A DNA stretch of 64,000 bases. Source: Bacteroidales bacterium (GTDB taxonomy: Bacteria > Bacteroidota > Bacteroidia > Bacteroidales > UBA12077). Of the stretch, positions 1 through 64,000 are shown piece by piece (position 1 is the stretch's first letter; each line of letters begins with the position of its first letter). Where the stretch lies: NCBI GenBank assembly GCA_028282785.1, contig JANQHE010000055.1, positions 1 to 64,000 on the forward strand, given 5' to 3'. A model generated the notes under the pieces. The model searched no databases and was not told the origin of the DNA. It worked only from the letters and a program-made list of their open reading frames with translations. The translations under genes were made by a program, and so were the position numbers.

Positions 1-87
1 CAAATTTTTTTTCGAAAAAAATCAATCTTTTTTTCACCGCAGCATTTCTTCAATATCCTATCAGAACTTATCCCCAAATCGGGAGTG

Positions 88-118
88 CAAATATAAATAC
101 TGTTTTTAATTCTGCAAC
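88..118 (-). promoter_or_regulatory. Strong Bacteroidota-type promoter reading off the left edge
   Basis: On the minus strand a -33 element GTTG (115-118) is followed, after 19 nt, by a perfect -7 element TATATTTG (88-95), matching the TTTG-N19-21-TAnnTTTG consensus of Bacteroidota housekeeping promoters. Transcription would run toward position 1. The downstream stretch has a stable-RNA-leader feel: a GC-containing segment at 75-87, then A- and T-tracts at 1-40. No open reading frame of size follows before the window edge, so the target gene lies outside. An rRNA or tRNA operon leader is my inference only. Confidence 0.5.
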
Positions 119-206
119 TCTTTTTTTACATTTTTTTTTCGGGTTTCACATAAACCATTAAATTACAATAAAATAATTTTTTATTTTTATCGTTCTATAG
201 CCTTAA

Positions 207-239
207 TTTAACCATATTGAAATAAAAGTTTTATATTCG
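207..239 (+). promoter_or_regulatory. Candidate promoter of the glycosyltransferase-dihydroorotase operon
   Basis: TTTA (207-210), 21 nt, then TATATTCG (232-239) is a near match to TTTG-N19-21-TAnnTTTG. It lies about 30 nt before the first start codon of the operon. Two positions deviate from consensus, so this is a moderate call. Confidence 0.35.
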
Positions 240-269
240 CTCAGCCGAAGTAATCATAAATAGACAGCA

Positions 270-1013
270 ATGAATGAAAAAAAAAGACTAGTTATTATAC
301 CTACTTATAATGAAAAGGAAAATATTGAACGAATGGTTCGAAAGGTATTTTCTTTGTCATTACCTTTTGATTTATTAATTATTGATGATAATTCTCCTGA
401 TGGAACTGCTGATATAATAAAATCATTACAAAAAGAATATCCTGACCAATTACATTTATTACAAAGAAAAGGTAAGCTTGGGTTAGGCACAGCATATATA
501 ACAGGTTTTAAATGGGCACTTGAAAAGGACTATGGTTATATATGTGAAATGGATGCAGATTTTTCGCATAATCCGGAAGACTTAATTAGTTTATATGAAG
601 CTTGCAAAAATGAAAATGCAGATTTATCCATCGGATCAAGATATATTACAGGAGTTAATGTAGTAAACTGGCCGATGGGTAGAATACTTATGTCTTATTT
701 TGCTTCAAAATATGTTCGTTTTATTACGAGAATGAACATTAAAGATACAACAGCCGGTTTCAAATGTTACCGAAGAAAAGTATTAGAAACAATTAACCTT
801 GATAAGGTCAAGCTTAAGGGATATGCATTTCAAATAGAAATGAAGTTTACAACATGGAAGTTTGGATTTAAGATTGTTGAAGTACCCATTATATTTACTG
901 AAAGACAAGAAGGGGTTTCAAAAATGAGTGGAGGTATTTTTAACGAAGCTATATGGGGTGTAATTAAAATGAAACTTAGAAGCTTTTTCAGGAAGTACGA
1001 AATGGCAAAATAA
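270..1013 (+). CDS. Polyprenol-phosphate mannosyltransferase-like family 2 glycosyltransferase
   Basis: This 247-aa GT-A fold enzyme resembles dolichol/polyprenol monophosphomannose synthase (DPM1 type). It would transfer a hexose from a nucleotide sugar to a polyprenyl phosphate at the cytoplasmic face of the membrane. The N-terminal nucleotide-binding strand IPTYNEKENI (residues 10-19), DDNSPDGT (39-46), GLGTAY (71-76) and a D-x-D motif (D95, D97) are all present. There is no C-terminal membrane domain, as in the short soluble DPM1 forms. A start at 270 gives the usual family N-terminus. The dihydroorotase gene follows after 14 nt, so the two are probably co-transcribed. The donor and acceptor sugars cannot be read from sequence. 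Confidence 0.88.
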   Translation: MNEKKRLVIIPTYNEKENIERMVRKVFSLSLPFDLLIIDDNSPDGTADIIKSLQKEYPDQLHLLQRKGKLGLGTAYITGFKWALEKDYGYICEMDADFSHNPEDLISLYEACKNENADLSIGSRYITGVNVVNWPMGRILMSYFASKYVRFITRMNIKDTTAGFKCYRRKVLETINLDKVKLKGYAFQIEMKFTTWKFGFKIVEVPIIFTERQEGVSKMSGGIFNEAIWGVIKMKLRSFFRKYEMAK

Positions 1014-1027
1014 ATACCTATATTATA

Positions 1028-2368
1028 ATGTATGATTTGCTAATAAAAAATGTAACCATCGTTAATGAGGGAAAAGAATTTAAAGGAGGAGTATTAATTA
1101 AAGATGGTAAAATAGAGAAAATATTTAATTCTCGGAAAATTACACAAACTGAAACCCTTAGAACCATAGATGGTGAGGGAAAATATCTTTTACCGGGAGT
1201 AATTGATGATCAAGTTCACTTTAGAGAACCAGGATTAACTCATAAAGCAGAAATATATACGGAATCAAAAGCTGGAGTTGCCGGAGGAATTACTTCGTTT
1301 ATGGAAATGCCTAATACGAGACCACAAGCGACAACTATTGATTTATTAGAAGAAAAGTACAAAATTGCAGCTGAAAAATCATTGGCAAATTATTCATTTT
1401 ATCTTGGTGCAACTAATAATAATATTGAAGAAATTAAAAAAATCGATCCTGGAAATATTTGTGGTGTAAAAGTATTTATGGGCTCTTCAACAGGAAATAT
1501 GTTGGTTGATAACATTGACTCATTATCTAAAGTATTTTCAGAATCACCGGTATTAATTGCTACACACTGCGAAGATGAAGAAACAATCCGGAGGAATACT
1601 GCAACATATAAGGAGGAGTTTGGAGAGGATCTCCCAATAAGTTACCATCCATTTTTAAGGAGTGAAGAAGCTTGCTATAAATCGTCGAGTTTAGCAGTTG
1701 AATTAGCAAAAAAGCATAACTCAAGATTACATATTTTACATTTAAGTACAGCAAAAGAACTTGAGTTGTTTGACTCTGCTCCCTCAAAAGATAAAAGGAT
1801 TACAGCTGAGGTCTGCGTCCATCATTTGTGGTTTTCGGATGATGACTATGATAAGTTTGGCACAAGAATTAAATGGAATCCTGCTATTAAAACTAAGAAT
1901 GACAGAGAGGCGTTAATAAAAGGATTGAAAAGTAATAAAATTGATGTTGTAGCAACGGATCATGCTCCACATACTATTGACGAAAAATCTAACACATACT
2001 TTAAGGCTCCTTCCGGAGGGCCCTTAGTACAACATTCTTTAGTTGCCATGTTAGAGTTATATCATCAGGGTAAATTTACTTTATCGGATATAGTAAATAA
2101 AATGTGCCACACTCCTGCCGATATCTTTCAGGTTAAAGACAGGGGTTATATTAAAGAAGGATTTTATGCGGATCTGATCCTTGTAGACATAAACTCGCCA
2201 TGGAAAGTAGAAAAAGGTAATATATTATATAAATGTAAGTGGTCGCCGTTTGAAGGCCAAACTTTCAAATCAAGAGTTACACATACTATCATTAATGGCT
2301 ATGTTGTATATGATTATGGAAAGTTTGACGAATCAATTAAAGGACAAAGATTAACTTTTGACAGATAA
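1028..2368 (+). CDS. pyrC: Dihydroorotase (amidohydrolase family)
   Basis: This 446-aa cyclic amidohydrolase would interconvert carbamoyl-aspartate and dihydroorotate in pyrimidine synthesis. Visible metal ligands are H64, H180 (ATHCED), H238 (LHILHLS) and D311 (ATDHAPH), plus K148, a candidate carbamylated lysine. FREPG after H64 is the substrate-binding arginine motif. The first histidine of the usual HxH pair is glutamine (Q62 in DDQVH); I recall this as a feature of Bacteroidota dihydroorotases rather than a local mutation. The gene follows the glycosyltransferase by 14 nt. Its last codons run up to the lipoprotein gene downstream. Allantoinase or dihydropyrimidinase are possible alternatives in the same superfamily. 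Confidence 0.88.
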   Translation: MYDLLIKNVTIVNEGKEFKGGVLIKDGKIEKIFNSRKITQTETLRTIDGEGKYLLPGVIDDQVHFREPGLTHKAEIYTESKAGVAGGITSFMEMPNTRPQATTIDLLEEKYKIAAEKSLANYSFYLGATNNNIEEIKKIDPGNICGVKVFMGSSTGNMLVDNIDSLSKVFSESPVLIATHCEDEETIRRNTATYKEEFGEDLPISYHPFLRSEEACYKSSSLAVELAKKHNSRLHILHLSTAKELELFDSAPSKDKRITAEVCVHHLWFSDDDYDKFGTRIKWNPAIKTKNDREALIKGLKSNKIDVVATDHAPHTIDEKSNTYFKAPSGGPLVQHSLVAMLELYHQGKFTLSDIVNKMCHTPADIFQVKDRGYIKEGFYADLILVDINSPWKVEKGNILYKCKWSPFEGQTFKSRVTHTIINGYVVYDYGKFDESIKGQRLTFDR

Positions 2369-2387
2369 AAATATTCCTATTATTTAT

Positions 2388-2897
2388 ATGTATAAACGAA
2401 GAACTTTCATTTGGATTCTCTTTACTTCTATTTTCATAGGCAGTTGCAATTTTGATCAATCTAGTTCCAAAAATGTGAATCTTGGAGATGAAGGCAATTA
2501 TATGGAAATAGCGGATACCATTATAACTGATGTCATTATCTTAAATCCTGATGGTGATGAATGGACCGAATATACACTACGTAATCTTGACAAAGAAACA
2601 CTTGTAGATGAAATTTTTAAATTGGTTTATAAAGGAGATCTTAAACCTTATGAATTCTTTTATAACGAACCTTTAACCATTGATGACATAAAGACTTTGG
2701 AAAAAGATCCTGAGTTTAGCAGAGACAAAATTGCTAAAGTTCAATTCGAGGAAGCATGGTATTTTGATGTTGAAAGCCGAAAAATGGTAAAAAGGGTTCA
2801 TTCTATAATGCTTGCATACGAAATATATAACTTTCAAGGAGAAATCAGAGGTTACAAACCGGCATTTAAGGTATATTTCAACAAAGAAGAAAAATAA
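2388..2897 (+). CDS. GldN/PorN-like lipoprotein
   Basis: This 169-aa protein starts best at the ATG at 2388, which yields a short basic N-terminus, a hydrophobic stretch and a lipobox ending in GSC with lipidated C20; an upstream TTG at 2358 would bury that signal. The mature part has the layout of the GldN/PorN family: a segment ETLVDEIFKLVYKGDLKPYE (about residues 71-90), then a motif with EEAWYFDVESRKM (about 122-134). GldN is a periplasmic ring component of the type IX secretion and gliding machinery, but this copy is short, lipidated and not beside gldKLM. It ends one base before the start of the next gene, implying translational coupling. The family assignment is from pattern recall. 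Confidence 0.55.
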   Translation: MYKRRTFIWILFTSIFIGSCNFDQSSSKNVNLGDEGNYMEIADTIITDVIILNPDGDEWTEYTLRNLDKETLVDEIFKLVYKGDLKPYEFFYNEPLTIDDIKTLEKDPEFSRDKIAKVQFEEAWYFDVESRKMVKRVHSIMLAYEIYNFQGEIRGYKPAFKVYFNKEEK

Positions 2898-2898
2898 G

Positions 2899-3840
2899 AT
2901 GCGCGTTCTTTTTATCGATTCCACTCATGTAAGGCTACCTGAGAAATTAAAACAAGCAGGATTTGATGTACATTATCTTCCGGATACTCCTATTAAAGAT
3001 ATTATTAAGATTATTCCAGATTATGAGGGTATTATAATAAGGAGTAGAATTAAGATTGACAAACGTATTCTTGATTCAGCTTTAAACTTAAAATTCATTG
3101 GACGCGTTGGTGCAGGCTTAGAGAATATTGATGTTGAATACGCGAAGTCAAAAGGAATTAAGTGTTTTAATTCACCGGAAGGTAATCGCGATGCTGTAGG
3201 AGAACAGGCTTTAGGAATGTTACTTGCATTATTTAATAATATATTGAAAGCTGACCTTGAAGTCCGCGATGGGAAATGGATTCGTGAAGGTAACCGAGGG
3301 CTGGAAATAAAAGGCAAAACAGTTGGAATAATTGGTTACGGTAATATGGGTAGCGCCTTTGCCCAGAGGCTAAAAGGATTTGAAGCAAAAGTGATAGCTT
3401 ATGATAAATACAAATTTAATTATTCTGATGAACACGTGATTGAAAAATCCTTGGAGGATATTTATGAGCAAACCGATATTCTTAGTTTGCATGTACCTTT
3501 AACTGAAGAAACCAGATATATGATAAATGATGAATTCATTAATCGATTTAAAAAGGATATATATATTATAAATACAGCACGCGGAAAAGTTTTAAAAACT
3601 GCTGACCTGGTAAAAAATATGAAATCAGGGAAAGTGCTGGGAGCATCTTTAGATGTTCTTGAATATGAGCAAATGTCTTTCGAAAACTTGCATTCTGATG
3701 ATAATCTACCTGAGGCTTTTCAATATATAATTAATAGTAATAAAGTTGTTTTAACTCCGCATATTGCCGGCTGGACCCAAGAATCAAACATTAAACTTTC
3801 CGAGTTTCTTGCAGATAAAATTATCAAAGAATTTACTTAA
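2899..3840 (+). CDS. D-2-hydroxyacid dehydrogenase, SerA-like
   Basis: This 313-aa NAD-dependent dehydrogenase resembles the short D-3-phosphoglycerate dehydrogenases. It has the substrate-domain segment GRVGAGLENIDV (68-79), the Rossmann motif GYGNMG (146-151), the catalytic arginine R228 in NTARG, an acidic residue near E255 and the catalytic H288 in LTPHIAGW. There is no C-terminal ACT domain, so serine feedback of the E. coli type is not expected. The ATG at 2899 directly follows the upstream stop; a longer in-frame extension to 2812 would overlap the lipoprotein gene and adds no family sequence. The 3' end overlaps the convergent aspartokinase by 8 nt. Substrate identity (phosphoglycerate, glyoxylate or another 2-oxoacid) is inferred. 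Confidence 0.8.
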   Translation: MRVLFIDSTHVRLPEKLKQAGFDVHYLPDTPIKDIIKIIPDYEGIIIRSRIKIDKRILDSALNLKFIGRVGAGLENIDVEYAKSKGIKCFNSPEGNRDAVGEQALGMLLALFNNILKADLEVRDGKWIREGNRGLEIKGKTVGIIGYGNMGSAFAQRLKGFEAKVIAYDKYKFNYSDEHVIEKSLEDIYEQTDILSLHVPLTEETRYMINDEFINRFKKDIYIINTARGKVLKTADLVKNMKSGKVLGASLDVLEYEQMSFENLHSDDNLPEAFQYIINSNKVVLTPHIAGWTQESNIKLSEFLADKIIKEFT

Positions 3841-5086
3841 TTACAAAATGAGCTGTATGCCTGCTTCTTTGATCTATATATATTTTTCGATCTTTTGTAA
3901 CCTTTTCAATAGCATCTACCGAATAATGGCGAATGGTTAAAAGCTCCAACCGATCATTATATAGTATTTTATAATCCTTTTTGAGTCTTTCGATAAGTTG
4001 TTTAGTTTTGTTATTAGCGTTGTCGATACAGAATGAAATACTAATTGCCGAATTTTGAATCAAATTTACTTTTATCCTATGCTCCGACAAATATTGAAAT
4101 ATTTTACTCAGCTCATCTTCAATAATAAAGGAGAGATCTTTGGGAAATAAACTAATTAACATTTGATCCTTTTTTAGTATAAATATTGGAAGGTTTTGGT
4201 CATACTTTTTAAAAGAATCAATCTTTGTCCCTTCTCCCTCCGGATCGATAAAAGATCTAACAAAAAGAGGTATATTTTTATTATGAAGCGGCTTGAGTGT
4301 TTTTGGATGAATTACCTTTGCCCCAAAATAAGCTAGCTCAACTGCTTCCTGATAGGATAACTTCTCTAACTTTTCAGTTTCCTCAAAATATTGAGGGTCC
4401 GCATTTAAAATTCCTTCTACATCTTTCCAAACAATAGCTTTTTCCGCATCTAAAATATTTGCAAGAACGGCTGCAGTATAATCAGACCCTTCCCTGCCTA
4501 AAGTAGTAGAAAAACCTTTTTCAGAACCACCTATGAATCCCTGCGTTAAATAAATTTTACTTTCACTAAAACTGAACGAATCTTTTGCTTTAACTTTGGT
4601 TAATTCAAAATCAATTTTTGCTTCACGATAAGTATCATCAGTAATAAATACTTTTCGGATATCTATCCATTTATTTGAAAGTTTTTGAATATTTAAAAAC
4701 GCACTTATAATTTTAGTTGAAAATATTTCTCCAAAAGAAACAACCTGGTCATACTTAATATCGTATGAATCATATTGCTTTTCGAATATTTCGACCCGTA
4801 ATTTTTCAAATTCGGTTTCAATCTCATTAAATATTATATGGTTCTCGTCCGGAAATAGGTCTTTGATGATTTTAAAATGATAAGACTTTAAAGTTTCAAA
4901 TTTATTTATACAATTTGGGGTATTATCAACAGAAAGTTCTAATAATTCTTCAAGTGCATTTGTGGTTTTCCCAAATGCAGATACCACAATTATTAGGTTA
5001 TCACTAAACCTTTTTACTATTTCCAAAAGGTTTCTTACTCTTTTTGCGTCTTTTACAGAAGCGCCTCCGAATTTAAAAACAAGCAT
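3833..5086 (-). CDS. Aspartate kinase (monofunctional)
   Basis: This 417-aa kinase would phosphorylate aspartate, the first step toward lysine/meso-DAP, threonine and methionine. The N-terminal KFGGAS motif (residues 5-10), the segment TTLGREGSDYTAA in the kinase core and ACT-like sequence after about residue 310 mark the family. No homoserine dehydrogenase domain follows, unlike the fused ThrA proteins. meso-DAP supply fits the DNPR-type MurE encoded later in the window. The gene converges with and overlaps the dehydrogenase gene by 8 nt, so no separate terminator is visible between them. A perfect -7 box lies 34 nt upstream. Confidence 0.88.
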   Translation of the reverse strand: MLVFKFGGASVKDAKRVRNLLEIVKRFSDNLIIVVSAFGKTTNALEELLELSVDNTPNCINKFETLKSYHFKIIKDLFPDENHIIFNEIETEFEKLRVEIFEKQYDSYDIKYDQVVSFGEIFSTKIISAFLNIQKLSNKWIDIRKVFITDDTYREAKIDFELTKVKAKDSFSFSESKIYLTQGFIGGSEKGFSTTLGREGSDYTAAVLANILDAEKAIVWKDVEGILNADPQYFEETEKLEKLSYQEAVELAYFGAKVIHPKTLKPLHNKNIPLFVRSFIDPEGEGTKIDSFKKYDQNLPIFILKKDQMLISLFPKDLSFIIEDELSKIFQYLSEHRIKVNLIQNSAISISFCIDNANNKTKQLIERLKKDYKILYNDRLELLTIRHYSVDAIEKVTKDRKIYIDQRSRHTAHFVIK

Positions 5087-5120
5087 TCTTGGTATAAGTT
5101 TTTATATTGACAAAAGCCTA

Positions 5121-5128
5121 CAAATTTA
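5121..5128 (-). promoter_or_regulatory. Candidate -7 box of the aspartokinase gene
   Basis: TAAATTTG on the minus strand exactly matches TAnnTTTG and lies 34 nt before the aspartokinase start. No convincing -33 TTTG was found at the standard spacing. Confidence 0.35.
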
Positions 5129-5221
5129 GTATTTCTAACTTTCTTAACACTTACAATTCATAATAAACTTTGTATTAAGCGGTTTTTTTTGTGATTTTAT
5201 TCTTATTCATAAAATTAAAAT

Positions 5222-5229
5222 TATTTTTG
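5222..5229 (+). promoter_or_regulatory. Candidate -7 box of fbp
   Basis: TATTTTTG matches TAnnTTTG exactly and lies about 70 nt before the fbp start codon. A TTTG occurs upstream, but at about 30 nt spacing, so the -33 element is unclear. Confidence 0.3.
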
Positions 5230-5298
5230 TATAAAATTATTATGAAATTCAAATTGGTTCATTGAATTTCTTAATGTAAACTCTTTAATTCTCGCTTA

Positions 5299-6315
5299 AT
5301 GAAAGGCTATAATATTACCACTTTAAACGAATTTATAATTCGTCGCCAAGCCCACATTCCATATGCTAAAGGTGAACTTTCAAATCTTCTACATCATATT
5401 GGTATTGCGGCAAAAGTTGTACATAAAAAAGTAAACAAGGCTGGTTTGGTAGATGTACTTGGAGAAGCTGGCGAGGTAAATGTACAGGGCGAAAGCCAAC
5501 AAAAACTGGATGTTTTTGCTGATATGCAATTTACTGCTGCTTTACGCGATAGCGGCGAATGCTGTGGGATTGCTTCCGAAGAAAACCAGGAGATTATTAC
5601 TTTTGATGATGAACTTTCGTTGGATGGAAAGTATATCGTTTGCATGGACCCATTGGATGGTTCTTCCAATATCGATGTTAACGTATCGATAGGAACTATT
5701 TTTTCAATTTATAGAAGAATATCACCAAGAGGAGAAAAAGCCCAATTAATTGACTTTCTTCAGGAAGGAAATAAACAAATTGCTGCCGGGTACATAATTT
5801 ATGGATCATCAACTATGTTGGTTTATACTACAGGAAGAGGAGTTAATGGTTTTACTCTTGATACTGGGATTGGTGAATTTTGTTTATCGCATCAAAACAT
5901 AAAAACTCCTGAAGCAGGAAAGATTTATTCTTTAAATGAGGGAAATTATAATAAATTCCCTGATGGAGTTAAAAAATATATCAAATATTGCCAGGAGAAA
6001 GATACAGAAACCAATCGTCCTTATTCAGCACGTTATATAGGGTCCCTGGTTGCTGATTTTCATAGAAATTTATTAAAAGGTGGAATTTTCATTTATCCAG
6101 AAACAGCAAGCGCACCTAAAGGTAAGCTTAGGTTACTATATGAATGTAATCCAATGGCATTTATTGCTGAACAAGCTGGAGGAAAAGCAACTAATGGTGA
6201 TATACGTATTTTAGATATTAAACCGGAAACTTTACACCAAAGGGTTCCTCTATATACCGGATCTAAGAGAATGGTTGAAAATGCAGAAATGCTCCTTAAA
6301 GAATTCGGGAAATAA
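5299..6315 (+). CDS. fbp: Class I fructose-1,6-bisphosphatase
   Basis: This 338-aa enzyme would hydrolyse fructose-1,6-bisphosphate to fructose-6-phosphate in gluconeogenesis, in the cytoplasm. The Li+-sensitive phosphatase metal motif DPLDGSSN is at residues 117-124, with the preceding acidic pair E94-E95 (SEENQE), and the substrate-binding segment [15 protein letters not shown] is near 242-256. Length and motif order are those of class I FBPases and not GlpX or class III enzymes. It stands alone between an upstream -7 box and a strong downstream terminator. Confidence 0.95.
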
Positions 6316-6336
6316 ATCAATTTTAAAAATACATCT

Positions 6337-6368
6337 AAAAAGGTAGTTGAAAATCAACTACCTTTTTT
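6337..6368 (+). terminator. Rho-independent terminator of fbp
   Basis: A perfect stem AGGTAGTTGA / TCAACTACCT with a 3-nt AAA loop is followed by a run of six T. Flanking A and T tracts extend the stem, so it could act in both directions. It begins about 20 nt after the fbp stop codon. Confidence 0.85.
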
Positions 6369-6382
6369 AATTTTGTCAGGTT

Positions 6383-9300
6383 TTGGAATTAAAAGTATTA
6401 AATAAAGTATTGGATCAGCATCCTAAAGTTCAGGAATGCACTGATCTTATTTCTAAAAAAAACAGATTATTATTAAAGAATCTTATAGGATCTTCTAAAA
6501 GCTTATTTATTTCAAATATATTAAATAAGAGTGATGAAGGCCATTTAATCATCTTACCGGATAAAGAATCTGCAGCTTATTTTCACAATGATATATCAGC
6601 TGCAATTGTAAATGAAACATTATTCTTTCCAACATCTTATAAAAGATCAATTATTTATGGTCAGGAAGATAGTGCAAACCTCCTATTAAGAGCAGAAACA
6701 TTACAATCATTAGTTAATAAAAAAAACCAGGTAATAATTTCCTATCCTGAAGCAATTATTGAAAAGGTAATAAATAAAGAAAACCTGATTAATTCAACAT
6801 TAAAATTAAATGTTGGAGAACGGGTTTCTTTAGATTTTATTCAGGAAGTATTGCAGGAATACCATTTTCAGTATGTTGATTTTGTTTATGAACCGGGTCA
6901 ATATTCGATAAGAGGAAGTATTATAGATATATTCTCATTTGCGTCTGACGACCCTTTTCGAATTGATTTTTTTGGCGATGAGGTAGATTCAATAAGATCG
7001 TTCGATATTGAAAATCAACTATCAAAAAAGAATTTTGATAAAATTGCCATTGTTCCAAAAATTGTAAATCCCGATTCGGATAATACGGACTTTAAACAAA
7101 CTGAATCGTTTTTTCATTTCCTTGGGGAAAATTCCGTTATCTGGACCGAAAATCTCCAATATATTCTAGATAAAATATCCGATATTGAAACAAAATTAAC
7201 TGAACAGGATAATGCTGATCAGATCATATTAAAAAAAGATTTCCTTCAAAATCTAGAGCAATTCAAGTTAATTGAATTCGGACAAAAATGCTTTTTTGAG
7301 AATACGGAAATAACTTTTAATACCTCACATCAACCTTCGTTCAATAAGAATTTTGAGATGTTAGGCAATAATATTCTTGAAAATTATCACAAAGATTACA
7401 CAACTTATATATTATCCGACAATGAAAAGCAAATTGAAAGATTAAATGAGGTTTTTAATGATATTAATCCGGAAATTAGATTCGAACCTGTTTTAAATAC
7501 ATTACATGAAGGATTTATTGATCATGACTTAAAAGTTTGTATTTATACCGATCATCAAATATTTGGGCGTTACCATAAATTTAAAATTAAGAATAGCCTT
7601 CAGAAAAAAGAACAAATCACCATGCGTGAACTCACCGGATTACATCCGGGAGATTATATCGTTCATGTTGATCACGGAATTGGAAAATTTGGAGGACTTG
7701 AAAAGATTGATATCAGTGGAAAAACACAGGAAGCTATCAAACTTGTATACAAAGATCAAGACACGGTTTACATAAGTATTCATTCACTTCACAAAATCTC
7801 GAAATATAAAGGTAAAGATTCAGAACCACCTAAAATTTACAAATTAGGCTCCGGTGCATGGCAAAAATTAAAGCAGACAACGAAATCAAAGGTTAAGGAT
7901 ATTGCAAAAGAGCTTATACAATTATATGCAAAGCGAAAGGAACAAAAAGGTTTTGGTTTTTCTCCTGACACGTATTTGCAAAAAGAATTAGAATCTTCAT
8001 TTATGTATGAAGATACTCCGGATCAGTTATCTTCAACAAATTCTGTTAAATCTGATATGGAATCTGATACTCCAATGGATAGATTGATTTGTGGCGATGT
8101 AGGTTTCGGTAAAACTGAGATAGCAATTCGTGCAGCATTTAAAGCCGTCGCTGATAGTAAACAGGTTGCTGTGTTGGTTCCAACAACAATTTTAGCTTTA
8201 CAACACTTCCAGACTTTTAAATCAAGATTGGCAAATTTTCCTTGCAATATTGAATACATTAGTCGTTTAAGGACCCGAAAGCAACAGACAGAAATTATAA
8301 AGAATTTAGCTAATGGAAAAACGGATATTATAATCGGGACACATAAACTTGTTGGAAAAGAAATTCAATTTAAAGATTTGGGCTTATTAATTATTGATGA
8401 AGAACAAAAGTTCGGAGTATCGGTAAAAGAAAAACTAAAAAAGCTTAAAGTTAATGTTGATACTTTAACTCTAACTGCTACTCCTATCCCAAGAACTTTA
8501 CAATTTTCTATGATGGGTGCCCGCGATTTATCAATAATAAATACACCTCCGCCAAACAGGTATCCAATCATTACTGAACTTCATAACTTTAATGAGGATA
8601 TTATTAAGGAAGCCATTGACTATGAATTTCAGCGAAATGGTCAGGTATTTTTTATTCATAATCGGGTACAAAATATTGCTGAAATTGAAGTTTTGATCAA
8701 TAAATTATGTCCTGATGTAAGAACAGCTTTTGCTCATGGGCAAATGGAAGGGCAAAAACTTGAAAAAATAATGCTTGACTTCATTAATTATGAATACGAT
8801 GTTTTAATTGCTACAACCATAATTGAATCAGGTTTAGATATTCCAAATGCTAATACAATAATTATAAATAATGCACAAAACTTTGGATTAAGTGATTTGC
8901 ACCAGCTTCGTGGGCGTGTGGGAAGGTCAAATAAAAAAGCTTTTTGTTATTTACTTGCTCCTCCTTTAACTTCGGTAACTCCGGATGCAAGACGAAGGTT
9001 AAAAGCAATAGAAGAATTCTCTGAGCTTGGAAGCGGATTTAATATTGCCATGCAGGATCTGGATATCCGTGGTGCAGGAAACTTGTTAGGAGCTGAACAA
9101 AGTGGATTTATTACCGATATTGGTTTTGAAACTTATCACAGGATCTTGAATGAAGCAATTCTTGAACTGAAAGAATCATCTTTCCAAGAATTATATGAGC
9201 AAGAACAAAAACAAGAAGTTGAAAAACAAATTAAGCAAAAGAAATTTATAAATGATTGCCAAATTGATACAGACTTGGAAATACTATTCCCGGATAATTA

Positions 9301-9706
9301 TATCAATAATATTTCGGAAAGAATTCGACTATACCGAGAACTTGATAATATTGAGTCGGAAGAAAAACTTATTAAATTTGAAAATCAACTTAGTGACCGT
9401 TTTGGTAAAATCCCGCCTCAAACTATAGAACTAATGAATGTTGTTCGTTTAAGGTGGATGGCTATTGACTTAGGATTTGAGAAGATCATTTTAAAAAACA
9501 AGAAACTTGTAGCTCATTTTATAAATAATCAAGAATCTGCTTACTATCAATCTCTGATATTTTCAGGTATATTAAATTTTGTTCAGCAAAACCCAAAAGG
9601 AATTAGAATGAAAGAAAATAAAGATAAACTTACATTGAGTTTTGATAATATAGAAACCATTCAAAATGCATTGGACAAATTTCAAAAAATCTTTCATATG
9701 GGGTAA
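6383..9706 (+). CDS. mfd: Transcription-repair coupling factor
   Basis: This 1107-aa SF2 translocase would remove RNA polymerase stalled at DNA lesions and recruit UvrA. In order: a UvrB-like N-terminal region; the RNA-polymerase-interacting domain with LHPGDYIVHVDHGIGKF (about residues 416-432); Walker A CGDVGFGKTE (about 570); the DEEQ box in IIDEEQKFGV; TATPIPRTLQ; GRVGR in motif VI; and a C-terminal TRCF domain. The start is taken as TTG at 6383, because no in-frame ATG lies nearby and this gives the family N-terminus. It lies only 14 nt after the T-run of the fbp terminator, so its promoter must overlap that terminator or transcription reads through. Confidence 0.95.
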   Translation: MELKVLNKVLDQHPKVQECTDLISKKNRLLLKNLIGSSKSLFISNILNKSDEGHLIILPDKESAAYFHNDISAAIVNETLFFPTSYKRSIIYGQEDSANLLLRAETLQSLVNKKNQVIISYPEAIIEKVINKENLINSTLKLNVGERVSLDFIQEVLQEYHFQYVDFVYEPGQYSIRGSIIDIFSFASDDPFRIDFFGDEVDSIRSFDIENQLSKKNFDKIAIVPKIVNPDSDNTDFKQTESFFHFLGENSVIWTENLQYILDKISDIETKLTEQDNADQIILKKDFLQNLEQFKLIEFGQKCFFENTEITFNTSHQPSFNKNFEMLGNNILENYHKDYTTYILSDNEKQIERLNEVFNDINPEIRFEPVLNTLHEGFIDHDLKVCIYTDHQIFGRYHKFKIKNSLQKKEQITMRELTGLHPGDYIVHVDHGIGKFGGLEKIDISGKTQEAIKLVYKDQDTVYISIHSLHKISKYKGKDSEPPKIYKLGSGAWQKLKQTTKSKVKDIAKELIQLYAKRKEQKGFGFSPDTYLQKELESSFMYEDTPDQLSSTNSVKSDMESDTPMDRLICGDVGFGKTEIAIRAAFKAVADSKQVAVLVPTTILALQHFQTFKSRLANFPCNIEYISRLRTRKQQTEIIKNLANGKTDIIIGTHKLVGKEIQFKDLGLLIIDEEQKFGVSVKEKLKKLKVNVDTLTLTATPIPRTLQFSMMGARDLSIINTPPPNRYPIITELHNFNEDIIKEAIDYEFQRNGQVFFIHNRVQNIAEIEVLINKLCPDVRTAFAHGQMEGQKLEKIMLDFINYEYDVLIATTIIESGLDIPNANTIIINNAQNFGLSDLHQLRGRVGRSNKKAFCYLLAPPLTSVTPDARRRLKAIEEFSELGSGFNIAMQDLDIRGAGNLLGAEQSGFITDIGFETYHRILNEAILELKESSFQELYEQEQKQEVEKQIKQKKFINDCQIDTDLEILFPDNYINNISERIRLYRELDNIESEEKLIKFENQLSDRFGKIPPQTIELMNVVRLRWMAIDLGFEKIILKNKKLVAHFINNQESAYYQSLIFSGILNFVQQNPKGIRMKENKDKLTLSFDNIETIQNALDKFQKIFHMG

Positions 9707-9744
9707 TTAAATATTTAATAATCCTAATTATTGGAATAATTTAA

Positions 9745-9752
9745 TAAATTTG
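9745..9752 (+). promoter_or_regulatory. Candidate -7 box of the coaX operon
   Basis: TAAATTTG matches TAnnTTTG exactly and lies 29 nt before the coaX start codon, in the 75-nt gap after mfd. The -33 element is not clear. Confidence 0.4.
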
Positions 9753-9781
9753 TCCTCTGACTCTAACTACCTAATTATTAA

Positions 9782-10513
9782 ATGAATCTTACGATTGATA
9801 TAGGAAATACAAGAAGCAAATTTGCTTTATTCAAAAATAATGACATCATAGATAGTTTTATTTATAAAAACTTGTCGATAGATACAATACAATCTATCAT
9901 CAATCTATATCCGGAAATTAAAAATACGATACTATCATCTGTTCGTGTTCCAGATGTTAACACTATTGATTATTTAAAAAAATCGTTTTCCTATTTCATT
10001 GAGTTAGACACAAATACAAGTCTTCCAATTGAAAATAAATATAAAACAAAAAATACATTAGGTAAAGATAGAATTGCAGCAATTGTTGGTGCAAACAATA
10101 TTTATCCAAATACCAACGTTTTGGTGATTGATATGGGCACTGCGATTACGTATGAATTAATAAATTCAAAGAATCAATATTTAGGGGGTACTATTTCACC
10201 GGGTTTAGAAATACGTTTCAAGTCACTAAATCATTATACAGATAAGTTACCTCTTCTAAATAAAAGTGATGATTTCAATTTAATTGCAGATTCCACAGAA
10301 TCGGCTATTATTTCAGGTGTACAGAATGGTATAATATATGAAATTAATGGTTATGTAGAATCATTAAAAAAACAATATGAAGACCTGAAAATATTTTTAA
10401 CCGGTGGAGATGCTATTTTTTTTGATAAAAAGCTAAAAAATACCATCTTTGTAAATTTAAATTTAAACCACATAGGATTAAACACAATTTTAGACTATAA
10501 CAGAGAGAAATGA
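9782..10513 (+). CDS. coaX: Type III pantothenate kinase
   Basis: This 243-aa ASKHA-fold kinase would phosphorylate pantothenate, the first committed step of coenzyme A synthesis. The phosphate-binding segment DIGNTRSKFALF (residues 5-16), the GKDRIAA motif near 95 and DMGTAITYE near 117 are the CoaX signatures, and the length is typical. It heads an envelope-related gene string, an arrangement I recall from other Bacteroidota. Its stop overlaps the start of the next gene in an ATGA arrangement. Confidence 0.93.
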   Translation: MNLTIDIGNTRSKFALFKNNDIIDSFIYKNLSIDTIQSIINLYPEIKNTILSSVRVPDVNTIDYLKKSFSYFIELDTNTSLPIENKYKTKNTLGKDRIAAIVGANNIYPNTNVLVIDMGTAITYELINSKNQYLGGTISPGLEIRFKSLNHYTDKLPLLNKSDDFNLIADSTESAIISGVQNGIIYEINGYVESLKKQYEDLKIFLTGGDAIFFDKKLKNTIFVNLNLNHIGLNTILDYNREK

Positions 10514-11811
10514 TTGGGCGATATTTATTAATAATAGCATTTATAGCAACAAATTCAACATATTTAGTTGGTCAGAGTGTAACTAACTCTCCTTATACAA
10601 TTTTTGGGATAGGAGAAATTGATAGAAATGGATTCAATAATAGTAAAGCTATGGGAGGTCTTTCTACAGGATTAAGAAAGAGTAATCAAATAAACTATAT
10701 GAATCCGGCATCAATCAGTGCACAAGATACGATGTCCTTTATTTTGGATGTTGGGATTCGTGGTGTACTTAAAAATATGAAATCCACTGAAACAAGTACC
10801 AATTTTAATGATTTTGCATTTGATCATATAGCAATTTCATTTCCAATAAAAAAGTGGTGGTATGCAGCATTTGGAGTAACTCCTTATTCGAAAATCGGAT
10901 ATAACATTCAAGAAGTTGGGAAATATTCACCAAATGATACTATTCAAATGCATTATGATTATTATGGTAATGGAGGAATAAACCAATTATTCATTAGTAA
11001 TTCCTTTAAACCGATTAATAATTTATCTGTTGGATTCAATATTAATTATTTGTTTGGTACATTGGAACAGTATAATATGGTATTTAATGATTTAAGTCAA
11101 TATTCTACTGTAATTGTTGACGAAATATCAGTTAAGAAATTAACTTACGATATTGGGGTTCAATATTATAACACGTTTTACGAAAATTATTTTTTTAATA
11201 TAGGAGCTACCTATTCTAACAATTCTTCATTAAAATCAGAAAAAAAGAACGCTGTTTTAAATACAACTTATAACTGGTATAACTTAAGTATAGTTGATTA
11301 TTTAGAGACTTCTTTCAGAAGAGTAGATACAATCAAATCATCAACAGATGAAAATTTTAATGTTGAAATTCCAGCTAGATTTAGTATAGGGTTAACTGCA
11401 GGAATTGAAAATAAGCTTATAATTGGATTCGATTATTCATACCAAGACTGGTCGGAAGTTGATGCTATTAATGAAAATGATGTTTATGAGACTGATCAGT
11501 ACTTTAATATTGGAATTGAATATATACCTAATAAATTTTCATTACGCAACTATTACAAAAGAATAAATTACAGGGCTGGTGCCTTCTTGAATAATAGTTA
11601 CTTAAACCTAAACGGAGAACAAATTAATAATTATGGCATAACATTTGGATTAGGTTTTCCGTTGGCTAATCAAAGGACAAGCTTAAATGTCTCATATACA
11701 TATGGAAAAAGAGGTACAACCTCAAGTGGTTTGATTGAAGAAAATTATTCGTTATTTGGTATTAATATAACATTATACGATTTTTGGTTTATTAAAAGGA
11801 AATTTCAATAA
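10510..11811 (+). CDS. Outer-membrane beta-barrel protein, FadL/porin-like, function unknown
   Basis: This 433-aa protein has an N-terminal signal peptide ending near residue 22 (VGQS). The start YTIFGIGEI, an MGG motif and a MNPAS motif near 60-64 are typical of FadL-like and related Bacteroidota outer-membrane proteins. Many alternating aromatic/polar strands follow (for example GIEYIPN and GLGFPLA), as expected of a beta-barrel. It is translationally coupled to coaX by a 4-nt overlap and lies upstream of the TPR and LptC genes. A role in outer-membrane transport or biogenesis is inferred from context only. Confidence 0.7.
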   Translation: MIGRYLLIIAFIATNSTYLVGQSVTNSPYTIFGIGEIDRNGFNNSKAMGGLSTGLRKSNQINYMNPASISAQDTMSFILDVGIRGVLKNMKSTETSTNFNDFAFDHIAISFPIKKWWYAAFGVTPYSKIGYNIQEVGKYSPNDTIQMHYDYYGNGGINQLFISNSFKPINNLSVGFNINYLFGTLEQYNMVFNDLSQYSTVIVDEISVKKLTYDIGVQYYNTFYENYFFNIGATYSNNSSLKSEKKNAVLNTTYNWYNLSIVDYLETSFRRVDTIKSSTDENFNVEIPARFSIGLTAGIENKLIIGFDYSYQDWSEVDAINENDVYETDQYFNIGIEYIPNKFSLRNYYKRINYRAGAFLNNSYLNLNGEQINNYGITFGLGFPLANQRTSLNVSYTYGKRGTTSSGLIEENYSLFGINITLYDFWFIKRKFQ

Positions 11812-11827
11812 TTAAAAATTTATAAAA

Positions 11828-13171
11828 ATGAAAACATTAGCAAAAGGGATTTTAACAACTTTAATTTTAACACTCACAATTGGTTTTGTGTTTGGACAAA
11901 AAGGAGTTGAGGATGGTTCAAGATTTGGGCATGGAGAGGACAGTATTCGTTGTATAAAGAATTTATCTTTATATAGAGAATATGCCAGACAAAAAAATTA
12001 TGACCTGGCTTTAGATGGTTGGACAATAGTTTATATCGAATGTCCAAAAGCAAGTAAATATATTTACATTGATGGTATAAAAATGATTGAAAGTGTTATC
12101 AAAAAAGAAAAAGATGAGGTTAAGAAAGAAGCACTTGTTGACAGTATGATGAATATTTACGATAAAAGAATTAAATATTTTGGAGAAAAAGGAAAAGTGC
12201 TTGGTTACAAGGGAGTTAGATTTATTAAATATAAAGAAAATACTGCAGAAAATTTTAAAACCGGATATGAATGGTTAAAACAATCTATTGAATTGGAAAA
12301 AACTAAATCAGGCCCTTCCGAGCTTGTTACATTTATGAGTGCTTCCAAGGCTCTTTTCAGTGCAGGTGAAATTAAAGGCGGTCAGGTTGTTTCCGATTAT
12401 GGAATGGTTTCAGAAGTTATAGATGCAATTATTGCGAAAGGCGGCAAAAAAGGAGCAAATATGGAAAAAGCAAAACCATCTATTGATCAAACATTTGAAT
12501 CTAGTGGAGCAGCAAGTTGTGAAGATTTAGTTCCATTTTATGCTAAGAAATTTGAACAAACTCCAGAAGACATTGAATTCCTAAAAAAATCAACAGCATT
12601 ATTAAGATCAACAAAATGTACTGAAGAGGAATTATTTTTTACCTTAGTTGACAAACTAAATAGTTTAGAACCAAATGCTGAATTAGCTTATGAATTAGCA
12701 AAACTTTCTAATAAAAATGAAAATTTAGAAGATGCTGCCAGATATTACAAGCAAGCAATTGAATTAGAAGTTGAGGATGTTCAAAAAGCTAAATATTATT
12801 TGGAACTTGGTGATGTAACTCGCAGGTTAGGTAATTATTCTCAGGCTAGAACTTATGCATTAAATTCTGCCGAATTAGATGGAACAAGCGGATATCCTTA
12901 TTTATTAATTGGAAACATTTATGCCGCTGCAAGTAAATCTTGTGGCGAAGAGGATTTCCAACAAAAGGCAGTTTATTGGGCAGCTGTAGATAAATTTATA
13001 AAAGCAAAAACTGTTGATTCTGAATTAACAGATGATGCTAATAAATTTATTGAAGCTTACAGGCCACATTTCCCAGATAATGAAACAATTTTTTTCCAAG
13101 GATATAAGGAAGGAGATAAATTTACAGTTGGTTGTTGGATAAATGAAGTTACGACAGTTAGAGCACGATAA
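11828..13171 (+). CDS. Secreted/periplasmic TPR-repeat protein
   Basis: This 447-aa protein has a signal peptide (hydrophobic residues about 8-22, ending FGQ) and tetratricopeptide-like helical pairs, clearest in the C-terminal half: AYELAKLSNKNENLEDAARY (from about 294), YLELGDVTRRLGNYSQARTY (about 323-342) and a final pair near 350-370. TPR arrays mediate protein-protein contacts. It is 16 nt after the outer-membrane protein gene and overlaps the lptC start by 29 nt, so it is part of the same operon. A role in envelope assembly is inferred; the exact partner is unknown. Confidence 0.75.
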   Translation: MKTLAKGILTTLILTLTIGFVFGQKGVEDGSRFGHGEDSIRCIKNLSLYREYARQKNYDLALDGWTIVYIECPKASKYIYIDGIKMIESVIKKEKDEVKKEALVDSMMNIYDKRIKYFGEKGKVLGYKGVRFIKYKENTAENFKTGYEWLKQSIELEKTKSGPSELVTFMSASKALFSAGEIKGGQVVSDYGMVSEVIDAIIAKGGKKGANMEKAKPSIDQTFESSGAASCEDLVPFYAKKFEQTPEDIEFLKKSTALLRSTKCTEEELFFTLVDKLNSLEPNAELAYELAKLSNKNENLEDAARYYKQAIELEVEDVQKAKYYLELGDVTRRLGNYSQARTYALNSAELDGTSGYPYLLIGNIYAAASKSCGEEDFQQKAVYWAAVDKFIKAKTVDSELTDDANKFIEAYRPHFPDNETIFFQGYKEGDKFTVGCWINEVTTVRAR

Positions 13172-13739
13172 TATTAAAAGAAAGTATTCTTTTCAAAAGA
13201 TAATAATTCCTGTTTTATCAGGAATTATTATCTTTTTTTCTTCTTGCGAAAGAAGTAACATTGAAAAAATAAATGAGATTACCGGTGAGTTAAATGCTCC
13301 TACGGTTGCTGTAACAAATACCGAAATTATTGTTACGAAAAATGCCTTAATTGAAGTAAAAGTAATTTCAAAGCAAATTAACCGATATATTAATATTGAT
13401 GAACCTTACACAGAATTCCCCAAAGGACTATACGTTGAATTTTATGATTCTACTCAGAAAGTTACCTCGTTTATAAAAGCAAATTATTGTATCTATGACG
13501 AAACTGAGCAGCTATGGACTGCTGAAAATGATGTAGTTTCAGTAAGTGAACAAGGCGATACATTAAACACCGAATATCTTGTTTGGGATCAAAAAAGTGC
13601 GAAAATATATTCCGACAGATACGTTCGAATAACAAATCAGGATGGGATAATTCATGGCAAAGGATTTGAAGCTAACCAGGATTTATCCAATTGGAAGATA
13701 AAGAAAACCTCCGGAACATTAAGTGTAGAAAATGAATAA
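13143..13739 (+). CDS. lptC: LPS export periplasmic protein LptC
   Basis: This 198-aa protein has a membrane anchor with a lipobox (FFSSC, lipidated C35), followed by the LptC/OstA-like beta fold: EFPKGLYVEFYDS (about 94-106), a segment with AENDVVSVSEQGD (about 127-139) and a terminal half with LSNWKIKKTSGTL. LptC bridges the inner-membrane LptBFG transporter and periplasmic LptA in lipopolysaccharide export. Its start overlaps the TPR gene and its stop overlaps the next small gene, a tightly coupled operon. The Bacteroidota form carries a lipobox rather than a plain transmembrane anchor. Confidence 0.82.
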   Translation: MKLRQLEHDNIKRKYSFQKIIIPVLSGIIIFFSSCERSNIEKINEITGELNAPTVAVTNTEIIVTKNALIEVKVISKQINRYINIDEPYTEFPKGLYVEFYDSTQKVTSFIKANYCIYDETEQLWTAENDVVSVSEQGDTLNTEYLVWDQKSAKIYSDRYVRITNQDGIIHGKGFEANQDLSNWKIKKTSGTLSVENE

Positions 13740-13932
13740 CAAAATAGCGAAAATATTTGAAATCCTTTGGTTGATAGTAGCATTAATGTGTTTTTCTGCT
13801 GCAATCCACCAAACTATATATGAAGGAATTTCGAAAAGTTATGTCTTTTTTATATTTTCGTTCATAGCATTTATAATGTATTTTTTAAGAAAACAAATTA
13901 GAAAATCAAAAAAAGATAATTCAAATGGATGA
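13732..13932 (+). CDS. Small two-helix membrane protein
   Basis: This 66-aa protein has two predicted membrane helices (about residues 8-25 and 36-53) and a lysine-rich tail. It overlaps lptC by 8 nt and the next gene by 8 nt, which is strong support that it is a real coupled gene. I do not recognise a named family. Similar small proteins occur between lptC and the CNNM gene in other Bacteroidota, from memory. Confidence 0.65.
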   Translation: MNNKIAKIFEILWLIVALMCFSAAIHQTIYEGISKSYVFFIFSFIAFIMYFLRKQIRKSKKDNSNG

Positions 13933-15184
13933 TCCCTATATATATGGATTACTATTTTTTCTACTCTTTTTATTCTTAATCCTTAAATCAGCATTCAGTT
14001 CTATTAACCCTCTGCAACTCGAACTTGATAAATCGAAAGTTAATTATCATAAACGTATTTTAAATTTTATCAGTGAAAAAACAACTGAATTTTCTATAGC
14101 AATTCATATTTGTTTCTTTTTGTGCCTCATTTCTATAGTTCTAATATTAAGAAACGATATATTCTCGCTTTTACAACCTATTCATTTATCACTTTCCAAT
14201 TTATTTTTTGCTATCATCATTGGTATTTTAATATTTCCCGGATTATTCATTTTACCAAAAACGCTTGGAGAATATTTTTCAAGTGAAATTGTGAATTTTT
14301 CATCTATTCCAATAATTATAATCTATATTTTGTTATATCCGTTTACCAAGCTTATTATATTATTATCAAATATTCCCATTAAATTAATTTATAAGGACAG
14401 TATAAAAGAAAATCAAAAAATAGATTTTAATAAAGAAGATCTAAATAAACTCGTAGCGGACAGTCAAAAACATTTGGAAGGAAATGAAGAAATTGATGCA
14501 GAAGTAAAATTATTTAAAAATGCGCTTGAGTTTTCTGATGTAAAAATTAGAGAATGCATGATTCCAAGAAATGAAATTACTGCTGTAGAGGTAAATGATA
14601 TTAACAATGAAATAAAATCGAAATTTATCGAAACAGGTTATTCTAAAATATTGATTTACCAGGAAAGTATTGAAAATATAATTGGATTTATTAAAAGTAA
14701 AAGCCTATTTAAATCTAAATCAGCTAATCAAAGTAGCGTACGAAATATTAATTACTTTCCGGAATCAATGCCAGCAAATAAACTGCTTAGATACTTTATA
14801 AGGTCCGGACAAAATATTGCTGTTGTTGTTGATGAATTTGGTGGTACCTCCGGAATTATAACTACCGAGGATATTTTGGAAGAAATATTTGGAGAAATTC
14901 AAGATGAACATGATACTGACGACTTATTTGAGAAAAAACTGAATAAAACCGATTTTGTTTTCTCAGGTAGATTAGAAATAGATTATATTAATGAAAAATA
15001 TCACTTAAATATTCCTGTAGGTGAAGAATATGAAACTATTGCCGGATTTATTCTTTACCATACCGAAAGTTTACCAAAAGCTAATGAAGAAATTAAAATT
15101 GACTCTTTTAAATTCAAAGTTTTAAAAGTAAGTGATACGCGCTTAGAGCTACTAAAAATAGAGTGTACAGACGATCAAGAGTAA
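13925..15184 (+). CDS. CNNM/CorC-family membrane protein with CBS domains
   Basis: This 419-aa protein resembles the HlyC/CorC 'hemolysin' family. It has an N-terminal DUF21-type domain with hydrophobic helices (to about residue 155), then a pair of CBS motifs (IRECMIPRNEITAVEV and IAVVVDEFGGTSGIITTEDI, about 213-228 and 297-316). The C-terminal CorC/HlyC transporter-associated domain ends near 416. Family members are linked to Mg2+ or other divalent-cation efflux; the 'hemolysin' name is historical. The start overlaps the small membrane protein gene. Its ion specificity cannot be read from sequence. Confidence 0.85.
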   Translation: MDDPYIYGLLFFLLFLFLILKSAFSSINPLQLELDKSKVNYHKRILNFISEKTTEFSIAIHICFFLCLISIVLILRNDIFSLLQPIHLSLSNLFFAIIIGILIFPGLFILPKTLGEYFSSEIVNFSSIPIIIIYILLYPFTKLIILLSNIPIKLIYKDSIKENQKIDFNKEDLNKLVADSQKHLEGNEEIDAEVKLFKNALEFSDVKIRECMIPRNEITAVEVNDINNEIKSKFIETGYSKILIYQESIENIIGFIKSKSLFKSKSANQSSVRNINYFPESMPANKLLRYFIRSGQNIAVVVDEFGGTSGIITTEDILEEIFGEIQDEHDTDDLFEKKLNKTDFVFSGRLEIDYINEKYHLNIPVGEEYETIAGFILYHTESLPKANEEIKIDSFKFKVLKVSDTRLELLKIECTDDQE

Positions 15185-15218
15185 ATTTCCTTAATAAGCT
15201 AAATTATACCCTAAAAAG

Positions 15219-15250
15219 TTCGAAAACAAAATATTAAAATACTAAATTTG
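15219..15250 (+). promoter_or_regulatory. Promoter of the PpiD-like gene
   Basis: TTCG (15219-15222), a 20-nt spacer and a perfect TAAATTTG (15243-15250) give a good Bacteroidota promoter, about 90 nt upstream of the start codon. Confidence 0.5.
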
Positions 15251-15339
15251 CGAGTTAATATTTGCTGCTTATTGCAGTTAAAATAATTAAAATTAGTATA
15301 TTCGAACCTTTAAAAAAATTTTGATAAAATCAATATTCA

Positions 15340-17457
15340 ATGGCAACATTAGAGAAAATTAGAAATCGCGCAGGAGTTTTAGTTGCAGTGGTTATAGGAT
15401 TGGCACTGCTTGCATTTATTTTAGGAGATTTTTTGAATTCAGGAGGAGCATTATTTTCAAACACTCAGTTTGAAATAGCTGAAATTGCTGGAAAATCTAT
15501 TCCTTATCAAAAGTATCAAAAAGAATTAAACGATATTATTGAAATTAATAAGTTTAGTAGCGGACAATCGACACTTGATGAGAATACTGTTCAGAGAATC
15601 CAAATGCAAACATGGAACCAATTGGTAAGAGAATATGTATTAGAAGATGAATATGATGAAATTGGATTAGATGTTAGTAGCCAGGAACTATGGGATATGG
15701 TTCAAGGAGAAAATATCCACCCTATTATTCAGAATTTATTTACAAATCCCGAAACAGGACAATTAAATACAATGGCAGTAATCCGTTTCTTAAAAACATA
15801 CGAACAAGATCCAACCGGACAACAAAAAGCTTATTGGCTATTTGTTGAAGATCAAATGATAAGAGACAGATTATTTACAAAATACTCAAACTTAATAAGT
15901 AAAGGACTATATTCTACTAAGGCAGAGGCTCTAGACGAACTAAATAATATTAACAAAAAAGTTGATTTTGAGTTTGTGGTTCAAAACATTAATACTATTC
16001 CGGATAGCTTAATTGAAGTTAAAAACAGTAACCTAAAGGCATATTATGACGCTCATAAAAATGAATTTAAACAAGATGCTACAAGAGATATTGAGTATAT
16101 TACATTTGATGTAGTTGCGTCTGAAACAGATAAAGTTGCTACACAAGATTGGATTAACGATATAAAAGAGGATTTTGCTGCTACTGATAATGATAGAGAA
16201 TTTGTAACTCTTAACAGCGATTTTGAATATGACAATTTCTATTTAAAAAAAGACGAATTACCTGGAATCCTGGAAGATGAAATGTGGAATGCGGAGGAGG
16301 GTTATATGTATGGTCCGTATTTTGAGAACGAGGCTTATATGCTTGCAAAACTTTCAGAAATAGCATATGTGCCAGATTCTGTAAAAGCAAGACATATACT
16401 ATTACAACCAACTCAGAACCAAACCTCTGAAATAATCTTTGCATTAGCAGATAGTATTAAAGAGCAACTTGAGAATGGTGCAAATTTTGCATTGCTTTCA
16501 GATCAGTATTCTTCTGATAAAGCTGCAAATGAAAAAGGTGGAGATTTAGGTTGGTTTAGGGCTAATCAAATGGTTACTCCTTTTAGCGATACATGCTTTA
16601 ATGCTAAAGTTGGAGAATATAAATTAGTTGCAACACAATTTGGATTACATATCGTTCAAGTAACTAACAGAGCCAGAAACGAAAGAAAAGTAAAACTAGC
16701 TGTTTTAGGCCGCAGACTGGAACCAAGCTCAGAAACTTATCAACAAACATATGCTCTTGCAAGTAAGTTTGCGGGTAATAATCATACTTATGAAGAATTT
16801 TTACAAGCAATTGAAAAAGAAGGATTTGCTAAGAAAATTGCATCAAATGTAAAAGAAGCTGATCAACAGCTGGCTGGTTTGGAAAATCCAAGAGAATTTA
16901 TTCGTTCAATTTACAATACGGAAAAACAAGGTATCATTAGATCACAAAATAATCCAATTTTTGAATTAGATGATCGATTTGTAATCGGTTTTGTAACTGA
17001 AATAAGAGAAGAAGGTGTTGCTCCGCTTGAACAGGTAAAAGCTCAAATAACAGTTCAAGTTAAAAAAGAAAAGAAAGCAGAGTATTTGGCAAAAAAATTC
17101 AATGCTGTTATGGCAACAAACAATAATTTGGAAACTTTGGCTAGTGAATTTAATACTCAAGTTTTTGAAGCAACGGATATTACTTTCAGATCATATTCTA
17201 TTCCAAACGCAGGTATTGAACCTAAATTAATTGCAGTTGCTACTTCCGTTAGTCCGGATCAAGTTTTTGGACCGGTTAAAGGAGAAAATAATGTGTTTGC
17301 AATTAAAGTGGTTTCGGTAACAGAAGAAGAAAATACAAACCTTGACATGCAACAGATGCAAACAATGACTCAATTCAGAAACAGAGCAAACTATGAAGCA
17401 TTTGAAGCATTAAAAGAAACTGCTAACATTGTTGACAAAAGAGCTAAATTCTATTAG
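15340..17457 (+). CDS. PpiD-like peptidyl-prolyl isomerase / periplasmic foldase
   Basis: This 705-aa protein has one N-terminal membrane anchor (about residues 12-30), a SurA/PpiD-like N-terminal helical domain, a parvulin rotamase domain beginning KARHILLQP (about 348) with GGDLGWF and a C-terminal FGLHIVQV (to about 440), and a second long helical region. It would fold outer-membrane and secreted proteins on the periplasmic side of the inner membrane. The gene has its own promoter and terminator, so it is a separate unit from the upstream lptC string, although the theme is shared. Confidence 0.88.
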   Translation: MATLEKIRNRAGVLVAVVIGLALLAFILGDFLNSGGALFSNTQFEIAEIAGKSIPYQKYQKELNDIIEINKFSSGQSTLDENTVQRIQMQTWNQLVREYVLEDEYDEIGLDVSSQELWDMVQGENIHPIIQNLFTNPETGQLNTMAVIRFLKTYEQDPTGQQKAYWLFVEDQMIRDRLFTKYSNLISKGLYSTKAEALDELNNINKKVDFEFVVQNINTIPDSLIEVKNSNLKAYYDAHKNEFKQDATRDIEYITFDVVASETDKVATQDWINDIKEDFAATDNDREFVTLNSDFEYDNFYLKKDELPGILEDEMWNAEEGYMYGPYFENEAYMLAKLSEIAYVPDSVKARHILLQPTQNQTSEIIFALADSIKEQLENGANFALLSDQYSSDKAANEKGGDLGWFRANQMVTPFSDTCFNAKVGEYKLVATQFGLHIVQVTNRARNERKVKLAVLGRRLEPSSETYQQTYALASKFAGNNHTYEEFLQAIEKEGFAKKIASNVKEADQQLAGLENPREFIRSIYNTEKQGIIRSQNNPIFELDDRFVIGFVTEIREEGVAPLEQVKAQITVQVKKEKKAEYLAKKFNAVMATNNNLETLASEFNTQVFEATDITFRSYSIPNAGIEPKLIAVATSVSPDQVFGPVKGENNVFAIKVVSVTEEENTNLDMQQMQTMTQFRNRANYEAFEALKETANIVDKRAKFY

Positions 17458-17477
17458 AAAATAAATATTTAGAATCT

Positions 17478-17507
17478 TAAACGGAGTGAAAATTTCACTC
17501 CGTTTTT
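17478..17507 (+). terminator. Terminator of the PpiD-like gene
   Basis: The stem AACGGAGTGAAA / TTTCACTCCGTT with a tight loop, followed by a T run, lies about 20 nt after the stop codon. Confidence 0.85.
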
Positions 17508-17641
17508 ATTTCAAGTCCAATGTCCTACTGTATCTATTTGATTGTCCCTTAGGTATTCTAATTACTACTAATGATTGGCTTCAGTGGATTTTTAGCCTTT
17601 AAATGAAGCATCAAAAAATTAACATTATTAAAGCTTTTATA

Positions 17642-17682
17642 TTGATAAACCTGTTTACCGGCCTCAGGTTAAAGTTTATCAA
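17642..17682. repeat. Imperfect inverted repeat
   Basis: TTGATAAAC (17642-17650) is mirrored by GTTTATCAA (17674-17682), with an inner pair AACCTG / CAGGTT. The 6-bp inner stem encloses an 11-nt loop. It could be an RNA hairpin, or a repeat element. It is not a clean rho-independent terminator. Confidence 0.4.
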
Positions 17683-17719
17683 TAGAACCTTTTTCCTTTA
17701 TAAAGAAATGTTATAAGAT

Positions 17720-17746
17720 AAAAAAAACTCACATTAAATGTGAGCC
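17720..17746 (-). terminator. Terminator of the dcw/yqeY operon
   Basis: On the minus strand the stem CTCACATT / AATGTGAG is followed by a run of seven or more T. It is 27 nt or more past the stop of the last minus-strand gene and would end the long cell-division transcript. Confidence 0.75.
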
Positions 17747-17772
17747 TTTACAGAAAACTAACCCTTAAACAT

Positions 17773-18249
17773 TTAGTCAACATATATGTAAATTCCTTCT
17801 TCATTTTTGCCATCTGCAATATTTCCGTAGAAATTTTCTGTCATCTTAACCTCATATGTTTCTGCATCGAGATACTCTGCCGTAATCTTTACTGAGTTAT
17901 CATCATAAAACCTGATCTTAACATAGTTATATACATATCCATCACCTTTTGGATATTGAATTAGTTTTGATGTTGAAGAAACTAAAAAAGCCTTTTCATT
18001 GTAAATAACCATTGGAGCAAAATATTCCCAAACATCTAATGTCATTCCTCCAATTGCATCAGGTACATCTTCAACTATTTCATTATCACTGATTAATTCG
18101 CATTTAGCATAATGTAATACGACACTTACTTCTTTTCCATTTTTAAGGTAATTCATTAATTCTTCGAAACTCTTTATTTGAGTATTTTCTCCTGCCCAGG
18201 CGTATATTGCTACGGAGATTAACAGAATTGAAATTATCGTTTTTTTCAT
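17773..18249 (-). CDS. Secreted protein, possibly VirK-like
   Basis: This 158-aa protein has a signal peptide ending near residue 19 (YAWAGE). The following segment SFEELMNYLKNGKEVSVVLH (about 25-44), followed by a cysteine (C50), resembles the start of VirK-family (PF06903) proteins, which are small secreted proteins of unclear function. The match is by eye and limited to that segment. It is 8 nt behind the yqeY gene and is the last gene before a terminator, so it is probably transcribed with the tail of the division cluster. Confidence 0.55.
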   Translation of the reverse strand: MKKTIISILLISVAIYAWAGENTQIKSFEELMNYLKNGKEVSVVLHYAKCELISDNEIVEDVPDAIGGMTLDVWEYFAPMVIYNEKAFLVSSTSKLIQYPKGDGYVYNYVKIRFYDDNSVKITAEYLDAETYEVKMTENFYGNIADGKNEEGIYIYVD

Positions 18250-18257
18250 ATAATATT

Positions 18258-18710
18258 CTATTTAGATAATATTGATTTTACAGTATCTGCAATTAGTTTA
18301 CCTTCAGCTTTTCCAGCTAATTGTTTTGATGCAATTCCCATAACCTTTCCCATATCAGCCATGCTCTTTGCTCCTGTTTCTGCAACAATTTTAGCAATTA
18401 TAGATTTTATTTCCTCTTCACTCATTTGTTCTGGCAAATATCTTTCAATTATACCTGCTTCGAACCACTCCTTTTGAGCCAATTCTTCCCTATTCTGGTC
18501 TTTAAACACTGCAGCTGATTCTTTTCGTTGTTTTACTAAACGTTGAAGAATCTTAATTTCCGCATCTTCAGTCATAGTTTCACCTGCTCCCTTTTCAGTT
18601 TTAGCAACTAAAATCGCAGTTTTAACAGCACGTAATGCCTCGAGTTTTTCTTTTTCACGAGACAACATGGCTTGTTTTATGCCCTGATTAATTTTTTCTT
18701 CTAAACTCAT
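18258..18710 (-). CDS. GatB/YqeY-domain protein
   Basis: This 150-aa helical protein has the YqeY signature: ALRAVKTAILVAKTEKG near 25-41, ILQRLVKQRKESA near 54-66 and a C-terminal MADMGKVMGIASKQLAGKA (about 116-134). The fold is the tail domain of GatB, which binds tRNA in amidotransferases, and free-standing YqeY proteins may bind tRNA. In Bacteroidota it often follows ftsZ. Here the two are split by an inserted methylase-nuclease pair. It starts 13 nt after the nuclease gene stop. Confidence 0.88.
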   Translation of the reverse strand: MSLEEKINQGIKQAMLSREKEKLEALRAVKTAILVAKTEKGAGETMTEDAEIKILQRLVKQRKESAAVFKDQNREELAQKEWFEAGIIERYLPEQMSEEEIKSIIAKIVAETGAKSMADMGKVMGIASKQLAGKAEGKLIADTVKSILSK

Positions 18711-18723
18711 GATTTAATATGCT

Positions 18724-19347
18724 TTAATCTTTTAAATTTTTCATAAATTGAAAAAATAAATGATAAATATTTATTTCGGATTTATCTGTTCTTAAATGAG
18801 CAGATTTGAAGTAATGTTTCCATTGCTGATATCTTTCTAGACAAAATTTATTGCTCTTATAATTTTTATTCTTACACTTCTCAAACAAACCAGACTTGAT
18901 CTCTTCAATATTCCCCTTTGTAACAAATCCAATCATTCCTGCATAGGATTCATTCTCTGAATAATCATTGGAAATAAATCTATTTAATCCTTCGTCAATA
19001 TAATTTTGACTTGCATTCTTAAGGCGTTTACACTCAATAATAAACTCTATACCAGAGACTGCAAAAGACAAATCTGCTCTTCCTAAATCAATTTCATTTT
19101 TGAATACCCAACGTTCCCAGTTAATAAAAAGAATATTTGACTGAAGAAGTTCCTTAGTAATAGGACTTATGTGGTAAAAATCATAAACAAACCTATCTCT
19201 AATGTCATTTTCTATTCCAATATTTTTATCAATTCGTGAATAGGAATCTATAATCGCTTTCAAATAAAGATTCTCAATTAAATCCTGTTTTGACCTAAAT
19301 CCTAAACAGCTCAATCCATTTTTTATAAACTGTTCTTTTTTATTCAT
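18724..19347 (-). CDS. PD-(D/E)XK-like nuclease, partner of the methylase
   Basis: This 207-aa protein starts best at the ATG at 19347, overlapping the methylase stop by 8 nt; the frame extends upstream to 19395 but only inside the methylase gene. It has a plausible PD-(D/E)XK core: D92 in GRADLSF, then E105-C-K107 in EFIIECKR, with an upstream acidic helix (E47, D49, D52). That motif order is common in restriction and repair nucleases. Coupled to an N6-adenine methylase, it is a good candidate restriction subunit. No characterised homologue is recognised, so this remains a motif-based call. Confidence 0.6.
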   Translation of the reverse strand: MNKKEQFIKNGLSCLGFRSKQDLIENLYLKAIIDSYSRIDKNIGIENDIRDRFVYDFYHISPITKELLQSNILFINWERWVFKNEIDLGRADLSFAVSGIEFIIECKRLKNASQNYIDEGLNRFISNDYSENESYAGMIGFVTKGNIEEIKSGLFEKCKNKNYKSNKFCLERYQQWKHYFKSAHLRTDKSEINIYHLFFQFMKNLKD

Positions 19348-22216
19348 TAGCTTCAGGTAGATTTGAAAGGAGCAAATCAATTTCCTCTTTAGCATCTTTA
19401 TAAGCCTGCCTTTTTGTCCAATCCTTGAATTGATTGCTTTTTATCAAATAGAAATTATTTGGGGGATCATAGATTTTTATTTTTTCCTCTTTTAAAAGTT
19501 TGTCTGTTTCGGTTATCTGTTTGTTTTTTATAAATTGCAGGATTTGTAAGGAGTTATCTGTTTCTATCTTCTTCTCTGTACCTTTTTTATCAATCGTAAT
19601 TTTCATTATTGCACCCATATTTTGAGAAATATTATAGGTTGCATTAACAGTATGATCATCATCAAGTACTAATGAAAAAGTATCTCGAAAAATGTTAAAA
19701 TATTCCTCTAAATCTTTTGCTTGCACATACTTCAGTTTGTCACTATTTCTATCAACGTTAACCTGATAAAATTCTCTTATAATTTCTTTTTCATATTCAG
19801 TTAGATTAAATGAATCCAAAATTATGTTGTCTATCTCCTTAATTAATGCTAAATTTTTTGTTTGCAAAAACTCATCAATTTTACTTTGTAGTAAAATATT
19901 CTCTTCTAGAAATAAATCGTAATTAAATGCTTTAATATCATATGTTCTCAATGCTTCTCTCTTTAATCCTCCATCCCATTGAGATGATAACATATAAATA
20001 AAGTATCCCATCAAAGAAGAATTCATAAGACCTAAATACAATTTATGATTAGAAATATTTCCAATCTTAAAACATAATACATCATTTCTAAAAACACAAT
20101 CTTCTTCATATTGAATGCATCTAAGCCTAAGATTGTCTGTTCTTGTAGGTCGATAAGCTATTAAGATTTTATCTCCAATATATAGGCCTTCCGTCCGAGG
20201 GCGGGCTAGTTTTTGATTCCAATCAAATTTCGTTAATTCTTTTTTTATATAGTATCGATCAAAATCTTCTGATTTAATTAAAGTTCTTAAAAATGGTTCT
20301 TTACTAAGTCTTTCCATATTTTTTGTAGCTTCAAAACCTCTACTACAAATAACTTCTCTTGATTGATTATCTGTTGATAATTTTTGTATTAACTTATAGT
20401 CCTCGAAATCTCCTTTAATAAGCACTTTCCACAATCTATCATTTTCCAAAAAGACTTTTCTTTCAATATTAAACGACTCCTTTGTAGTAAATTGAATAAG
20501 TTCAAAATATTCCCCAAACTTTGTTAACTTCGGAGATATATAATTAATTGTATAATTTGTGTTGTTTTTTATAGGTTTGAATATCACAATAGCGCATGGT
20601 TCACTCGCTCCTATCTCAATGGGTTTCTTTCCTCGGATTCTACCTATAACTTTCTTTTTAAACAAAATTTTATTGTAGTGTGATAACTCAAAAAAGGTGT
20701 CTATCTGATTCCTATTTAGAAAATCTCTTCTAAAACCTTCTGCTTTCTCATTAAGAAATATTGAATTCTTAACAATCATAACTGTTAAAGTATCTTCTTT
20801 TTGCCAACACCTTACACGCGCGAGAAATGCTTGCGAACGTTCATAATCCGAGACACAACTATATTCAGGGTAATCTCCTCGTTTATTATCTATAGTTTCC
20901 CGTTCTACAATATTTACTTCATCAGAACTAGTTGGTACAGAACCCCAAGGAGGATTAGAAACAATAAAATCAAACTTTCTATTTTCAAAAACCTTATCAA
21001 CAATTGTATTGGCTTTCATCAAATTTCTACCAATCAAGCTTGGAAGAATTGGATGTGATCTTTCAATCTCATTTCGAATAAATTCAGAGGATTCGTCCTC
21101 CAATAATGCAAGATAAAGGCTAAAAGCCGCTATTTGCAATGCATGTTCATCTATATCTATTCCAAATAATTGATTTTCGAGTATATCTTTTTTCTCATTA
21201 TAACTTAAATTTCTACCTTGCTTTTCAGCTTGGGCATCTCTTATTATTTTAAAACTTTCAACTAAAAAAGCGGCAGACCCCACTGCAGGATCAAGAACCG
21301 TAAGGTTAGGATTTTCTGTTACTTGTACCTTCAAGCTTTGGGTAAGCATAAAATTTACAACAAAAGATGGAGTATAGTATATACCCTTTCCTTTTTTGGT
21401 TTCACTTTTTAAAAAAGCTTCATAAACATGGCTAATGATTTGTATTGGTATATATTGAAACTTGTAAGGAAATAATTTGCCTTGGCCAGTCCTGTAATCA
21501 ATAGTAAAAAACAAGTATAATTTGTTCAAATACTCTACTTTTATTTCTTCTTCCTTTAATCTATTACTTCCAAATACATCTCCATTTATTTTACAAACCT
21601 CATCAAAAGCATTTATTAATTTAGAAACCGATCTGCTATTTAAAATACCTGAAAGATAATTTGAGCTGAAAATACCTCTATCTTCAAGATACTTCACGAA
21701 CAAGCAACGTAAAATCAATAAATGAATAACTTCTTCATTATCTCCATTTAATAAATCATTTCTTAACTCAATCAAATTCAACAATAAGTCTTTATCAACC
21801 TCTTCTTTCTTACGTTGTTTTTGCTGTATAAATCGAAAAAATAAGGTAGAATCAATATTATCTTTTGATATTAAATTAATGTCAACTTCTTCAAAACCTT
21901 CTGAGTTAATTCCATAATTAAAACTCTTAATACAGAAAATTGATTCTAGATTTTTTTTTTGTTCTGGTTTCTTTTTAGCATCAATTATGAGAGAACTATC
22001 ATTATTTACAGCAATAAAAGCATTATCCTGGTTTCTATTCCATAATTCTAGTTGATAATTGATTATGTCTTGTTCAGAATCAACAAAAATATATTTTACT
22101 GAAGGTATATTTGGATGAGGGTAATACTCGAAAATATTTCCACTAAGAAATTTAGTAATATCCTTTTCTGAATATCCCAAATTAATTAAGTATTTATGAA
22201 TATTTTCTCTTTTCAT
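19340..22216 (-). CDS. N6-adenine DNA methyltransferase, type IIG/restriction-associated
   Basis: This 958-aa protein has a central class I methylase: motif X region GIYYTPSFVV (278-287), SAM motif I LDPAVGSAAFL (308-318) and catalytic motif IV NPPW (421-424). It is followed by a TaqI/Eco57I-like region, and the C-terminal third is a likely target-recognition domain. At the N-terminus SLIIDAKKKP (about 75-84) resembles the D-x-K half of a nuclease site, so the protein could itself be bifunctional. Motif I has AVGSAAF rather than the common ACGSGxF. It lies 19 nt after ftsZ and overlaps the nuclease gene, with no own promoter apparent. A type IIG or BREX/PglX-like role is inferred, and the recognition site is unknown. 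Confidence 0.8.
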   Translation of the reverse strand: MKRENIHKYLINLGYSEKDITKFLSGNIFEYYPHPNIPSVKYIFVDSEQDIINYQLELWNRNQDNAFIAVNNDSSLIIDAKKKPEQKKNLESIFCIKSFNYGINSEGFEEVDINLISKDNIDSTLFFRFIQQKQRKKEEVDKDLLLNLIELRNDLLNGDNEEVIHLLILRCLFVKYLEDRGIFSSNYLSGILNSRSVSKLINAFDEVCKINGDVFGSNRLKEEEIKVEYLNKLYLFFTIDYRTGQGKLFPYKFQYIPIQIISHVYEAFLKSETKKGKGIYYTPSFVVNFMLTQSLKVQVTENPNLTVLDPAVGSAAFLVESFKIIRDAQAEKQGRNLSYNEKKDILENQLFGIDIDEHALQIAAFSLYLALLEDESSEFIRNEIERSHPILPSLIGRNLMKANTIVDKVFENRKFDFIVSNPPWGSVPTSSDEVNIVERETIDNKRGDYPEYSCVSDYERSQAFLARVRCWQKEDTLTVMIVKNSIFLNEKAEGFRRDFLNRNQIDTFFELSHYNKILFKKKVIGRIRGKKPIEIGASEPCAIVIFKPIKNNTNYTINYISPKLTKFGEYFELIQFTTKESFNIERKVFLENDRLWKVLIKGDFEDYKLIQKLSTDNQSREVICSRGFEATKNMERLSKEPFLRTLIKSEDFDRYYIKKELTKFDWNQKLARPRTEGLYIGDKILIAYRPTRTDNLRLRCIQYEEDCVFRNDVLCFKIGNISNHKLYLGLMNSSLMGYFIYMLSSQWDGGLKREALRTYDIKAFNYDLFLEENILLQSKIDEFLQTKNLALIKEIDNIILDSFNLTEYEKEIIREFYQVNVDRNSDKLKYVQAKDLEEYFNIFRDTFSLVLDDDHTVNATYNISQNMGAIMKITIDKKGTEKKIETDNSLQILQFIKNKQITETDKLLKEEKIKIYDPPNNFYLIKSNQFKDWTKRQAYKDAKEEIDLLLSNLPEANE

Positions 22217-22235
22217 CCTCTATTTCAAATATAAA

Positions 22236-23711
22236 TTAATCTACGTTATCGTGCAAATATGAATTATTAGGATTTAAAGATGCACCATTTCCATCTTCAT
22301 CATCTTTTAAAGAATACCGGGAGACCTTTGAACTTTTTGATGGTTCTGGTTGGTCTATCTTCAGATTTTTTCTTTTATATGCAGGCTCGCTTTCGAATTC
22401 GTCAATATTATCTTTTATTCTTGATGAATCCATTCTGCGTTCTTTCATCCTTTCTCGAGATTCATTCAATTTTTTCTCGATCTCAGATTTCTTTGTTTCA
22501 ACCGCTACCTCTGTATCAGATTCCGGTTCTTGTAAAACAATAAACTTATCCGGCTCCGATTTTCTACTTTTCTTAATGTCAAAGTCCAATGTCCGTTGAG
22601 TAAAGTCCAAACTTTCATCTTCTTCCGTATTTTCTTTAATTTCATTTACAACGGGTGGTTTCTTTTTAACGTCATTTTGCCCATCCGACAATGTAATCAT
22701 TTTCTTTGTAGTTTTCTTCGCATACAACTCCGGGATACTATTGCTTTCAAACCCTGTTGCAATAATTGTAATACTAATACTTTCACCTAATTTTTCATCC
22801 AAACCTGTTCCCCAGATAATATTTGGGCTTGAACCAACCTCACTATTAACATAATCTGCAATTTCACCAATTTCATCCATAGTGATTTCTTCAGTTCCGG
22901 ATGTAATATTTAGTAATATATTTTCAGTTCCCTGGATTTCGTTATCATTTAAAAGAGGAGAAGTTAATGCTTGCTGAACAGCTTTAACCGCGCGTTCTTC
23001 ACCTTCTGAAATACCTGTTCCCATCAATGCAACACCACTATTAGAAAGTACTGTTTCAACATCTGCAAAATCAACATTAATATATCCGGGAACAGTAATA
23101 ATTTCTGCAATACCTTTAGCTGCTGTTGCTAGAATATTATCTGCATAAGAAAATGCTTCGGAAAACTTAAGGTTTCCGCAAACTTCGCGTAATTTTTCAT
23201 TGTTAATTACAAGCAATGAATCAACGTATTTCTCTATTTCATTAATTCCTTCAACCGCCTGGCTAATTCTCCTCTCTCCTTCGAAGCGAAAAGGAATTGT
23301 AACTATTGCAACTGTTAACAAACCTAACTCTTTTGCAGCTTTAGCAATAATAGGCGCAGCACCTGTACCAGTTCCGCCGCCCATACCTGCGGTAATGAAA
23401 ACCATTTTGGTATTCCCTTCTAAAACTTCCACAACATCATCAAGGTTTTCAATAGCTGCCTGGCGCCCTATTTCCGGTTTATTTCCTGCCCCACGCCCTT
23501 CAGTTAAAGATTCGCCTAATTGAATTTTAACAGAAACCGGACTGTTTGCTAACGCCTGTGCATCCGTATTACAAACAACGAAATTAACATCTTTAATGCC
23601 TTGCTTAAACATGTGGTTGACTGCATTGCCTCCACCACCGCCAACACCAATAACTTTAATTATAGATGAACGGTCGACCGGTAAATCGAAATTCATTAAA
23701 TCTTCAGCCAT
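22236..23711 (-). CDS. ftsZ: Cell division protein FtsZ
   Basis: This 491-aa tubulin-like GTPase forms the Z ring at the division site. The GTP-binding loop GGGGGN (24-29) and the tubulin signature GGGTGTG (111-117) are intact. The C-terminal third is a long charged linker, ending in a short tail (YLHDNVD) that is the likely FtsA-binding peptide. The total length is greater than the E. coli protein because of the linker, as is usual in Bacteroidota. It lies in the dcw cluster between ftsA and the inserted methylase gene. Confidence 0.98.
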   Translation of the reverse strand: MAEDLMNFDLPVDRSSIIKVIGVGGGGGNAVNHMFKQGIKDVNFVVCNTDAQALANSPVSVKIQLGESLTEGRGAGNKPEIGRQAAIENLDDVVEVLEGNTKMVFITAGMGGGTGTGAAPIIAKAAKELGLLTVAIVTIPFRFEGERRISQAVEGINEIEKYVDSLLVINNEKLREVCGNLKFSEAFSYADNILATAAKGIAEIITVPGYINVDFADVETVLSNSGVALMGTGISEGEERAVKAVQQALTSPLLNDNEIQGTENILLNITSGTEEITMDEIGEIADYVNSEVGSSPNIIWGTGLDEKLGESISITIIATGFESNSIPELYAKKTTKKMITLSDGQNDVKKKPPVVNEIKENTEEDESLDFTQRTLDFDIKKSRKSEPDKFIVLQEPESDTEVAVETKKSEIEKKLNESRERMKERRMDSSRIKDNIDEFESEPAYKRKNLKIDQPEPSKSSKVSRYSLKDDEDGNGASLNPNNSYLHDNVD

Positions 23712-23774
23712 AATATTTAGTTTTAACAGTTACTATATTTTGATAAAAAAGAGTCTTTTTTAAGTAAATTCCAA

Positions 23775-23895
23775 TAATCAAAACTCAAAAAACAATTGAT
23801 CTTCAAATTCCAAAAATCCAATTTCCAAATATTTATTTAAGGATTGATAATTACTACTTGAATTTTATTTGTCATTTATTTTTTGGTATTTGTAA
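23775..23895. repeat. AT-rich repeat-like spacer between ftsA and ftsZ
   Basis: The 185-nt spacer contains reiterated words such as AAATTCCAAAAATCC, AATTTCC and TTTGGTATTTG. Similar spacers are scattered in many Bacteroidota genomes, from memory. It must also hold the ftsZ leader. No gene is seen. Confidence 0.4.
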
Positions 23896-23896
23896 T

Positions 23897-25216
23897 TTAA
23901 AGCTCTGCATCATCCTCATCGAAAATCTCAGTAAATACATTCTTTATTTTACTCATAAATCCTGATTTACCTTCTTTTTTATCTTCTTTAATTTTTTCTT
24001 CGGTATTCTCTTCTAATTTTATTTCTGGCTCTTCAACTTTTGCTGTAACCTTCCTCTTGTCATTTTGCTCAAATCCTTTTAGAACTAAACCAACACTAGT
24101 CGAGAACATTGGATGGTTTACTTCTTCCATAGCATCAGAAGCCAAATGCTCTGTTGGATAACCAATGCGAACATCCATTCCGGTTTTAAATTTTACTAAT
24201 GCCGGAAGGTGCTTTAATAGTGCTCCTCCGCCAGTAATTACTATTCCTGCACTTAACCTTTCAAAGTACCCGGAATTTTCAATTTCATATATTACTGCGT
24301 CGAAAATTTCCTCCATCCTTGACTGAATAATGTAAGCCAAACTTTTGAAAGATATTTCCTTCGGTTCACGCCCACTAATTCCCGGAATTGAAACAACTTC
24401 CTCTTCTTTAGCCAAATCTCCTAATGCCGAACCATACTGAATTTTTAATAATTCCGCCTGGCGTTGAAGAATTGAACAGCCTTCTTTTATATCCTTGGTA
24501 ACTACATCTCCACCAAAAGGAATGACCGCTGTATGGCGAATTATATCATCATAATAAACTGCAATATCTGTTGTTCCACCACCTATATCTACCAATGCAA
24601 CGCCGGCTTCTTTTTCATCATCTGTCAATACGGCTTCAGAAGATGCCAATGGCTCAAGTACAAGCTGATTTAATTGTAATCCGGCCTTATTAATACATTT
24701 TCCAATGTTTTTTGCCGATGAAATTTGTCCTATTACTATATGGAAATTTGCCTCAACACGTTTCCCTGACATTCCAACCGGATTTTTTACTCCCGTTTCG
24801 TTATCAACAATATAATTTTGCGGAAGAACATGAATAATTTCTTCTCCAACATCAATTGGAATTTTATACATATCCTGGATCAAAGCATTAATATCTTCCT
24901 TGGTAATTTCATCATCGTAAGAATCACGATTGATATAACCTCGATTTTTAATGCTTTTTATGTGCTGTCCGGCAATACCTACATATACATCCGAAATTTG
25001 TTTTCCTATGGTAAATTGAACATCTTCAACTGTTTTTTGAATTGAATTTACAGCTTCTTCGATATTCAATACAACACCACGTTTTACGCCTTTCGATGCT
25101 GTTTTGCTAATCCCAAGAATTTCGATCTTGCCGTTTTCTTTTCTTTTACCAACAATGGCAACAATCTTGGTTGTTCCAATGTCTATTGCTGCAACAAAAT
25201 CTTCTTTATGACTCAT
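23897..25216 (-). CDS. ftsA: Cell division protein FtsA
   Basis: This 439-aa actin-like ATPase would tether FtsZ to the membrane. Phosphate-1 sequence AIDIGTTKIVAIVG (10-23), phosphate-2 VDIGGGTTDIAV and adenosine motif VITGGGALLKHL are present. The C-terminal segment after about 385 is charged and ends in a short amphipathic stretch (SKIKNVFTEIF), the expected membrane-binding helix. It follows ftsQ by 4 nt. Confidence 0.97.
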   Translation of the reverse strand: MSHKEDFVAAIDIGTTKIVAIVGKRKENGKIEILGISKTASKGVKRGVVLNIEEAVNSIQKTVEDVQFTIGKQISDVYVGIAGQHIKSIKNRGYINRDSYDDEITKEDINALIQDMYKIPIDVGEEIIHVLPQNYIVDNETGVKNPVGMSGKRVEANFHIVIGQISSAKNIGKCINKAGLQLNQLVLEPLASSEAVLTDDEKEAGVALVDIGGGTTDIAVYYDDIIRHTAVIPFGGDVVTKDIKEGCSILQRQAELLKIQYGSALGDLAKEEEVVSIPGISGREPKEISFKSLAYIIQSRMEEIFDAVIYEIENSGYFERLSAGIVITGGGALLKHLPALVKFKTGMDVRIGYPTEHLASDAMEEVNHPMFSTSVGLVLKGFEQNDKRKVTAKVEEPEIKLEENTEEKIKEDKKEGKSGFMSKIKNVFTEIFDEDDAEL

Positions 25217-25220
25217 TTTA

Positions 25221-26018
25221 TTATCGTTTTGTACAAATTACTTGATTTTCAAATTTTAAACTTATCTTCTCATATTGATTCCAACCAACGTTATTTAATC
25301 CTTGCAGATAAAATGCGCGAAGGTTTCTAAACTTTATTTCATAATTTTCGATACCGCCAAAATAAATGATATGTGCTCCAACACGCGGTATTAACTCAAA
25401 TTCGTATTCATCATTTACATAAATTTGCTCTATTTGAGCCCTCCAAAAATCGTCTTCATAAATGAATTTACTTAGCTCATATAAATCACACATTAAATGA
25501 TTTTTTTCCTGTTCCTCTTCGGCCATTCTTTCGCAATAAATATCTCTTGTCCTGTTCACTTCATAATGTTCCATAATATTTCCATTCGCAATTAAAACAT
25601 GCGAAGAGTATTTACTGGATAATGGCATTATCGTACCTTCCTGGTCAATATAATAGCTTTGCCCTCTCTTATTTATTACACGTAAAATCGGATTTCGCTG
25701 GTCGATTTCAACCCTAATATCTCCTTCGAGCGTTACATACACTTCAGCATTTTTAACCGAAGAATACTGTTTTAACTTTAATTCTAAAACTTTTGAATTT
25801 ATCGATGTTACAGGAGAACCAATAATATGCATATCCGATTCATGAAAGAAATCTTTAATATCACTTTCTGTAATAAAACCATTGATTATACTATCCAAAA
25901 TCTCCACCTCAATATCATGGCAAAGAATTTCGCCTCTCTTCTCTCTTACAAAGCCCATTGCAAATACAATGTAAAGTACGATCAACATCCAAATCAATAT
26001 GTTTCTAACGATCTTCAT
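25221..26018 (-). CDS. ftsQ: Cell division protein FtsQ
   Basis: This 265-aa bitopic membrane protein has one N-terminal membrane helix (about residues 6-24) and an extracytoplasmic POTRA-like region (about 38-110, with SVKNAEVYVTLEGDIRVEI), then a beta domain. It connects the Z ring with the septal wall-synthesis proteins. The start overlaps the murC stop by one base (TAATG), a sign of coupling. The sequence is weakly conserved, as usual for FtsQ/DivIB, so position in the cluster carries much of the assignment. Confidence 0.88.
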   Translation of the reverse strand: MKIVRNILIWMLIVLYIVFAMGFVREKRGEILCHDIEVEILDSIINGFITESDIKDFFHESDMHIIGSPVTSINSKVLELKLKQYSSVKNAEVYVTLEGDIRVEIDQRNPILRVINKRGQSYYIDQEGTIMPLSSKYSSHVLIANGNIMEHYEVNRTRDIYCERMAEEEQEKNHLMCDLYELSKFIYEDDFWRAQIEQIYVNDEYEFELIPRVGAHIIYFGGIENYEIKFRNLRAFYLQGLNNVGWNQYEKISLKFENQVICTKR

Positions 26019-27394
26019 TAACCCTTTTTAAATAATTTTTTAATTGGTTCAACTAGTTCATCAATATCACCAGCACCTAATGTCATTAGAACCTCCGGAT
26101 CTTTATCTTTTAATAATTCTAATAATTCAACATTTTTGCATAAGGTTTTATTGCTATTCTTTATTTTATTAAATATTAATTCTGATGTAACTCCTGGAAT
26201 TGGCTCTTCACGAGCCGGATAAATATCCAGTAAAATAATTTCATCCAACAACTCCAGGCTCTCTGCAAACCCACTTGCAAAATCTCTTGTCCTTGTGTAA
26301 AGGTGTGGCTGAAAGATCCCTATTATTTTTTTATCCTTAAATAATTCTTTAGCAGAACTAATTGATGCCTTCAACTCCTCCGGATGATGCGCATAATCGT
26401 CAATAAACACAAAATCATCGCGTTGTATCTGGTAATCAAAACGGCGTTGAATTCCTTTGAAATTACCTAATGAATTAAAAATCTCATCATTGTGAACACC
26501 TGACATACTTGCCATTGCAATTGCTGCAATTGCATTTTCAACATTTAATAAGCCTGGTAATCCTAATTTTAAGTTATTAATTCTTCCTTTTATTCCGATA
26601 AAATCAAAAACATATAATCCTCCTTCAATTCTAATATTTTCAGCTCTAAAATCAGATTTATCTCCAAGAGAATATGTATAGATTTCAATATCATCACGCT
26701 GTGGAACAACGAAATCTAAATTGGTTTTAATTAATAATTTACCTCCAGAATTAACTTGATCAATAAATTGCTTGAAGGTATCTTTTAAGTCAAATTCATC
26801 AAAATATATATCCAAATGGTCGGCGTCCACAGCTGTAATTATTGCTTTTTGAGGTTTTAGCTGTAAAAATGACCTGTCAAACTCATCAGCTTCAACAACA
26901 ACATATTTACTTTCTTTATCAACTAAATGGTTTGTATTATAATTTTTTGATATTCCACCTAAAAATGCATTACAACCCATTCTTGACTGGCGCATTAAAT
27001 GAGCAATCATAGTAGTAATAGTTGTTTTTCCGTGTGTACCAGCTACAGCAATGCACCTCTTCTCTTGTGAAATCATACCTAACACTTCCGAACGCTTTTT
27101 TACTTCAAAACCTTTATTAATAAAATAATTCAATTCTTTATGATCCTTAGGAATTGCCGGAGTGTATACAACGAGCGTGTTTTCCTTATTTTTAAATTCA
27201 ATTGGAATATTTTCCAAATGATCCTCAAAATGAATATGTATACCTTCAGAAATTAATTCATCTGTTAGTGGTTTGGAAACTTTATCGTAACCTGCCACAT
27301 TCTTGCCAAAGGTATTGTAATACCTGGCAATGGCGCTCATACCAATCCCACCGATTCCTAAAAAATAAACATTATGTATATTTTTAATATTCAT
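26018..27394 (-). CDS. murC: UDP-N-acetylmuramate--L-alanine ligase
   Basis: This 458-aa Mur ligase adds L-alanine to UDP-MurNAc in the cytoplasm. It has GIGGIGMSAIA (13-23) for the UDP substrate, the ATP loop GTHGKTT (119-125) and the Mur-ligase segment HHPEE near 335. Length and domain order are normal. It is preceded, 12 nt away, by an ORF6N-domain gene that is not part of the canonical cluster. Confidence 0.97.
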   Translation of the reverse strand: MNIKNIHNVYFLGIGGIGMSAIARYYNTFGKNVAGYDKVSKPLTDELISEGIHIHFEDHLENIPIEFKNKENTLVVYTPAIPKDHKELNYFINKGFEVKKRSEVLGMISQEKRCIAVAGTHGKTTITTMIAHLMRQSRMGCNAFLGGISKNYNTNHLVDKESKYVVVEADEFDRSFLQLKPQKAIITAVDADHLDIYFDEFDLKDTFKQFIDQVNSGGKLLIKTNLDFVVPQRDDIEIYTYSLGDKSDFRAENIRIEGGLYVFDFIGIKGRINNLKLGLPGLLNVENAIAAIAMASMSGVHNDEIFNSLGNFKGIQRRFDYQIQRDDFVFIDDYAHHPEELKASISSAKELFKDKKIIGIFQPHLYTRTRDFASGFAESLELLDEIILLDIYPAREEPIPGVTSELIFNKIKNSNKTLCKNVELLELLKDKDPEVLMTLGAGDIDELVEPIKKLFKKG

Positions 27395-27406
27395 TTATAT
27401 TGAATT

Positions 27407-27949
27407 TTAATCTTGACCTGATCTTTTATAACCTATTTGATTTCGTTTTTTTTGATCTAATTCTTGTTGTTTAACTTCCTCTAACTGTTTTATATATTCA
27501 AATATCAACATGATTTTCTCATCTTGTTCAACCTCTTTCTTTTGCAATTCATCAAGCTTCTTTAGAATTTCCTTATGAGTTTCCAGTATTTCGCGCATTT
27601 TAGTAAATACCCTGATAATTTGAATATTTACAGCGATAGCTCTATCACTGTTTAATACACTTGATAGCATTGCAACCCCTTGTTCTGTAAACGCTAAAGG
27701 TAGTTTTCTCCTTCCTCCCCAACTTGATATCACAAATTGTGATTTCAAGTTGTCAAATTCTTCTATTGTCAATTCAAACATAAAATCTTCAGGAAATCTC
27801 TTAATGTTCCTTTTCACAGATTGATTTAACACCCTTGTTTCAACTCCATACAATTCTGCAAGATCACTGTCAATCATTACCTTCTTTCCTCTAATCAAAT
27901 AGATCTTATTTATAATTTTTTCTTCAGTAAAAACTAAATCATCTTCCAT
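27407..27949 (-). CDS. ORF6N-domain DNA-binding protein inserted in the dcw cluster
   Basis: This 180-aa protein has an N-terminal ORF6N domain: MIDSDLAELYGVETRVLNQS (about 25-44), FMFELTIEEF (55-64), then GGRRKLPLAFTEQGVAMLSS (about 77-96). The C-terminal part (about 120-175) is a charged coiled coil. ORF6N/KilA-N proteins are typical of phage antirepressors and of mobile genes scattered in Bacteroidota genomes. It overlaps the murG stop by 11 nt and precedes murC by 12 nt, so it is transcribed with the cell-wall genes. Its target and role are unknown. Confidence 0.88.
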   Translation of the reverse strand: MEDDLVFTEEKIINKIYLIRGKKVMIDSDLAELYGVETRVLNQSVKRNIKRFPEDFMFELTIEEFDNLKSQFVISSWGGRRKLPLAFTEQGVAMLSSVLNSDRAIAVNIQIIRVFTKMREILETHKEILKKLDELQKKEVEQDEKIMLIFEYIKQLEEVKQQELDQKKRNQIGYKRSGQD

Positions 27950-29048
27950 TGCGTACTAATTTTAAAACTTCTTCAGCAATAATTTTGGCGGAATCGCGTA
28001 ATGCCATTCCTTTTATGTTTTCTGATAACGCTTCGATTTGCTTTTCATTATTTATAAGACTCAGAGCTTCAGTAATTAATTTTTCCTTTGATTCTGCATC
28101 TTTAATTTTTATAGCCGCATTCTTGTTAACCAGTGCCATTGCATTTTTAGTTTGGTGGTCCTCAGCTACATTCGGTGATGGAACCAAAATCACAGGTTTG
28201 CCAACCAAGCAAAGTTCCGAAATTGTTCCAGCTCCGGCTCTCGAAATAATCACATCTGCTACAGCATATGCAAAATCCATTCTTTTTATAAAATCCAGGA
28301 CCTTAATATTTTTATGCCCTGATTCATCTGCTACTTTTTTAGCATCATCAAAATAATATTTACCTGTTTGCCATAATAACTGATATTCTGATTTCCCGAT
28401 TTTGTCTAAATCTTTTATTACACTTTGATTTATCGTTCTAGCACCAAGGCTTCCCCCTATAACTAAAATTGTTTTTTTGTTTTCTTCTAAACCAAAATGT
28501 TTTAAAGCTTCATTTTTATTTCCTATTTTATCTAATAAATCCTGCCGAACAGGGTTACCTGTTAAAATAATTTTTTCCTTTGGAAAATATTTTTCCATTC
28601 CTTCATATGCAACACAAATTTTTGCTGCTTTCTTTGCCAATAACTTATTGGTTATTCCCGCATAAGAATTTTGTTCCTGAATAAGTGTTGGGATACCTCT
28701 TTTATTAGCTTTTCTTAAAACAGGACCGCTTGCATATCCTCCAACCCCAACAACAACATCCGGTTTAAATTTCTTTATTATTTTTTTTGATTTTCTTAAA
28801 CTACTTATGAGTTTGAAAATAAAACTTATGTTTTTTACTGTTAATTTTCTTTGTAACCCGGCAATTGGCAAACCTATAATTTCATAGCCAGCAGCAGGAA
28901 CTTTATCCATTTCAATTTTTCCTAATGCACCTACAAAAAGAATATTGGTTTCCTGTTCAATTTCTTTAATTGCATTAGCAATTGAAATTGCCGGAAAAAC
29001 ATGTCCTCCGGTTCCACCACCACTTATGATTATATTTTTATTCTTCAT
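27939..29048 (-). CDS. murG: UDP-GlcNAc:lipid I N-acetylglucosaminyltransferase
   Basis: This glycosyltransferase (369 aa from 29048) converts lipid I to lipid II on the inner face of the membrane. It has the N-terminal GGGTGGH loop, QEQNSYAG in the acceptor domain, and the UDP-GlcNAc domain with GGSLGA and SRAGAGTISEL. Three ATG codons (29054, 29051, 29048) are in frame; I chose the last because it leads directly into the family start. A TTG at 29063 is less likely. The start overlaps the end of ftsW. Confidence 0.96.
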   Translation of the reverse strand: MKNKNIIISGGGTGGHVFPAISIANAIKEIEQETNILFVGALGKIEMDKVPAAGYEIIGLPIAGLQRKLTVKNISFIFKLISSLRKSKKIIKKFKPDVVVGVGGYASGPVLRKANKRGIPTLIQEQNSYAGITNKLLAKKAAKICVAYEGMEKYFPKEKIILTGNPVRQDLLDKIGNKNEALKHFGLEENKKTILVIGGSLGARTINQSVIKDLDKIGKSEYQLLWQTGKYYFDDAKKVADESGHKNIKVLDFIKRMDFAYAVADVIISRAGAGTISELCLVGKPVILVPSPNVAEDHQTKNAMALVNKNAAIKIKDAESKEKLITEALSLINNEKQIEALSENIKGMALRDSAKIIAEEVLKLVRNGR

Positions 29049-30222
29049 CATCATGATTTTCAACTGCAGGTTCTGGTATTAGTTCTTCGTTTTTTTCAAC
29101 GCTTCGGCTCACACTTAATATGATACCAAATGCAACGCCTGTAAACAATATGGACGAACCTCCCATACTAACTAAAGGCAATGTTTGCCCGGTTACAGGG
29201 AAAAGGTGTACTGCGACACCCATATTTATCATTGCCTGAAAAACCAGGCTTATTGTTAATCCAAATGCAAGGAATGCTGCAAAAGAACGCCTGCTCTTTC
29301 GCACAATTACTCCTGCCCGGTATAATAAAAACAAGTATAAAAATAGTACAATTAATCCTCCAAAAAATCCATATTCTTCAATAATTATTGCATAAATAAA
29401 ATCAGAATAAGGATGTGGCAAAAAGTTACGTTGTGTACTGTTTCCAGGGCCTTTACCAAATATTCCGCCTGTTGCAATAGCTATTTTACTTTGTTCTACC
29501 TGGTAATTATCTCCGCCTTCCCCATTAACATAACTTGTGATTCGGTTTTGCCATGTACCGATACGCCCTGTATTAGACCCTGTAATAATAACTCCTGCAA
29601 TAATAAGCGCTATTACTAAAACTCCCACACCGCTAATACCCAATAAATATTTAACCTTAACTCTTCCGACAAACATTAATAAAAAGGATGCTGTAAACAG
29701 GATAAGAGCAGTTGATAAGTTAGCAGGCATAATTAATCCGCAAACAACTACCACAGGAAGTATTAATGAAACAAATACCCCGTTAAAATCATCTATTTTA
29801 TTTTGCCGCAATGATAAAACACGAGCTATATACATTATCAGTGCAAGTTTTGCAAAATCGGATGTTTGAATTGTAAATCCTAATCCCGGCAATGTTAACC
29901 ACCTTGATGCCTGGTTAAGGCTTGTTCCCATCACCAATGTAACTGCTAATAAGAAAATAGACAGGTACAAAAATAATTGGGATAACCTTGAATAATATTT
30001 ATAAGGTATTAAATGCGTAATATATATTATACTTAACCCAGCTGCCAATAACACAAAATGCTTAACAATATAATAAGCAGTATTTCCACCCTGATATTTA
30101 TATGCAAGAGTTCCTGTCGAGCTATAAACCGCTAATAATGAAAAAACTGAAAGAGCAAAAACCACTCCCCAGATTACTCTGTCGCCCTTAAAATATTTAG
30201 ACAGTATCTCCTTTAATCTCAT
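29038..30222 (-). CDS. ftsW: Cell division protein FtsW (SEDS glycosyltransferase)
   Basis: This 394-aa SEDS-family membrane protein has about ten hydrophobic helices and would polymerise lipid II at the septum with its cognate PBP. Conserved features include PANLSTALILF, the FGKGPGNSTQR loop (near 255-265), PHPYSDFIYAIIIEEYG and a C-terminal PLVSMGGSSILF. The position before murG is canonical. The C-terminal tail is acidic (NHDDEE) and overlaps the murG start. Confidence 0.96.
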   Translation of the reverse strand: MRLKEILSKYFKGDRVIWGVVFALSVFSLLAVYSSTGTLAYKYQGGNTAYYIVKHFVLLAAGLSIIYITHLIPYKYYSRLSQLFLYLSIFLLAVTLVMGTSLNQASRWLTLPGLGFTIQTSDFAKLALIMYIARVLSLRQNKIDDFNGVFVSLILPVVVVCGLIMPANLSTALILFTASFLLMFVGRVKVKYLLGISGVGVLVIALIIAGVIITGSNTGRIGTWQNRITSYVNGEGGDNYQVEQSKIAIATGGIFGKGPGNSTQRNFLPHPYSDFIYAIIIEEYGFFGGLIVLFLYLFLLYRAGVIVRKSRRSFAAFLAFGLTISLVFQAMINMGVAVHLFPVTGQTLPLVSMGGSSILFTGVAFGIILSVSRSVEKNEELIPEPAVENHDDEE

Positions 30223-30249
30223 ATTCGTATCAGATTTCGATATTAAAAA

Positions 30250-30292
30250 CTTAGCCTGCCTGTCCTCCTTCGGCGGATGAATCGGCAGACAA
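30250..30292. repeat. GC-rich palindromic repeat between murD and ftsW
   Basis: In the 78-nt ftsW-murD gap a GC-rich segment contains GCCTGCC and, after about 20 nt, GGCAGAC, able to form an imperfect stem. It includes the 10-mer CTTCGGCGGA at 30268-30277, which recurs at 38466-38475 in the mraZ leader. It is compositionally unlike its AT-rich surroundings and looks like a dispersed palindromic repeat. Confidence 0.45.
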
Positions 30293-30300
30293 ATTTATTG

Positions 30301-31635
30301 CTACAAATCTCTTACCGCTTGCTTGAACTGGTTGCCTCTATCTTCGTAATTGTCAAAGAGGTCAAAACTTGCACAAGCTGGTGACAATAAAACAGAATCA
30401 CCTTTTCTAGCCAGGTAATAAGCTGCTTTTACGGCTTCTGTTGCTGATTCAACATCAATGATTGTTTCTACAATATCACCAAAAGCTTTGTGAATTTTAC
30501 TATTGTCTTTACCAAGACAAATAATTGCTTTCACTTTTTTACGCACTAAATCTTCTAATATCGAATAATCATTCCCTTTATCAATTCCTCCTGCAATCCA
30601 GATTAAATTATTCGATACACTTTCCAATGCGTACCAGGTTGAATTTACATTTGTTGCCTTCGAGTCGTTTATAAATTCGATGCCATGAACTTTTAATACT
30701 GGTTCAAGGCGGTGCTCAACACCATGGAAGTTACTCAAGCTTTCGCGAATATCTTCCTTGCGGATTTTAACCACTTGAGAGGCAATTCCGGCAGCCATTG
30801 AATTATACATATTGTGCTGCCCTTTTAAGGCTAAATCGTGTATTGACATAGTTAGCTCGTTTGATTTATATTTTATTATTAGGGTTTCTTCTTTTTTAAA
30901 GGCTCCATCCTCAAATTCTTGTTTTAATGAAAATGGAAGTTGTTTTGCTATGATATCTTTACTTGGAACCTCATTCATAATAACCTCATCATCTGTGCAA
31001 TAAATGAAGTAGTCATTTTCCGTTTGATTTTGAATTATTCTGAACTTAGAATTTATATAAGCTTGCATTCCATCATACCTGTCTAAATGGTCAGGAGTGA
31101 TATTCATTAAAACTGCAACATCAGCTTTGAAATCATACATTCCGTCTAATTGGAAACTACTTAATTCAATTACATAGTATTCGAAATTTTCTTGTGCTAC
31201 TTGTTGAGCAAAACTTTTTCCTACATTTCCTGCCAAACCAACATTTAATCCTGCATTCTTTAGGATATGATAGGCTAGCATAGCTGTTGTTGTTTTTCCA
31301 TTACTACCAGTAATGCAGATTTTAAAAGCATTTGTATACCTTCCTGCATATTCAATTTCCGAAATAACCGGTATTCCTTGCTCAATTGCTGATTTAACTA
31401 TTTCAACCTTTTCAGGTATTCCCGGGCTTTTTATAATTTCATCAGCATTTAAAATTAGTTCCCTCGTATGTTTTTCTTCTTCCCAAAGAATATTTTGCTT
31501 ATTTAGTTTTTGCTTGTATTTTTCTTTAACTTTCCCAAAATCAGAAACAAAAACATCCGCACCATTCTTTTTTGCAAGAATAGCAGACCCTACACCACTT
31601 TCACCAGCTCCTATTACGACAATTCGTTTATTCAT
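30301..31635 (-). CDS. murD: UDP-N-acetylmuramoyl-L-alanine--D-glutamate ligase
   Basis: This 444-aa ligase adds D-glutamate to UDP-MurNAc-L-Ala. It has an N-terminal GAGESGVGSAILA Rossmann-like loop (9-21), the ATP loop GSNGKTTT (110-117), MNITPDHLDRY (near 187) and the late NDSKATN motif. Length is typical. It follows mraY by 5 nt in the canonical order. Confidence 0.97.
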   Translation of the reverse strand: MNKRIVVIGAGESGVGSAILAKKNGADVFVSDFGKVKEKYKQKLNKQNILWEEEKHTRELILNADEIIKSPGIPEKVEIVKSAIEQGIPVISEIEYAGRYTNAFKICITGSNGKTTTAMLAYHILKNAGLNVGLAGNVGKSFAQQVAQENFEYYVIELSSFQLDGMYDFKADVAVLMNITPDHLDRYDGMQAYINSKFRIIQNQTENDYFIYCTDDEVIMNEVPSKDIIAKQLPFSLKQEFEDGAFKKEETLIIKYKSNELTMSIHDLALKGQHNMYNSMAAGIASQVVKIRKEDIRESLSNFHGVEHRLEPVLKVHGIEFINDSKATNVNSTWYALESVSNNLIWIAGGIDKGNDYSILEDLVRKKVKAIICLGKDNSKIHKAFGDIVETIIDVESATEAVKAAYYLARKGDSVLLSPACASFDLFDNYEDRGNQFKQAVRDL

Positions 31636-31640
31636 CTTTT

Positions 31641-32891
31641 TTATCTGATTTTTAATGTTACTATTGAAATAACCGCCAGGATAATTCCGACAATCATAAA
31701 CCGCATTACTATTTTAGGTTCAGGGTAACCCTTCATTTGGTAATGATGATGAAGAGGAGACATCTTAAATATTCTTCTTCCCTCACCGAATTTCTTTTTA
31801 GTATATTTAAAGTACCCAACCTGCATTACCACTGATAAATTCTCAACAAGGAAGATTCCACAAAGGATGGGAATCAATAACTCTTTTCGAATAATAATTG
31901 CAAATACTGCGATGATACCTCCCAGGGATAAACTACCTGTATCGCCCATGAATACTTGTGCAGGATATGAGTTGTACCATAAAAATCCAATGGTTGCACC
32001 AATAAATGCACTCATGAATACGACAAGCTCTCCCGAATGTGGGATATACATTATGTTCAGGTAGTCTGCATAAATTACATTACCACCCACATATGCTAAT
32101 ATGCCTAACGTAGTTCCTATTATTGCGGATGTTCCGGTTGCCAATCCATCTAATCCGTCGGTTAGGTTTGCCCCATTTGAAACTGCTGTTACAATAAGAA
32201 TTACTACTATTACAAATACTACCCAAGCTGCCTTTTGGCTATGTTTTCCCATGAATGAAACCAGGTACTCATAATCAAATTCGTTATTTTTAAAAAACGG
32301 GATAGTAGTTTTTGTTGATTTAACATCCTGGGCTAACGCCTCCTGTTGTTCCCCTGTCATATCCTCACCCTGAATTACATCAACTACAGTTAAGTTCTTA
32401 GGTGCAACAACGTTCTCACGAACTACAACATCATCACTTATATATAATGTAAGGCCAACAATTAATCCTAATCCAACCTGTCCAACAACTTTAAACTTTC
32501 CTGCTAATCCTTTTTTATTCTTTTTAAACGTTTTAATGTAATCATCCAAAAATCCTATAAAACCAAGCCAAGCTGTTGTAATTAACATCAAAAAAACATA
32601 AATATTTAATACATCTGCAAATAATAAAGTAGGAATGATAATGGAACCAAGAATGATAACTCCTCCCATTGTTGGAGTACCTTTTTTGCTCATTTGCCCT
32701 TCAAGGCCAAGGTCTCGAATTTCCTCACCAATTTGTTGTTTTCGCAAATAATTAATAATTCGTTTACCAAATATCATCGAAATGATCAATGAAGTAATCA
32801 CAGTTATTGCAGAACGAAATGAAATGTACTGGAACATTCCGGCCCCTGGGAAATCAAATTGGTCTAAATATGCAAATAAGTAATAAAGCAT
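31641..32891 (-). CDS. mraY: Phospho-N-acetylmuramoyl-pentapeptide transferase
   Basis: This 416-aa polytopic membrane enzyme makes lipid I. The hallmark motifs are [33 protein letters not shown] and the C-terminal [11 protein letters not shown]. It is longer than the roughly 360-residue E. coli enzyme because of an extra segment of about 55 residues near positions 165-220, between two membrane helices, as in other Bacteroidota. It starts 8 nt after murE. Confidence 0.97.
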
Positions 32892-32899
32892 GGTGTTGG

Positions 32900-34363
32900 C
32901 TAATTATATAATTCGTTAAAAATCTGTTGTATTACTTCCTTGTCATCAAAATGATGTTTCACTCCTTTTATTTCCTGGTACGTTTCGTGTCCTTTACCAG
33001 CTACTAATATGATATCTCCTTTTTTTGCCAATAAACAAGCTGTTCTTATGCCTTCTTTTCGATCAACTATGGATAAAACTTTCTTTTTGTTTTCAATTTC
33101 GACTCCTTCTTTCATATCTTCCAAAATCTGGTTAGGGTCTTCAGACCTTGGGTTATCAGAAGTTAAAATCACTTTATTGCTATGCTTTGTTGCAATTTTT
33201 GCCATCTCCGGGCGCTTTGTTTTATCTCGGTCACCACCAGCTCCAACCACTGTAATAAGTTCCTGATCGTCATTGCAAATTTGGTTGATTGCATTTATGA
33301 CATTTAATAAAGCATCAGGAGTATGTGCATAATCAACAATCGCTGTTATTCCATTTTGAGAACGTAAAGTCTCGAACCTACCTTCTACGGGTTTCATTTC
33401 GCTTAAAGCTGTTAAAATTTCATCCTTTTCAAACCCAAGCATTACTGCGCATGAGTAAACAGCAAGAATATTGTATGCATTAAACTTGCCAACAAAATAG
33501 GTCCAAACATCCATACCATCTATATTCAACATAGAACCTTCGAAATGGCTTTCAATAATTTTAGCTTTAAAATCAGCACCTGATCTCACGGCATATGACT
33601 TAACCTGCGCCCTGGTATTCTGAACCATCACATTGCCATTTTTATCATCCGTGTTTATCAGTGCAAAACTTTCAGGGCCCAAGTCATCAAAGAATTTCTT
33701 TTTAGCCTTTATGTAATCTGCAAATGTTTTATGATAATCTAAATGGTCATGAGTAATATTTGTGAACAAGCCTCCGGAAAATTCCAACCCGGCAGTTCTT
33801 TCCTGGTGAATAGCATGAGAACTTACTTCCATAAAGCAATACTCGCAACCTGCAGCAACCATTTGCTTCATGAGTTTATTCATTTGAACAGCATCTGGGG
33901 TTGTGTGTGTTGCCTCTATGATTTCATCATTGATATAATTTCGGACTGTTGAAAGTAAACCGGCTTTATATCCAAGTTTGCGAATCAAATTATATAGTAA
34001 AGTAACTGTTGTTGTTTTTCCATTCGTTCCAGTTACACCCACTAATTTCAAGTTTGAAGAAGGATAATCATAAAAAGCTGAAGCTAATTTTCCTAGTGTA
34101 ACTGATGAGTTTTTCACTTGTATTAATGCAACTTCATCAATATTTTTTCCAGGAAGGTTTTCGCAAACAACTGCCTTTGCCCCTTTTTCGATTGCTATTT
34201 CAATGAAATTGTGGCCATCGACTTGTGTACCTTTTGTAGCAACGAATAAACTTCCGTTCACCACCTTTCGCGAATCAAATACAATTGCAGTAATTGGTAT
34301 TTCAACATTTCCAATCACTTGAATTGTTTTAGTATTTACTAATATGTCGCTTAAAATCTTCAC
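32900..34363 (-). CDS. murE: UDP-MurNAc-L-Ala-D-Glu--meso-diaminopimelate ligase
   Basis: This 487-aa ligase adds the third stem-peptide residue. The ATP loop GTNGKTTT is at 112-119. The motif DNPR (in [10 protein letters not shown]) indicates meso-diaminopimelate as substrate, in line with a Gram-negative wall. The start codon is GTG at 34363. A 188-nt gap with a GC-rich patch separates it from the PBP gene upstream, so a secondary promoter is possible there. Confidence 0.97.
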
Positions 34364-34551
34364 AAAATTTATCTTTTCCTAATTTTTCTATGTATTCTCA
34401 ACCTTTAGCTTTCTTGCTGCCTCCCTCGCACACCCAATCCACAAACCGGTCGGCAAACCTTCATCATTTCTGCTCTTCTAATGGGTTTTCTATATTTTTT
34501 ATTATCTATTCTCCTTCTCAATTTTGCATTACTTTGTGATGAAGGTTTCAT
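34364..34551. other. Spacer between PBP and murE with a GC-rich patch
   Basis: The 188-nt spacer is unusual in an otherwise packed cluster. Positions about 34408-34460 form a C-rich patch, flanked by TGCC and GGCA, resembling the other two GC-rich repeats of this cluster in composition but not clearly in sequence. No gene is seen. Confidence 0.4.
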
Positions 34552-36678
34552 TTAATTGAATGACATTTCAAGTACAACTATGCCTCCTTTCGATATTCTA
34601 CTTCCAGGAGCAATTGATTGCTTTAATATTGTTCCCCTACCTTGTAATTCCACGCTTAACCCCATATTTTCCAGAATGAACACTGCATCTTTAGCTCCCA
34701 TTCCTTTTACATTGGGCATTAAATTTTGCGTTATAGTTCTATTATTCAATTTTACAGCTGAATCTAGTTTTGTTGTCATAACCCAGTCAGAATTAACTTC
34801 CTCATCATTTACTTTTATGCCTAACTCTGTCAGTGCAAATTTCAGTTCATTCTTATCACTATTCTTTGTATAAGGAATTTTTGGCTCCATTTCTTCGGAC
34901 ATAGAAAGGTTCAATCCCTCGTGCATTTCAAAATTGGTAGCATAAACCTTATCGGCAATTTCTTTAAAAACCGGCCCTGCAACCAAATTACCATAATACA
35001 CATTTCTTGAAGGGGCGTTAACCACCACAATACAAGAATATTTCGGGTTATCTGCCGGGAAATAGCCTGCAAACGAAGCCTGGTAACTAATTTTAGATTT
35101 ATCAGCATAACCTGACTCTTTACTTGCAATCTGTGCTGTACCAGTTTTGCCAGCAATTTTATAATTGTTATTGCGAATGTTCTTTGCAGTTCCCCTCTCC
35201 ACTACTCCTTCGAGCATAACTCTTAGTTTTCTTAGGGTTGACCTTGAACATATTGATTGTTTCAATACTTCTGAATCGAAGGTTTTGACCCAATCACCAT
35301 GATACATTAAACCTTTTGTAAACTTTGGCTTAACCATTTTTCCATCATTAGCAATTGCATTATATAATGTAAGCATTTGTAATGGTGTCAATCTCACTTC
35401 ATAACCAATTGACATTTGTGGCAATGTTACTCCTGACCACAATTTATCACCAGGATATTTTATTTGAGGTTCGCCTTCACCTTTTATAGCAATTCCCAAC
35501 CTGTTATTCAGGTTCATGCTATAAAGCCTATTGATGAATTTTTCTTCCTTACCTGTATAATATTTTGTTAGCAGTTTTGAGATCCCAACATTAGAAGAAA
35601 CTTCAAACATTTCTTTAACGGTTATAGTTCCATACCCACCTTCTTTAGTATCAGTAATTTTTTTATCATAGTACAGTATTTCTCCTTCCCCTGTATCAAC
35701 TGTATCTTCTAGCTCAACATAACCATCTTCGAGCAATGCAACCATTGATGCCAACTTGAATGTTGATCCCGGGGCACGGCTTTCTCCGATTGCATAATTA
35801 TATGACTCCTTATATTGCCCTTTGCTATTTCTCTCAAGATTAACAATTGCTTTGATCTCACCTGTCGAAACCTCCATCAAAACTGCTGTTCCATGATGAG
35901 CTTCATGCCTCATTAATTGTTTCAACAAAGCACTTTCCGCAACATCCTGGATATCTACATCGATTGTAGTAACCACATCCATCCCGTCTTTTGGCTCCAC
36001 TTCATTACCGTCGTGAACCGGCATCCAAACATTACCATTTAAACGCTGCATTAATCTTACACCTTCAACACCCTTTAATTCTTTATCAAAAGCACCTTCT
36101 ATTCCAACTACATTTCCTCCTTCGCCCTTAGTAGTATATCCTATTGTCCTTGAAGCTAAGCTAACATGCGGTTGAATCCTTAAATTAGTTTGAAGAGCTA
36201 TAAATCCACCTTTGTATTGGCCCAAACGGAATAATGGTAATTTCTTTAACTCTTTAAGTTGATTATAATTTACACGCCTTTTTATTAAATGAAACCGCTC
36301 ACCACTTTTCCTAGCCGTTGTTAATTCTTGCTTATATTGTACAGCCGTTTTATCTCTAAATAGTTCTGAAAGCCTAATAGATAGTGAATCAATATTATCG
36401 TTAAAAATTTGAGCATCCATTCCTGTACTACGAGTATCCATACGGATTTCATAATAAGGAACCGAACTTGCCAAAAGCCTTCCATCAGTAGCCAGAATAT
36501 CTCCCCGGTTTGATTCAATAGTTATATCCTTTAAGGTTAAGGTTTGTGCTTTTTCTCTCCATTTGCCTCCTTCAATTAATTGCAAATAAAGAATCTTACC
36601 AACAATAAGAATAGCAAAAGCCAGCATGAAAATATAAATCACGCCAACTCTCCATACTATTTCTTTTTTTAACGACAT
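34552..36678 (-). CDS. ftsI: Septal class B penicillin-binding protein with PASTA domain
   Basis: This 708-aa transpeptidase cross-links septal peptidoglycan. It has an N-terminal membrane anchor (about 11-33), a PBP dimerisation domain with ESNRGDILATDGRLLA (55-70) and a transpeptidase domain with SxxK at S305-K308, SxN at S361-N363 and KTG at 511-513. A C-terminal PASTA domain (about 645-708, MPNVKGMGAKDAVFILE) follows, which is absent from E. coli FtsI and common in Bacteroidota. It follows the ftsL-like gene by 8 nt. Confidence 0.95.
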   Translation of the reverse strand: MSLKKEIVWRVGVIYIFMLAFAILIVGKILYLQLIEGGKWREKAQTLTLKDITIESNRGDILATDGRLLASSVPYYEIRMDTRSTGMDAQIFNDNIDSLSIRLSELFRDKTAVQYKQELTTARKSGERFHLIKRRVNYNQLKELKKLPLFRLGQYKGGFIALQTNLRIQPHVSLASRTIGYTTKGEGGNVVGIEGAFDKELKGVEGVRLMQRLNGNVWMPVHDGNEVEPKDGMDVVTTIDVDIQDVAESALLKQLMRHEAHHGTAVLMEVSTGEIKAIVNLERNSKGQYKESYNYAIGESRAPGSTFKLASMVALLEDGYVELEDTVDTGEGEILYYDKKITDTKEGGYGTITVKEMFEVSSNVGISKLLTKYYTGKEEKFINRLYSMNLNNRLGIAIKGEGEPQIKYPGDKLWSGVTLPQMSIGYEVRLTPLQMLTLYNAIANDGKMVKPKFTKGLMYHGDWVKTFDSEVLKQSICSRSTLRKLRVMLEGVVERGTAKNIRNNNYKIAGKTGTAQIASKESGYADKSKISYQASFAGYFPADNPKYSCIVVVNAPSRNVYYGNLVAGPVFKEIADKVYATNFEMHEGLNLSMSEEMEPKIPYTKNSDKNELKFALTELGIKVNDEEVNSDWVMTTKLDSAVKLNNRTITQNLMPNVKGMGAKDAVFILENMGLSVELQGRGTILKQSIAPGSRISKGGIVVLEMSFN

Positions 36679-36686
36679 CTCTTGTC

Positions 36687-37067
36687 TTACTTTTCAATTA
36701 CAATTTTCCTGGGAGGTTCAACAGATTCTTTTAACCCAAGTCCACGCTCTTCGATCAATTTAGCAACTTCCGACTGTTTGCTAATAAACATCAGCTCAGA
36801 AGATGTGGTAATTGCTTCGGCTCTTAACTCATTTATTTCTTTTGACAGTTCTATGCTAGTTCGAACAACCTTTTCTGCATGATAGCGATTAGCTATGTAG
36901 ATAAATGCTAAAGCAACTAAGAAAACTATGTAGGGAAGCTGCTTAACAATAAAGTCATTAGCAATTAAAGAACCATCCAGCAAATCTTTGATTGATCCAA
37001 ACCTGGAAACTTTAGGCTCCTGCTTTTCTTCAATGAATTCTACATTATCTTTTTTATCACCTATCAT
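36687..37067 (-). CDS. ftsL: FtsL-like cell division protein
   Basis: This 126-aa bitopic protein has one membrane helix (about 44-60) and a short extracytoplasmic coiled coil (about 65-115) with the pattern of FtsL. It carries a long N-terminal cytoplasmic part of about 43 residues. FtsL works with FtsB and FtsQ to activate the septal synthase. Sequence identity in the family is low, so position between rsmH and ftsI is the main evidence. It overlaps the rsmH stop by 4 nt. Confidence 0.82.
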   Translation of the reverse strand: MIGDKKDNVEFIEEKQEPKVSRFGSIKDLLDGSLIANDFIVKQLPYIVFLVALAFIYIANRYHAEKVVRTSIELSKEINELRAEAITTSSELMFISKQSEVAKLIEERGLGLKESVEPPRKIVIEK

Positions 37068-37960
37068 AATCTTTCAGCTATTCTTAATTTTGCACTTCGC
37101 GCCCGGTTGTTTTCTTTTATTTCACTCTCATTCGGAACAATTACTTTCCTGTTCACTGCTTTAAAGGGAACTTCTTTGTTTCCAAAAAAATCCTTTTCAA
37201 CTTCTCCTTCGAACCGCCCATCTCTTATAAAGTTCTTAACTATTCTATCTTCCAATGAATGATACGTTATCACTGCCAATCTCCCTCCAGGTTTTATTAC
37301 ATCAATAGTTTGAAGCAACATTTCCTTTAAAAAATCCATTTCGCGGTTTACTTCAATTCGCAATGCCTGAAAAACTTTTGCTAAAAACTTATTCTCTGCA
37401 TGCTTTGGCAAATAAGGTATCAATAGTTCAGTAAAATCTCTTATTGTCTCTAATGTCTTGTTACCTCTTTGCTCTATGATCGCTTTTGCTAATTTTCTGC
37501 TGTTTTTTAACTCTCCATATTCCCAAAAGATTTTTGCTAATTTTTCTTCCTGGTATTCATTCACAACATTCTTAGCTGATACTTTCGCACTTTGATTCAT
37601 TCGCATATCCAACTCTCCTTCGAACCTAAAAGAAAAACCACGGTTAGGGTCATCAAAATGATGTGATGAAACTCCAAGGTCAGCTAACAAACCATCAATC
37701 CTTTCGATTTTATGGTATTTCAAAAAATTTTTTAAGAACCTAAAATTGTGATTCACGAATATAAATCGCTCATCATCAATTAAATTTGGCATGGCGTCAT
37801 CATCCTGGTCAAATGCTACCAGTTTGCCGTTTATAATATTTTTAATGATTTCTCTTGAGTGACCACCACCTCCGAAAGTTACATCGACATAAACCCCATC
37901 TGGCTTAATTTGCAGGCCGTTAACACTTTCCTTAAGTAAAACCGGCGTATGATATCCCAT
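37064..37960 (-). CDS. rsmH: 16S rRNA (cytosine-1402-N4)-methyltransferase
   Basis: This 298-aa class I methyltransferase modifies C1402 in the decoding centre of 16S rRNA. Family motifs: the N-terminal HTPVLLKESVNGL (4-16), SAM loop DVTFGGGGHSREI (28-40), LADLGVSSHHFDDPNRGFSF and a C-terminal ITYHSLEDRIVKNF. It sits between mraZ (3 nt gap) and ftsL. Confidence 0.97.
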   Translation of the reverse strand: MGYHTPVLLKESVNGLQIKPDGVYVDVTFGGGGHSREIIKNIINGKLVAFDQDDDAMPNLIDDERFIFVNHNFRFLKNFLKYHKIERIDGLLADLGVSSHHFDDPNRGFSFRFEGELDMRMNQSAKVSAKNVVNEYQEEKLAKIFWEYGELKNSRKLAKAIIEQRGNKTLETIRDFTELLIPYLPKHAENKFLAKVFQALRIEVNREMDFLKEMLLQTIDVIKPGGRLAVITYHSLEDRIVKNFIRDGRFEGEVEKDFFGNKEVPFKAVNRKVIVPNESEIKENNRARSAKLRIAERL

Positions 37961-37963
37961 TTA

Positions 37964-38431
37964 TTAATCATTTTCCAGGTTTAAATCTCCTCCCATAATT
38001 TTCTCAGCCAAAGCTGCAAAATCATCGTAACTTTCTTCAGCTGTTTCATAAAGGCCTTTAGCCCATATTTCGATTTTTCCGTCTTGCCCCGCTAAAATTG
38101 CCTCTTTCGAAATATCTGCCAAATCTAGTAATCGTTTAGGAATCAACATTCTATTATTGCCATCTAGTACAATTTCTGCTGATCCCCTGTAAAAGTTTCT
38201 TAAAAATTTATTGTGTTCCTTGTTGTAAGGATTGATCTTACTTCGAATAATCTTATTCTGCCTTTCCCATTCTTCAATTGGAAAGAGAATAAGGCACTGC
38301 TCAAAGATGTCTTTTTTGACAACAAAACGGCTTTCGGAAGCAGCACCCATCTGCTTCTTAAGCATTGAGGGAAAAGTAATTCTTCCCTTTTCATCAACTT
38401 TACAATTATAATCGCCTATAAATGTTGTCAT
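37964..38431 (-). CDS. mraZ: Transcriptional regulator MraZ
   Basis: This 155-aa protein has two AbrB-like half-domains: CKVDEKGRITFPSMLKKQ (10-27) and ILDGNNRMLIPK-like sequence near 91-102. MraZ binds short repeats upstream of its own operon and controls the dcw cluster. It is the first gene of the cluster. A candidate operator of four boxes in a 10-bp register lies about 145 nt upstream. Confidence 0.95.
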   Translation of the reverse strand: MTTFIGDYNCKVDEKGRITFPSMLKKQMGAASESRFVVKKDIFEQCLILFPIEEWERQNKIIRSKINPYNKEHNKFLRNFYRGSAEIVLDGNNRMLIPKRLLDLADISKEAILAGQDGKIEIWAKGLYETAEESYDDFAALAEKIMGGDLNLEND

Positions 38432-38461
38432 TCAAGTAAATACTTTAATTCTCCTTCGCTT

Positions 38462-38475
38462 TCCGCTTCGGCGGA
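38462..38475. repeat. GC-rich hairpin with TTCG loop in the mraZ leader
   Basis: TCCGC, loop TTCG, GCGGA is a perfect 5-bp stem. It contains CTTCGGCGGA, the same 10-mer found in the ftsW-murD gap. It lies in the likely 5' untranslated region of mraZ. Confidence 0.5.
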
Positions 38476-38576
38476 CTAGAAGGCATGGCTTAATCTCGGG
38501 GCTTGTCCCTATAAAAGAGAACCCAGCTTACACTGTGGTTTAACCCTCTTTAATTTGTAAAAATATACAAAAATTT

Positions 38577-38614
38577 CCCATAATCTACCACATTTCTCCA
38601 CTTTTTACCACTTT
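38577..38614 (-). promoter_or_regulatory. Putative MraZ operator, four boxes at 10-bp spacing
   Basis: On the minus strand the boxes are AAAGTGG, AAAGTGG, AATGTGG and ATTATGGG, with TGG recurring at exactly 10-bp steps (plus-strand CCA at 38608, 38598, 38588 and 38578). MraZ is known to bind direct TGGGA-type repeats at 10-bp spacing in E. coli and AAAGTG[T/G] boxes in mollicutes. Immediately downstream, TATATTTT (38560-38567) resembles the -7 box TAnnTTTG, so the operator would overlap the promoter's -33 region. Confidence 0.75.
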
Positions 38615-39257
38615 GTTAATAACTTTTACCATTTGTTTATTTTCCAGAAGTAAAGTTTTAGATAAAAAACTCTTAAATAGGCTATGGATAAAGAACCCGA
38701 AAATTATATTGCTTGTTTTGCTGAGAAATATGATAATGGTATTTCATCAGATCTTAATCTACATTTAGGATTGCATTACAAATTTTGCAAGAGTAGGTGC
38801 ACCTGCATTATTTGCCTGAGGAAAATGTGACAGCAGCACGGTGAAGAATGAGCATTAAGACAAGAAAAAGGCAGGCAGAAGTGAAAAATAGTGGATTAGC
38901 ATTTGATTATTTAAAATATGCTATTTACACATTAAAATCCATCCTGTTACCTTCTAAAAAAAGGAAAACTCGAAACAATTAATGCCAGTTTTTTTATTTT
39001 AAATGTTTATGTACGATTAAAAGGTTTAATCCACCTAAATTCTTTCGTACGAAATACCATGATAACAAATTACAGCTACATAGGTAATCGATAGTATCAT
39101 TTTTTATATTCTGATACCAAAACAATTATATTATCCACTTGATTATCATCTCATTTTCAATTATTTAATTCATTTTACATATTAATTATCCGTATAGGAT
39201 ATTTCAAGCTAATCTTCACCATCCCACATTAGGCCTAAGCTGCTTTGAGTAAAAATC

Positions 39258-40610
39258 TCACTCTTCAGTAATCAATTCAACTGCCATTTCCAAAGCCTTA
39301 TCTCTTCCATTTATTATATCATTTATATTTTGTGGTATAACAACATCAGGCGTTATACCCTTTCCTATATATTCAGTTCCATCCGGAAAAGTAGCCTTAA
39401 ACGTTGCCATACGGAAGGTGCCTCCACCCGGAAGGTTAAATTTATATGTATTTCCTGCACCTCCTTCGGAATTCCTACCTATAATAGTTGCCCTCCCTGC
39501 TGTTTTAAGTTCAATAACTGCATCTTCGGCAGAACTACTAGTAATTGCATTTATTAAAACAATTAACTTGCCTAAATATCTTTTACCATTTCTTGGTTGA
39601 ATAATATGTTTACTTACATTCCAATTATCCTTATTTTTTCCCCATGCTTTGTGGGCGGCGATGTGATGAAAATAGTACATTAATGGAGAACTGACAGGCT
39701 CACTAATTAAAGTTTCTACAATTTTTTTACTATTCCTGTCACTTCCACCGTTGTTATTTCTGAGATCCAAAACCATTCCTTTTACATTATCTAAATCAAG
39801 TGTGTCAATCACACCTTGAAACTGATTTGCTATATCATCATTATTTAAAGTAGGAATTTTTACATATAAAATATTTTTTTGATGCCATTGTATTTCAATG
39901 TTTGATGCCATCATATCTGATATAAATTCATACATAAATGCAGAACCTCCTTCGATAGCAGATTTTCTTTCCAGGGCTACATTTCTTATTTTCCCATTTA
40001 CATCTTTAATATTTAAATTTACTTTTTTATCATTTGGGCCATATAATAAATAAAAAACAAAAGCAGCTTCATTTGAATGTTTTGAACCAAAAGTATAATA
40101 TCTTAAAACATTGTTTTCAAAATATTTTTTCACAGGAATATCTTCGACCTTAAGTATCTCAATACCCGGAACAATCCTGTTTTGTTCTAAATCATCCGCA
40201 ATTCCTACTCTTGAAATATAAAACTTATCGTTAATAATAGTTATTTCAAAAGGAGGAATGTCATAGTTTGGTCTAAAATAACCCCAGGGAGGAATAATAT
40301 TGGTATGTGAATCCTGCAAAAGAGTTGTAAATTCCATAAGAACCTTATAATAAGATTCTTCGTTTGTAGCTTCGCTTACCTTCGATATATAATCCGTAAT
40401 AAGATTATCCCAATCCAAAGTTTCCAATTTTTCGGGGTATGGAAATCCAAATTTCACTTCTGACCAGATTGTGATTAACCCTCTAATTCGTTCTTCGGTA
40501 CTTACATCCCATTCTTTATTTTCAATGTTTTTATTATTTATCGATTGGCTATAAGTATTAATTGTTAGTATTGCTAGTAATAGTAATGTATTAATTGATT
40601 TTTGTTTCAT
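39258..40610 (-). CDS. Secreted S41-family peptidase
   Basis: This 450-aa protein has a signal peptide (about 1-21, ending TYSQS), a helical N-terminal region, a PDZ-like part near 115-165 and an S41 protease domain. The catalytic serine is probably S359, in ITSSSAEDAV (356-365), with GGGS- and GDxG-like loops around LDLRNNNGGS (281-290). The lysine expected in GKG of the Ctp type is missing (GRNSEGGAG), so it may use a tricorn-like arrangement. It lies 26 nt after a permease gene and ends that operon. Substrate is unknown. Confidence 0.85.
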   Translation of the reverse strand: MKQKSINTLLLLAILTINTYSQSINNKNIENKEWDVSTEERIRGLITIWSEVKFGFPYPEKLETLDWDNLITDYISKVSEATNEESYYKVLMEFTTLLQDSHTNIIPPWGYFRPNYDIPPFEITIINDKFYISRVGIADDLEQNRIVPGIEILKVEDIPVKKYFENNVLRYYTFGSKHSNEAAFVFYLLYGPNDKKVNLNIKDVNGKIRNVALERKSAIEGGSAFMYEFISDMMASNIEIQWHQKNILYVKIPTLNNDDIANQFQGVIDTLDLDNVKGMVLDLRNNNGGSDRNSKKIVETLISEPVSSPLMYYFHHIAAHKAWGKNKDNWNVSKHIIQPRNGKRYLGKLIVLINAITSSSAEDAVIELKTAGRATIIGRNSEGGAGNTYKFNLPGGGTFRMATFKATFPDGTEYIGKGITPDVVIPQNINDIINGRDKALEMAVELITEE

Positions 40611-40636
40611 AATAGTTAAATTTAATAGTGTTCAGT

Positions 40637-43036
40637 TTATTCATATCTAATTGAATCAACAGGGTTTTTACGTGCAGCAATAAACGCAATAATATTAGTT
40701 GCGATTAATGCTATTAATAATGCTATAAAAGGTGTAGTTACAAACACAAACCATTTTATAGTATTACGATACGCAAAGTTTTGAAGCCAATTATTTATAA
40801 AATACCAGGAAGCAGGAGCAGAAATAACCGAAGATATTATGATAGATATAAAATAATCTTTTGAAATTAAAAACATTATTCTATTTACGCTTGCTCCCAA
40901 GACTTTTCTAATACCGATTTCCTTTGTTCTCTTTTCTGTTGAATAAGCTGTTAAGCCATATACTCCCAAACACGCAATAACAATTGCAATTAACGTAAAT
41001 ATGAAAAATATACGATTTACATTTATATCTGATTTATATTGTGATTCATATTTTTCATCTAAAAAAAAGTATTCAAACGGGTAATCAGGATATATTTCAT
41101 CCCACTTTTTTGAAATGGCATCTAGTGTATTCTTTGAATAGGTACTATTTAGTTTGATGGATGTAAAACGCCTTAATGTTTTGTCTTTCCATATGATTAT
41201 TGGTTTTACTTTATTGTGTAATGATGCATAGTGAAAATCTTTACACACACCAACTATTTCAAGTTTTAAATCTTCCGGTTCTGTTTTGCCAATTGGCAAC
41301 CTAAATGATTTACCAATCGGATTTTTAATTCCAAATTCGTGCACTAATGTTTCATTTACAATAATTTTATTTTCGTCAGCCTGGGAATCAGGTAAAAAAT
41401 GGCGACCTTCCAAAATATCGATATTCATTATTTGCAAAAAATTATCCTCGCATTGCAAATTCAAAATCATCATCATATCTTTTCGTGTAAAACCATCTCG
41501 ATAAAATCCTCTCCGCTGATTAAAACTGCCGATACGGTTTGATGATGCAGACACATCTGAAACACCTGTAATATTAAGCAATTCATTTTTAAATGAAGGA
41601 AATTTAGATCTCATATCGCTATTTCGTAAGGACATCACAATCACATTTTCCTTGCTGAACCCTAAGTCCTTATCGTTTATAAAATCCAGCTGGATTTTGA
41701 TTAACCAAGTACTGCTAAGCAGGAATATGGATATCACAAACTGAATTACTATCATAGTATTCCTGAAAAGGTTTTTTTCTTTACCGGATTTACGGTTTCC
41801 TTTTAAAATTCTTATAGGCTTTAAAGAAGACAAATATAATGCAGGATACGAGCCGGCCATTAAACTGATAACAGGAATAAAAATGATTATAATCAACCAG
41901 TTTATATTATTTTTAAGAATGTAATCAAAGGGATAATTCGATATTGAGTTGAATAGCGGGGCTATAAGTTTTAGAATTAATAAGCCCAAAATAAAACTCA
42001 CAATAACTAAAAATACCGAGTCGGCTAAAAACTGATTAAAAAGTGAAGTTTTTTTTGCCCCAAAAATCTTTCGAATTCCTATTTCAAGCTGGCGTGTTGA
42101 TGAATTTGCAATGGATAAATTAATATAATTTATGGATGAAATAACAATAATTAAAACTGCAATTACAATAAAAATATAAACCGTAGTAATATTGCCATTT
42201 TGTTTAATTTCATGTGTGATATTTGATTTTAGGTGAATATCTGTTATGGGTTGTAATTTAAGTTCAAGCTTTGAACCGGATTCTTTAAGTGCATCTCCTA
42301 CATGTTTTTGGAATACTTCGTTTATTTTTGATTCTAAGTCGCTAATATTCTTAGTGTTAGTTTTTATATAATTCAGATTTGTAAATGCGAATAAATTATT
42401 AAATAAACGCTCGTATCGTGGGTTTGAATACAAACTTGCCCTGCTAACAAGAACATCAAAACCTATATGAGAATTTTGTAATGGTTCTTTTATGATTGCC
42501 GTAACTGTGTAATCTACCTTATTATCCCATTTTATAATTTTACCTATCGGATTTTCGTTTCCAAAGTACTTTTTTGCTATACTTTCTAACAATACTAATG
42601 AATAAGGCTCGTTCAATGCAATATTTACATCACCAACTACATTATATGTAAACATCTTTAAAAAAGACGAGTCTGCATATAAAATTCCTTCCTGGTATAT
42701 TTTATTTTCATTATAGTTGAACAAAACCGCTCGTGGGAGTTGGATGAACCTGCTGAACATATTAACTTCCGGTACTTCTCTATGAATTATTTCTCCAACA
42801 GGGCCACCACATACCGCAGCTTCAAACGAAGTTCCTGACATTTCTCCAGTAAGTTTTATACGATAAATATTTTCGGAGTTATCATGATGTTGATCATAAC
42901 TTAACTCATTATTTGTATAGGCCATTATTCCAATAAAACAAGCTAAACCAATTGATAAACCTAAAATATTTATTAAAGTATAGATTCTGTTCTTCCAATA
43001 ATTACGTATAGTAACTTTTATATAGTTTTTAAACAT
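40637..43036 (-). CDS. FtsX/MacB-type ABC transporter permease, copy 1
   Basis: This 799-aa membrane protein has an N-terminal helix (about 20-40), a MacB-like periplasmic domain and two FtsX units: three helices at about 280-430 with the segment RQLEIGIRKIFGAKK, and a second set at about 680-790 with TKEIGIRKVLGAS. It ends PVDSIRYE, as usual for the family. Such permeases work with a LolD/MacB ATPase, but no ATPase gene is near. It is 11 nt after the second permease gene, in one operon with the S41 peptidase. Role may be efflux, lipoprotein or peptide handling, or sensing; unknown. Confidence 0.88.
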   Translation of the reverse strand: MFKNYIKVTIRNYWKNRIYTLINILGLSIGLACFIGIMAYTNNELSYDQHHDNSENIYRIKLTGEMSGTSFEAAVCGGPVGEIIHREVPEVNMFSRFIQLPRAVLFNYNENKIYQEGILYADSSFLKMFTYNVVGDVNIALNEPYSLVLLESIAKKYFGNENPIGKIIKWDNKVDYTVTAIIKEPLQNSHIGFDVLVSRASLYSNPRYERLFNNLFAFTNLNYIKTNTKNISDLESKINEVFQKHVGDALKESGSKLELKLQPITDIHLKSNITHEIKQNGNITTVYIFIVIAVLIIVISSINYINLSIANSSTRQLEIGIRKIFGAKKTSLFNQFLADSVFLVIVSFILGLLILKLIAPLFNSISNYPFDYILKNNINWLIIIIFIPVISLMAGSYPALYLSSLKPIRILKGNRKSGKEKNLFRNTMIVIQFVISIFLLSSTWLIKIQLDFINDKDLGFSKENVIVMSLRNSDMRSKFPSFKNELLNITGVSDVSASSNRIGSFNQRRGFYRDGFTRKDMMMILNLQCEDNFLQIMNIDILEGRHFLPDSQADENKIIVNETLVHEFGIKNPIGKSFRLPIGKTEPEDLKLEIVGVCKDFHYASLHNKVKPIIIWKDKTLRRFTSIKLNSTYSKNTLDAISKKWDEIYPDYPFEYFFLDEKYESQYKSDINVNRIFFIFTLIAIVIACLGVYGLTAYSTEKRTKEIGIRKVLGASVNRIMFLISKDYFISIIISSVISAPASWYFINNWLQNFAYRNTIKWFVFVTTPFIALLIALIATNIIAFIAARKNPVDSIRYE

Positions 43037-43047
43037 TACAGATAATT

Positions 43048-45459
43048 TTACTCGTATTTAATAGAATCAACGGGGTTTAACCTGGCAGCTTTTAGTGTAT
43101 GAGAAGCAACCGATAACATTGTAATTAACATAACAATAATTACGGGAATAATAAATAACCAAACTGTAATTGACATTTTTACAGGGAAATTATTTAACCA
43201 AAACATAATACCCCAAAACAAGATAGGAATAGCAATTAATAAAGCTATAAATATCAGAGCCAGGTATTCTTTAAGAATATGTTTCACGATATCAAAAAAA
43301 TTAGCTCCATGAACTTTTCTTACACCAATTTCTTTTGTTTTAAGTTGAACAGTATAAAGGGATAATCCGAATAAACCTAAGCAGGTAATGAAAATTGCTA
43401 ATGATGAAAAGATACCAAACACACTACCAAATTTTCTGTCCGCATTAAATTGTTCGTCGTAATAAATGTCGAGGAAGAAAAAGTCAAAAGGATTTCCTTT
43501 AAATAAGTTATTCCACAAGATCTCAATGTTTTTTAGATTTTTTGGTATATCAGATTCTTCTAATTTGACTGAAAAATTTCCGAACCTGCTTTCATCAGGG
43601 AGATATCTGAATATTTGAGGCTCAGGAACTGCTTTTGGTGATTCGTGGCGGTAATCTTTTAGTACTCCAATTACTTTGTAAATTCTCCCCCAATAATTAA
43701 CTTCATTATTTAGTGCATCTTCCGGGCTTTCAAATTCCAGGTGTTTTACAGCTGTTTCATTAATAATTAATGCGTCTTTATCCGAAGGAAATTCTCTTGA
43801 AAAGTTCCTGCCATTAACAAATACCATATCGTATAAATCAATAAATCTATCATCAACGCCCATAATCATGTAATTTTTACCCTGTGATTGATCCAGACCA
43901 ACTTTAAATATTCCACCATTATCCCACCATATTTTTCTTCCGGGTACTTCGGTTGAAAATGCAACTCCTTTTATTCCGGATAGCTTGGATATCTCCTGTT
44001 TAAATGTTTCTTTCTTTTGAACAATGGTTGAATCAGTTGCCTTTGGCATTTTAACCACTAATGTTTGTTCCATATCAAAACCCGGGTTTTGATTTTTAAG
44101 AAATTGCAATTGATTGAAAACAGTGTAAGTTCCTGTAATCAAAATAATGGAAATTATTAATTGAAAAATTACCATCACCTTACGCAGGCCTATACCTTTT
44201 GGCGTTGAAAAAAATTTACCTTTTAAAATTTGAACAGGCCTAAAAGAACTTAACGAAAAGGCCGGATACATTCCCGTAATAAATGTTCCAAACAGGAATG
44301 TTCCAAACAAAAAGATAAGAAACCACTGATTTCCCCAAACGTTTATATCAGTGGGGATTCCTGTTAATTTTGAAAATACGGGCATAAATAATTCTATTAT
44401 TGCAATGGCAATAAACAATCCAATAATATTAACAACGGCGGCTTCCGTGTAGAATTGACCTAACAGGTTTTTTCTCGCAGCCCCAACAACCTTCCGAACA
44501 CCTACTTCCTGTGCACGTTCCACCGACCGGGATGTTGTGAGGTTTATATAATTTACCCAGGCAATTATTAATATAAATAATCCAATAATGTACATAAAGT
44601 TTACAGAACGCAGATCCCCATTTACTTCCTGCTCTTGCAATAAGTGCGATGTTAAATGAATATCTTCAATTGCCTGTAAATTAAAATACATGGTAACGCC
44701 CCATTTTGTTAAAATCTCTCCAATTTGTGATTTAGTATATTCAATAAATTCTTCTTCCATTTTTCGCGGGTCTGCTTTCTCATCTAAAACCAGGTAGGTG
44801 AATGCCCCGGTATGCCCCCAGGATTGTAAATATGATTCTCCACGCCACCTGATTAAATTAGGAAAAGACATTAATATTTCAGGTTTCAAATGAGAGTTTG
44901 GAAGAACATTCTCAAAAACTGCAACCACCTTGTAATCTTCCTTTTTATTTAATCTTAAACTTTTACCAACAGGATTTTTATCTCCAAAATACTTTTTAGC
45001 AACTAATTTATTTATAACTATTTGATTAGGTTGGCTTAATGCATTTTCAATATCTCCATCAAGGATGTCAAATTTTAGAATATCAAAAATTTCCTGTTCA
45101 GCGTAGTATATTTTTTTTTCGATAAATTTATTTTCTCCATACGAAAAGATTGCTTCCCGCACCGCCATCCTGGCTATTTTTTTTATTTCCGGAAAATTTT
45201 CTTTAAGTAATGGAGCGATTACCGGGCAAGCAGATGCAAATTCCACATCATCGCCATTATCTTTTAACCTACCATAAGTTAAACGATATACATTTTCGCT
45301 ATTAAAGTGATAAGTATCGAAACTTTTTTCGTAACTGATATAATGAAAAATTAAAGCTGAAGATGCGATCCCAATTGCCAATCCAAGTATGTTTAATACG
45401 GTAAAAATTGTTTTATTTAATAAGATGCGTTTTGCAATTACTAAGTAGTTTTTTATCAT
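43048..45459 (-). CDS. FtsX/MacB-type ABC transporter permease, copy 2
   Basis: This 803-aa paralogue has the same layout: N-terminal helix (about 18-40), a periplasmic MacB-like domain, an FtsX unit with RAQEVGVRKVVGAARK and a second unit with TKEIGVRKVHGAN, and the end PVDSIKYE. It is the first gene of the minus-strand operon. It faces the two-component system across a 230-nt divergent promoter region that contains a 9-12-9 direct repeat. No ATPase partner is encoded nearby. Confidence 0.88.
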   Translation of the reverse strand: MIKNYLVIAKRILLNKTIFTVLNILGLAIGIASSALIFHYISYEKSFDTYHFNSENVYRLTYGRLKDNGDDVEFASACPVIAPLLKENFPEIKKIARMAVREAIFSYGENKFIEKKIYYAEQEIFDILKFDILDGDIENALSQPNQIVINKLVAKKYFGDKNPVGKSLRLNKKEDYKVVAVFENVLPNSHLKPEILMSFPNLIRWRGESYLQSWGHTGAFTYLVLDEKADPRKMEEEFIEYTKSQIGEILTKWGVTMYFNLQAIEDIHLTSHLLQEQEVNGDLRSVNFMYIIGLFILIIAWVNYINLTTSRSVERAQEVGVRKVVGAARKNLLGQFYTEAAVVNIIGLFIAIAIIELFMPVFSKLTGIPTDINVWGNQWFLIFLFGTFLFGTFITGMYPAFSLSSFRPVQILKGKFFSTPKGIGLRKVMVIFQLIISIILITGTYTVFNQLQFLKNQNPGFDMEQTLVVKMPKATDSTIVQKKETFKQEISKLSGIKGVAFSTEVPGRKIWWDNGGIFKVGLDQSQGKNYMIMGVDDRFIDLYDMVFVNGRNFSREFPSDKDALIINETAVKHLEFESPEDALNNEVNYWGRIYKVIGVLKDYRHESPKAVPEPQIFRYLPDESRFGNFSVKLEESDIPKNLKNIEILWNNLFKGNPFDFFFLDIYYDEQFNADRKFGSVFGIFSSLAIFITCLGLFGLSLYTVQLKTKEIGVRKVHGANFFDIVKHILKEYLALIFIALLIAIPILFWGIMFWLNNFPVKMSITVWLFIIPVIIVMLITMLSVASHTLKAARLNPVDSIKYE

Positions 45460-45580
45460 GATTTCTATATTTTAATCAAAAAACCTTTAGAATTTCTGAT
45501 AAAGTAAGTTAATATAATTACTTAAACACAAAACAATCAGCAAAATATGAAAAAAGGTTAATAAATATTTCTTTTTCTAT

Positions 45581-45610
45581 TTACTGAAAAAACTTTGCAT
45601 TTTACTGAAT
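45581..45610. promoter_or_regulatory. Putative LytTR operator A (9-12-9 direct repeat)
   Basis: TTACTGAAA (45581-45589) and TTACTGAAT (45602-45610) are direct repeats with 12 nt between them, a 21-bp period. On the other strand each reads TTCAGTAA, close to the 9-bp half-sites of LytTR regulators, which bind two such repeats spaced by 12-13 bp. It lies in the divergent region between the permease operon and the LytTR system, 59 nt before a -7 box of the latter. Confidence 0.6.
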
Positions 45611-45668
45611 AAAAATTAAGTTTCATTTATTATTCATTCATTTGAATAATAATTAAATTGTACCGTAC

Positions 45669-45676
45669 TATTTTTG
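45669..45676 (+). promoter_or_regulatory. Candidate -7 box of the two-component system genes
   Basis: TATTTTTG matches TAnnTTTG exactly and lies 13 nt before the histidine kinase start. The nearest TTTG is at 45641, 24 nt upstream, slightly wider than usual, as may occur in an activator-dependent promoter. Confidence 0.4.
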
Positions 45677-45689
45677 TAAAAACAATGGA

Positions 45690-46703
45690 ATGAATATTAA
45701 AAAAATAAGAATATTTGCTCCGGTTATATTCTGGGTATTTCAATTTATTGTTCATATCATACGGAATATATACATTATAATGGATAACTCTTTTATTACC
45801 ATTCTCAATCCGATAAAAGTGACTTATCCTTTAGATATTATTACATTCCTTGTATTTTATTTCTATTTTGCTCCGCATTTGTATAAAAAAGAACGTTTGA
45901 GTTTTTATATTTTTTTAATCATATGTTATATTCATGCCTATAGTTTTGTATGGTCGTATGTATATTATAGTCTGGGCATTACTGATATCAATCAATTAAA
46001 GTTATATTACTTTTCAAGTATCGGGCATTCTTTACTTAATGGTTTTTATGGTATTGTTTTCAGGTTTGCAATTGACTGGTTCGAAAACCGTGAAAAAAGA
46101 AAAGAACTTGAACAGCAAAATATTAAAACTGAACTTGCACTGCTTCGCTCCCAAGTTAATCCTCATTTTTTATTTAATGTCTTAAATAATATAAATTCAT
46201 TTGCTACAAAAAACTCTGAAAAAACTTCATTTGCAATAATAAAGTTATCGGAGATAATGCGGTATATGCTTTATGAAGCTAAAGAAGAAAAAGTTCTTAT
46301 AGAAAAGGAAATTAAGCATATTGAAAATTACCTGGCACTGCAAAAAATGAGGTATAAATCGCAAGATTTTGTTGAGTTTATATGTGACTGCGGAAATGCA
46401 AATATTTTGATTCCTCCGATGTTATTCATTCCGTTTATTGAAAATGCTTTTAAACACGGGAGAAAAGGGAATGGAAATAAAATTATAATCCGGTTAACTG
46501 TTTTAAAAAGTATAGTAATATTCGAATGTATTAATACAATTAGAAAACTTAATGATACTGAAAAAAATAAATATGGTGGTTTTGGAATAGGAAATATCAA
46601 ACGAAGATTAAAGTTGCTCTTTCCCGAAAACCATCAGTTGATTATTGAATCAAAAAAAACAACGTATAAAGTTAACTTAACCATAAGCATTCATGAAAAT
46701 TAA
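45690..46703 (+). CDS. LytS/YehU-type sensor histidine kinase
   Basis: This 337-aa kinase has four hydrophobic helices in the first 130 residues and no sizeable periplasmic domain. The His_kinase domain follows, with phospho-acceptor H159 in NPHFLFN (157-163). The ATPase part has IPPMLFIPFIENAFKHG (N box) and GGFGIGNIKRRL (G box). It would autophosphorylate and pass phosphate to the LytTR regulator, whose gene overlaps its end by 11 nt. With little extracytoplasmic sequence it may sense via a partner, for example one of the adjacent permeases; this is inference. Confidence 0.92.
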   Translation: MNIKKIRIFAPVIFWVFQFIVHIIRNIYIIMDNSFITILNPIKVTYPLDIITFLVFYFYFAPHLYKKERLSFYIFLIICYIHAYSFVWSYVYYSLGITDINQLKLYYFSSIGHSLLNGFYGIVFRFAIDWFENREKRKELEQQNIKTELALLRSQVNPHFLFNVLNNINSFATKNSEKTSFAIIKLSEIMRYMLYEAKEEKVLIEKEIKHIENYLALQKMRYKSQDFVEFICDCGNANILIPPMLFIPFIENAFKHGRKGNGNKIIIRLTVLKSIVIFECINTIRKLNDTEKNKYGGFGIGNIKRRLKLLFPENHQLIIESKKTTYKVNLTISIHEN

Positions 46704-47397
46704 TTGTATAGTTATAGATGATGAACTTCCTGCTATAGAACAAATGGAAGAATATATAACAAGAATTCCATTCTTGAATTTACTTGGAAGTTTCGATAAT
46801 GCTATCGAGCCCATTAATTTTTTGAAATCAAACTCTGTTGATCTGATTTTTCTTGACATAGAAATGGAGGGGTTTACCGGGCTTCAATTGATTAAAACTT
46901 TACAACATAAACCTAAGATTGTTTTAACCACAGCCTATGACCAATATGCAATCGAAGCTTTTGACTTAAATGTTTCTGATTATTTATTAAAACCAATTTC
47001 ATTCGAGCGTTTTATAAAAGCTATTGATAAAATCTTTGACTCTTACACGGAAACTAATATAAAAACCTCAAACGAACCGGTTTATAAGCGGGATTATTTT
47101 TTTGTTAAAACTGAGTTTAGAATGCAAAGAGTTGATTTTAAAGATATTTTATTTATTGAAGGAATGAATGAATACTTAAGAATTAATACAACCAAAGAAA
47201 AAATAATGACTCTTCAAAACTTTAAATCCCTAGAAGATATCTTACCTAAAAACAATTTTGTTCGTGTGCATAAATCGTATATGGTTGCCATAAACAAAAT
47301 TGACAGCGTAGAAAAAAACAGAATTAAGATTGGAGAAAAACTAATCCCTGTAAGCAATACTTATAAAGATGCTTTTTACTTAATACTGAACAAGTAA
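46693..47397 (+). CDS. LytTR-family response regulator
   Basis: This 234-aa regulator has a receiver domain with acidic pair D9-D10, phospho-acceptor D55, T80 and K100, then a LytTR DNA-binding domain (about 130-232, with RVDFKDILFIEGMNEYLRI). LytTR proteins bind pairs of 9-bp direct repeats. Two such pairs are found in the flanking gaps (45581-45610 and 47428-47457), supporting a local regulon. Confidence 0.93.
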   Translation: MKINCIVIDDELPAIEQMEEYITRIPFLNLLGSFDNAIEPINFLKSNSVDLIFLDIEMEGFTGLQLIKTLQHKPKIVLTTAYDQYAIEAFDLNVSDYLLKPISFERFIKAIDKIFDSYTETNIKTSNEPVYKRDYFFVKTEFRMQRVDFKDILFIEGMNEYLRINTTKEKIMTLQNFKSLEDILPKNNFVRVHKSYMVAINKIDSVEKNRIKIGEKLIPVSNTYKDAFYLILNK

Positions 47398-47427
47398 GAA
47401 CTTCCTGGAAAATTTGATTCGTTTCAG

Positions 47428-47457
47428 TTACTGATTATTTTTCTTAATTGACTGATT
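47428..47457. promoter_or_regulatory. Putative LytTR operator B (9-12-9 direct repeat)
   Basis: TTACTGATT (47428-47436) and TGACTGATT (47449-47457) repeat with 12 nt between them, the same 21-bp period and the same core ACTGA as operator A. It lies between the response regulator and the subtilase gene. A near -7 box TACAATTG is at 47553-47560. Confidence 0.55.
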
Positions 47458-47603
47458 TCTTTTCATAACAAGATGTAAATTAATTTACTTAGCATTAAAA
47501 TGTTAACTTACGAAAAGATTCTTCAGAAAATTTCTAAAAGGATTTTATTATATACAATTGAATACGAAATCTTAAGATAATATCCTTTGAAACAAAATTC
47601 ATT

Positions 47604-49202
47604 ATGAAAAAAATAAATCTCGTTTTAATAATCACTTGTTTTCTCAATATTCACATATTTTGTCAACCGAATAAAAGTAAAGATTTACCAATAAACTGGC
47701 ATCACCTAAGTTATGATTTAAATTCGATTCCTGGAATTAGTACAAACAGGCTATATAATGAATTATTAAAGGAGAAAACTTCAACAAAGATAATAGTTGC
47801 TGTTTTAGATGCCGGAGTTGACATTATGCATGAAGATTTAAAAGAAAATATTTGGGTAAACAAAGATGAAATTCCAAATAACGGAATTGATGATGATAAA
47901 AATGGATATATTGATGATGTACATGGCTGGAATTTTCTGGGAAATAAGAATGGTGAAAATCTACATTATGATACATGGGAAATCACTCGTAAATATCAAA
48001 AGCTTCGTGATAAGTATTCCATAATAGATACTACGGATTTAACCGAATTACAAAAAAAAGATTTTTATGATTTTAAAAGGCTCGAAGCAGATATATTTAA
48101 TCAAAGATCAGAAGCAAAAAAAATGTTTGATCGCTTAACTGCTTTTCGAGAAGAACTTTATAAAAACATTGAAATCGTTAAACCATATTCTAAAAATAAA
48201 GAACTAACCATTGAACTCTTAAAATCGATTGATACAAAAAACGATACTACCGCTGAAAAAGCTAAAGTTAGATTAATAAAAAGCTATGAGGTAGACTATA
48301 CTAAACAATTTACTGACCTTATATATAACAGCTATAAAAATAAGTATAAATACAAGTTAAATCCTGATTTTGATAATAGATATATAATTGGAGATAATAC
48401 CGAAGATCTAAACGAAAGATATTATGGGAATCCTGATGTAGCTGGGCCGGATCCTTTTCACGGGACATCAGTTGCAGGTATTATCGGGGCTATCCGGGGT
48501 AATAAGATGGGAATTGATGGAATTGCCAATGACGTGTTGATTATGCCTGTAAGAGTTATTCCTTCGGGAGATGAACGCGATAAAGATGTGGCTAACGCAA
48601 TTTATTATGCCGTTGATAATGGTGCAAAAATTTTAAATATGAGTTTTGGAAAACCAATTAGCCCATTTAAAGAGCATGTTGAAAAAGCTATAAGATATGC
48701 GGAGGAGAAGTGTGTGTTGTTAATTACAGGGTCCGGGAACGACGGAGAAAATATTGATTCATTTCCAAGATATCCTAATAAATATTATTCAGATGGAACA
48801 GAATGTAAAACCTGGATCAATGTTGGAGCAACATCCTGGAAGTTAGATTCCGAATTTGTTTGTTCCTTTTCAAACTATGGAAAAAATAATACAGACTTAA
48901 TGGCTCCCGGAAATAATATTACGACTCTATATCCTGAAAATAAAATAATATTGTCCGAGGGGACAAGTATTTCAGCTCCAATGGTTTCCGGAGTAGCAGC
49001 ACTTGTTTGGTCGTACTTTCCCGGGCTTACTGCCCAACAAATCAAAAAAATCTTATTAGAATCTATTGATTATTATGGTGATTTGGGAGTAAATCAACCA
49101 TCTGCAGAAAACAAAAATATACTGTTTAAGAATTTATCAAAAACCGGCGGAGTTATTAACGCTTACAAAGCATTTTTACTAGCTATGGAAGAATCAAAAT
49201 AA
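47604..49202 (+). CDS. Secreted S8-family (subtilisin-like) serine peptidase
   Basis: This 532-aa protease has a signal peptide (about 1-21) and the S8 triad: D69 in AVLDAGVD, H286 in FHGTSVAG and S455 in GTSISAPM, with the oxyanion asparagine N379 in GSGND. Between D69 and H286 there is an insertion, about 110-265, rich in charged residues, as in a Bacteroidota subgroup. It lacks an obvious propeptide and C-terminal sorting domain. It would be exported to the periplasm or surface. It follows operator B, so the LytTR protein probably controls it. It could mature the small peptide encoded downstream, but that is inference. Confidence 0.9.
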   Translation: MKKINLVLIITCFLNIHIFCQPNKSKDLPINWHHLSYDLNSIPGISTNRLYNELLKEKTSTKIIVAVLDAGVDIMHEDLKENIWVNKDEIPNNGIDDDKNGYIDDVHGWNFLGNKNGENLHYDTWEITRKYQKLRDKYSIIDTTDLTELQKKDFYDFKRLEADIFNQRSEAKKMFDRLTAFREELYKNIEIVKPYSKNKELTIELLKSIDTKNDTTAEKAKVRLIKSYEVDYTKQFTDLIYNSYKNKYKYKLNPDFDNRYIIGDNTEDLNERYYGNPDVAGPDPFHGTSVAGIIGAIRGNKMGIDGIANDVLIMPVRVIPSGDERDKDVANAIYYAVDNGAKILNMSFGKPISPFKEHVEKAIRYAEEKCVLLITGSGNDGENIDSFPRYPNKYYSDGTECKTWINVGATSWKLDSEFVCSFSNYGKNNTDLMAPGNNITTLYPENKIILSEGTSISAPMVSGVAALVWSYFPGLTAQQIKKILLESIDYYGDLGVNQPSAENKNILFKNLSKTGGVINAYKAFLLAMEESK

Positions 49203-49316
49203 TTAATTTAAGGTTTAAATTTAGGTAATTGTTAAATATTTGCAGATACTATAAACATCATATTATTAAAAAATTACTTTTCAATAAGTACCTATTTTAT
49301 AGAATATTTAATAAAA

Positions 49317-51743
49317 ATGATATCATTTTTTCTAAAAACAACCTTTAGAAACTTAATTAAAAATAAAGTATTTAGTTTAATAAATATTATTGGATTAACT
49401 ATTGGTATAACAAGTTTTATTTTATTATCTATTTACGTAAAACATGAGTTAAGTTATGATAAATTCTTTAAAAATTCAGAACGATTATATAGAGTTGGAT
49501 TGAAATACAATATTGATGGGGTTCAATACTATTCTGCTTTAAATCCTGTTCCTCTGGCACAAGGCTTAAAAGAGGATTTTCCTGAAATCGAAAACGTAAC
49601 TAGATTATATAATAGGTATTTTTCCGGTGGATACACTTTTGTAACATATGAAGATCGACAATACAAAGAAGAAAAACTATATTGGGCCGATTCAACAGTA
49701 TTTGAAGTGTTAGGAATCAATTTACTTCAAGGAAATCCTAAAATTGCATTGAAAAATACCAATTCTGTTGTTATTACACCAAAGGTTGCTGAAAAGTATT
49801 TTGGAAATGAAAATCCATTGGGTAAAATCTTAAAATTTGATGATGCGAAAGTTTACCATGTAACTGGAATCGCAGAGCCATTTCCGGAAAATTCGCATTT
49901 ACATTTTGACCTTTTAGCATCCATTCATACCAACCAAAAGTTAGTAAAACATCCCGATTGGATCGATGTAAAAAACTATGTTTATATACTACTAAAAAAG
50001 GGAGCTACAATAAATCAAATAACAAATAAAATTGAGAAGTTCCAAAAAAAGTATTTAGAGCCAGAAGTAAAATACATTACTAAATTAAGTTACAATGAAT
50101 TTAAAGAAAAAGGCAATGAATTTAACTTCTTATTTGAGCCGATTACAGATATTCATTTAAAAACAATTTTTGAGGGAAATACTGAACAACAATCAGATAT
50201 TAGAAAAGTAAGAATATTTACAATTATTGGTTTTATTATTTTGTTAATTGCTTGCATTAATTTTATTAACCTAACCACTGCCTTTTCAGTTCAAAGAGCC
50301 AAAGAAGTCGGGGTAAAAAAAATACTAGGTGCCTCGAAACGATTGATTATAAACCAATTTTTAATAGAGACTCTATTTGTAACATGTATTTCGTTAATAA
50401 TAAGCCTAATAGCTGTTAAGTTTTGCCTTCCTTTTTTTAACAATCTATTAAATCTAAAGTTGCAGTTTTCTCTTTTCAGTAATTGGTATAACATTCCAGT
50501 TGTGGTATCTATGTTAATTGTTATAAGTTTTCTGGCTGGAGGTTATCCATCTTTGATCTTGTCATCGTTCCGCTCCGTAGATGTTATAAAAGGTAAGTTT
50601 ACGGCAGGTAAAAGTGGTAAATACACAAGATCTGTTTTAGTTATAGTTCAAAATTCGGTTTCTGTTTTACTAATTATATCAACCTTAATAATCTTTTTAC
50701 AACTTAATTATTTGCACAAAAAACCATTAGGTTTTGATACTGAAAACTTACTCATTATTCAACGTCCCCATAAACTTAAAAATAACACACAAGCATTTAA
50801 GGAAATCATAGATAAAAATCCTAACATAATAAATTCAACATTTTCATATGGAGCACCGCAAATGGTTGTTGAAGCAATGGTATACTATTCAAAAGAGAAA
50901 AATATTGAAGAAAGTTATACCGTCTCTCGTTTTCCTTCTGACTTTGATTTTATTGATACTTATAACCTAAGACTTATAAAAGGAAGGAAATTAGATAAAT
51001 CATTTTCGATGGATTCCGTTGCTGTTGTTTTAAATGAAACAGCAGTCCGTGTAATGGGATTAACAAATCCATTAGAAAAAGAAATTTATTATTCATACGA
51101 AAAGGAATTACCTTTAAAAATTGTCGGGATTGTTGAAGATTTTCATACAGGCCCCCTTCAAAATCCCATAAAACCAACAATAATTAATATTAATAGAGAC
51201 CGTCCACCAATGTACTATATTGTTAAATATCGTGAAAACAAAACAAAGGAGGTAATTGAATTTATTCAAAATAAATGGAAAGGATTTTTACCAGGAGATG
51301 TTTTAGATTATAAAATACTGGAAGATCACATTAAAACCCATTATAAAAATGAAGATCAATCCGGAAAGGTTCTTTTGATATTTGCGGTACTCTCCGTGTT
51401 TATTGCCAGTCTTGGATTATTTGGAATGGCTTCTTACACAACTAACTCACGTGTAAAAGAAGTTGGCATAAGAAAAGTATTAGGTGCTACACAGGCTAAA
51501 ATATTAAATATAATGCTAAAGGATCTATTAAAACACGTCATAATATCAAATGCTATTGCATGGCCAATAGCCTTTTATATAATGTTAAGTTGGCTAGAAA
51601 ATTACTCATATAAAATCAATATTGAAATTAAGAGTTTTATATTAAGTGGCCTTATTTCACTAATTATAGCTTTTTTAACAGTTAGTTATAAAGTATTGAA
51701 AATTTCCATGATAAATCCTACACAGTGTTTGCATTATGAATAG
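49317..51743 (+). CDS. FtsX/MacB-type ABC transporter permease, copy 3
   Basis: This 808-aa protein is the third paralogue: N-terminal helix (about 19-39), periplasmic MacB-like domain, first FtsX unit with RAKEVGVKKILGASK, second unit with VKEVGIRKVLGAT, and an end QCLHYE that differs from the usual DSIRYE. It lies 114 nt after the subtilase gene and 75 nt before the small peptide gene. No ATPase is adjacent. Copies 1 and 2 look closer to each other in their ends than to this one. Confidence 0.88.
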   Translation: MISFFLKTTFRNLIKNKVFSLINIIGLTIGITSFILLSIYVKHELSYDKFFKNSERLYRVGLKYNIDGVQYYSALNPVPLAQGLKEDFPEIENVTRLYNRYFSGGYTFVTYEDRQYKEEKLYWADSTVFEVLGINLLQGNPKIALKNTNSVVITPKVAEKYFGNENPLGKILKFDDAKVYHVTGIAEPFPENSHLHFDLLASIHTNQKLVKHPDWIDVKNYVYILLKKGATINQITNKIEKFQKKYLEPEVKYITKLSYNEFKEKGNEFNFLFEPITDIHLKTIFEGNTEQQSDIRKVRIFTIIGFIILLIACINFINLTTAFSVQRAKEVGVKKILGASKRLIINQFLIETLFVTCISLIISLIAVKFCLPFFNNLLNLKLQFSLFSNWYNIPVVVSMLIVISFLAGGYPSLILSSFRSVDVIKGKFTAGKSGKYTRSVLVIVQNSVSVLLIISTLIIFLQLNYLHKKPLGFDTENLLIIQRPHKLKNNTQAFKEIIDKNPNIINSTFSYGAPQMVVEAMVYYSKEKNIEESYTVSRFPSDFDFIDTYNLRLIKGRKLDKSFSMDSVAVVLNETAVRVMGLTNPLEKEIYYSYEKELPLKIVGIVEDFHTGPLQNPIKPTIININRDRPPMYYIVKYRENKTKEVIEFIQNKWKGFLPGDVLDYKILEDHIKTHYKNEDQSGKVLLIFAVLSVFIASLGLFGMASYTTNSRVKEVGIRKVLGATQAKILNIMLKDLLKHVIISNAIAWPIAFYIMLSWLENYSYKINIEIKSFILSGLISLIIAFLTVSYKVLKISMINPTQCLHYE

Positions 51744-51817
51744 CCGAATGATGTAGTTACGAATTAACTCAAGTTAATTGTATAAATCTGATTATTAACA
51801 ATTAAAATTAAACTATT

Positions 51818-51919
51818 ATGTTAGAAAAATTAAAAAAATTTGAACTTACCAATACTCAAAAGAAGAGTATTAAAGGAGGTATGAACAAAACTGAATTAGT
51901 GAAAGCGGTAGGTGGTTAA
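51818..51919 (+). CDS. Small double-glycine leader peptide (33 aa)
   Basis: This 33-aa peptide begins MLEKLKKFELT and reaches a KGG at residues 19-21, the layout of Bacteroidota double-glycine leader peptides ('natural product precursor, GG' type: a short start with charged K/E and hydrophobic L/F residues, ending in GG). The residue part is MNKTELVKAVGG (22-33), 12 residues with no cysteine and a single threonine, so a modified lanthipeptide is unlikely; an unmodified signal or bacteriocin-like peptide is more plausible. A strong terminator starts 40 nt after the stop. No C39 exporter or modification gene is in the window. Confidence 0.7.
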   Translation: MLEKLKKFELTNTQKKSIKGGMNKTELVKAVGG

Positions 51920-51958
51920 AAGAAAGGAACCATAAAACATTCTTTAAGCAAACAATTG

Positions 51959-51987
51959 AGGCTTCGATTTTTCGGGGCCTTTTTATT
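51959..51987 (+). terminator. Terminator of the small peptide gene
   Basis: The stem GGCTTCGA / TCGGGGCC (8 bp with two G-U pairs in RNA) has a TTTT loop and is followed by a T run. It directly follows the peptide gene and supports that this gene is transcribed. Confidence 0.75.
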
Positions 51988-52077
51988 TCATAAAGTACCT
52001 TGAATAATTTATGAAATAGTAATAAAAAATATAAACTATACTTTTGAATTAAAAGGTAAATTATAAGAATATTGTTT

Positions 52078-52085
52078 TAATTTTG
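52078..52085 (+). promoter_or_regulatory. Candidate -7 box of the acyltransferase gene
   Basis: TAATTTTG matches TAnnTTTG exactly and is 21 nt before the start codon at 52107. The -33 element is not clear. Confidence 0.4.
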
Positions 52086-52106
52086 ACCTGTTAATTGGAA
52101 CATATT

Positions 52107-52946
52107 ATGGAGAAAATAAATGTTAGAGAGGTATTTAAGCAAAAAAACCCTAAAATAGCAAAGCTCATCCCTGGATTTATTTATAAGTATATTGAGAAAA
52201 TCATTCACCAAAAAGAGGTTAACGAGGTTAGAGAAAAAATCAACCATTTACATGGGCTTGATTATGCAAAAGGGATTATCGACTATTTTGACTTAAATAT
52301 TCAGGTAAAAGGAGAAGAGCTTATTCCTACTGATGGAAGAAATATCTTTGTTGCCAATCATCCATTAGGTGGGTTTGACGGAATTGTTTTTGCCCATGTG
52401 GTAGGACAAAAAAACCCCAATATTCAGTTTTTAGTAAATGATATTTTAATGAACCTTAAGAACTTTGAATCAATTTTTATTCCGGTAAATAAACATGGCA
52501 GGCAATCGATACAATATGTGCGGAAAATTGAGGAGACCTATAAATCCGATCAGCAAGTATTGAATTTTCCGGCAGGATTATGTTCAAGAAAGGTAAAAGG
52601 GAAAATTGTTGATCTGGAATGGAGAAAAAGCTTTATAAGTAAAGCTGTCGAACACAAAAGAGATATAGTCCCGGCTCACATTTCAGGAAGAAATTCAAAT
52701 TTCTTTTATAACCTGTCAAACTTCAGGACGAAACTAGGAATCAAAACTAATTTTGAAATGTTCTATCTTGTAGATGAAGCATTTAAGCAAAAAAATAAAA
52801 ATATCACGGTCACTTTTGGGAAGCCAATTCCATTTACAACATTCGACAAGTCTTTAAACGCAAAAGATTGGGCAAAAAAAGTTCGGAATTACATTTATAC
52901 ACTTCCGGAAGACAACACCAGGCTTTTTAACCGGATTAATTCATAA
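52107..52946 (+). CDS. Lysophospholipid/1-acylglycerol acyltransferase-like protein (GlsA-like)
   Basis: This 279-aa protein has the acyltransferase motif ANHPLGGFDG (N84, H85, D91), in which H and D are separated by five residues, and a later LNFPAG-like segment near 149-155. Such O-acyltransferases act at the inner membrane. The next gene encodes a GNAT-type N-acyltransferase, and the pair resembles the glycine-lipid synthesis genes glsA and glsB of Bacteroides. Here they are separated by 204 nt and are in the order O- then N-acyltransferase. The ATG at 52107 is preferred to the TTG at 52095. Confidence 0.75.
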   Translation: MEKINVREVFKQKNPKIAKLIPGFIYKYIEKIIHQKEVNEVREKINHLHGLDYAKGIIDYFDLNIQVKGEELIPTDGRNIFVANHPLGGFDGIVFAHVVGQKNPNIQFLVNDILMNLKNFESIFIPVNKHGRQSIQYVRKIEETYKSDQQVLNFPAGLCSRKVKGKIVDLEWRKSFISKAVEHKRDIVPAHISGRNSNFFYNLSNFRTKLGIKTNFEMFYLVDEAFKQKNKNITVTFGKPIPFTTFDKSLNAKDWAKKVRNYIYTLPEDNTRLFNRINS

Positions 52947-53150
52947 TTTTCTAACCTCATTCACTACAGGAAGGAGTAATTAGTTTTATAACGAAGAAAT
53001 AATAAATGGTTTGTTAATATTATATTTTTAATTATTTCTTGTTATGATTAACTGGTACTATTCATAAATATTGGAAGATAATAATATTTATGAATTCATC
53101 AGGTTAAATAAAAGTTGTAAATTTACATTCCTAAACTACTAAAAACTACA

Positions 53151-54101
53151 ATGAAAGAAGTAATAGAAGCTGTTGACAAGTATCTATTGGAGAAAGAATT
53201 GGTTCCCGAAAGATTTTTAAGAAAAACCAATAATGGTGGTAATGAACTTTATATTATTAACCACCATAATTCACCAAACTTGATGCGGGAAGTAGGTCGA
53301 TTGAGGGAATTAACATTTAGAAATGCCGGTGGAGGAACCGGAAAAGATATTGATATAGATAAATTTGATACTCAGGAAGAACCATATGAACAATTAATTA
53401 CCTGGGATCCGGAAGAAAAAGAAATATCCGGGGGATACAGATTTCATGTTTGCAGCCGTGAAAGTAATGCTGATAATTTGGCAACTTCAAAGCTTTTTTC
53501 ATTTTCAGATGAATTTAACAAAGAGTACCTTCCTTACATGATTGAACTCGGCAGGTCATTTGTTCAGCCAAAATACCAATCAGCTGCAGCTGGAAGAAAA
53601 GCGCTTTATGCATTGGATAATCTTTGGGACGGATTAGGTGCTTTGGTTGTTGAAAATCCACAGATACATCACTTTTTTGGAAAAGTTACTATGTATCCTC
53701 ATTTTAACCAGGAGGCAAGAAATATGATCTTGTTTTTCTTAAAAACCGAGTTTCCTGATGAGAAAAATATGGTTACACCCAGAAAACCATTGGAATTAGG
53801 AATGAATTACAGCAAAATGGATTCTTTGTTTACCGGTAAAGATTATACAGAAAATTATAAAATTCTTCAAAAAGGAGTTCGGGAATTTGGATTAAATATC
53901 CCTCCTTTAATTAATGCTTACATGAATCTTTCTCCGACCATGAAATTCTTTGGCACTGCTATTAATGAAGCTTTTGGAGGTGTTGAAGAATCGGGAATTA
54001 TGATTACCATAAATGATATATTCCCTACAAAAAAGCAGAGACATATTGAAACGTATATTCGAAATAAATTATTACGAACTTTTAAACGTAGAAAACATTA
54101 A
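53151..54101 (+). CDS. GNAT-fold N-acyltransferase (GlsB-like)
   Basis: This 316-aa protein resembles the OlsB/GlsB-type acyltransferases (the old 'hemolysin' annotation). The segments LRELTFRNAGGGTGKDID (about 48-65), GGYRFHVC (95-102) and ELGRSFVQPKYQ (about 132-143) belong to that family. GlsB joins a 3-hydroxy fatty acid to the amino group of glycine, the first step of glycine-lipid synthesis. It follows the O-acyltransferase gene, and the shared theme supports the assignment. Confidence 0.8.
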   Translation: MKEVIEAVDKYLLEKELVPERFLRKTNNGGNELYIINHHNSPNLMREVGRLRELTFRNAGGGTGKDIDIDKFDTQEEPYEQLITWDPEEKEISGGYRFHVCSRESNADNLATSKLFSFSDEFNKEYLPYMIELGRSFVQPKYQSAAAGRKALYALDNLWDGLGALVVENPQIHHFFGKVTMYPHFNQEARNMILFFLKTEFPDEKNMVTPRKPLELGMNYSKMDSLFTGKDYTENYKILQKGVREFGLNIPPLINAYMNLSPTMKFFGTAINEAFGGVEESGIMITINDIFPTKKQRHIETYIRNKLLRTFKRRKH

Positions 54102-54105
54102 AAAG

Positions 54106-54138
54106 AAAGCCTTCGAGAATTCGAAAGCTTTTATATTT
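54106..54138. terminator. Bidirectional terminator between glsB-like and purF-like genes
   Basis: The stem AAAGC-C-TTCGA / TCGAA-A-GCTTT has one mismatch and a short loop, with T-rich tracts on the plus (TTTTATATTT) and minus (TTTCTTTTTAAT) strands. It lies between convergent genes. Confidence 0.65.
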
Positions 54139-54152
54139 TAGAAAGTTAATAA

Positions 54153-56054
54153 TTAATAAGCTCTCTGATTTTTCCCTTCAATAAAATTGATAAAAGATTT
54201 ATTAACCACTTTATTTCCTCCCGGAGTTGGATATTTTCCTGTAAAATACCAGTCGCCGGTATCATTTGGGCAAGCAGCGTGTAGATTTTCAATTGTTTGA
54301 AACACAATTTCAACATCTGCATTTACCTCTTTTGACTGTAACAATTCAGAAATTTTCGCCGATATTTCTTCAGGAGTAAAAGGCTTAAAAATTTCTTTCA
54401 CATAGTTTACGATCTCTTCTTTTGGTAGATTTTCTTGTGCCTTTGACTTTTTGTAAACTTCATTTATAATCGACTCTCGTCCTGTTTCGTTTAGCAAATC
54501 GATAGCGGCTCTAAAAGCAACAAAATCTCCTAATTTGGCCATATCAATTCCATAACAATCAGGATATCTGATCTGTGGAGATGAAGAAACCACTATAATT
54601 TTCTTCGGTTTTAGGCGATCCAGTATTTTTAGAATACTTTCCCGAAGAGTTGTACCACGAACTATTGAGTCATCAATTACCACTAAATTATCAATTCCCT
54701 CACGAACAGTTCCATAAGTAATATCGTAAACATGGCCAACTAGGTCTTTTCTTCCTTTATCCTGAGCAATAAATGTTCTAAGCTTTATATCCTTGATAGC
54801 TATTTTTTCAACCCTGATCTTCCTAGCCATGATTTGATCGATAGCCTTATTATCCAATTTATCTCCTAACGCTAACATCTCCTTTTTCTGTTCTTCCAGC
54901 AAATAAGTTTTTAACTCATCAACCATTCCATAGAATGCAGTTTCTGATGTATTCGGAATAAATGAAAAAACTGTATTTTCTATATCATGGTCAATGGCTT
55001 CCATGATTTGCGGAACAAGTAATCTTCCCAGCTGCTTTCTCTCCTGGTAAATATCTTTGTCGCTACCCCGGGAAAAATATATTCTTTCAAAAGAACAGGA
55101 TGTTCTTTTCTGAGGTATTCTTATCTCCTCCGAGGTAATTTTTCCATCTTTTTTAATAATTAATGCCTCGCCTGGTTTTATTTCGTTTACCGAATCAGCA
55201 TCTACGTTCATTACTGTTTGAATAACCGGTCGTTCTGATGCAACCACAACAATTTCATCATCTTTATAATAAAAGGCTGGGCGAATACCATTTGGATCAC
55301 GAGTTACAAATGTATCTCCATGGCCAATAACACCTGCAATAGCATAACCTCCGTCCCAATCTTTACTTGCTTCTCGCAATATTTTCTTAACATCCAAATC
55401 TTTTGCTATTAAAGATGAAATCTCTTTATTTTTAAAACCGTCGTTTTTATACTGACGGAAAAGCATTTGATTTTCTTCATCTAAAAAGTGTCCCACCTTT
55501 TCCAGAACAGTTACCGTATCTGAATATTCCTTCGGATGCTGACCCAGTTCTATCAAAACTTTAAAAAGCTCATCCACATTGGTCATATTGAAATTCCCCG
55601 CTAACATAAGCGTTCTTGATTTCCAATTATTCTCACGCATTAATGGTTGAACTAACTCAACATCGTCTCCACCAAAAGTTCCGTAACGTAAATGACCCAA
55701 ATAAACTTCCGAAGCCGATGGCAAGTTCTCTTTTGCCCATAATGGGTCGTTCAATAAATCCGGACTTTTGTCCTGCACTTTTTCATGATGCCCGTTTACC
55801 TCTGCAAACACCTCTTTAATAGGAGCCTGTCCATTCGATCTGAATCGATGTATGTATTTTTTTCCGGGATCAAGATCAAACTTAAGTGTTGCCAAACCGG
55901 CACCATCCTGTCCCCGGTTATGCTGCTTTTCCATCAATAAATATAGCTTCTGCAACCCATACATCCACGATCCATATTTGGATTGGTAATATTCTAATGG
56001 TTTTAACAACCGGATTAAGGCAATTCCACACTCATGTTTTATTTGATCACTCAT
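54153..56054 (-). CDS. Amidophosphoribosyltransferase-like protein (long form)
   Basis: This 633-aa protein has an N-terminal class II glutaminase domain with Cys9 in HECGI as the likely nucleophile, NRGQDGAGLA nearby, and a phosphoribosyltransferase domain with VIDDSIVRGTT (near 467). Canonical PurF is about 470 aa; the extra length lies mainly in extended segments within the glutaminase half and a C-terminal tail. Bacteroidota commonly carry such a long paralogue beside a normal PurF. The ATG at 56054 gives the expected start. Function in purine synthesis is likely but not certain. Confidence 0.8.
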   Translation of the reverse strand: MSDQIKHECGIALIRLLKPLEYYQSKYGSWMYGLQKLYLLMEKQHNRGQDGAGLATLKFDLDPGKKYIHRFRSNGQAPIKEVFAEVNGHHEKVQDKSPDLLNDPLWAKENLPSASEVYLGHLRYGTFGGDDVELVQPLMRENNWKSRTLMLAGNFNMTNVDELFKVLIELGQHPKEYSDTVTVLEKVGHFLDEENQMLFRQYKNDGFKNKEISSLIAKDLDVKKILREASKDWDGGYAIAGVIGHGDTFVTRDPNGIRPAFYYKDDEIVVVASERPVIQTVMNVDADSVNEIKPGEALIIKKDGKITSEEIRIPQKRTSCSFERIYFSRGSDKDIYQERKQLGRLLVPQIMEAIDHDIENTVFSFIPNTSETAFYGMVDELKTYLLEEQKKEMLALGDKLDNKAIDQIMARKIRVEKIAIKDIKLRTFIAQDKGRKDLVGHVYDITYGTVREGIDNLVVIDDSIVRGTTLRESILKILDRLKPKKIIVVSSSPQIRYPDCYGIDMAKLGDFVAFRAAIDLLNETGRESIINEVYKKSKAQENLPKEEIVNYVKEIFKPFTPEEISAKISELLQSKEVNADVEIVFQTIENLHAACPNDTGDWYFTGKYPTPGGNKVVNKSFINFIEGKNQRAY

Positions 56055-56245
56055 TATAATTGAATTTGCTAGGTATATTAAACACAAAAAAACAAGCTTT
56101 GTTACGAATCATCAACAAAATTCTTGTTTTTAGTATATTATAAATATAAATTATTTGTCTTAATAAATCTTCGTTCTGTATGTCAATGTGCTTATCTATT
56201 TTAACTACTTCTCTTTTATATGATAAACCTGACATAATTTAAAAT

Positions 56246-56716
56246 TTATTCATCTAATTCCGGATAGTTAATTTTATCCGGAACAATAAACGCTGAACGA
56301 AAATACTTTTTGATTTGATTAAAATCCTTTAAAGCATCTACTCTATTTCTGTAATCTCCAACTAACACTCTAAAATAAGGGCTAACATATTCGCGATAAA
56401 TCGGGATTTCCGGAAAAAGTTCATAAAACCTAGCCTTAGTGGATTGTGACTGTTCTCTTGCTCCACTTCCTAAATCAGCATATATTCTAATTCTATATCC
56501 CGAAATTCCTCCCTCACGCTTATTTCGTTCTACATGATTATAAACAAGATCATTTATTCTTATATCCTGAAATATGACAACCTCGCCATTTCCTGTTTCT
56601 TGTAGCTTAACAAATACATTTTGCGACGAATTCGACTCAGTTTCGATCTGTGCAAAAAGAGACAAATTAAATATTACAGAAATTATAATAGTTAATAGAA
56701 ATTTGGATTTTGTCAT
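56246..56716 (-). CDS. Secreted SPOR-domain protein
   Basis: This 156-aa protein has a signal peptide (about 1-22) and a C-terminal SPOR-like domain (about 75-150: GYRIRIYADLGSG, YFRVLVGDYRNRVDALK, then KKYFRSAFIVPDKI). SPOR domains bind denuded peptidoglycan glycan at division sites. It may have a role in wall or division, but the N-terminal half is unassigned. Confidence 0.75.
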   Translation of the reverse strand: MTKSKFLLTIIISVIFNLSLFAQIETESNSSQNVFVKLQETGNGEVVIFQDIRINDLVYNHVERNKREGGISGYRIRIYADLGSGAREQSQSTKARFYELFPEIPIYREYVSPYFRVLVGDYRNRVDALKDFNQIKKYFRSAFIVPDKINYPELDE

Positions 56717-56784
56717 ATTTTTCTAAATTACGCTACAAAAATAATATTTTTTTCTAATAATAGATAATTATCACTTGTTAAGAA

Positions 56785-57237
56785 CTAAATGCTAACACTT
56801 TGTTTTTCTGATACTTCTATAGTTTTTCCTCTCAACAATGCTTTTACTTTTATGGTACCTGATATTTCCATATCAATTTTTTTTGCTTTACGCAGCCGAT
56901 AAAAAGTTGTTAAACCAGCAACTGCATTTTTTAAGTATATGTCAACTACTAAATTATGAATCTCATCAGATTTGGCAGGAATAACCACTTCTTTTGAATT
57001 TTTCATCTTTCCCAAGTAATTTCCATTAATAGAAACATCCAGATCCATAGATTTAATTTTTATTTTATACCCATTAGGGTTAGAAACCGGAACTTCTAAT
57101 TCAAGGCTGATCTTATTATCAACCATTCCTTTGAAATTTACATTATTCACATCTCCAATATTAACAGCTTTAAATGCATTACAACTACTTAGTAATGTAA
57201 CAATTGCTATTAATCCTAATAAATGTTTTATTTTCAT
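56785..57237 (-). CDS. LEA-type-2-like lipoprotein
   Basis: This 150-aa protein has a lipobox ending LLSSC with C19, followed by one beta-sandwich domain like LEA14 (about 35-145: ISLELEVPVSNPNGYKIKIK, VVIPAKSDEI). Such lipoproteins are common in Bacteroidota envelopes and their role is not known. It follows glpK by 28 nt on the same strand and may be co-transcribed. Confidence 0.7.
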   Translation of the reverse strand: MKIKHLLGLIAIVTLLSSCNAFKAVNIGDVNNVNFKGMVDNKISLELEVPVSNPNGYKIKIKSMDLDVSINGNYLGKMKNSKEVVIPAKSDEIHNLVVDIYLKNAVAGLTTFYRLRKAKKIDMEISGTIKVKALLRGKTIEVSEKQSVSI

Positions 57238-57265
57238 TGTTTTATTTCTTTTCTATTTTATTATA

Positions 57266-58756
57266 CTATTGTTGCCAGTTCATGGCTTTTTCTACCGCTT
57301 TTAACCAGCCTGAATAAAGTTTTTTACGTTTTTCTTCTTTCATAAACGGTTTAAATGCACAATCTATTTCGCGATTTTTAATCATATCTTTTATTGTCCA
57401 CAAATCTATTGCCAAACCTGCAAATAATGCAGCTCCTAAAGCTGTAGTTTCTACATTTTTAGGTCGATTTACCTCAGAATCTAAAATATCAGCCTGAAAT
57501 TGCATTAAAAAATTATTAGTACTGGCCCCACCATCAACATTTAATGATTTTAAATCGATACCTGAATCCTTTTCCATTGCTTTTAACACATCCATAGTTT
57601 GATAGGCTAAAGACTCTAATGTAGAACGAACAATATGCTTATCTGTTACACCTTGAGTAAGTCCAAGAATTGCTCCCCTTGCATACATATCCCAATACGG
57701 AGCGCCTAATCCGGTAAAAGCCGGAACAACGTAAACTTCTTCAGTATCTTCAACCTCCATAGCAATTTCTTCGGATTGTTTTGCACTTTTAATCAGGTTT
57801 AGTGCATCACGGAGCCATTTTATGGCTGCACCAGCAATAAATACACTTCCTTCAAGAGCATAACTGATTTCTCCATTTAATCCCCATGCTATGGTTGTTA
57901 ATAGTCCTGATTTTGAATTTATAATCTGATCACCAGTGTTCATTAACATGAAACAACCTGTTCCATATGTATTTTTAGCCATACCTTTCTCGACACAAGC
58001 CTGGCCAAATAAAGCTGCTTGTTGATCTCCGGCTATTCCTGCTATTGGAATTTCCGTTCCAAAAATTTCCTTTTCTGTATAACCGTAAATTTCAGATGAA
58101 CTTTTTACTTGCGGTAGAATATTTTCAGGAATTTCAAAAAGCTCCAACAGGTTCTTATCCCATTGTAATTCTTTTATATTGAAAAGCATTGTTCTGGAAG
58201 CATTAGAATAATCTGTAACATGTACTTTACCTCCTGTCAATTTCCAAACCAGCCAGGTATCAATTGTGCCGACCAGGATTTCACCCTTTTTAGCTTTCTC
58301 CTTAACTCCCGGAACTACATTTACGATCCAATGAATTTTAGTCGCAGAAAAATATGAATCAATTATTAATCCTGTATTCTCCCGAATATAATCACTCCAA
58401 CCTTCATCCTGAAGTTTCTTGCATAAATCTGCAGTTCTTTTATCTTGCCAAACTATTGCTCTATATACGGGTATACCTGTTTTTTTATCCCAAACAACAA
58501 TTGTTTCTCTCTGATTTGCAATTCCAATTGCGCCTACATCTGAGGCATTTATTTTTGCTTTTTCAATAAGTTGTTTTGCAGTATATATTTGAGAATCCCA
58601 AATCTCTAATGGCTCATGTTCCACCCAACCAGCTTTAGGGTAATACTGGTCAAATTCTTTTTGTTCCAATGATACAACATTGAACTTGGAGTCAAACAAC
58701 AATGACCTTGAACTAGAGGTTCCCTGATCTAAAGATAATATGTATTTTTTCTCCAT
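57266..58756 (-). CDS. glpK: Glycerol kinase
   Basis: This 496-aa FGGY kinase phosphorylates glycerol to glycerol-3-phosphate. It has [13 protein letters not shown] near 9-21, [11 protein letters not shown], the substrate motif [10 protein letters not shown] and [11 protein letters not shown]. Length is normal. The start is taken at 58756, because the next upstream ATG adds ten residues without family sequence. No glpF or glpD lies nearby. Confidence 0.95.
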
Positions 58757-58809
58757 TTTATAAAATTTGGGATGGTAAAAATACAAATAATAAATTGTGA
58801 ATTTGATAA

Positions 58810-58842
58810 AATAAAAAAGGTCATTTCTAATAAGAAATGACC
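58810..58842 (-). terminator. Terminator of the YebC-type gene
   Basis: On the minus strand the perfect stem GGTCATTTCT / AGAAATGACC is followed by a T run. It is 24 nt past the stop codon. Confidence 0.85.
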
Positions 58843-58865
58843 TAATATTTTATCATAATTTCGTA

Positions 58866-59609
58866 TTATTCCATTGCAGCAGCTACCTCATCAGTAAGCT
58901 CTAAGCTATGATATACATTTTGAACATCATCGTCATCTTCAAATGCATCGATCATTTTTAGAACTTTCAATGCAGAGTCAACATCTAAAGCTTTTGTATC
59001 ATTAGGAATACGTTGTAAGCCTGCATTTTCAACCTCGATATTCATGGAATCTAATTTTTTCTGCGCGCTACCGAAATCTTCTTTTGCTGTAGTTATTGTA
59101 ATTAATCCTTCATCAACCTCAATATCCTCCGCACCAGCGTCAATCATTTCAAGTTCCAGTTCTTCTATATCCATTCCTTCAGGAACCGGAAAAGTGAAAA
59201 TACCCTTCGTATCAAATAAGAACGTCAATGAACCATTTTTCCCTAAATTTCCACCATACTTGGTAAAGATTGCTCTTACATTACTTACTGTTCTGTTTTT
59301 ATTATCCGTCAAACAGTCAACAAACACGGCAATACCATTCATAGCATATCCTTCAAAAGACATTTCCTCCAGATTATCTCCTTCTTTATCGGCTTTACTA
59401 ATTGCACGCTCTACATTATCTTTAGGCATGTTAACACCCTTAGCATTATTCATTGCCAATCTCAATCGCGGATTTGCCTCCGGATCTGGGCCACTTTCTT
59501 TTACCGCAACAGCTATTTCCTTAACTATTTTTGAGAACATCTTTGACCTTTTAGCGTCTGCTGCACCCTTCTTCCTTTTAATGGTTGACCATTTACTGTG
59601 ACCTGACAT
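58866..59609 (-). CDS. YebC/PmpR-family regulator
   Basis: This 247-aa protein has the YebC N-terminus SGHSKWSTIKRKKGAADAKR (2-21) and the conserved core with EGYAMNGIAVFVDCLTDNKN (about 84-103), FDTKGIF, then an acidic C-terminal domain (about 200-245). Members are reported as transcriptional regulators or, more recently, as translation factors that help with proline stretches. It has its own terminator. The start codon is well placed at the family start. Confidence 0.93.
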   Translation of the reverse strand: MSGHSKWSTIKRKKGAADAKRSKMFSKIVKEIAVAVKESGPDPEANPRLRLAMNNAKGVNMPKDNVERAISKADKEGDNLEEMSFEGYAMNGIAVFVDCLTDNKNRTVSNVRAIFTKYGGNLGKNGSLTFLFDTKGIFTFPVPEGMDIEELELEMIDAGAEDIEVDEGLITITTAKEDFGSAQKKLDSMNIEVENAGLQRIPNDTKALDVDSALKVLKMIDAFEDDDDVQNVYHSLELTDEVAAAME

Positions 59610-59742
59610 ATCGATAATAAATTAATGTTATTAAAATTTTTAACGGACATAAAATTACTAAATTTTAGAAATATACATAAATCGCGAATTAGAAAATAAA
59701 TCAGATAAAAAAGTCCTTTTTTACTATAATGATATACGGAAT

Positions 59743-59775
59743 TTTAACCCTTCCTTATAATTTTTAATAAATTTG
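59743..59775 (+). promoter_or_regulatory. Candidate promoter of miaB
   Basis: TTTA (59743-59746), a 21-nt spacer, and a perfect TAAATTTG (59768-59775) resemble the Bacteroidota promoter; the start codon is 25 nt further on. Confidence 0.45.
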
Positions 59776-59800
59776 CACTGAATTTAATATTAAGAAATTT

Positions 59801-61135
59801 ATGGGCAAGTCTCAAAATTTATATATAGAAACATATGGATGCCAAATGAATGTGGCAGATAGTGAGGTTGTGGCTTCTGTTTTGAAAGAGAAGGGATATG
59901 ACGTAACCGAAGATATAAACGAAGCGGATATTATTTTAGTTAATACATGCTCTATTAGAGAAAATGCGGAGCAAAGAGTTTGGGGCAGATTAAATGTTTT
60001 TAAGCAAATAAAAAAGAAAAAACCAGAGCTTACTGTTGGTGTAATTGGTTGTATGGCAGAAAGGCTAAAAGAACAACTTATTGAAAAAGAAAAAACAGTA
60101 GATATAGTTGTTGGTCCGGATGCATACAGAGATCTTCCTAATTTATTAGAAACTGCTGAATCCGGACAAAAAGCTGTAAATGTAATTCTCTCAAAAGAAG
60201 AAACTTATGCTGACATAAGTCCTGTCAGATTAGATAAAAACAGAATTTCGGCATTTGTTTCAATTATGAGAGGTTGTAACAATATGTGTTCGTATTGTAT
60301 TGTGCCATATGTAAGAGGTGGTGAAAGAAGCCGTAATCCGGAATCCATAATAAAAGAGGTTGAAGATCTTTATAAAAAAGGCTATAAGGAAGTTACATTA
60401 ATTGGACAAAATGTTGATTCCTATTTATGGGAAAACGAAAATAAAGAACAGGTAAAATTTGCTCAACTTCTTGAATTGACTGCTAAGGTAAATCCGGAAT
60501 TAAGAATACGTTTTTCAACATCTCATCCAAAAGACATGTCGGATGAGGTTCTTTATACCATGGCAATGTATAACAATATTTGTAATCATATTCATTTACC
60601 GGCCCAATCCGGAAGTACAAGAGTATTGGAACAGATGAAGCGAGGTTATACGCGTGAGTGGTATTTAGATAGAATTGAAGCTATAAGAAGAATTTTACCG
60701 GATTGCGCAATATCTACCGATATCATGTGCGGATTTCCCGGAGAAACTGAAGAAGATCACCAGGAGACTTTAAGTTTAATGGAGGAATCAAAATATGATT
60801 TTGCATATATGTTTAAGTATTCGGAACGACCTAAAACATACGCTGCCCGACATTTAAAGGATGATATTTCTGAAGGTACCAAAACCAGAAGACTTACCGA
60901 AATAATTGATCTTCAAAACAAATTATCGGAAAAAAGTAAAAAAGCTGATTTAGGTAAGGTTTTTGAAGTACTTGTTGAAGGTGTATCAAAGAAATCTTCG
61001 GATCATTTATTTGGCAGAAATTCCCAAAATAAGGTTGTTGTATTTCCAAAACATAATTTCAAAGCTGGAGATTATGTTTTTGTTGAGATAACAGAATGTA
61101 CTTCGGCAACGCTAATTGGTATTCCTGTAAATTAA
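59801..61135 (+). CDS. miaB: tRNA-2-methylthio-N6-dimethylallyladenosine synthase
   Basis: This 444-aa radical-SAM methylthiotransferase modifies A37 of tRNAs that read codons starting with U. The N-terminal MTTase domain supplies cluster ligands C14, C50 and C84. The radical-SAM motif is C159-x3-C163-x2-C166, and a C-terminal TRAM domain (about 380-444) binds RNA. Length is standard. It stands as a single gene between a promoter and a bidirectional hairpin. Confidence 0.97.
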
Positions 61136-61140
61136 AATAA

Positions 61141-61162
61141 AAAAGGGCTGAAGTGTCAGCCC
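61141..61162 (-). terminator. Terminator of the STAS gene (hairpin shared with miaB end)
   Basis: GGGCTG / CAGCCC with a 6-nt loop (61145-61162) is followed on the minus strand by a run of T. On the plus strand the T tract is weak, so miaB termination is less sure. Confidence 0.7.
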
Positions 61163-61169
61163 TGTATAT

Positions 61170-61475
61170 TTAGTTTAGTTGAAATACGTGATCAAGCTCT
61201 ACTAGTTTTATTAACTCAACCAATTCATCAGAAAGATTGATTAGCTTTAAGCTTGAATTATTCATTTTAGCTGTCTTGTACAAGCTTAATAATGTTTCAA
61301 ACCCTGCACTATCAACAAATTTAATACCATTAAGGTTTAATGTAAGAATTGATCCTGATTGACTAACTAATGGCAATAATTGTTGTTCTACTTCTTTCGA
61401 ATTCAAGATATTCAGCCTCGTCATATTAAAGAAAGAAGCTAAATAAGTGTTCTCTATGTGATCAACTGTTATCAT
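61170..61475 (-). CDS. STAS-domain protein (anti-sigma-factor antagonist-like)
   Basis: This 101-aa protein is a single STAS domain with the phosphorylation-type motif DSAGFETLL (55-63), S56 being the likely regulated serine. Such proteins bind and release anti-sigma factors or sensor partners in phospho-controlled switches. No kinase or sigma factor is adjacent in the window, so its partner is elsewhere. Confidence 0.88.
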   Translation of the reverse strand: MITVDHIENTYLASFFNMTRLNILNSKEVEQQLLPLVSQSGSILTLNLNGIKFVDSAGFETLLSLYKTAKMNNSSLKLINLSDELVELIKLVELDHVFQLN

Positions 61476-61783
61476 AAAATTTTTGTGTTGTTTAACGTTG
61501 TGAAAATACGATCTATAGCTTAATTAAATATTTAATTGAATTTTAAGTTTTCAACAATATAAGTTGAAGTTTTCAACTCAAAAGTGAAGTTAACATTACT
61601 TCTTAAAAAGAGTATACAAAGTTCGTTCCAAGAATATTCAAATTATAAAAACGAAGAACTTACCTGTCTAAATAACTAATTTTCTGATATTTTTATTTGG
61701 AATAGGGTATTTTACATATTATTCATCTTAGGTATAGAAAACGATTAAAACCAAAAAATAAGTTAAATTAAAATACAAAGATT
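61476..61783. other. Divergent intergenic region with a direct/inverted repeat
   Basis: This 308-nt divergent region between the STAS gene and the repeat-protein gene contains a pair of 11-bp direct repeats at 61545-61577, described separately. I see no gene or tRNA. Confidence 0.6.
61545..61577. promoter_or_regulatory. Candidate operator, repeated AAGTTTTCAAC
   Basis: AAGTTTTCAAC occurs at 61545-61555 and again at 61567-61577, a 22-bp period. The second copy also forms the inverted repeat GTTGAA-GTT-TTCAAC. In a divergent promoter region this resembles a regulator site. The regulator is unknown. Confidence 0.4.
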
Positions 61784-62737
61784 ATGAAAACAATAATTAA
61801 ATTAATGATCGGAATCGTGTTGACAACATTTATATGTATAAATGCAAATGCTCAACCAAAATCAGAAATACCTGATGATAATAAACCAAAAATGAATTGG
61901 TCCGGTGCAGATACTCTGTATACATTCCAGTTCAGCTCTGCTACTAATTCCTGGGACTATTTCCAAAGGGAAATAAGAAGATTTGATAATAACAATAATC
62001 CAACCGAAAATTTTGTTCAGGTATGGAATAATCAAGCTCAGAATTGGGCCAATTATTTAAGAGTTAATTACGCTTATGATGAAAAAGGAAACGAAATTGA
62101 AGAAATTACTCAACAATGGGATAATGCTACTAATAATTGGGTTAATGCTCGTTTAAAAACCACTACTTATAAAGGTAGGCACAAAGAAGAAGTTTTATTT
62201 CAACAATGGAAAAAGCCTACTAATGAATGGTTTAATATTATGAAGTATTTAATTAAATACAATGATAATGGAGATAAAAATAGTATTATTATTAAGCTTT
62301 ACAACGGTGTTACTAAAGGCTGGGATAACCATAAGAAATATTTAATGGAATTTGACACTCCTTACTCTCCTCCATCTGTTGTTGTAGCAAAATCTTGGAT
62401 TAGCCACGAATGGAACAAAGAAGGCAAATACACTATCGAATATAACTGGAGAGGCGATAAAACCCTTGAAACTAGGTACACATGGAACAAGAGTATGGAA
62501 ACATGGTTAGAAGGAATTATGCTTGAAATGTACTATGATAAAAAAGGAAATCAGACTGAGTATATAGAAATGAAATATGACTATGCTAATAAAAATTGGG
62601 TAAATTTCAATAGATACACAGCAGCCTATAATGAAAAAGGTTACATGACAGAGAAAAGTGAATACATTTGGAATAGAGCAACCAGTCAATGGGAAATTAA
62701 AGGTCAATATAAATTCACAACTGATACTAAGATCTAA
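61784..62737 (+). CDS. Secreted protein of about 30-residue tryptophan repeats
   Basis: This 317-aa protein has a signal peptide (about 1-24, ending NANAQ). The mature part contains about eight repeats of some 30 residues: an anchor W, a short polar stretch, then several residues of Tyr/Phe (as in Y-x-Y-x-x-x-G), and a further W followed by N/T. Repeats start near residues 54, 84, 114, 144, 174, 205, 235 and 267, ending in an incomplete one. The pattern suggests an extracellular beta-repeat protein, as found in many exported Bacteroidota proteins. No C-terminal sorting domain is evident. Function is unknown. Confidence 0.75.
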   Translation: MKTIIKLMIGIVLTTFICINANAQPKSEIPDDNKPKMNWSGADTLYTFQFSSATNSWDYFQREIRRFDNNNNPTENFVQVWNNQAQNWANYLRVNYAYDEKGNEIEEITQQWDNATNNWVNARLKTTTYKGRHKEEVLFQQWKKPTNEWFNIMKYLIKYNDNGDKNSIIIKLYNGVTKGWDNHKKYLMEFDTPYSPPSVVVAKSWISHEWNKEGKYTIEYNWRGDKTLETRYTWNKSMETWLEGIMLEMYYDKKGNQTEYIEMKYDYANKNWVNFNRYTAAYNEKGYMTEKSEYIWNRATSQWEIKGQYKFTTDTKI

Positions 62738-62763
62738 TCATCACAATAATGCTTTATTAACTA

Positions 62764-62798
62764 AAAAGAGTTCCAACATGGAACTTTTTTTTCATTTT
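62764..62798. terminator. Terminator of the repeat-protein gene, probably bidirectional
   Basis: AGTTCC / GGAACT with a 5-nt loop is followed by eight T on the plus strand; the minus strand also has a T tract. It overlaps the aspS stop region. Confidence 0.8.
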
Positions 62799-64000
62799 TT
62801 CAAAATCAACATTAGTTCATCCAATTGTTTTTTATCAATTTGAGATGGAGAATCAATCATTACATCCCGGCCCGAATTATTTTTAGGGAATGCAATGTAA
62901 TCTCTAATTGATTCCGATCCGCCAAACACAGAACACCACCTATCAAATCCAAAAGCAATTCCTCCATGAGGAGGCGCACCAAACTTAAATGCATCTAATA
63001 AAAATCCAAATTTATCTTCTGACTCCTCTTTTGAAATTCCAAGCGCTTCAAACATTTTTTTCTGTAGATCCGAGTTATAAATTCTTATCGAGCCACCGCC
63101 AATTTCAACACCATTAATAACAAAGTCATACGCATTTGCTCTCATTTTACCAGGATCCGTTCCGAACAGTTCTATATCTTCATCTTTTGGTGATGTAAAC
63201 GGATGATGCTTAGCAAAATATCTTTGCTCTTCCTCATCCCATTCCAAAAGTGGAAAGTCCATTACCCAACAAGGTGCAAATTTATCTTTATCTCTAAGAT
63301 CCAGCCTGTTACCCATTTCTAATCTCAATTCATTTAATGCATTTAAAGTAGAGTTTTTACTTCCTGCTAATATTAATAAAAGATCTCCTTGCTTAGCATT
63401 AAATAAATCGGTCCACATTTTTAAATCTTCTTGCGAGAAAAATTTATCAACAGATGATTTATAAGATCCATCTTCATTACATTTAACATAAACCAAGCCT
63501 TTTGCTCCAACTTGTGGTCTTTGCACAAATTTTGTTAATTCATCTAATTGCTTTCTGGAATAATTAGCACATTCCTTCGCATTTATTCCCCCAATGTATT
63601 CGGCATCATCAAAAACTTTAAATCCCTTGCCCTGGACATTTTCCGTAATTTCAACAAATTTCATATCAAACCTTAAATCCGGCTTATCCGAACCATAATA
63701 TTTCATAGCATCCTGATATGAAATTCTTGGAAATTTTTCATTGTAGGTGATTCCCTTTACCTCATAAAATAAGTGCTTTGCTAATTTCTCAAATGTGTTA
63801 AGGATATCCTCTTGATCTACAAAAGACATTTCACAATCAATCTGTGTAAATTCGGGCTGTCGGTCAGCTCTTAAATCTTCATCCCTAAAACATTTTACAA
63901 TCTGAAAATATTTATCAAATCCGGATATCATCAACAACTGTTTAAATGTTTGAGGAGACTGTGGTAATGCATAGAATTCTCCTAAATTCATTCTTGAGGG
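62792..64000 (-). CDS. aspS: Aspartate--tRNA ligase, C-terminal part (runs off the window)
   Basis: The 402-residue visible part (the frame continues past position 64000) reads P-S-R before the methionine at 63991, as in family sequence, so the true start lies beyond the window. It contains the class II core motifs: [35 protein letters not shown]-type motif 2 and the late [10 protein letters not shown] motif 3. Bacterial AspRS charges tRNA-Asp. An insertion domain is present between motifs 2 and 3, as expected for the bacterial form. The 3' end overlaps a terminator. Confidence 0.97.

Follow-up and report, generated by a model that had tools for sequence, protein, structure and literature searches.

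Gene content and layout of the locus

We analyzed a window of 64,000 nt from contig JANQHE010000055.1 of a Bacteroidales bacterium (UBA12077; assembly GCA_028282785.1), in which two duplicated MacB/FtsX permeases and an S41 peptidase are transcribed away from a LytS kinase and a LytTR regulator in a head-to-head arrangement. The kinase gene (45690..46703, plus strand; 337 aa; His_kinase PF06580, E=1.6e-25) overlaps the regulator gene (46693..47397, plus strand; 234 aa; Response_reg PF00072 and LytTR PF04397) by 11 bp, and the two are predicted to form a LytS/LytTR two-component system. By simple hydropathy, the N-terminal part of the kinase has hydrophobic segments and short loops. The divergent arm, on the minus strand, consists of FtsX_A1 (43048..45459; 803 aa) and FtsX_A2 (40637..43036; 799 aa), both duplicated MacB_PCD-FtsX permeases by Pfam, and ends with the S41 peptidase (39258..40610; PF03572, E=1.2e-26), whose N-terminus carries a hydrophobic stretch that, judged by eye, resembles a signal peptide. 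Downstream of the LytTR pair, on its own strand, follow an S8 peptidase (47604..49202, plus; 532 aa; Peptidase_S8 PF00082, E=7.9e-47), a third duplicated permease, FtsX_B (49317..51743, plus; 808 aa; MacB_PCD and FtsX by Pfam), and a 33-aa ORF of the double-glycine type taken from the ORF list (51818..51919, plus). A terminator scan and fold z place an intrinsic terminator-like hairpin with a T run directly after it (51958..51981, plus).

The locus is real: ORFs, Pfam matches and a repeat search confirm the genes and both direct repeats that a sequence-only reading of this DNA had described, and every large gene has Pfam support (Peptidase_S41; MacB_PCD and FtsX in three proteins; His_kinase; Response_reg and LytTR; Peptidase_S8). 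That reading had placed the system at 45460-51987, and the divergent operon (39258-45459) falls outside these bounds; its description of the genes holds. In the window, the locus lies next to MraZ and acyltransferase genes.

Direct repeats at the entries to both arms

The sequence-only reading had also noted two 9-12-9 repeats with a common core at the entries to both arms. We recovered both, and they are rare in the genome. The first, in the divergent intergenic region, has ACTGA cores 21 bp apart (45580-45608, within a 21-bp-spaced direct repeat spanning 45573-45614) and is the single exact match to TTNACTGA-N13-TTNACTGA in the 5.50-Mb genome. The second, upstream of the S8 gene (47427..47455; full span 47423-47464), has one mismatch to this pattern. 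Allowing at most one mismatch, we found 17 sites genome-wide, these two included, vs 4 for a reversed control pattern; of the other 15, 3 are intergenic and 12 fall within ORFs that are 70 aa or longer. By chance, about 0.001 matches would be expected in both intergenic stretches combined, for a pattern that was itself derived from these same sites. LytTR sites are described as typically 9-bp repeats with a 12-bp gap (PMC6193735), and both repeats are putative LytTR operators, being 9-bp direct repeats 12 bp apart that lie 5' of the putative target genes.

In G016, a relative that retains the core of the locus, the equivalent divergent intergenic stretch contains an ACTGA-N16-ACTGA pair (locus L109, minus strand; the half-sites begin at 14505 and 14484), which is independent support for the repeats at the level of sequence. 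The matching repeats, and the persistence of core and repeat in G016, are consistent with the earlier suggestion that one regulator may control both arms. None of 29 other regulator loci has a complete pair of ACTGA cores in the 450 bp ahead of the kinase; in one of these loci, that of G016, the pair lies one gene further upstream. Upstream of the kinase gene, TATTTTTG (45669..45676, plus) matches TAnnTTTG, which we take to be the Bacteroidota -7 element; no TTG was found at a fitting distance from it.

NtrC-type counterparts elsewhere in the genome

The genome encodes 41 duplicated permeases. Among 34 permease cluster rows read, 19 stand head-to-head with a kinase and a regulator of the NtrC type (blastp, with Pfam domains of sample proteins), which makes pairing with a divergent two-component system the commonest setting of duplicated permeases in this organism. 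A GAFTDA or GSFTDA loop is present in 18 of the 19 NtrC-type regulators. TTGGCA stands ahead of FtsX in 8 of the corresponding intergenic regions and is absent from 11, in a hexamer count made without a control. The strict sigma-54 pattern occurs in 0/19 of these regions and a relaxed one, on either strand, in 6/19. A fuller -24/-12-like pattern, defined post hoc, is found in 4/19 toward FtsX and 0/19 toward NtrC (shuffle mean 0.075), and in none of the three promoters of the window. Sigma-54 control of FtsX-like permeases has been proposed (PMC12316311). The NtrC loci and the LytTR locus share the head-to-head layout and the class of permease; what is new here is a swap of regulator, in which LytTR and direct repeats replace NtrC and, at some loci, sigma-54-like elements. 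Searching the literature on LytTR, Bacteroidetes/Bacteroidota and FtsX-like permeases, we found no paper on LytTR-linked FtsX loci.

With moderate confidence, we propose that the locus serves as an envelope-sensing module and is one instance of a layout found repeatedly in this genome, namely a two-component system head-to-head with ATPase-less duplicated permeases. We base this on the gene content, the repeats, the core conserved in G016, the recurrent architecture and the coupling-helix-type motifs in both permease halves. If the proposal is true, then Bacteroidota hold many Bce-like sensing units made from permeases without an ATPase of their own. The LytTR locus would then amount to a natural experiment: permease class is constant but regulator class and promoter elements are not, and the coupling between permease and kinase therefore becomes testable.

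Conservation of the locus in relatives

To survey relatives, we searched 59 genomes (our own and 58 others) with the regulator, FtsX_B, S8, FtsX_A2 and FtsX_A1, scoring at most 17 candidates per genome for the permeases and 48 for the regulator. Wider searches with the regulator covered 25 genomes of the family and 80 loci kept from 563 in a named collection. The full gene set was not seen outside its own genome in any of these three collections. G016 retains a core of regulator (85% identity), kinase (63%) and divergent FtsX_A2 (67%), with S41-type, aspartyl-protease-like and FtsX_A2 genes in the divergent operon. This core sits elsewhere in the chromosome, adjoining a glycine cleavage H-protein gene and not MraZ and the acyltransferase. 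FtsX_A2 has a further orthologue in G011 (66%), away from any LytTR system. Orthologues of FtsX_A1 (64-72%) occur in 7 relatives, and none of them is beside a LytTR system or an ATPase in the stretches read.

Outside the locus, matches to S8 in the 59 genomes reach at most 48% identity, a paralogue in the same genome (G000:C55:120137) being 45% identical, and the best match to FtsX_B is 38% among the candidates scored. Because these two proteins match only distantly in the 58 relatives, the genes together do not make up a conserved system, and the notion that all of them form a conserved unit finds no support. The arm of S8 and FtsX_B has the look of a lineage-specific addition placed under common control.

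Among the named-collection loci kept, the regulators closest to ours are 79% (L121), 80% (L184) and 66% (L122) identical; the genes opposite them encode an outer-membrane or ankyrin protein, and the repeat is absent. A plasmid search with the regulator returned matches only below 60% identity. A duplicated permease lies within about 10 kb of 3 of the 80 LytTR relatives kept, many of these loci being shorter than that. Since so few relatives are near a permease and the closest regulators face other genes, the LytTR-permease link, as judged by sequence comparison, rests on two genomes.

These neighborhoods bear on a different explanation, in which the LytTR system has nothing to do with the permeases, regulates itself and perhaps distant outer-membrane genes, and acquired its neighbors by chance insertion. 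The 79-80% identical regulators of other Bacteroidales, which face an OMP_b-brl_3/TonB-type gene, would fit such an arrangement, as would the location of FtsX_A1 elsewhere in relatives. However, in G016 the system and FtsX_A2 remain linked despite a different chromosomal context, matching repeats stand at both arms, and head-to-head pairing of permease and two-component system is the commonest arrangement in the genome (19/34 rows). We consider a chance neighborhood unlikely.

Duplicated permeases and their missing ATPase

All three permeases of the locus have MacB_PCD and FtsX above Pfam cut-offs and are thus predicted to adopt the Type VII ABC/MacB permease fold. Across the 41 permeases of the genome, the 40 most conserved columns include coupling-helix positions from each half, with E330, K335 and G338 conserved in the first half and E715, K720 and G723 in the second (FtsX_B numbering), and phmmer aligns FtsX_B to MacB 5LIL at these positions. 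Both halves fit a strict coupling-helix regex in only 21/41, and coupling-helix-type motifs are present in both halves of all three locus permeases.

The sequence-only reading had not recognized the set as a known system, nor its lack of an ATPase. Its absence among the locus genes stands, but it is nothing special: 32 of the 34 permease clusters have no direct ATPase neighbor, and the two that do, C49 and C29, were identified by motif regex, blastp and Pfam in a count where some clusters lie at contig ends and so show one flank. The ATPase of C49 is 86-96% identical in 8 other members of the genus, and its permease 68-86%. The motif regex flagged neighbors at C49 and at cluster C39; the C29 permease is directly adjoined by a beta-lactamase/ABC ATPase fusion, and an ABC ATPase lies three genes away from the C63 permease. 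If our proposal is true, the puzzle of orphan FtsX permeases becomes the concrete question of which ATPase, if any, drives them. One answer, which we regard as quite doubtful, is that dozens of duplicated FtsX permeases, many of them head-to-head with a two-component system of their own, draw on a single conserved ATPase or a small number of them and act as parallel envelope sensors with a common motor, a LytTR system having been swapped in at this locus and an arm of protease, permease and peptide captured.

Permeases of this family could also serve transport itself, since proteins of the MacB family can power export through tripartite assemblies (PMC5985334), and the three locus permeases resemble the darobactin exporter subunit DarB (153-165 bits, far below the cut-off of 700). 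Together with a MacA/TolC-like apparatus they would then transport a protease or some other secreted product, with the two-component system tuning dosage only. Yet a Pfam scan of nine locus proteins revealed no adaptor, outer-membrane channel or ATPase, and we find export or maturation an improbable function.

The 33-aa open reading frame

In the 33-aa ORF, a double-glycine-type leader (LTNTQKKSIKGG) is followed by 12 residues that end in GG. The ORF scores 13.4 bits against PF14406 (Bacteroid_pep), below the gathering cut-off of 25, has no NCBIfam match and, in a search of its own genome, is single copy. Across 25 genomes, ours included, PF14406 gave weak matches in two, none above the cut-off and none at the locus. 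The terminator after the ORF stands out from background (1 found vs a shuffle mean of 0.0; fold z=-4.1). First-order Markov sequence yields about 4 similar GG-type ORFs per Mb, and a 665-kb sample of real DNA contained 3 vs about 2.7 expected. The locus has no C39 peptidase or exporter; four C39 matches (E<=0.01) lie on C76, C70 (two) and C1, and two other GG-leader ORFs in the genome are each beside C39 proteins. That this is a peptide gene is doubtful, a role for the peptide is weakly supported, and nothing that we found shows it to be the signal or product that it had been proposed to be.

A peptide-signalling circuit modelled on Firmicute quorum sensing, in which the peptide is exported, trimmed by S8 or S41, sensed through the permeases or the kinase, and induces its own operon through LytTR, could draw on the leader, on the terminator, on repeat 2 preceding the S8/FtsX_B/ORF operon and on the C39 exporters and GG-leader ORFs elsewhere, but the missing local C39 gene, the sub-threshold, single-copy ORF, the chance-level frequency of comparable ORFs and the distant matches to S8 and FtsX_B in relatives make it very unlikely.

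Proposed working and comparison with known systems

For an envelope-sensing module, we infer the stimulus, permease-kinase signalling, DNA binding, an ATPase acting in trans and peptidase export as follows. A change in the envelope, such as an antimicrobial peptide, a lipid or a stalled export substrate, would alter the permeases or the membrane, and this would activate the kinase. The phosphorylated LytTR protein would bind the ACTGA direct repeats and drive both arms as well as its own operon. Driven by an ATPase whose gene lies elsewhere, the permeases would move their periplasmic domains; the S41 and S8 peptidases, once exported, could act in the periplasm or outside. As a whole, the sequence-only interpretation is partly supported.

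That interpretation had invoked BceAB-type sensing. BceS has little extracytoplasmic sensor sequence, a property shared by the locus kinase, and in BceAB-BceRS of Firmicutes, as here, a permease of the FtsX/MacB superfamily is linked genetically to a two-component system. The analogy is sound insofar as these are MacB/FtsX permeases, whose fold is related to that of the BceAB sensors (PMC5985334). It ends at the ATPase: BceAB has a dedicated one, whereas the locus has no such gene and is not a BceAB system. Further, BceB is built from ten TM helices with a single large domain (PMC5985334), whereas the locus permeases are duplicated, each with two MacB_PCD and two FtsX stretches and two periplasmic domains. 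The locus also differs in its LytS/LytTR pair, its proteases and its Gram-negative phylum.

ADOP family permeases (TIGR03434) habitually have no adjacent ATPase, and like those of the locus they carry two MacB_PCD-FtsX units per chain. Unlike them, the locus permeases are tied to a two-component system, and they score 252.4, 247.5 and 222.1 bits, under the TIGR03434 cut-off of 622.3. The LytTR Regulatory Systems HdrRM and BrsRM share with the locus 9-12-9 direct repeats and likely autoregulation. PMC6193735 describes these systems as separate from two-component systems, the regulator having an inhibitory membrane protein as its partner, whereas the regulator studied here has a receiver domain and an adjacent kinase, which places it outside that group. 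Elsewhere in the genome, C65 carries a LytTR gene with a MacB_PCD 10 kb away.

Layout of the LytTR locus

The sequence-only reading had described a LytTR two-component system between two gene arms with direct repeats at their entries, and its account of genes and repeats was right: Pfam recovered the expected domains, and the repeats lie in both intergenic regions. On the plus strand, a LytS-type kinase (45690-46703) and LytTR response regulator (46693-47397) are followed by an S8 peptidase (47604-49202), the permease FtsX_B (49317-51743), a 33-aa ORF (51818-51919) that is the candidate double-glycine (GG) peptide and, 3' of it, a terminator-like hairpin (51958-51981). Diverging from a point upstream of the kinase are the permeases FtsX_A1 (43048-45459) and FtsX_A2 (40637-43036) and an S41 peptidase (39258-40610). 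Domains were Pfam-confirmed in the kinase, the regulator, both peptidases and all three permeases. The locus is flanked on the left by an MraZ gene and on the right by Acyltransf_2 and acetyltransferase genes. Its G+C content (kinase, 27.3%; FtsX_B, 28.8%) is within the genome's range, taken from 280 ORFs of other stretches (mean 32.1%, sd 3.0%).

A LytTR version of a common architecture

The stretches read in the window's own genome (G000) held 41 distinct duplicated permeases. Of 34 permease cluster rows, 19 (in L228, L229, L231, L233-L238, L240, L242-L244, L247, L248, L250, L252) faced an NtrC-type regulator gene and a kinase gene in head-to-head orientation, with the domains of sample proteins confirmed by Pfam. 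Thus, the window locus is the LytTR version of an architecture common in its own genome, where none of the other LytTR matches has a MacB_PCD match within 10 kb.

A published analysis (PMC12316311) proposes that FtsX-like permeases are under sigma-54 control and reports that a permease COG is enriched in Bacteroidia. TTGGCA precedes the permease in 8 of the 19 NtrC-type intergenic regions, and a more complete -24/-12-like pattern, tailored post hoc, occurs toward the permease in 4/19, toward the NtrC gene in 0/19 and at 0/3 window promoters. In contrast to these sigma-54-like elements ahead of several permeases, 18 of the 19 adjoining NtrC-type regulators carry GAFTDA or GSFTDA in place of GAFTGA.

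Conservation in relatives

The related genome G016, from the same genus, encodes a regulator and a kinase that are 85% and 63% identical to those of the window, with an additional LytTR regulator upstream of the kinase. The divergent arm there comprises an S41-type gene that reads in two overlapping frames, together with an aspartyl-protease-like gene and FtsX_A2 (67%). On the other side, the adjoining gene encodes a glycine cleavage H-protein, so the two-component system and FtsX_A2 have stayed paired in a different chromosomal setting. It is plausible, on the basis of these two genomes, that the two-component system regulates the divergent permeases.

Elsewhere, FtsX_A2 of another relative (G011) was without LytTR in the stretch read, and closer relatives of FtsX_A1 (64-72%, seven genomes) had neither LytTR nor an ATPase beside them in the stretches read. 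The nearest regulators in the named genome collection (79%, 80% and 66% identity) face an outer-membrane beta-barrel receptor or ankyrin protein, and the window-type repeat is absent at these loci. Among the 80 loci retained from that collection, just 3 had a duplicated permease near the regulator; in Pinibacter soli (L157), it lies directly downstream on the opposite strand. A fragmentary regulator relative in G008 (L114, 10588-15920; 63% over 91 aa, with an internal stop) is one gene from a duplicated permease that itself faces an NtrC-type regulator.

Direct repeats

LytTR sites are usually 9-bp repeats 12 bp apart, with sequence poorly conserved across systems (PMC6193735). Each of the two intergenic regions holds a direct repeat whose ACTGA cores are spaced by 21 bp. 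The pattern TTNACTGA-N13-TTNACTGA occurs once exactly in the 5.50 Mb genome and 17 times with at most one mismatch, versus 4 for the reversed control, and 12 of 15 sites beyond the locus are inside ORFs. Because the pattern was built from the window sites themselves, its rarity by itself cannot serve as a fair test; the like repeat in G016 is independent evidence. Two near-identical 29-bp elements also occur near position 1501 of L022 and L026 (G000:C55:346416 and G000:C76:78185). Each is upstream of one of two similar genes that look by eye like dehydrogenases and have an N-terminus of export type with a ITGTASGFGKATA-like start.

A possible ATPase in trans

A review (PMC5985334) describes MacB-like proteins as relaying conformational change to the periplasm from ATPases in the cytoplasm, and BceAB relatives as peptide sensors that work jointly with a two-component system; it locates MacB's major coupling helix between TM2 and TM3. 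Between predicted TM2 and TM3, both halves of all three window permeases contain E-[IV]-G-[IV]-[RK]-K-x-x-G-A. The motif columns are within the top 40 conserved columns across 41 permeases, of which only 21 match the strict regex in both halves. Retention of this motif in both halves argues for a nucleotide-binding partner that would be supplied in trans.

An ATPase is the direct neighbour in 2/34 permease cluster rows. On contig C49, the gene after a duplicated permease encodes a 227-aa ABC ATPase (G000:C49:18822-21988, L239); on C29, a 1024-aa protein with Beta-lactamase-family (PF00144) and ABC_tran domains lies 3' of such a permease (G000:C29:39555-45068, L253). More distant ATPase-like genes, at least three genes off, occur at C39, C63, C43 and C3. 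One candidate trans motor is the ATPase of C49, with 86-96% identity across 8 further members of the genus, though ATPases are in any case often better conserved than permeases. In L080, a genome from a different family, this ATPase is 76% identical and its permease only 40%. Simple hydropathy shows the kinase to have hydrophobic segments and short loops; it may sense through the permeases, which this layout would fit.

The downstream arm and the 33-aa ORF

The further proposal, that these genes form a single conserved peptide system, was unsupported: across 59 genomes (own plus 58), all matches outside the window locus were at most 48% identical for the S8 peptidase and 38% for FtsX_B, for which up to 17 candidates were scored in each genome. 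The 33-aa ORF looks like Bacteroidota GG leaders, but its family score is under the cut-off, and the window locus contains no gene for C39, the peptidase/exporter domain. Such look-alikes arise about 4 times per Mb in random sequence, and the 3 found in 665 kb are no excess. The best support for the ORF is its placement between the last permease and the terminator.

GG leaders with C39 proteases have been described for Bacteroidetes class I lanthipeptides (PMC7268733), and two other GG-leader ORFs in the window's own genome adjoin C39 proteins, both on contig C70. One, of 56 aa, belongs to a class I lanthipeptide-type cluster (L261, 8143-15075, minus strand) with Lant_dehydr_N, Lant_dehydr_C, LANC_like and a C39-domain gene; the other, of 51 aa and containing cysteine, follows a VKOR-thioredoxin-C39 fusion (L263, 7914-9782, plus strand).
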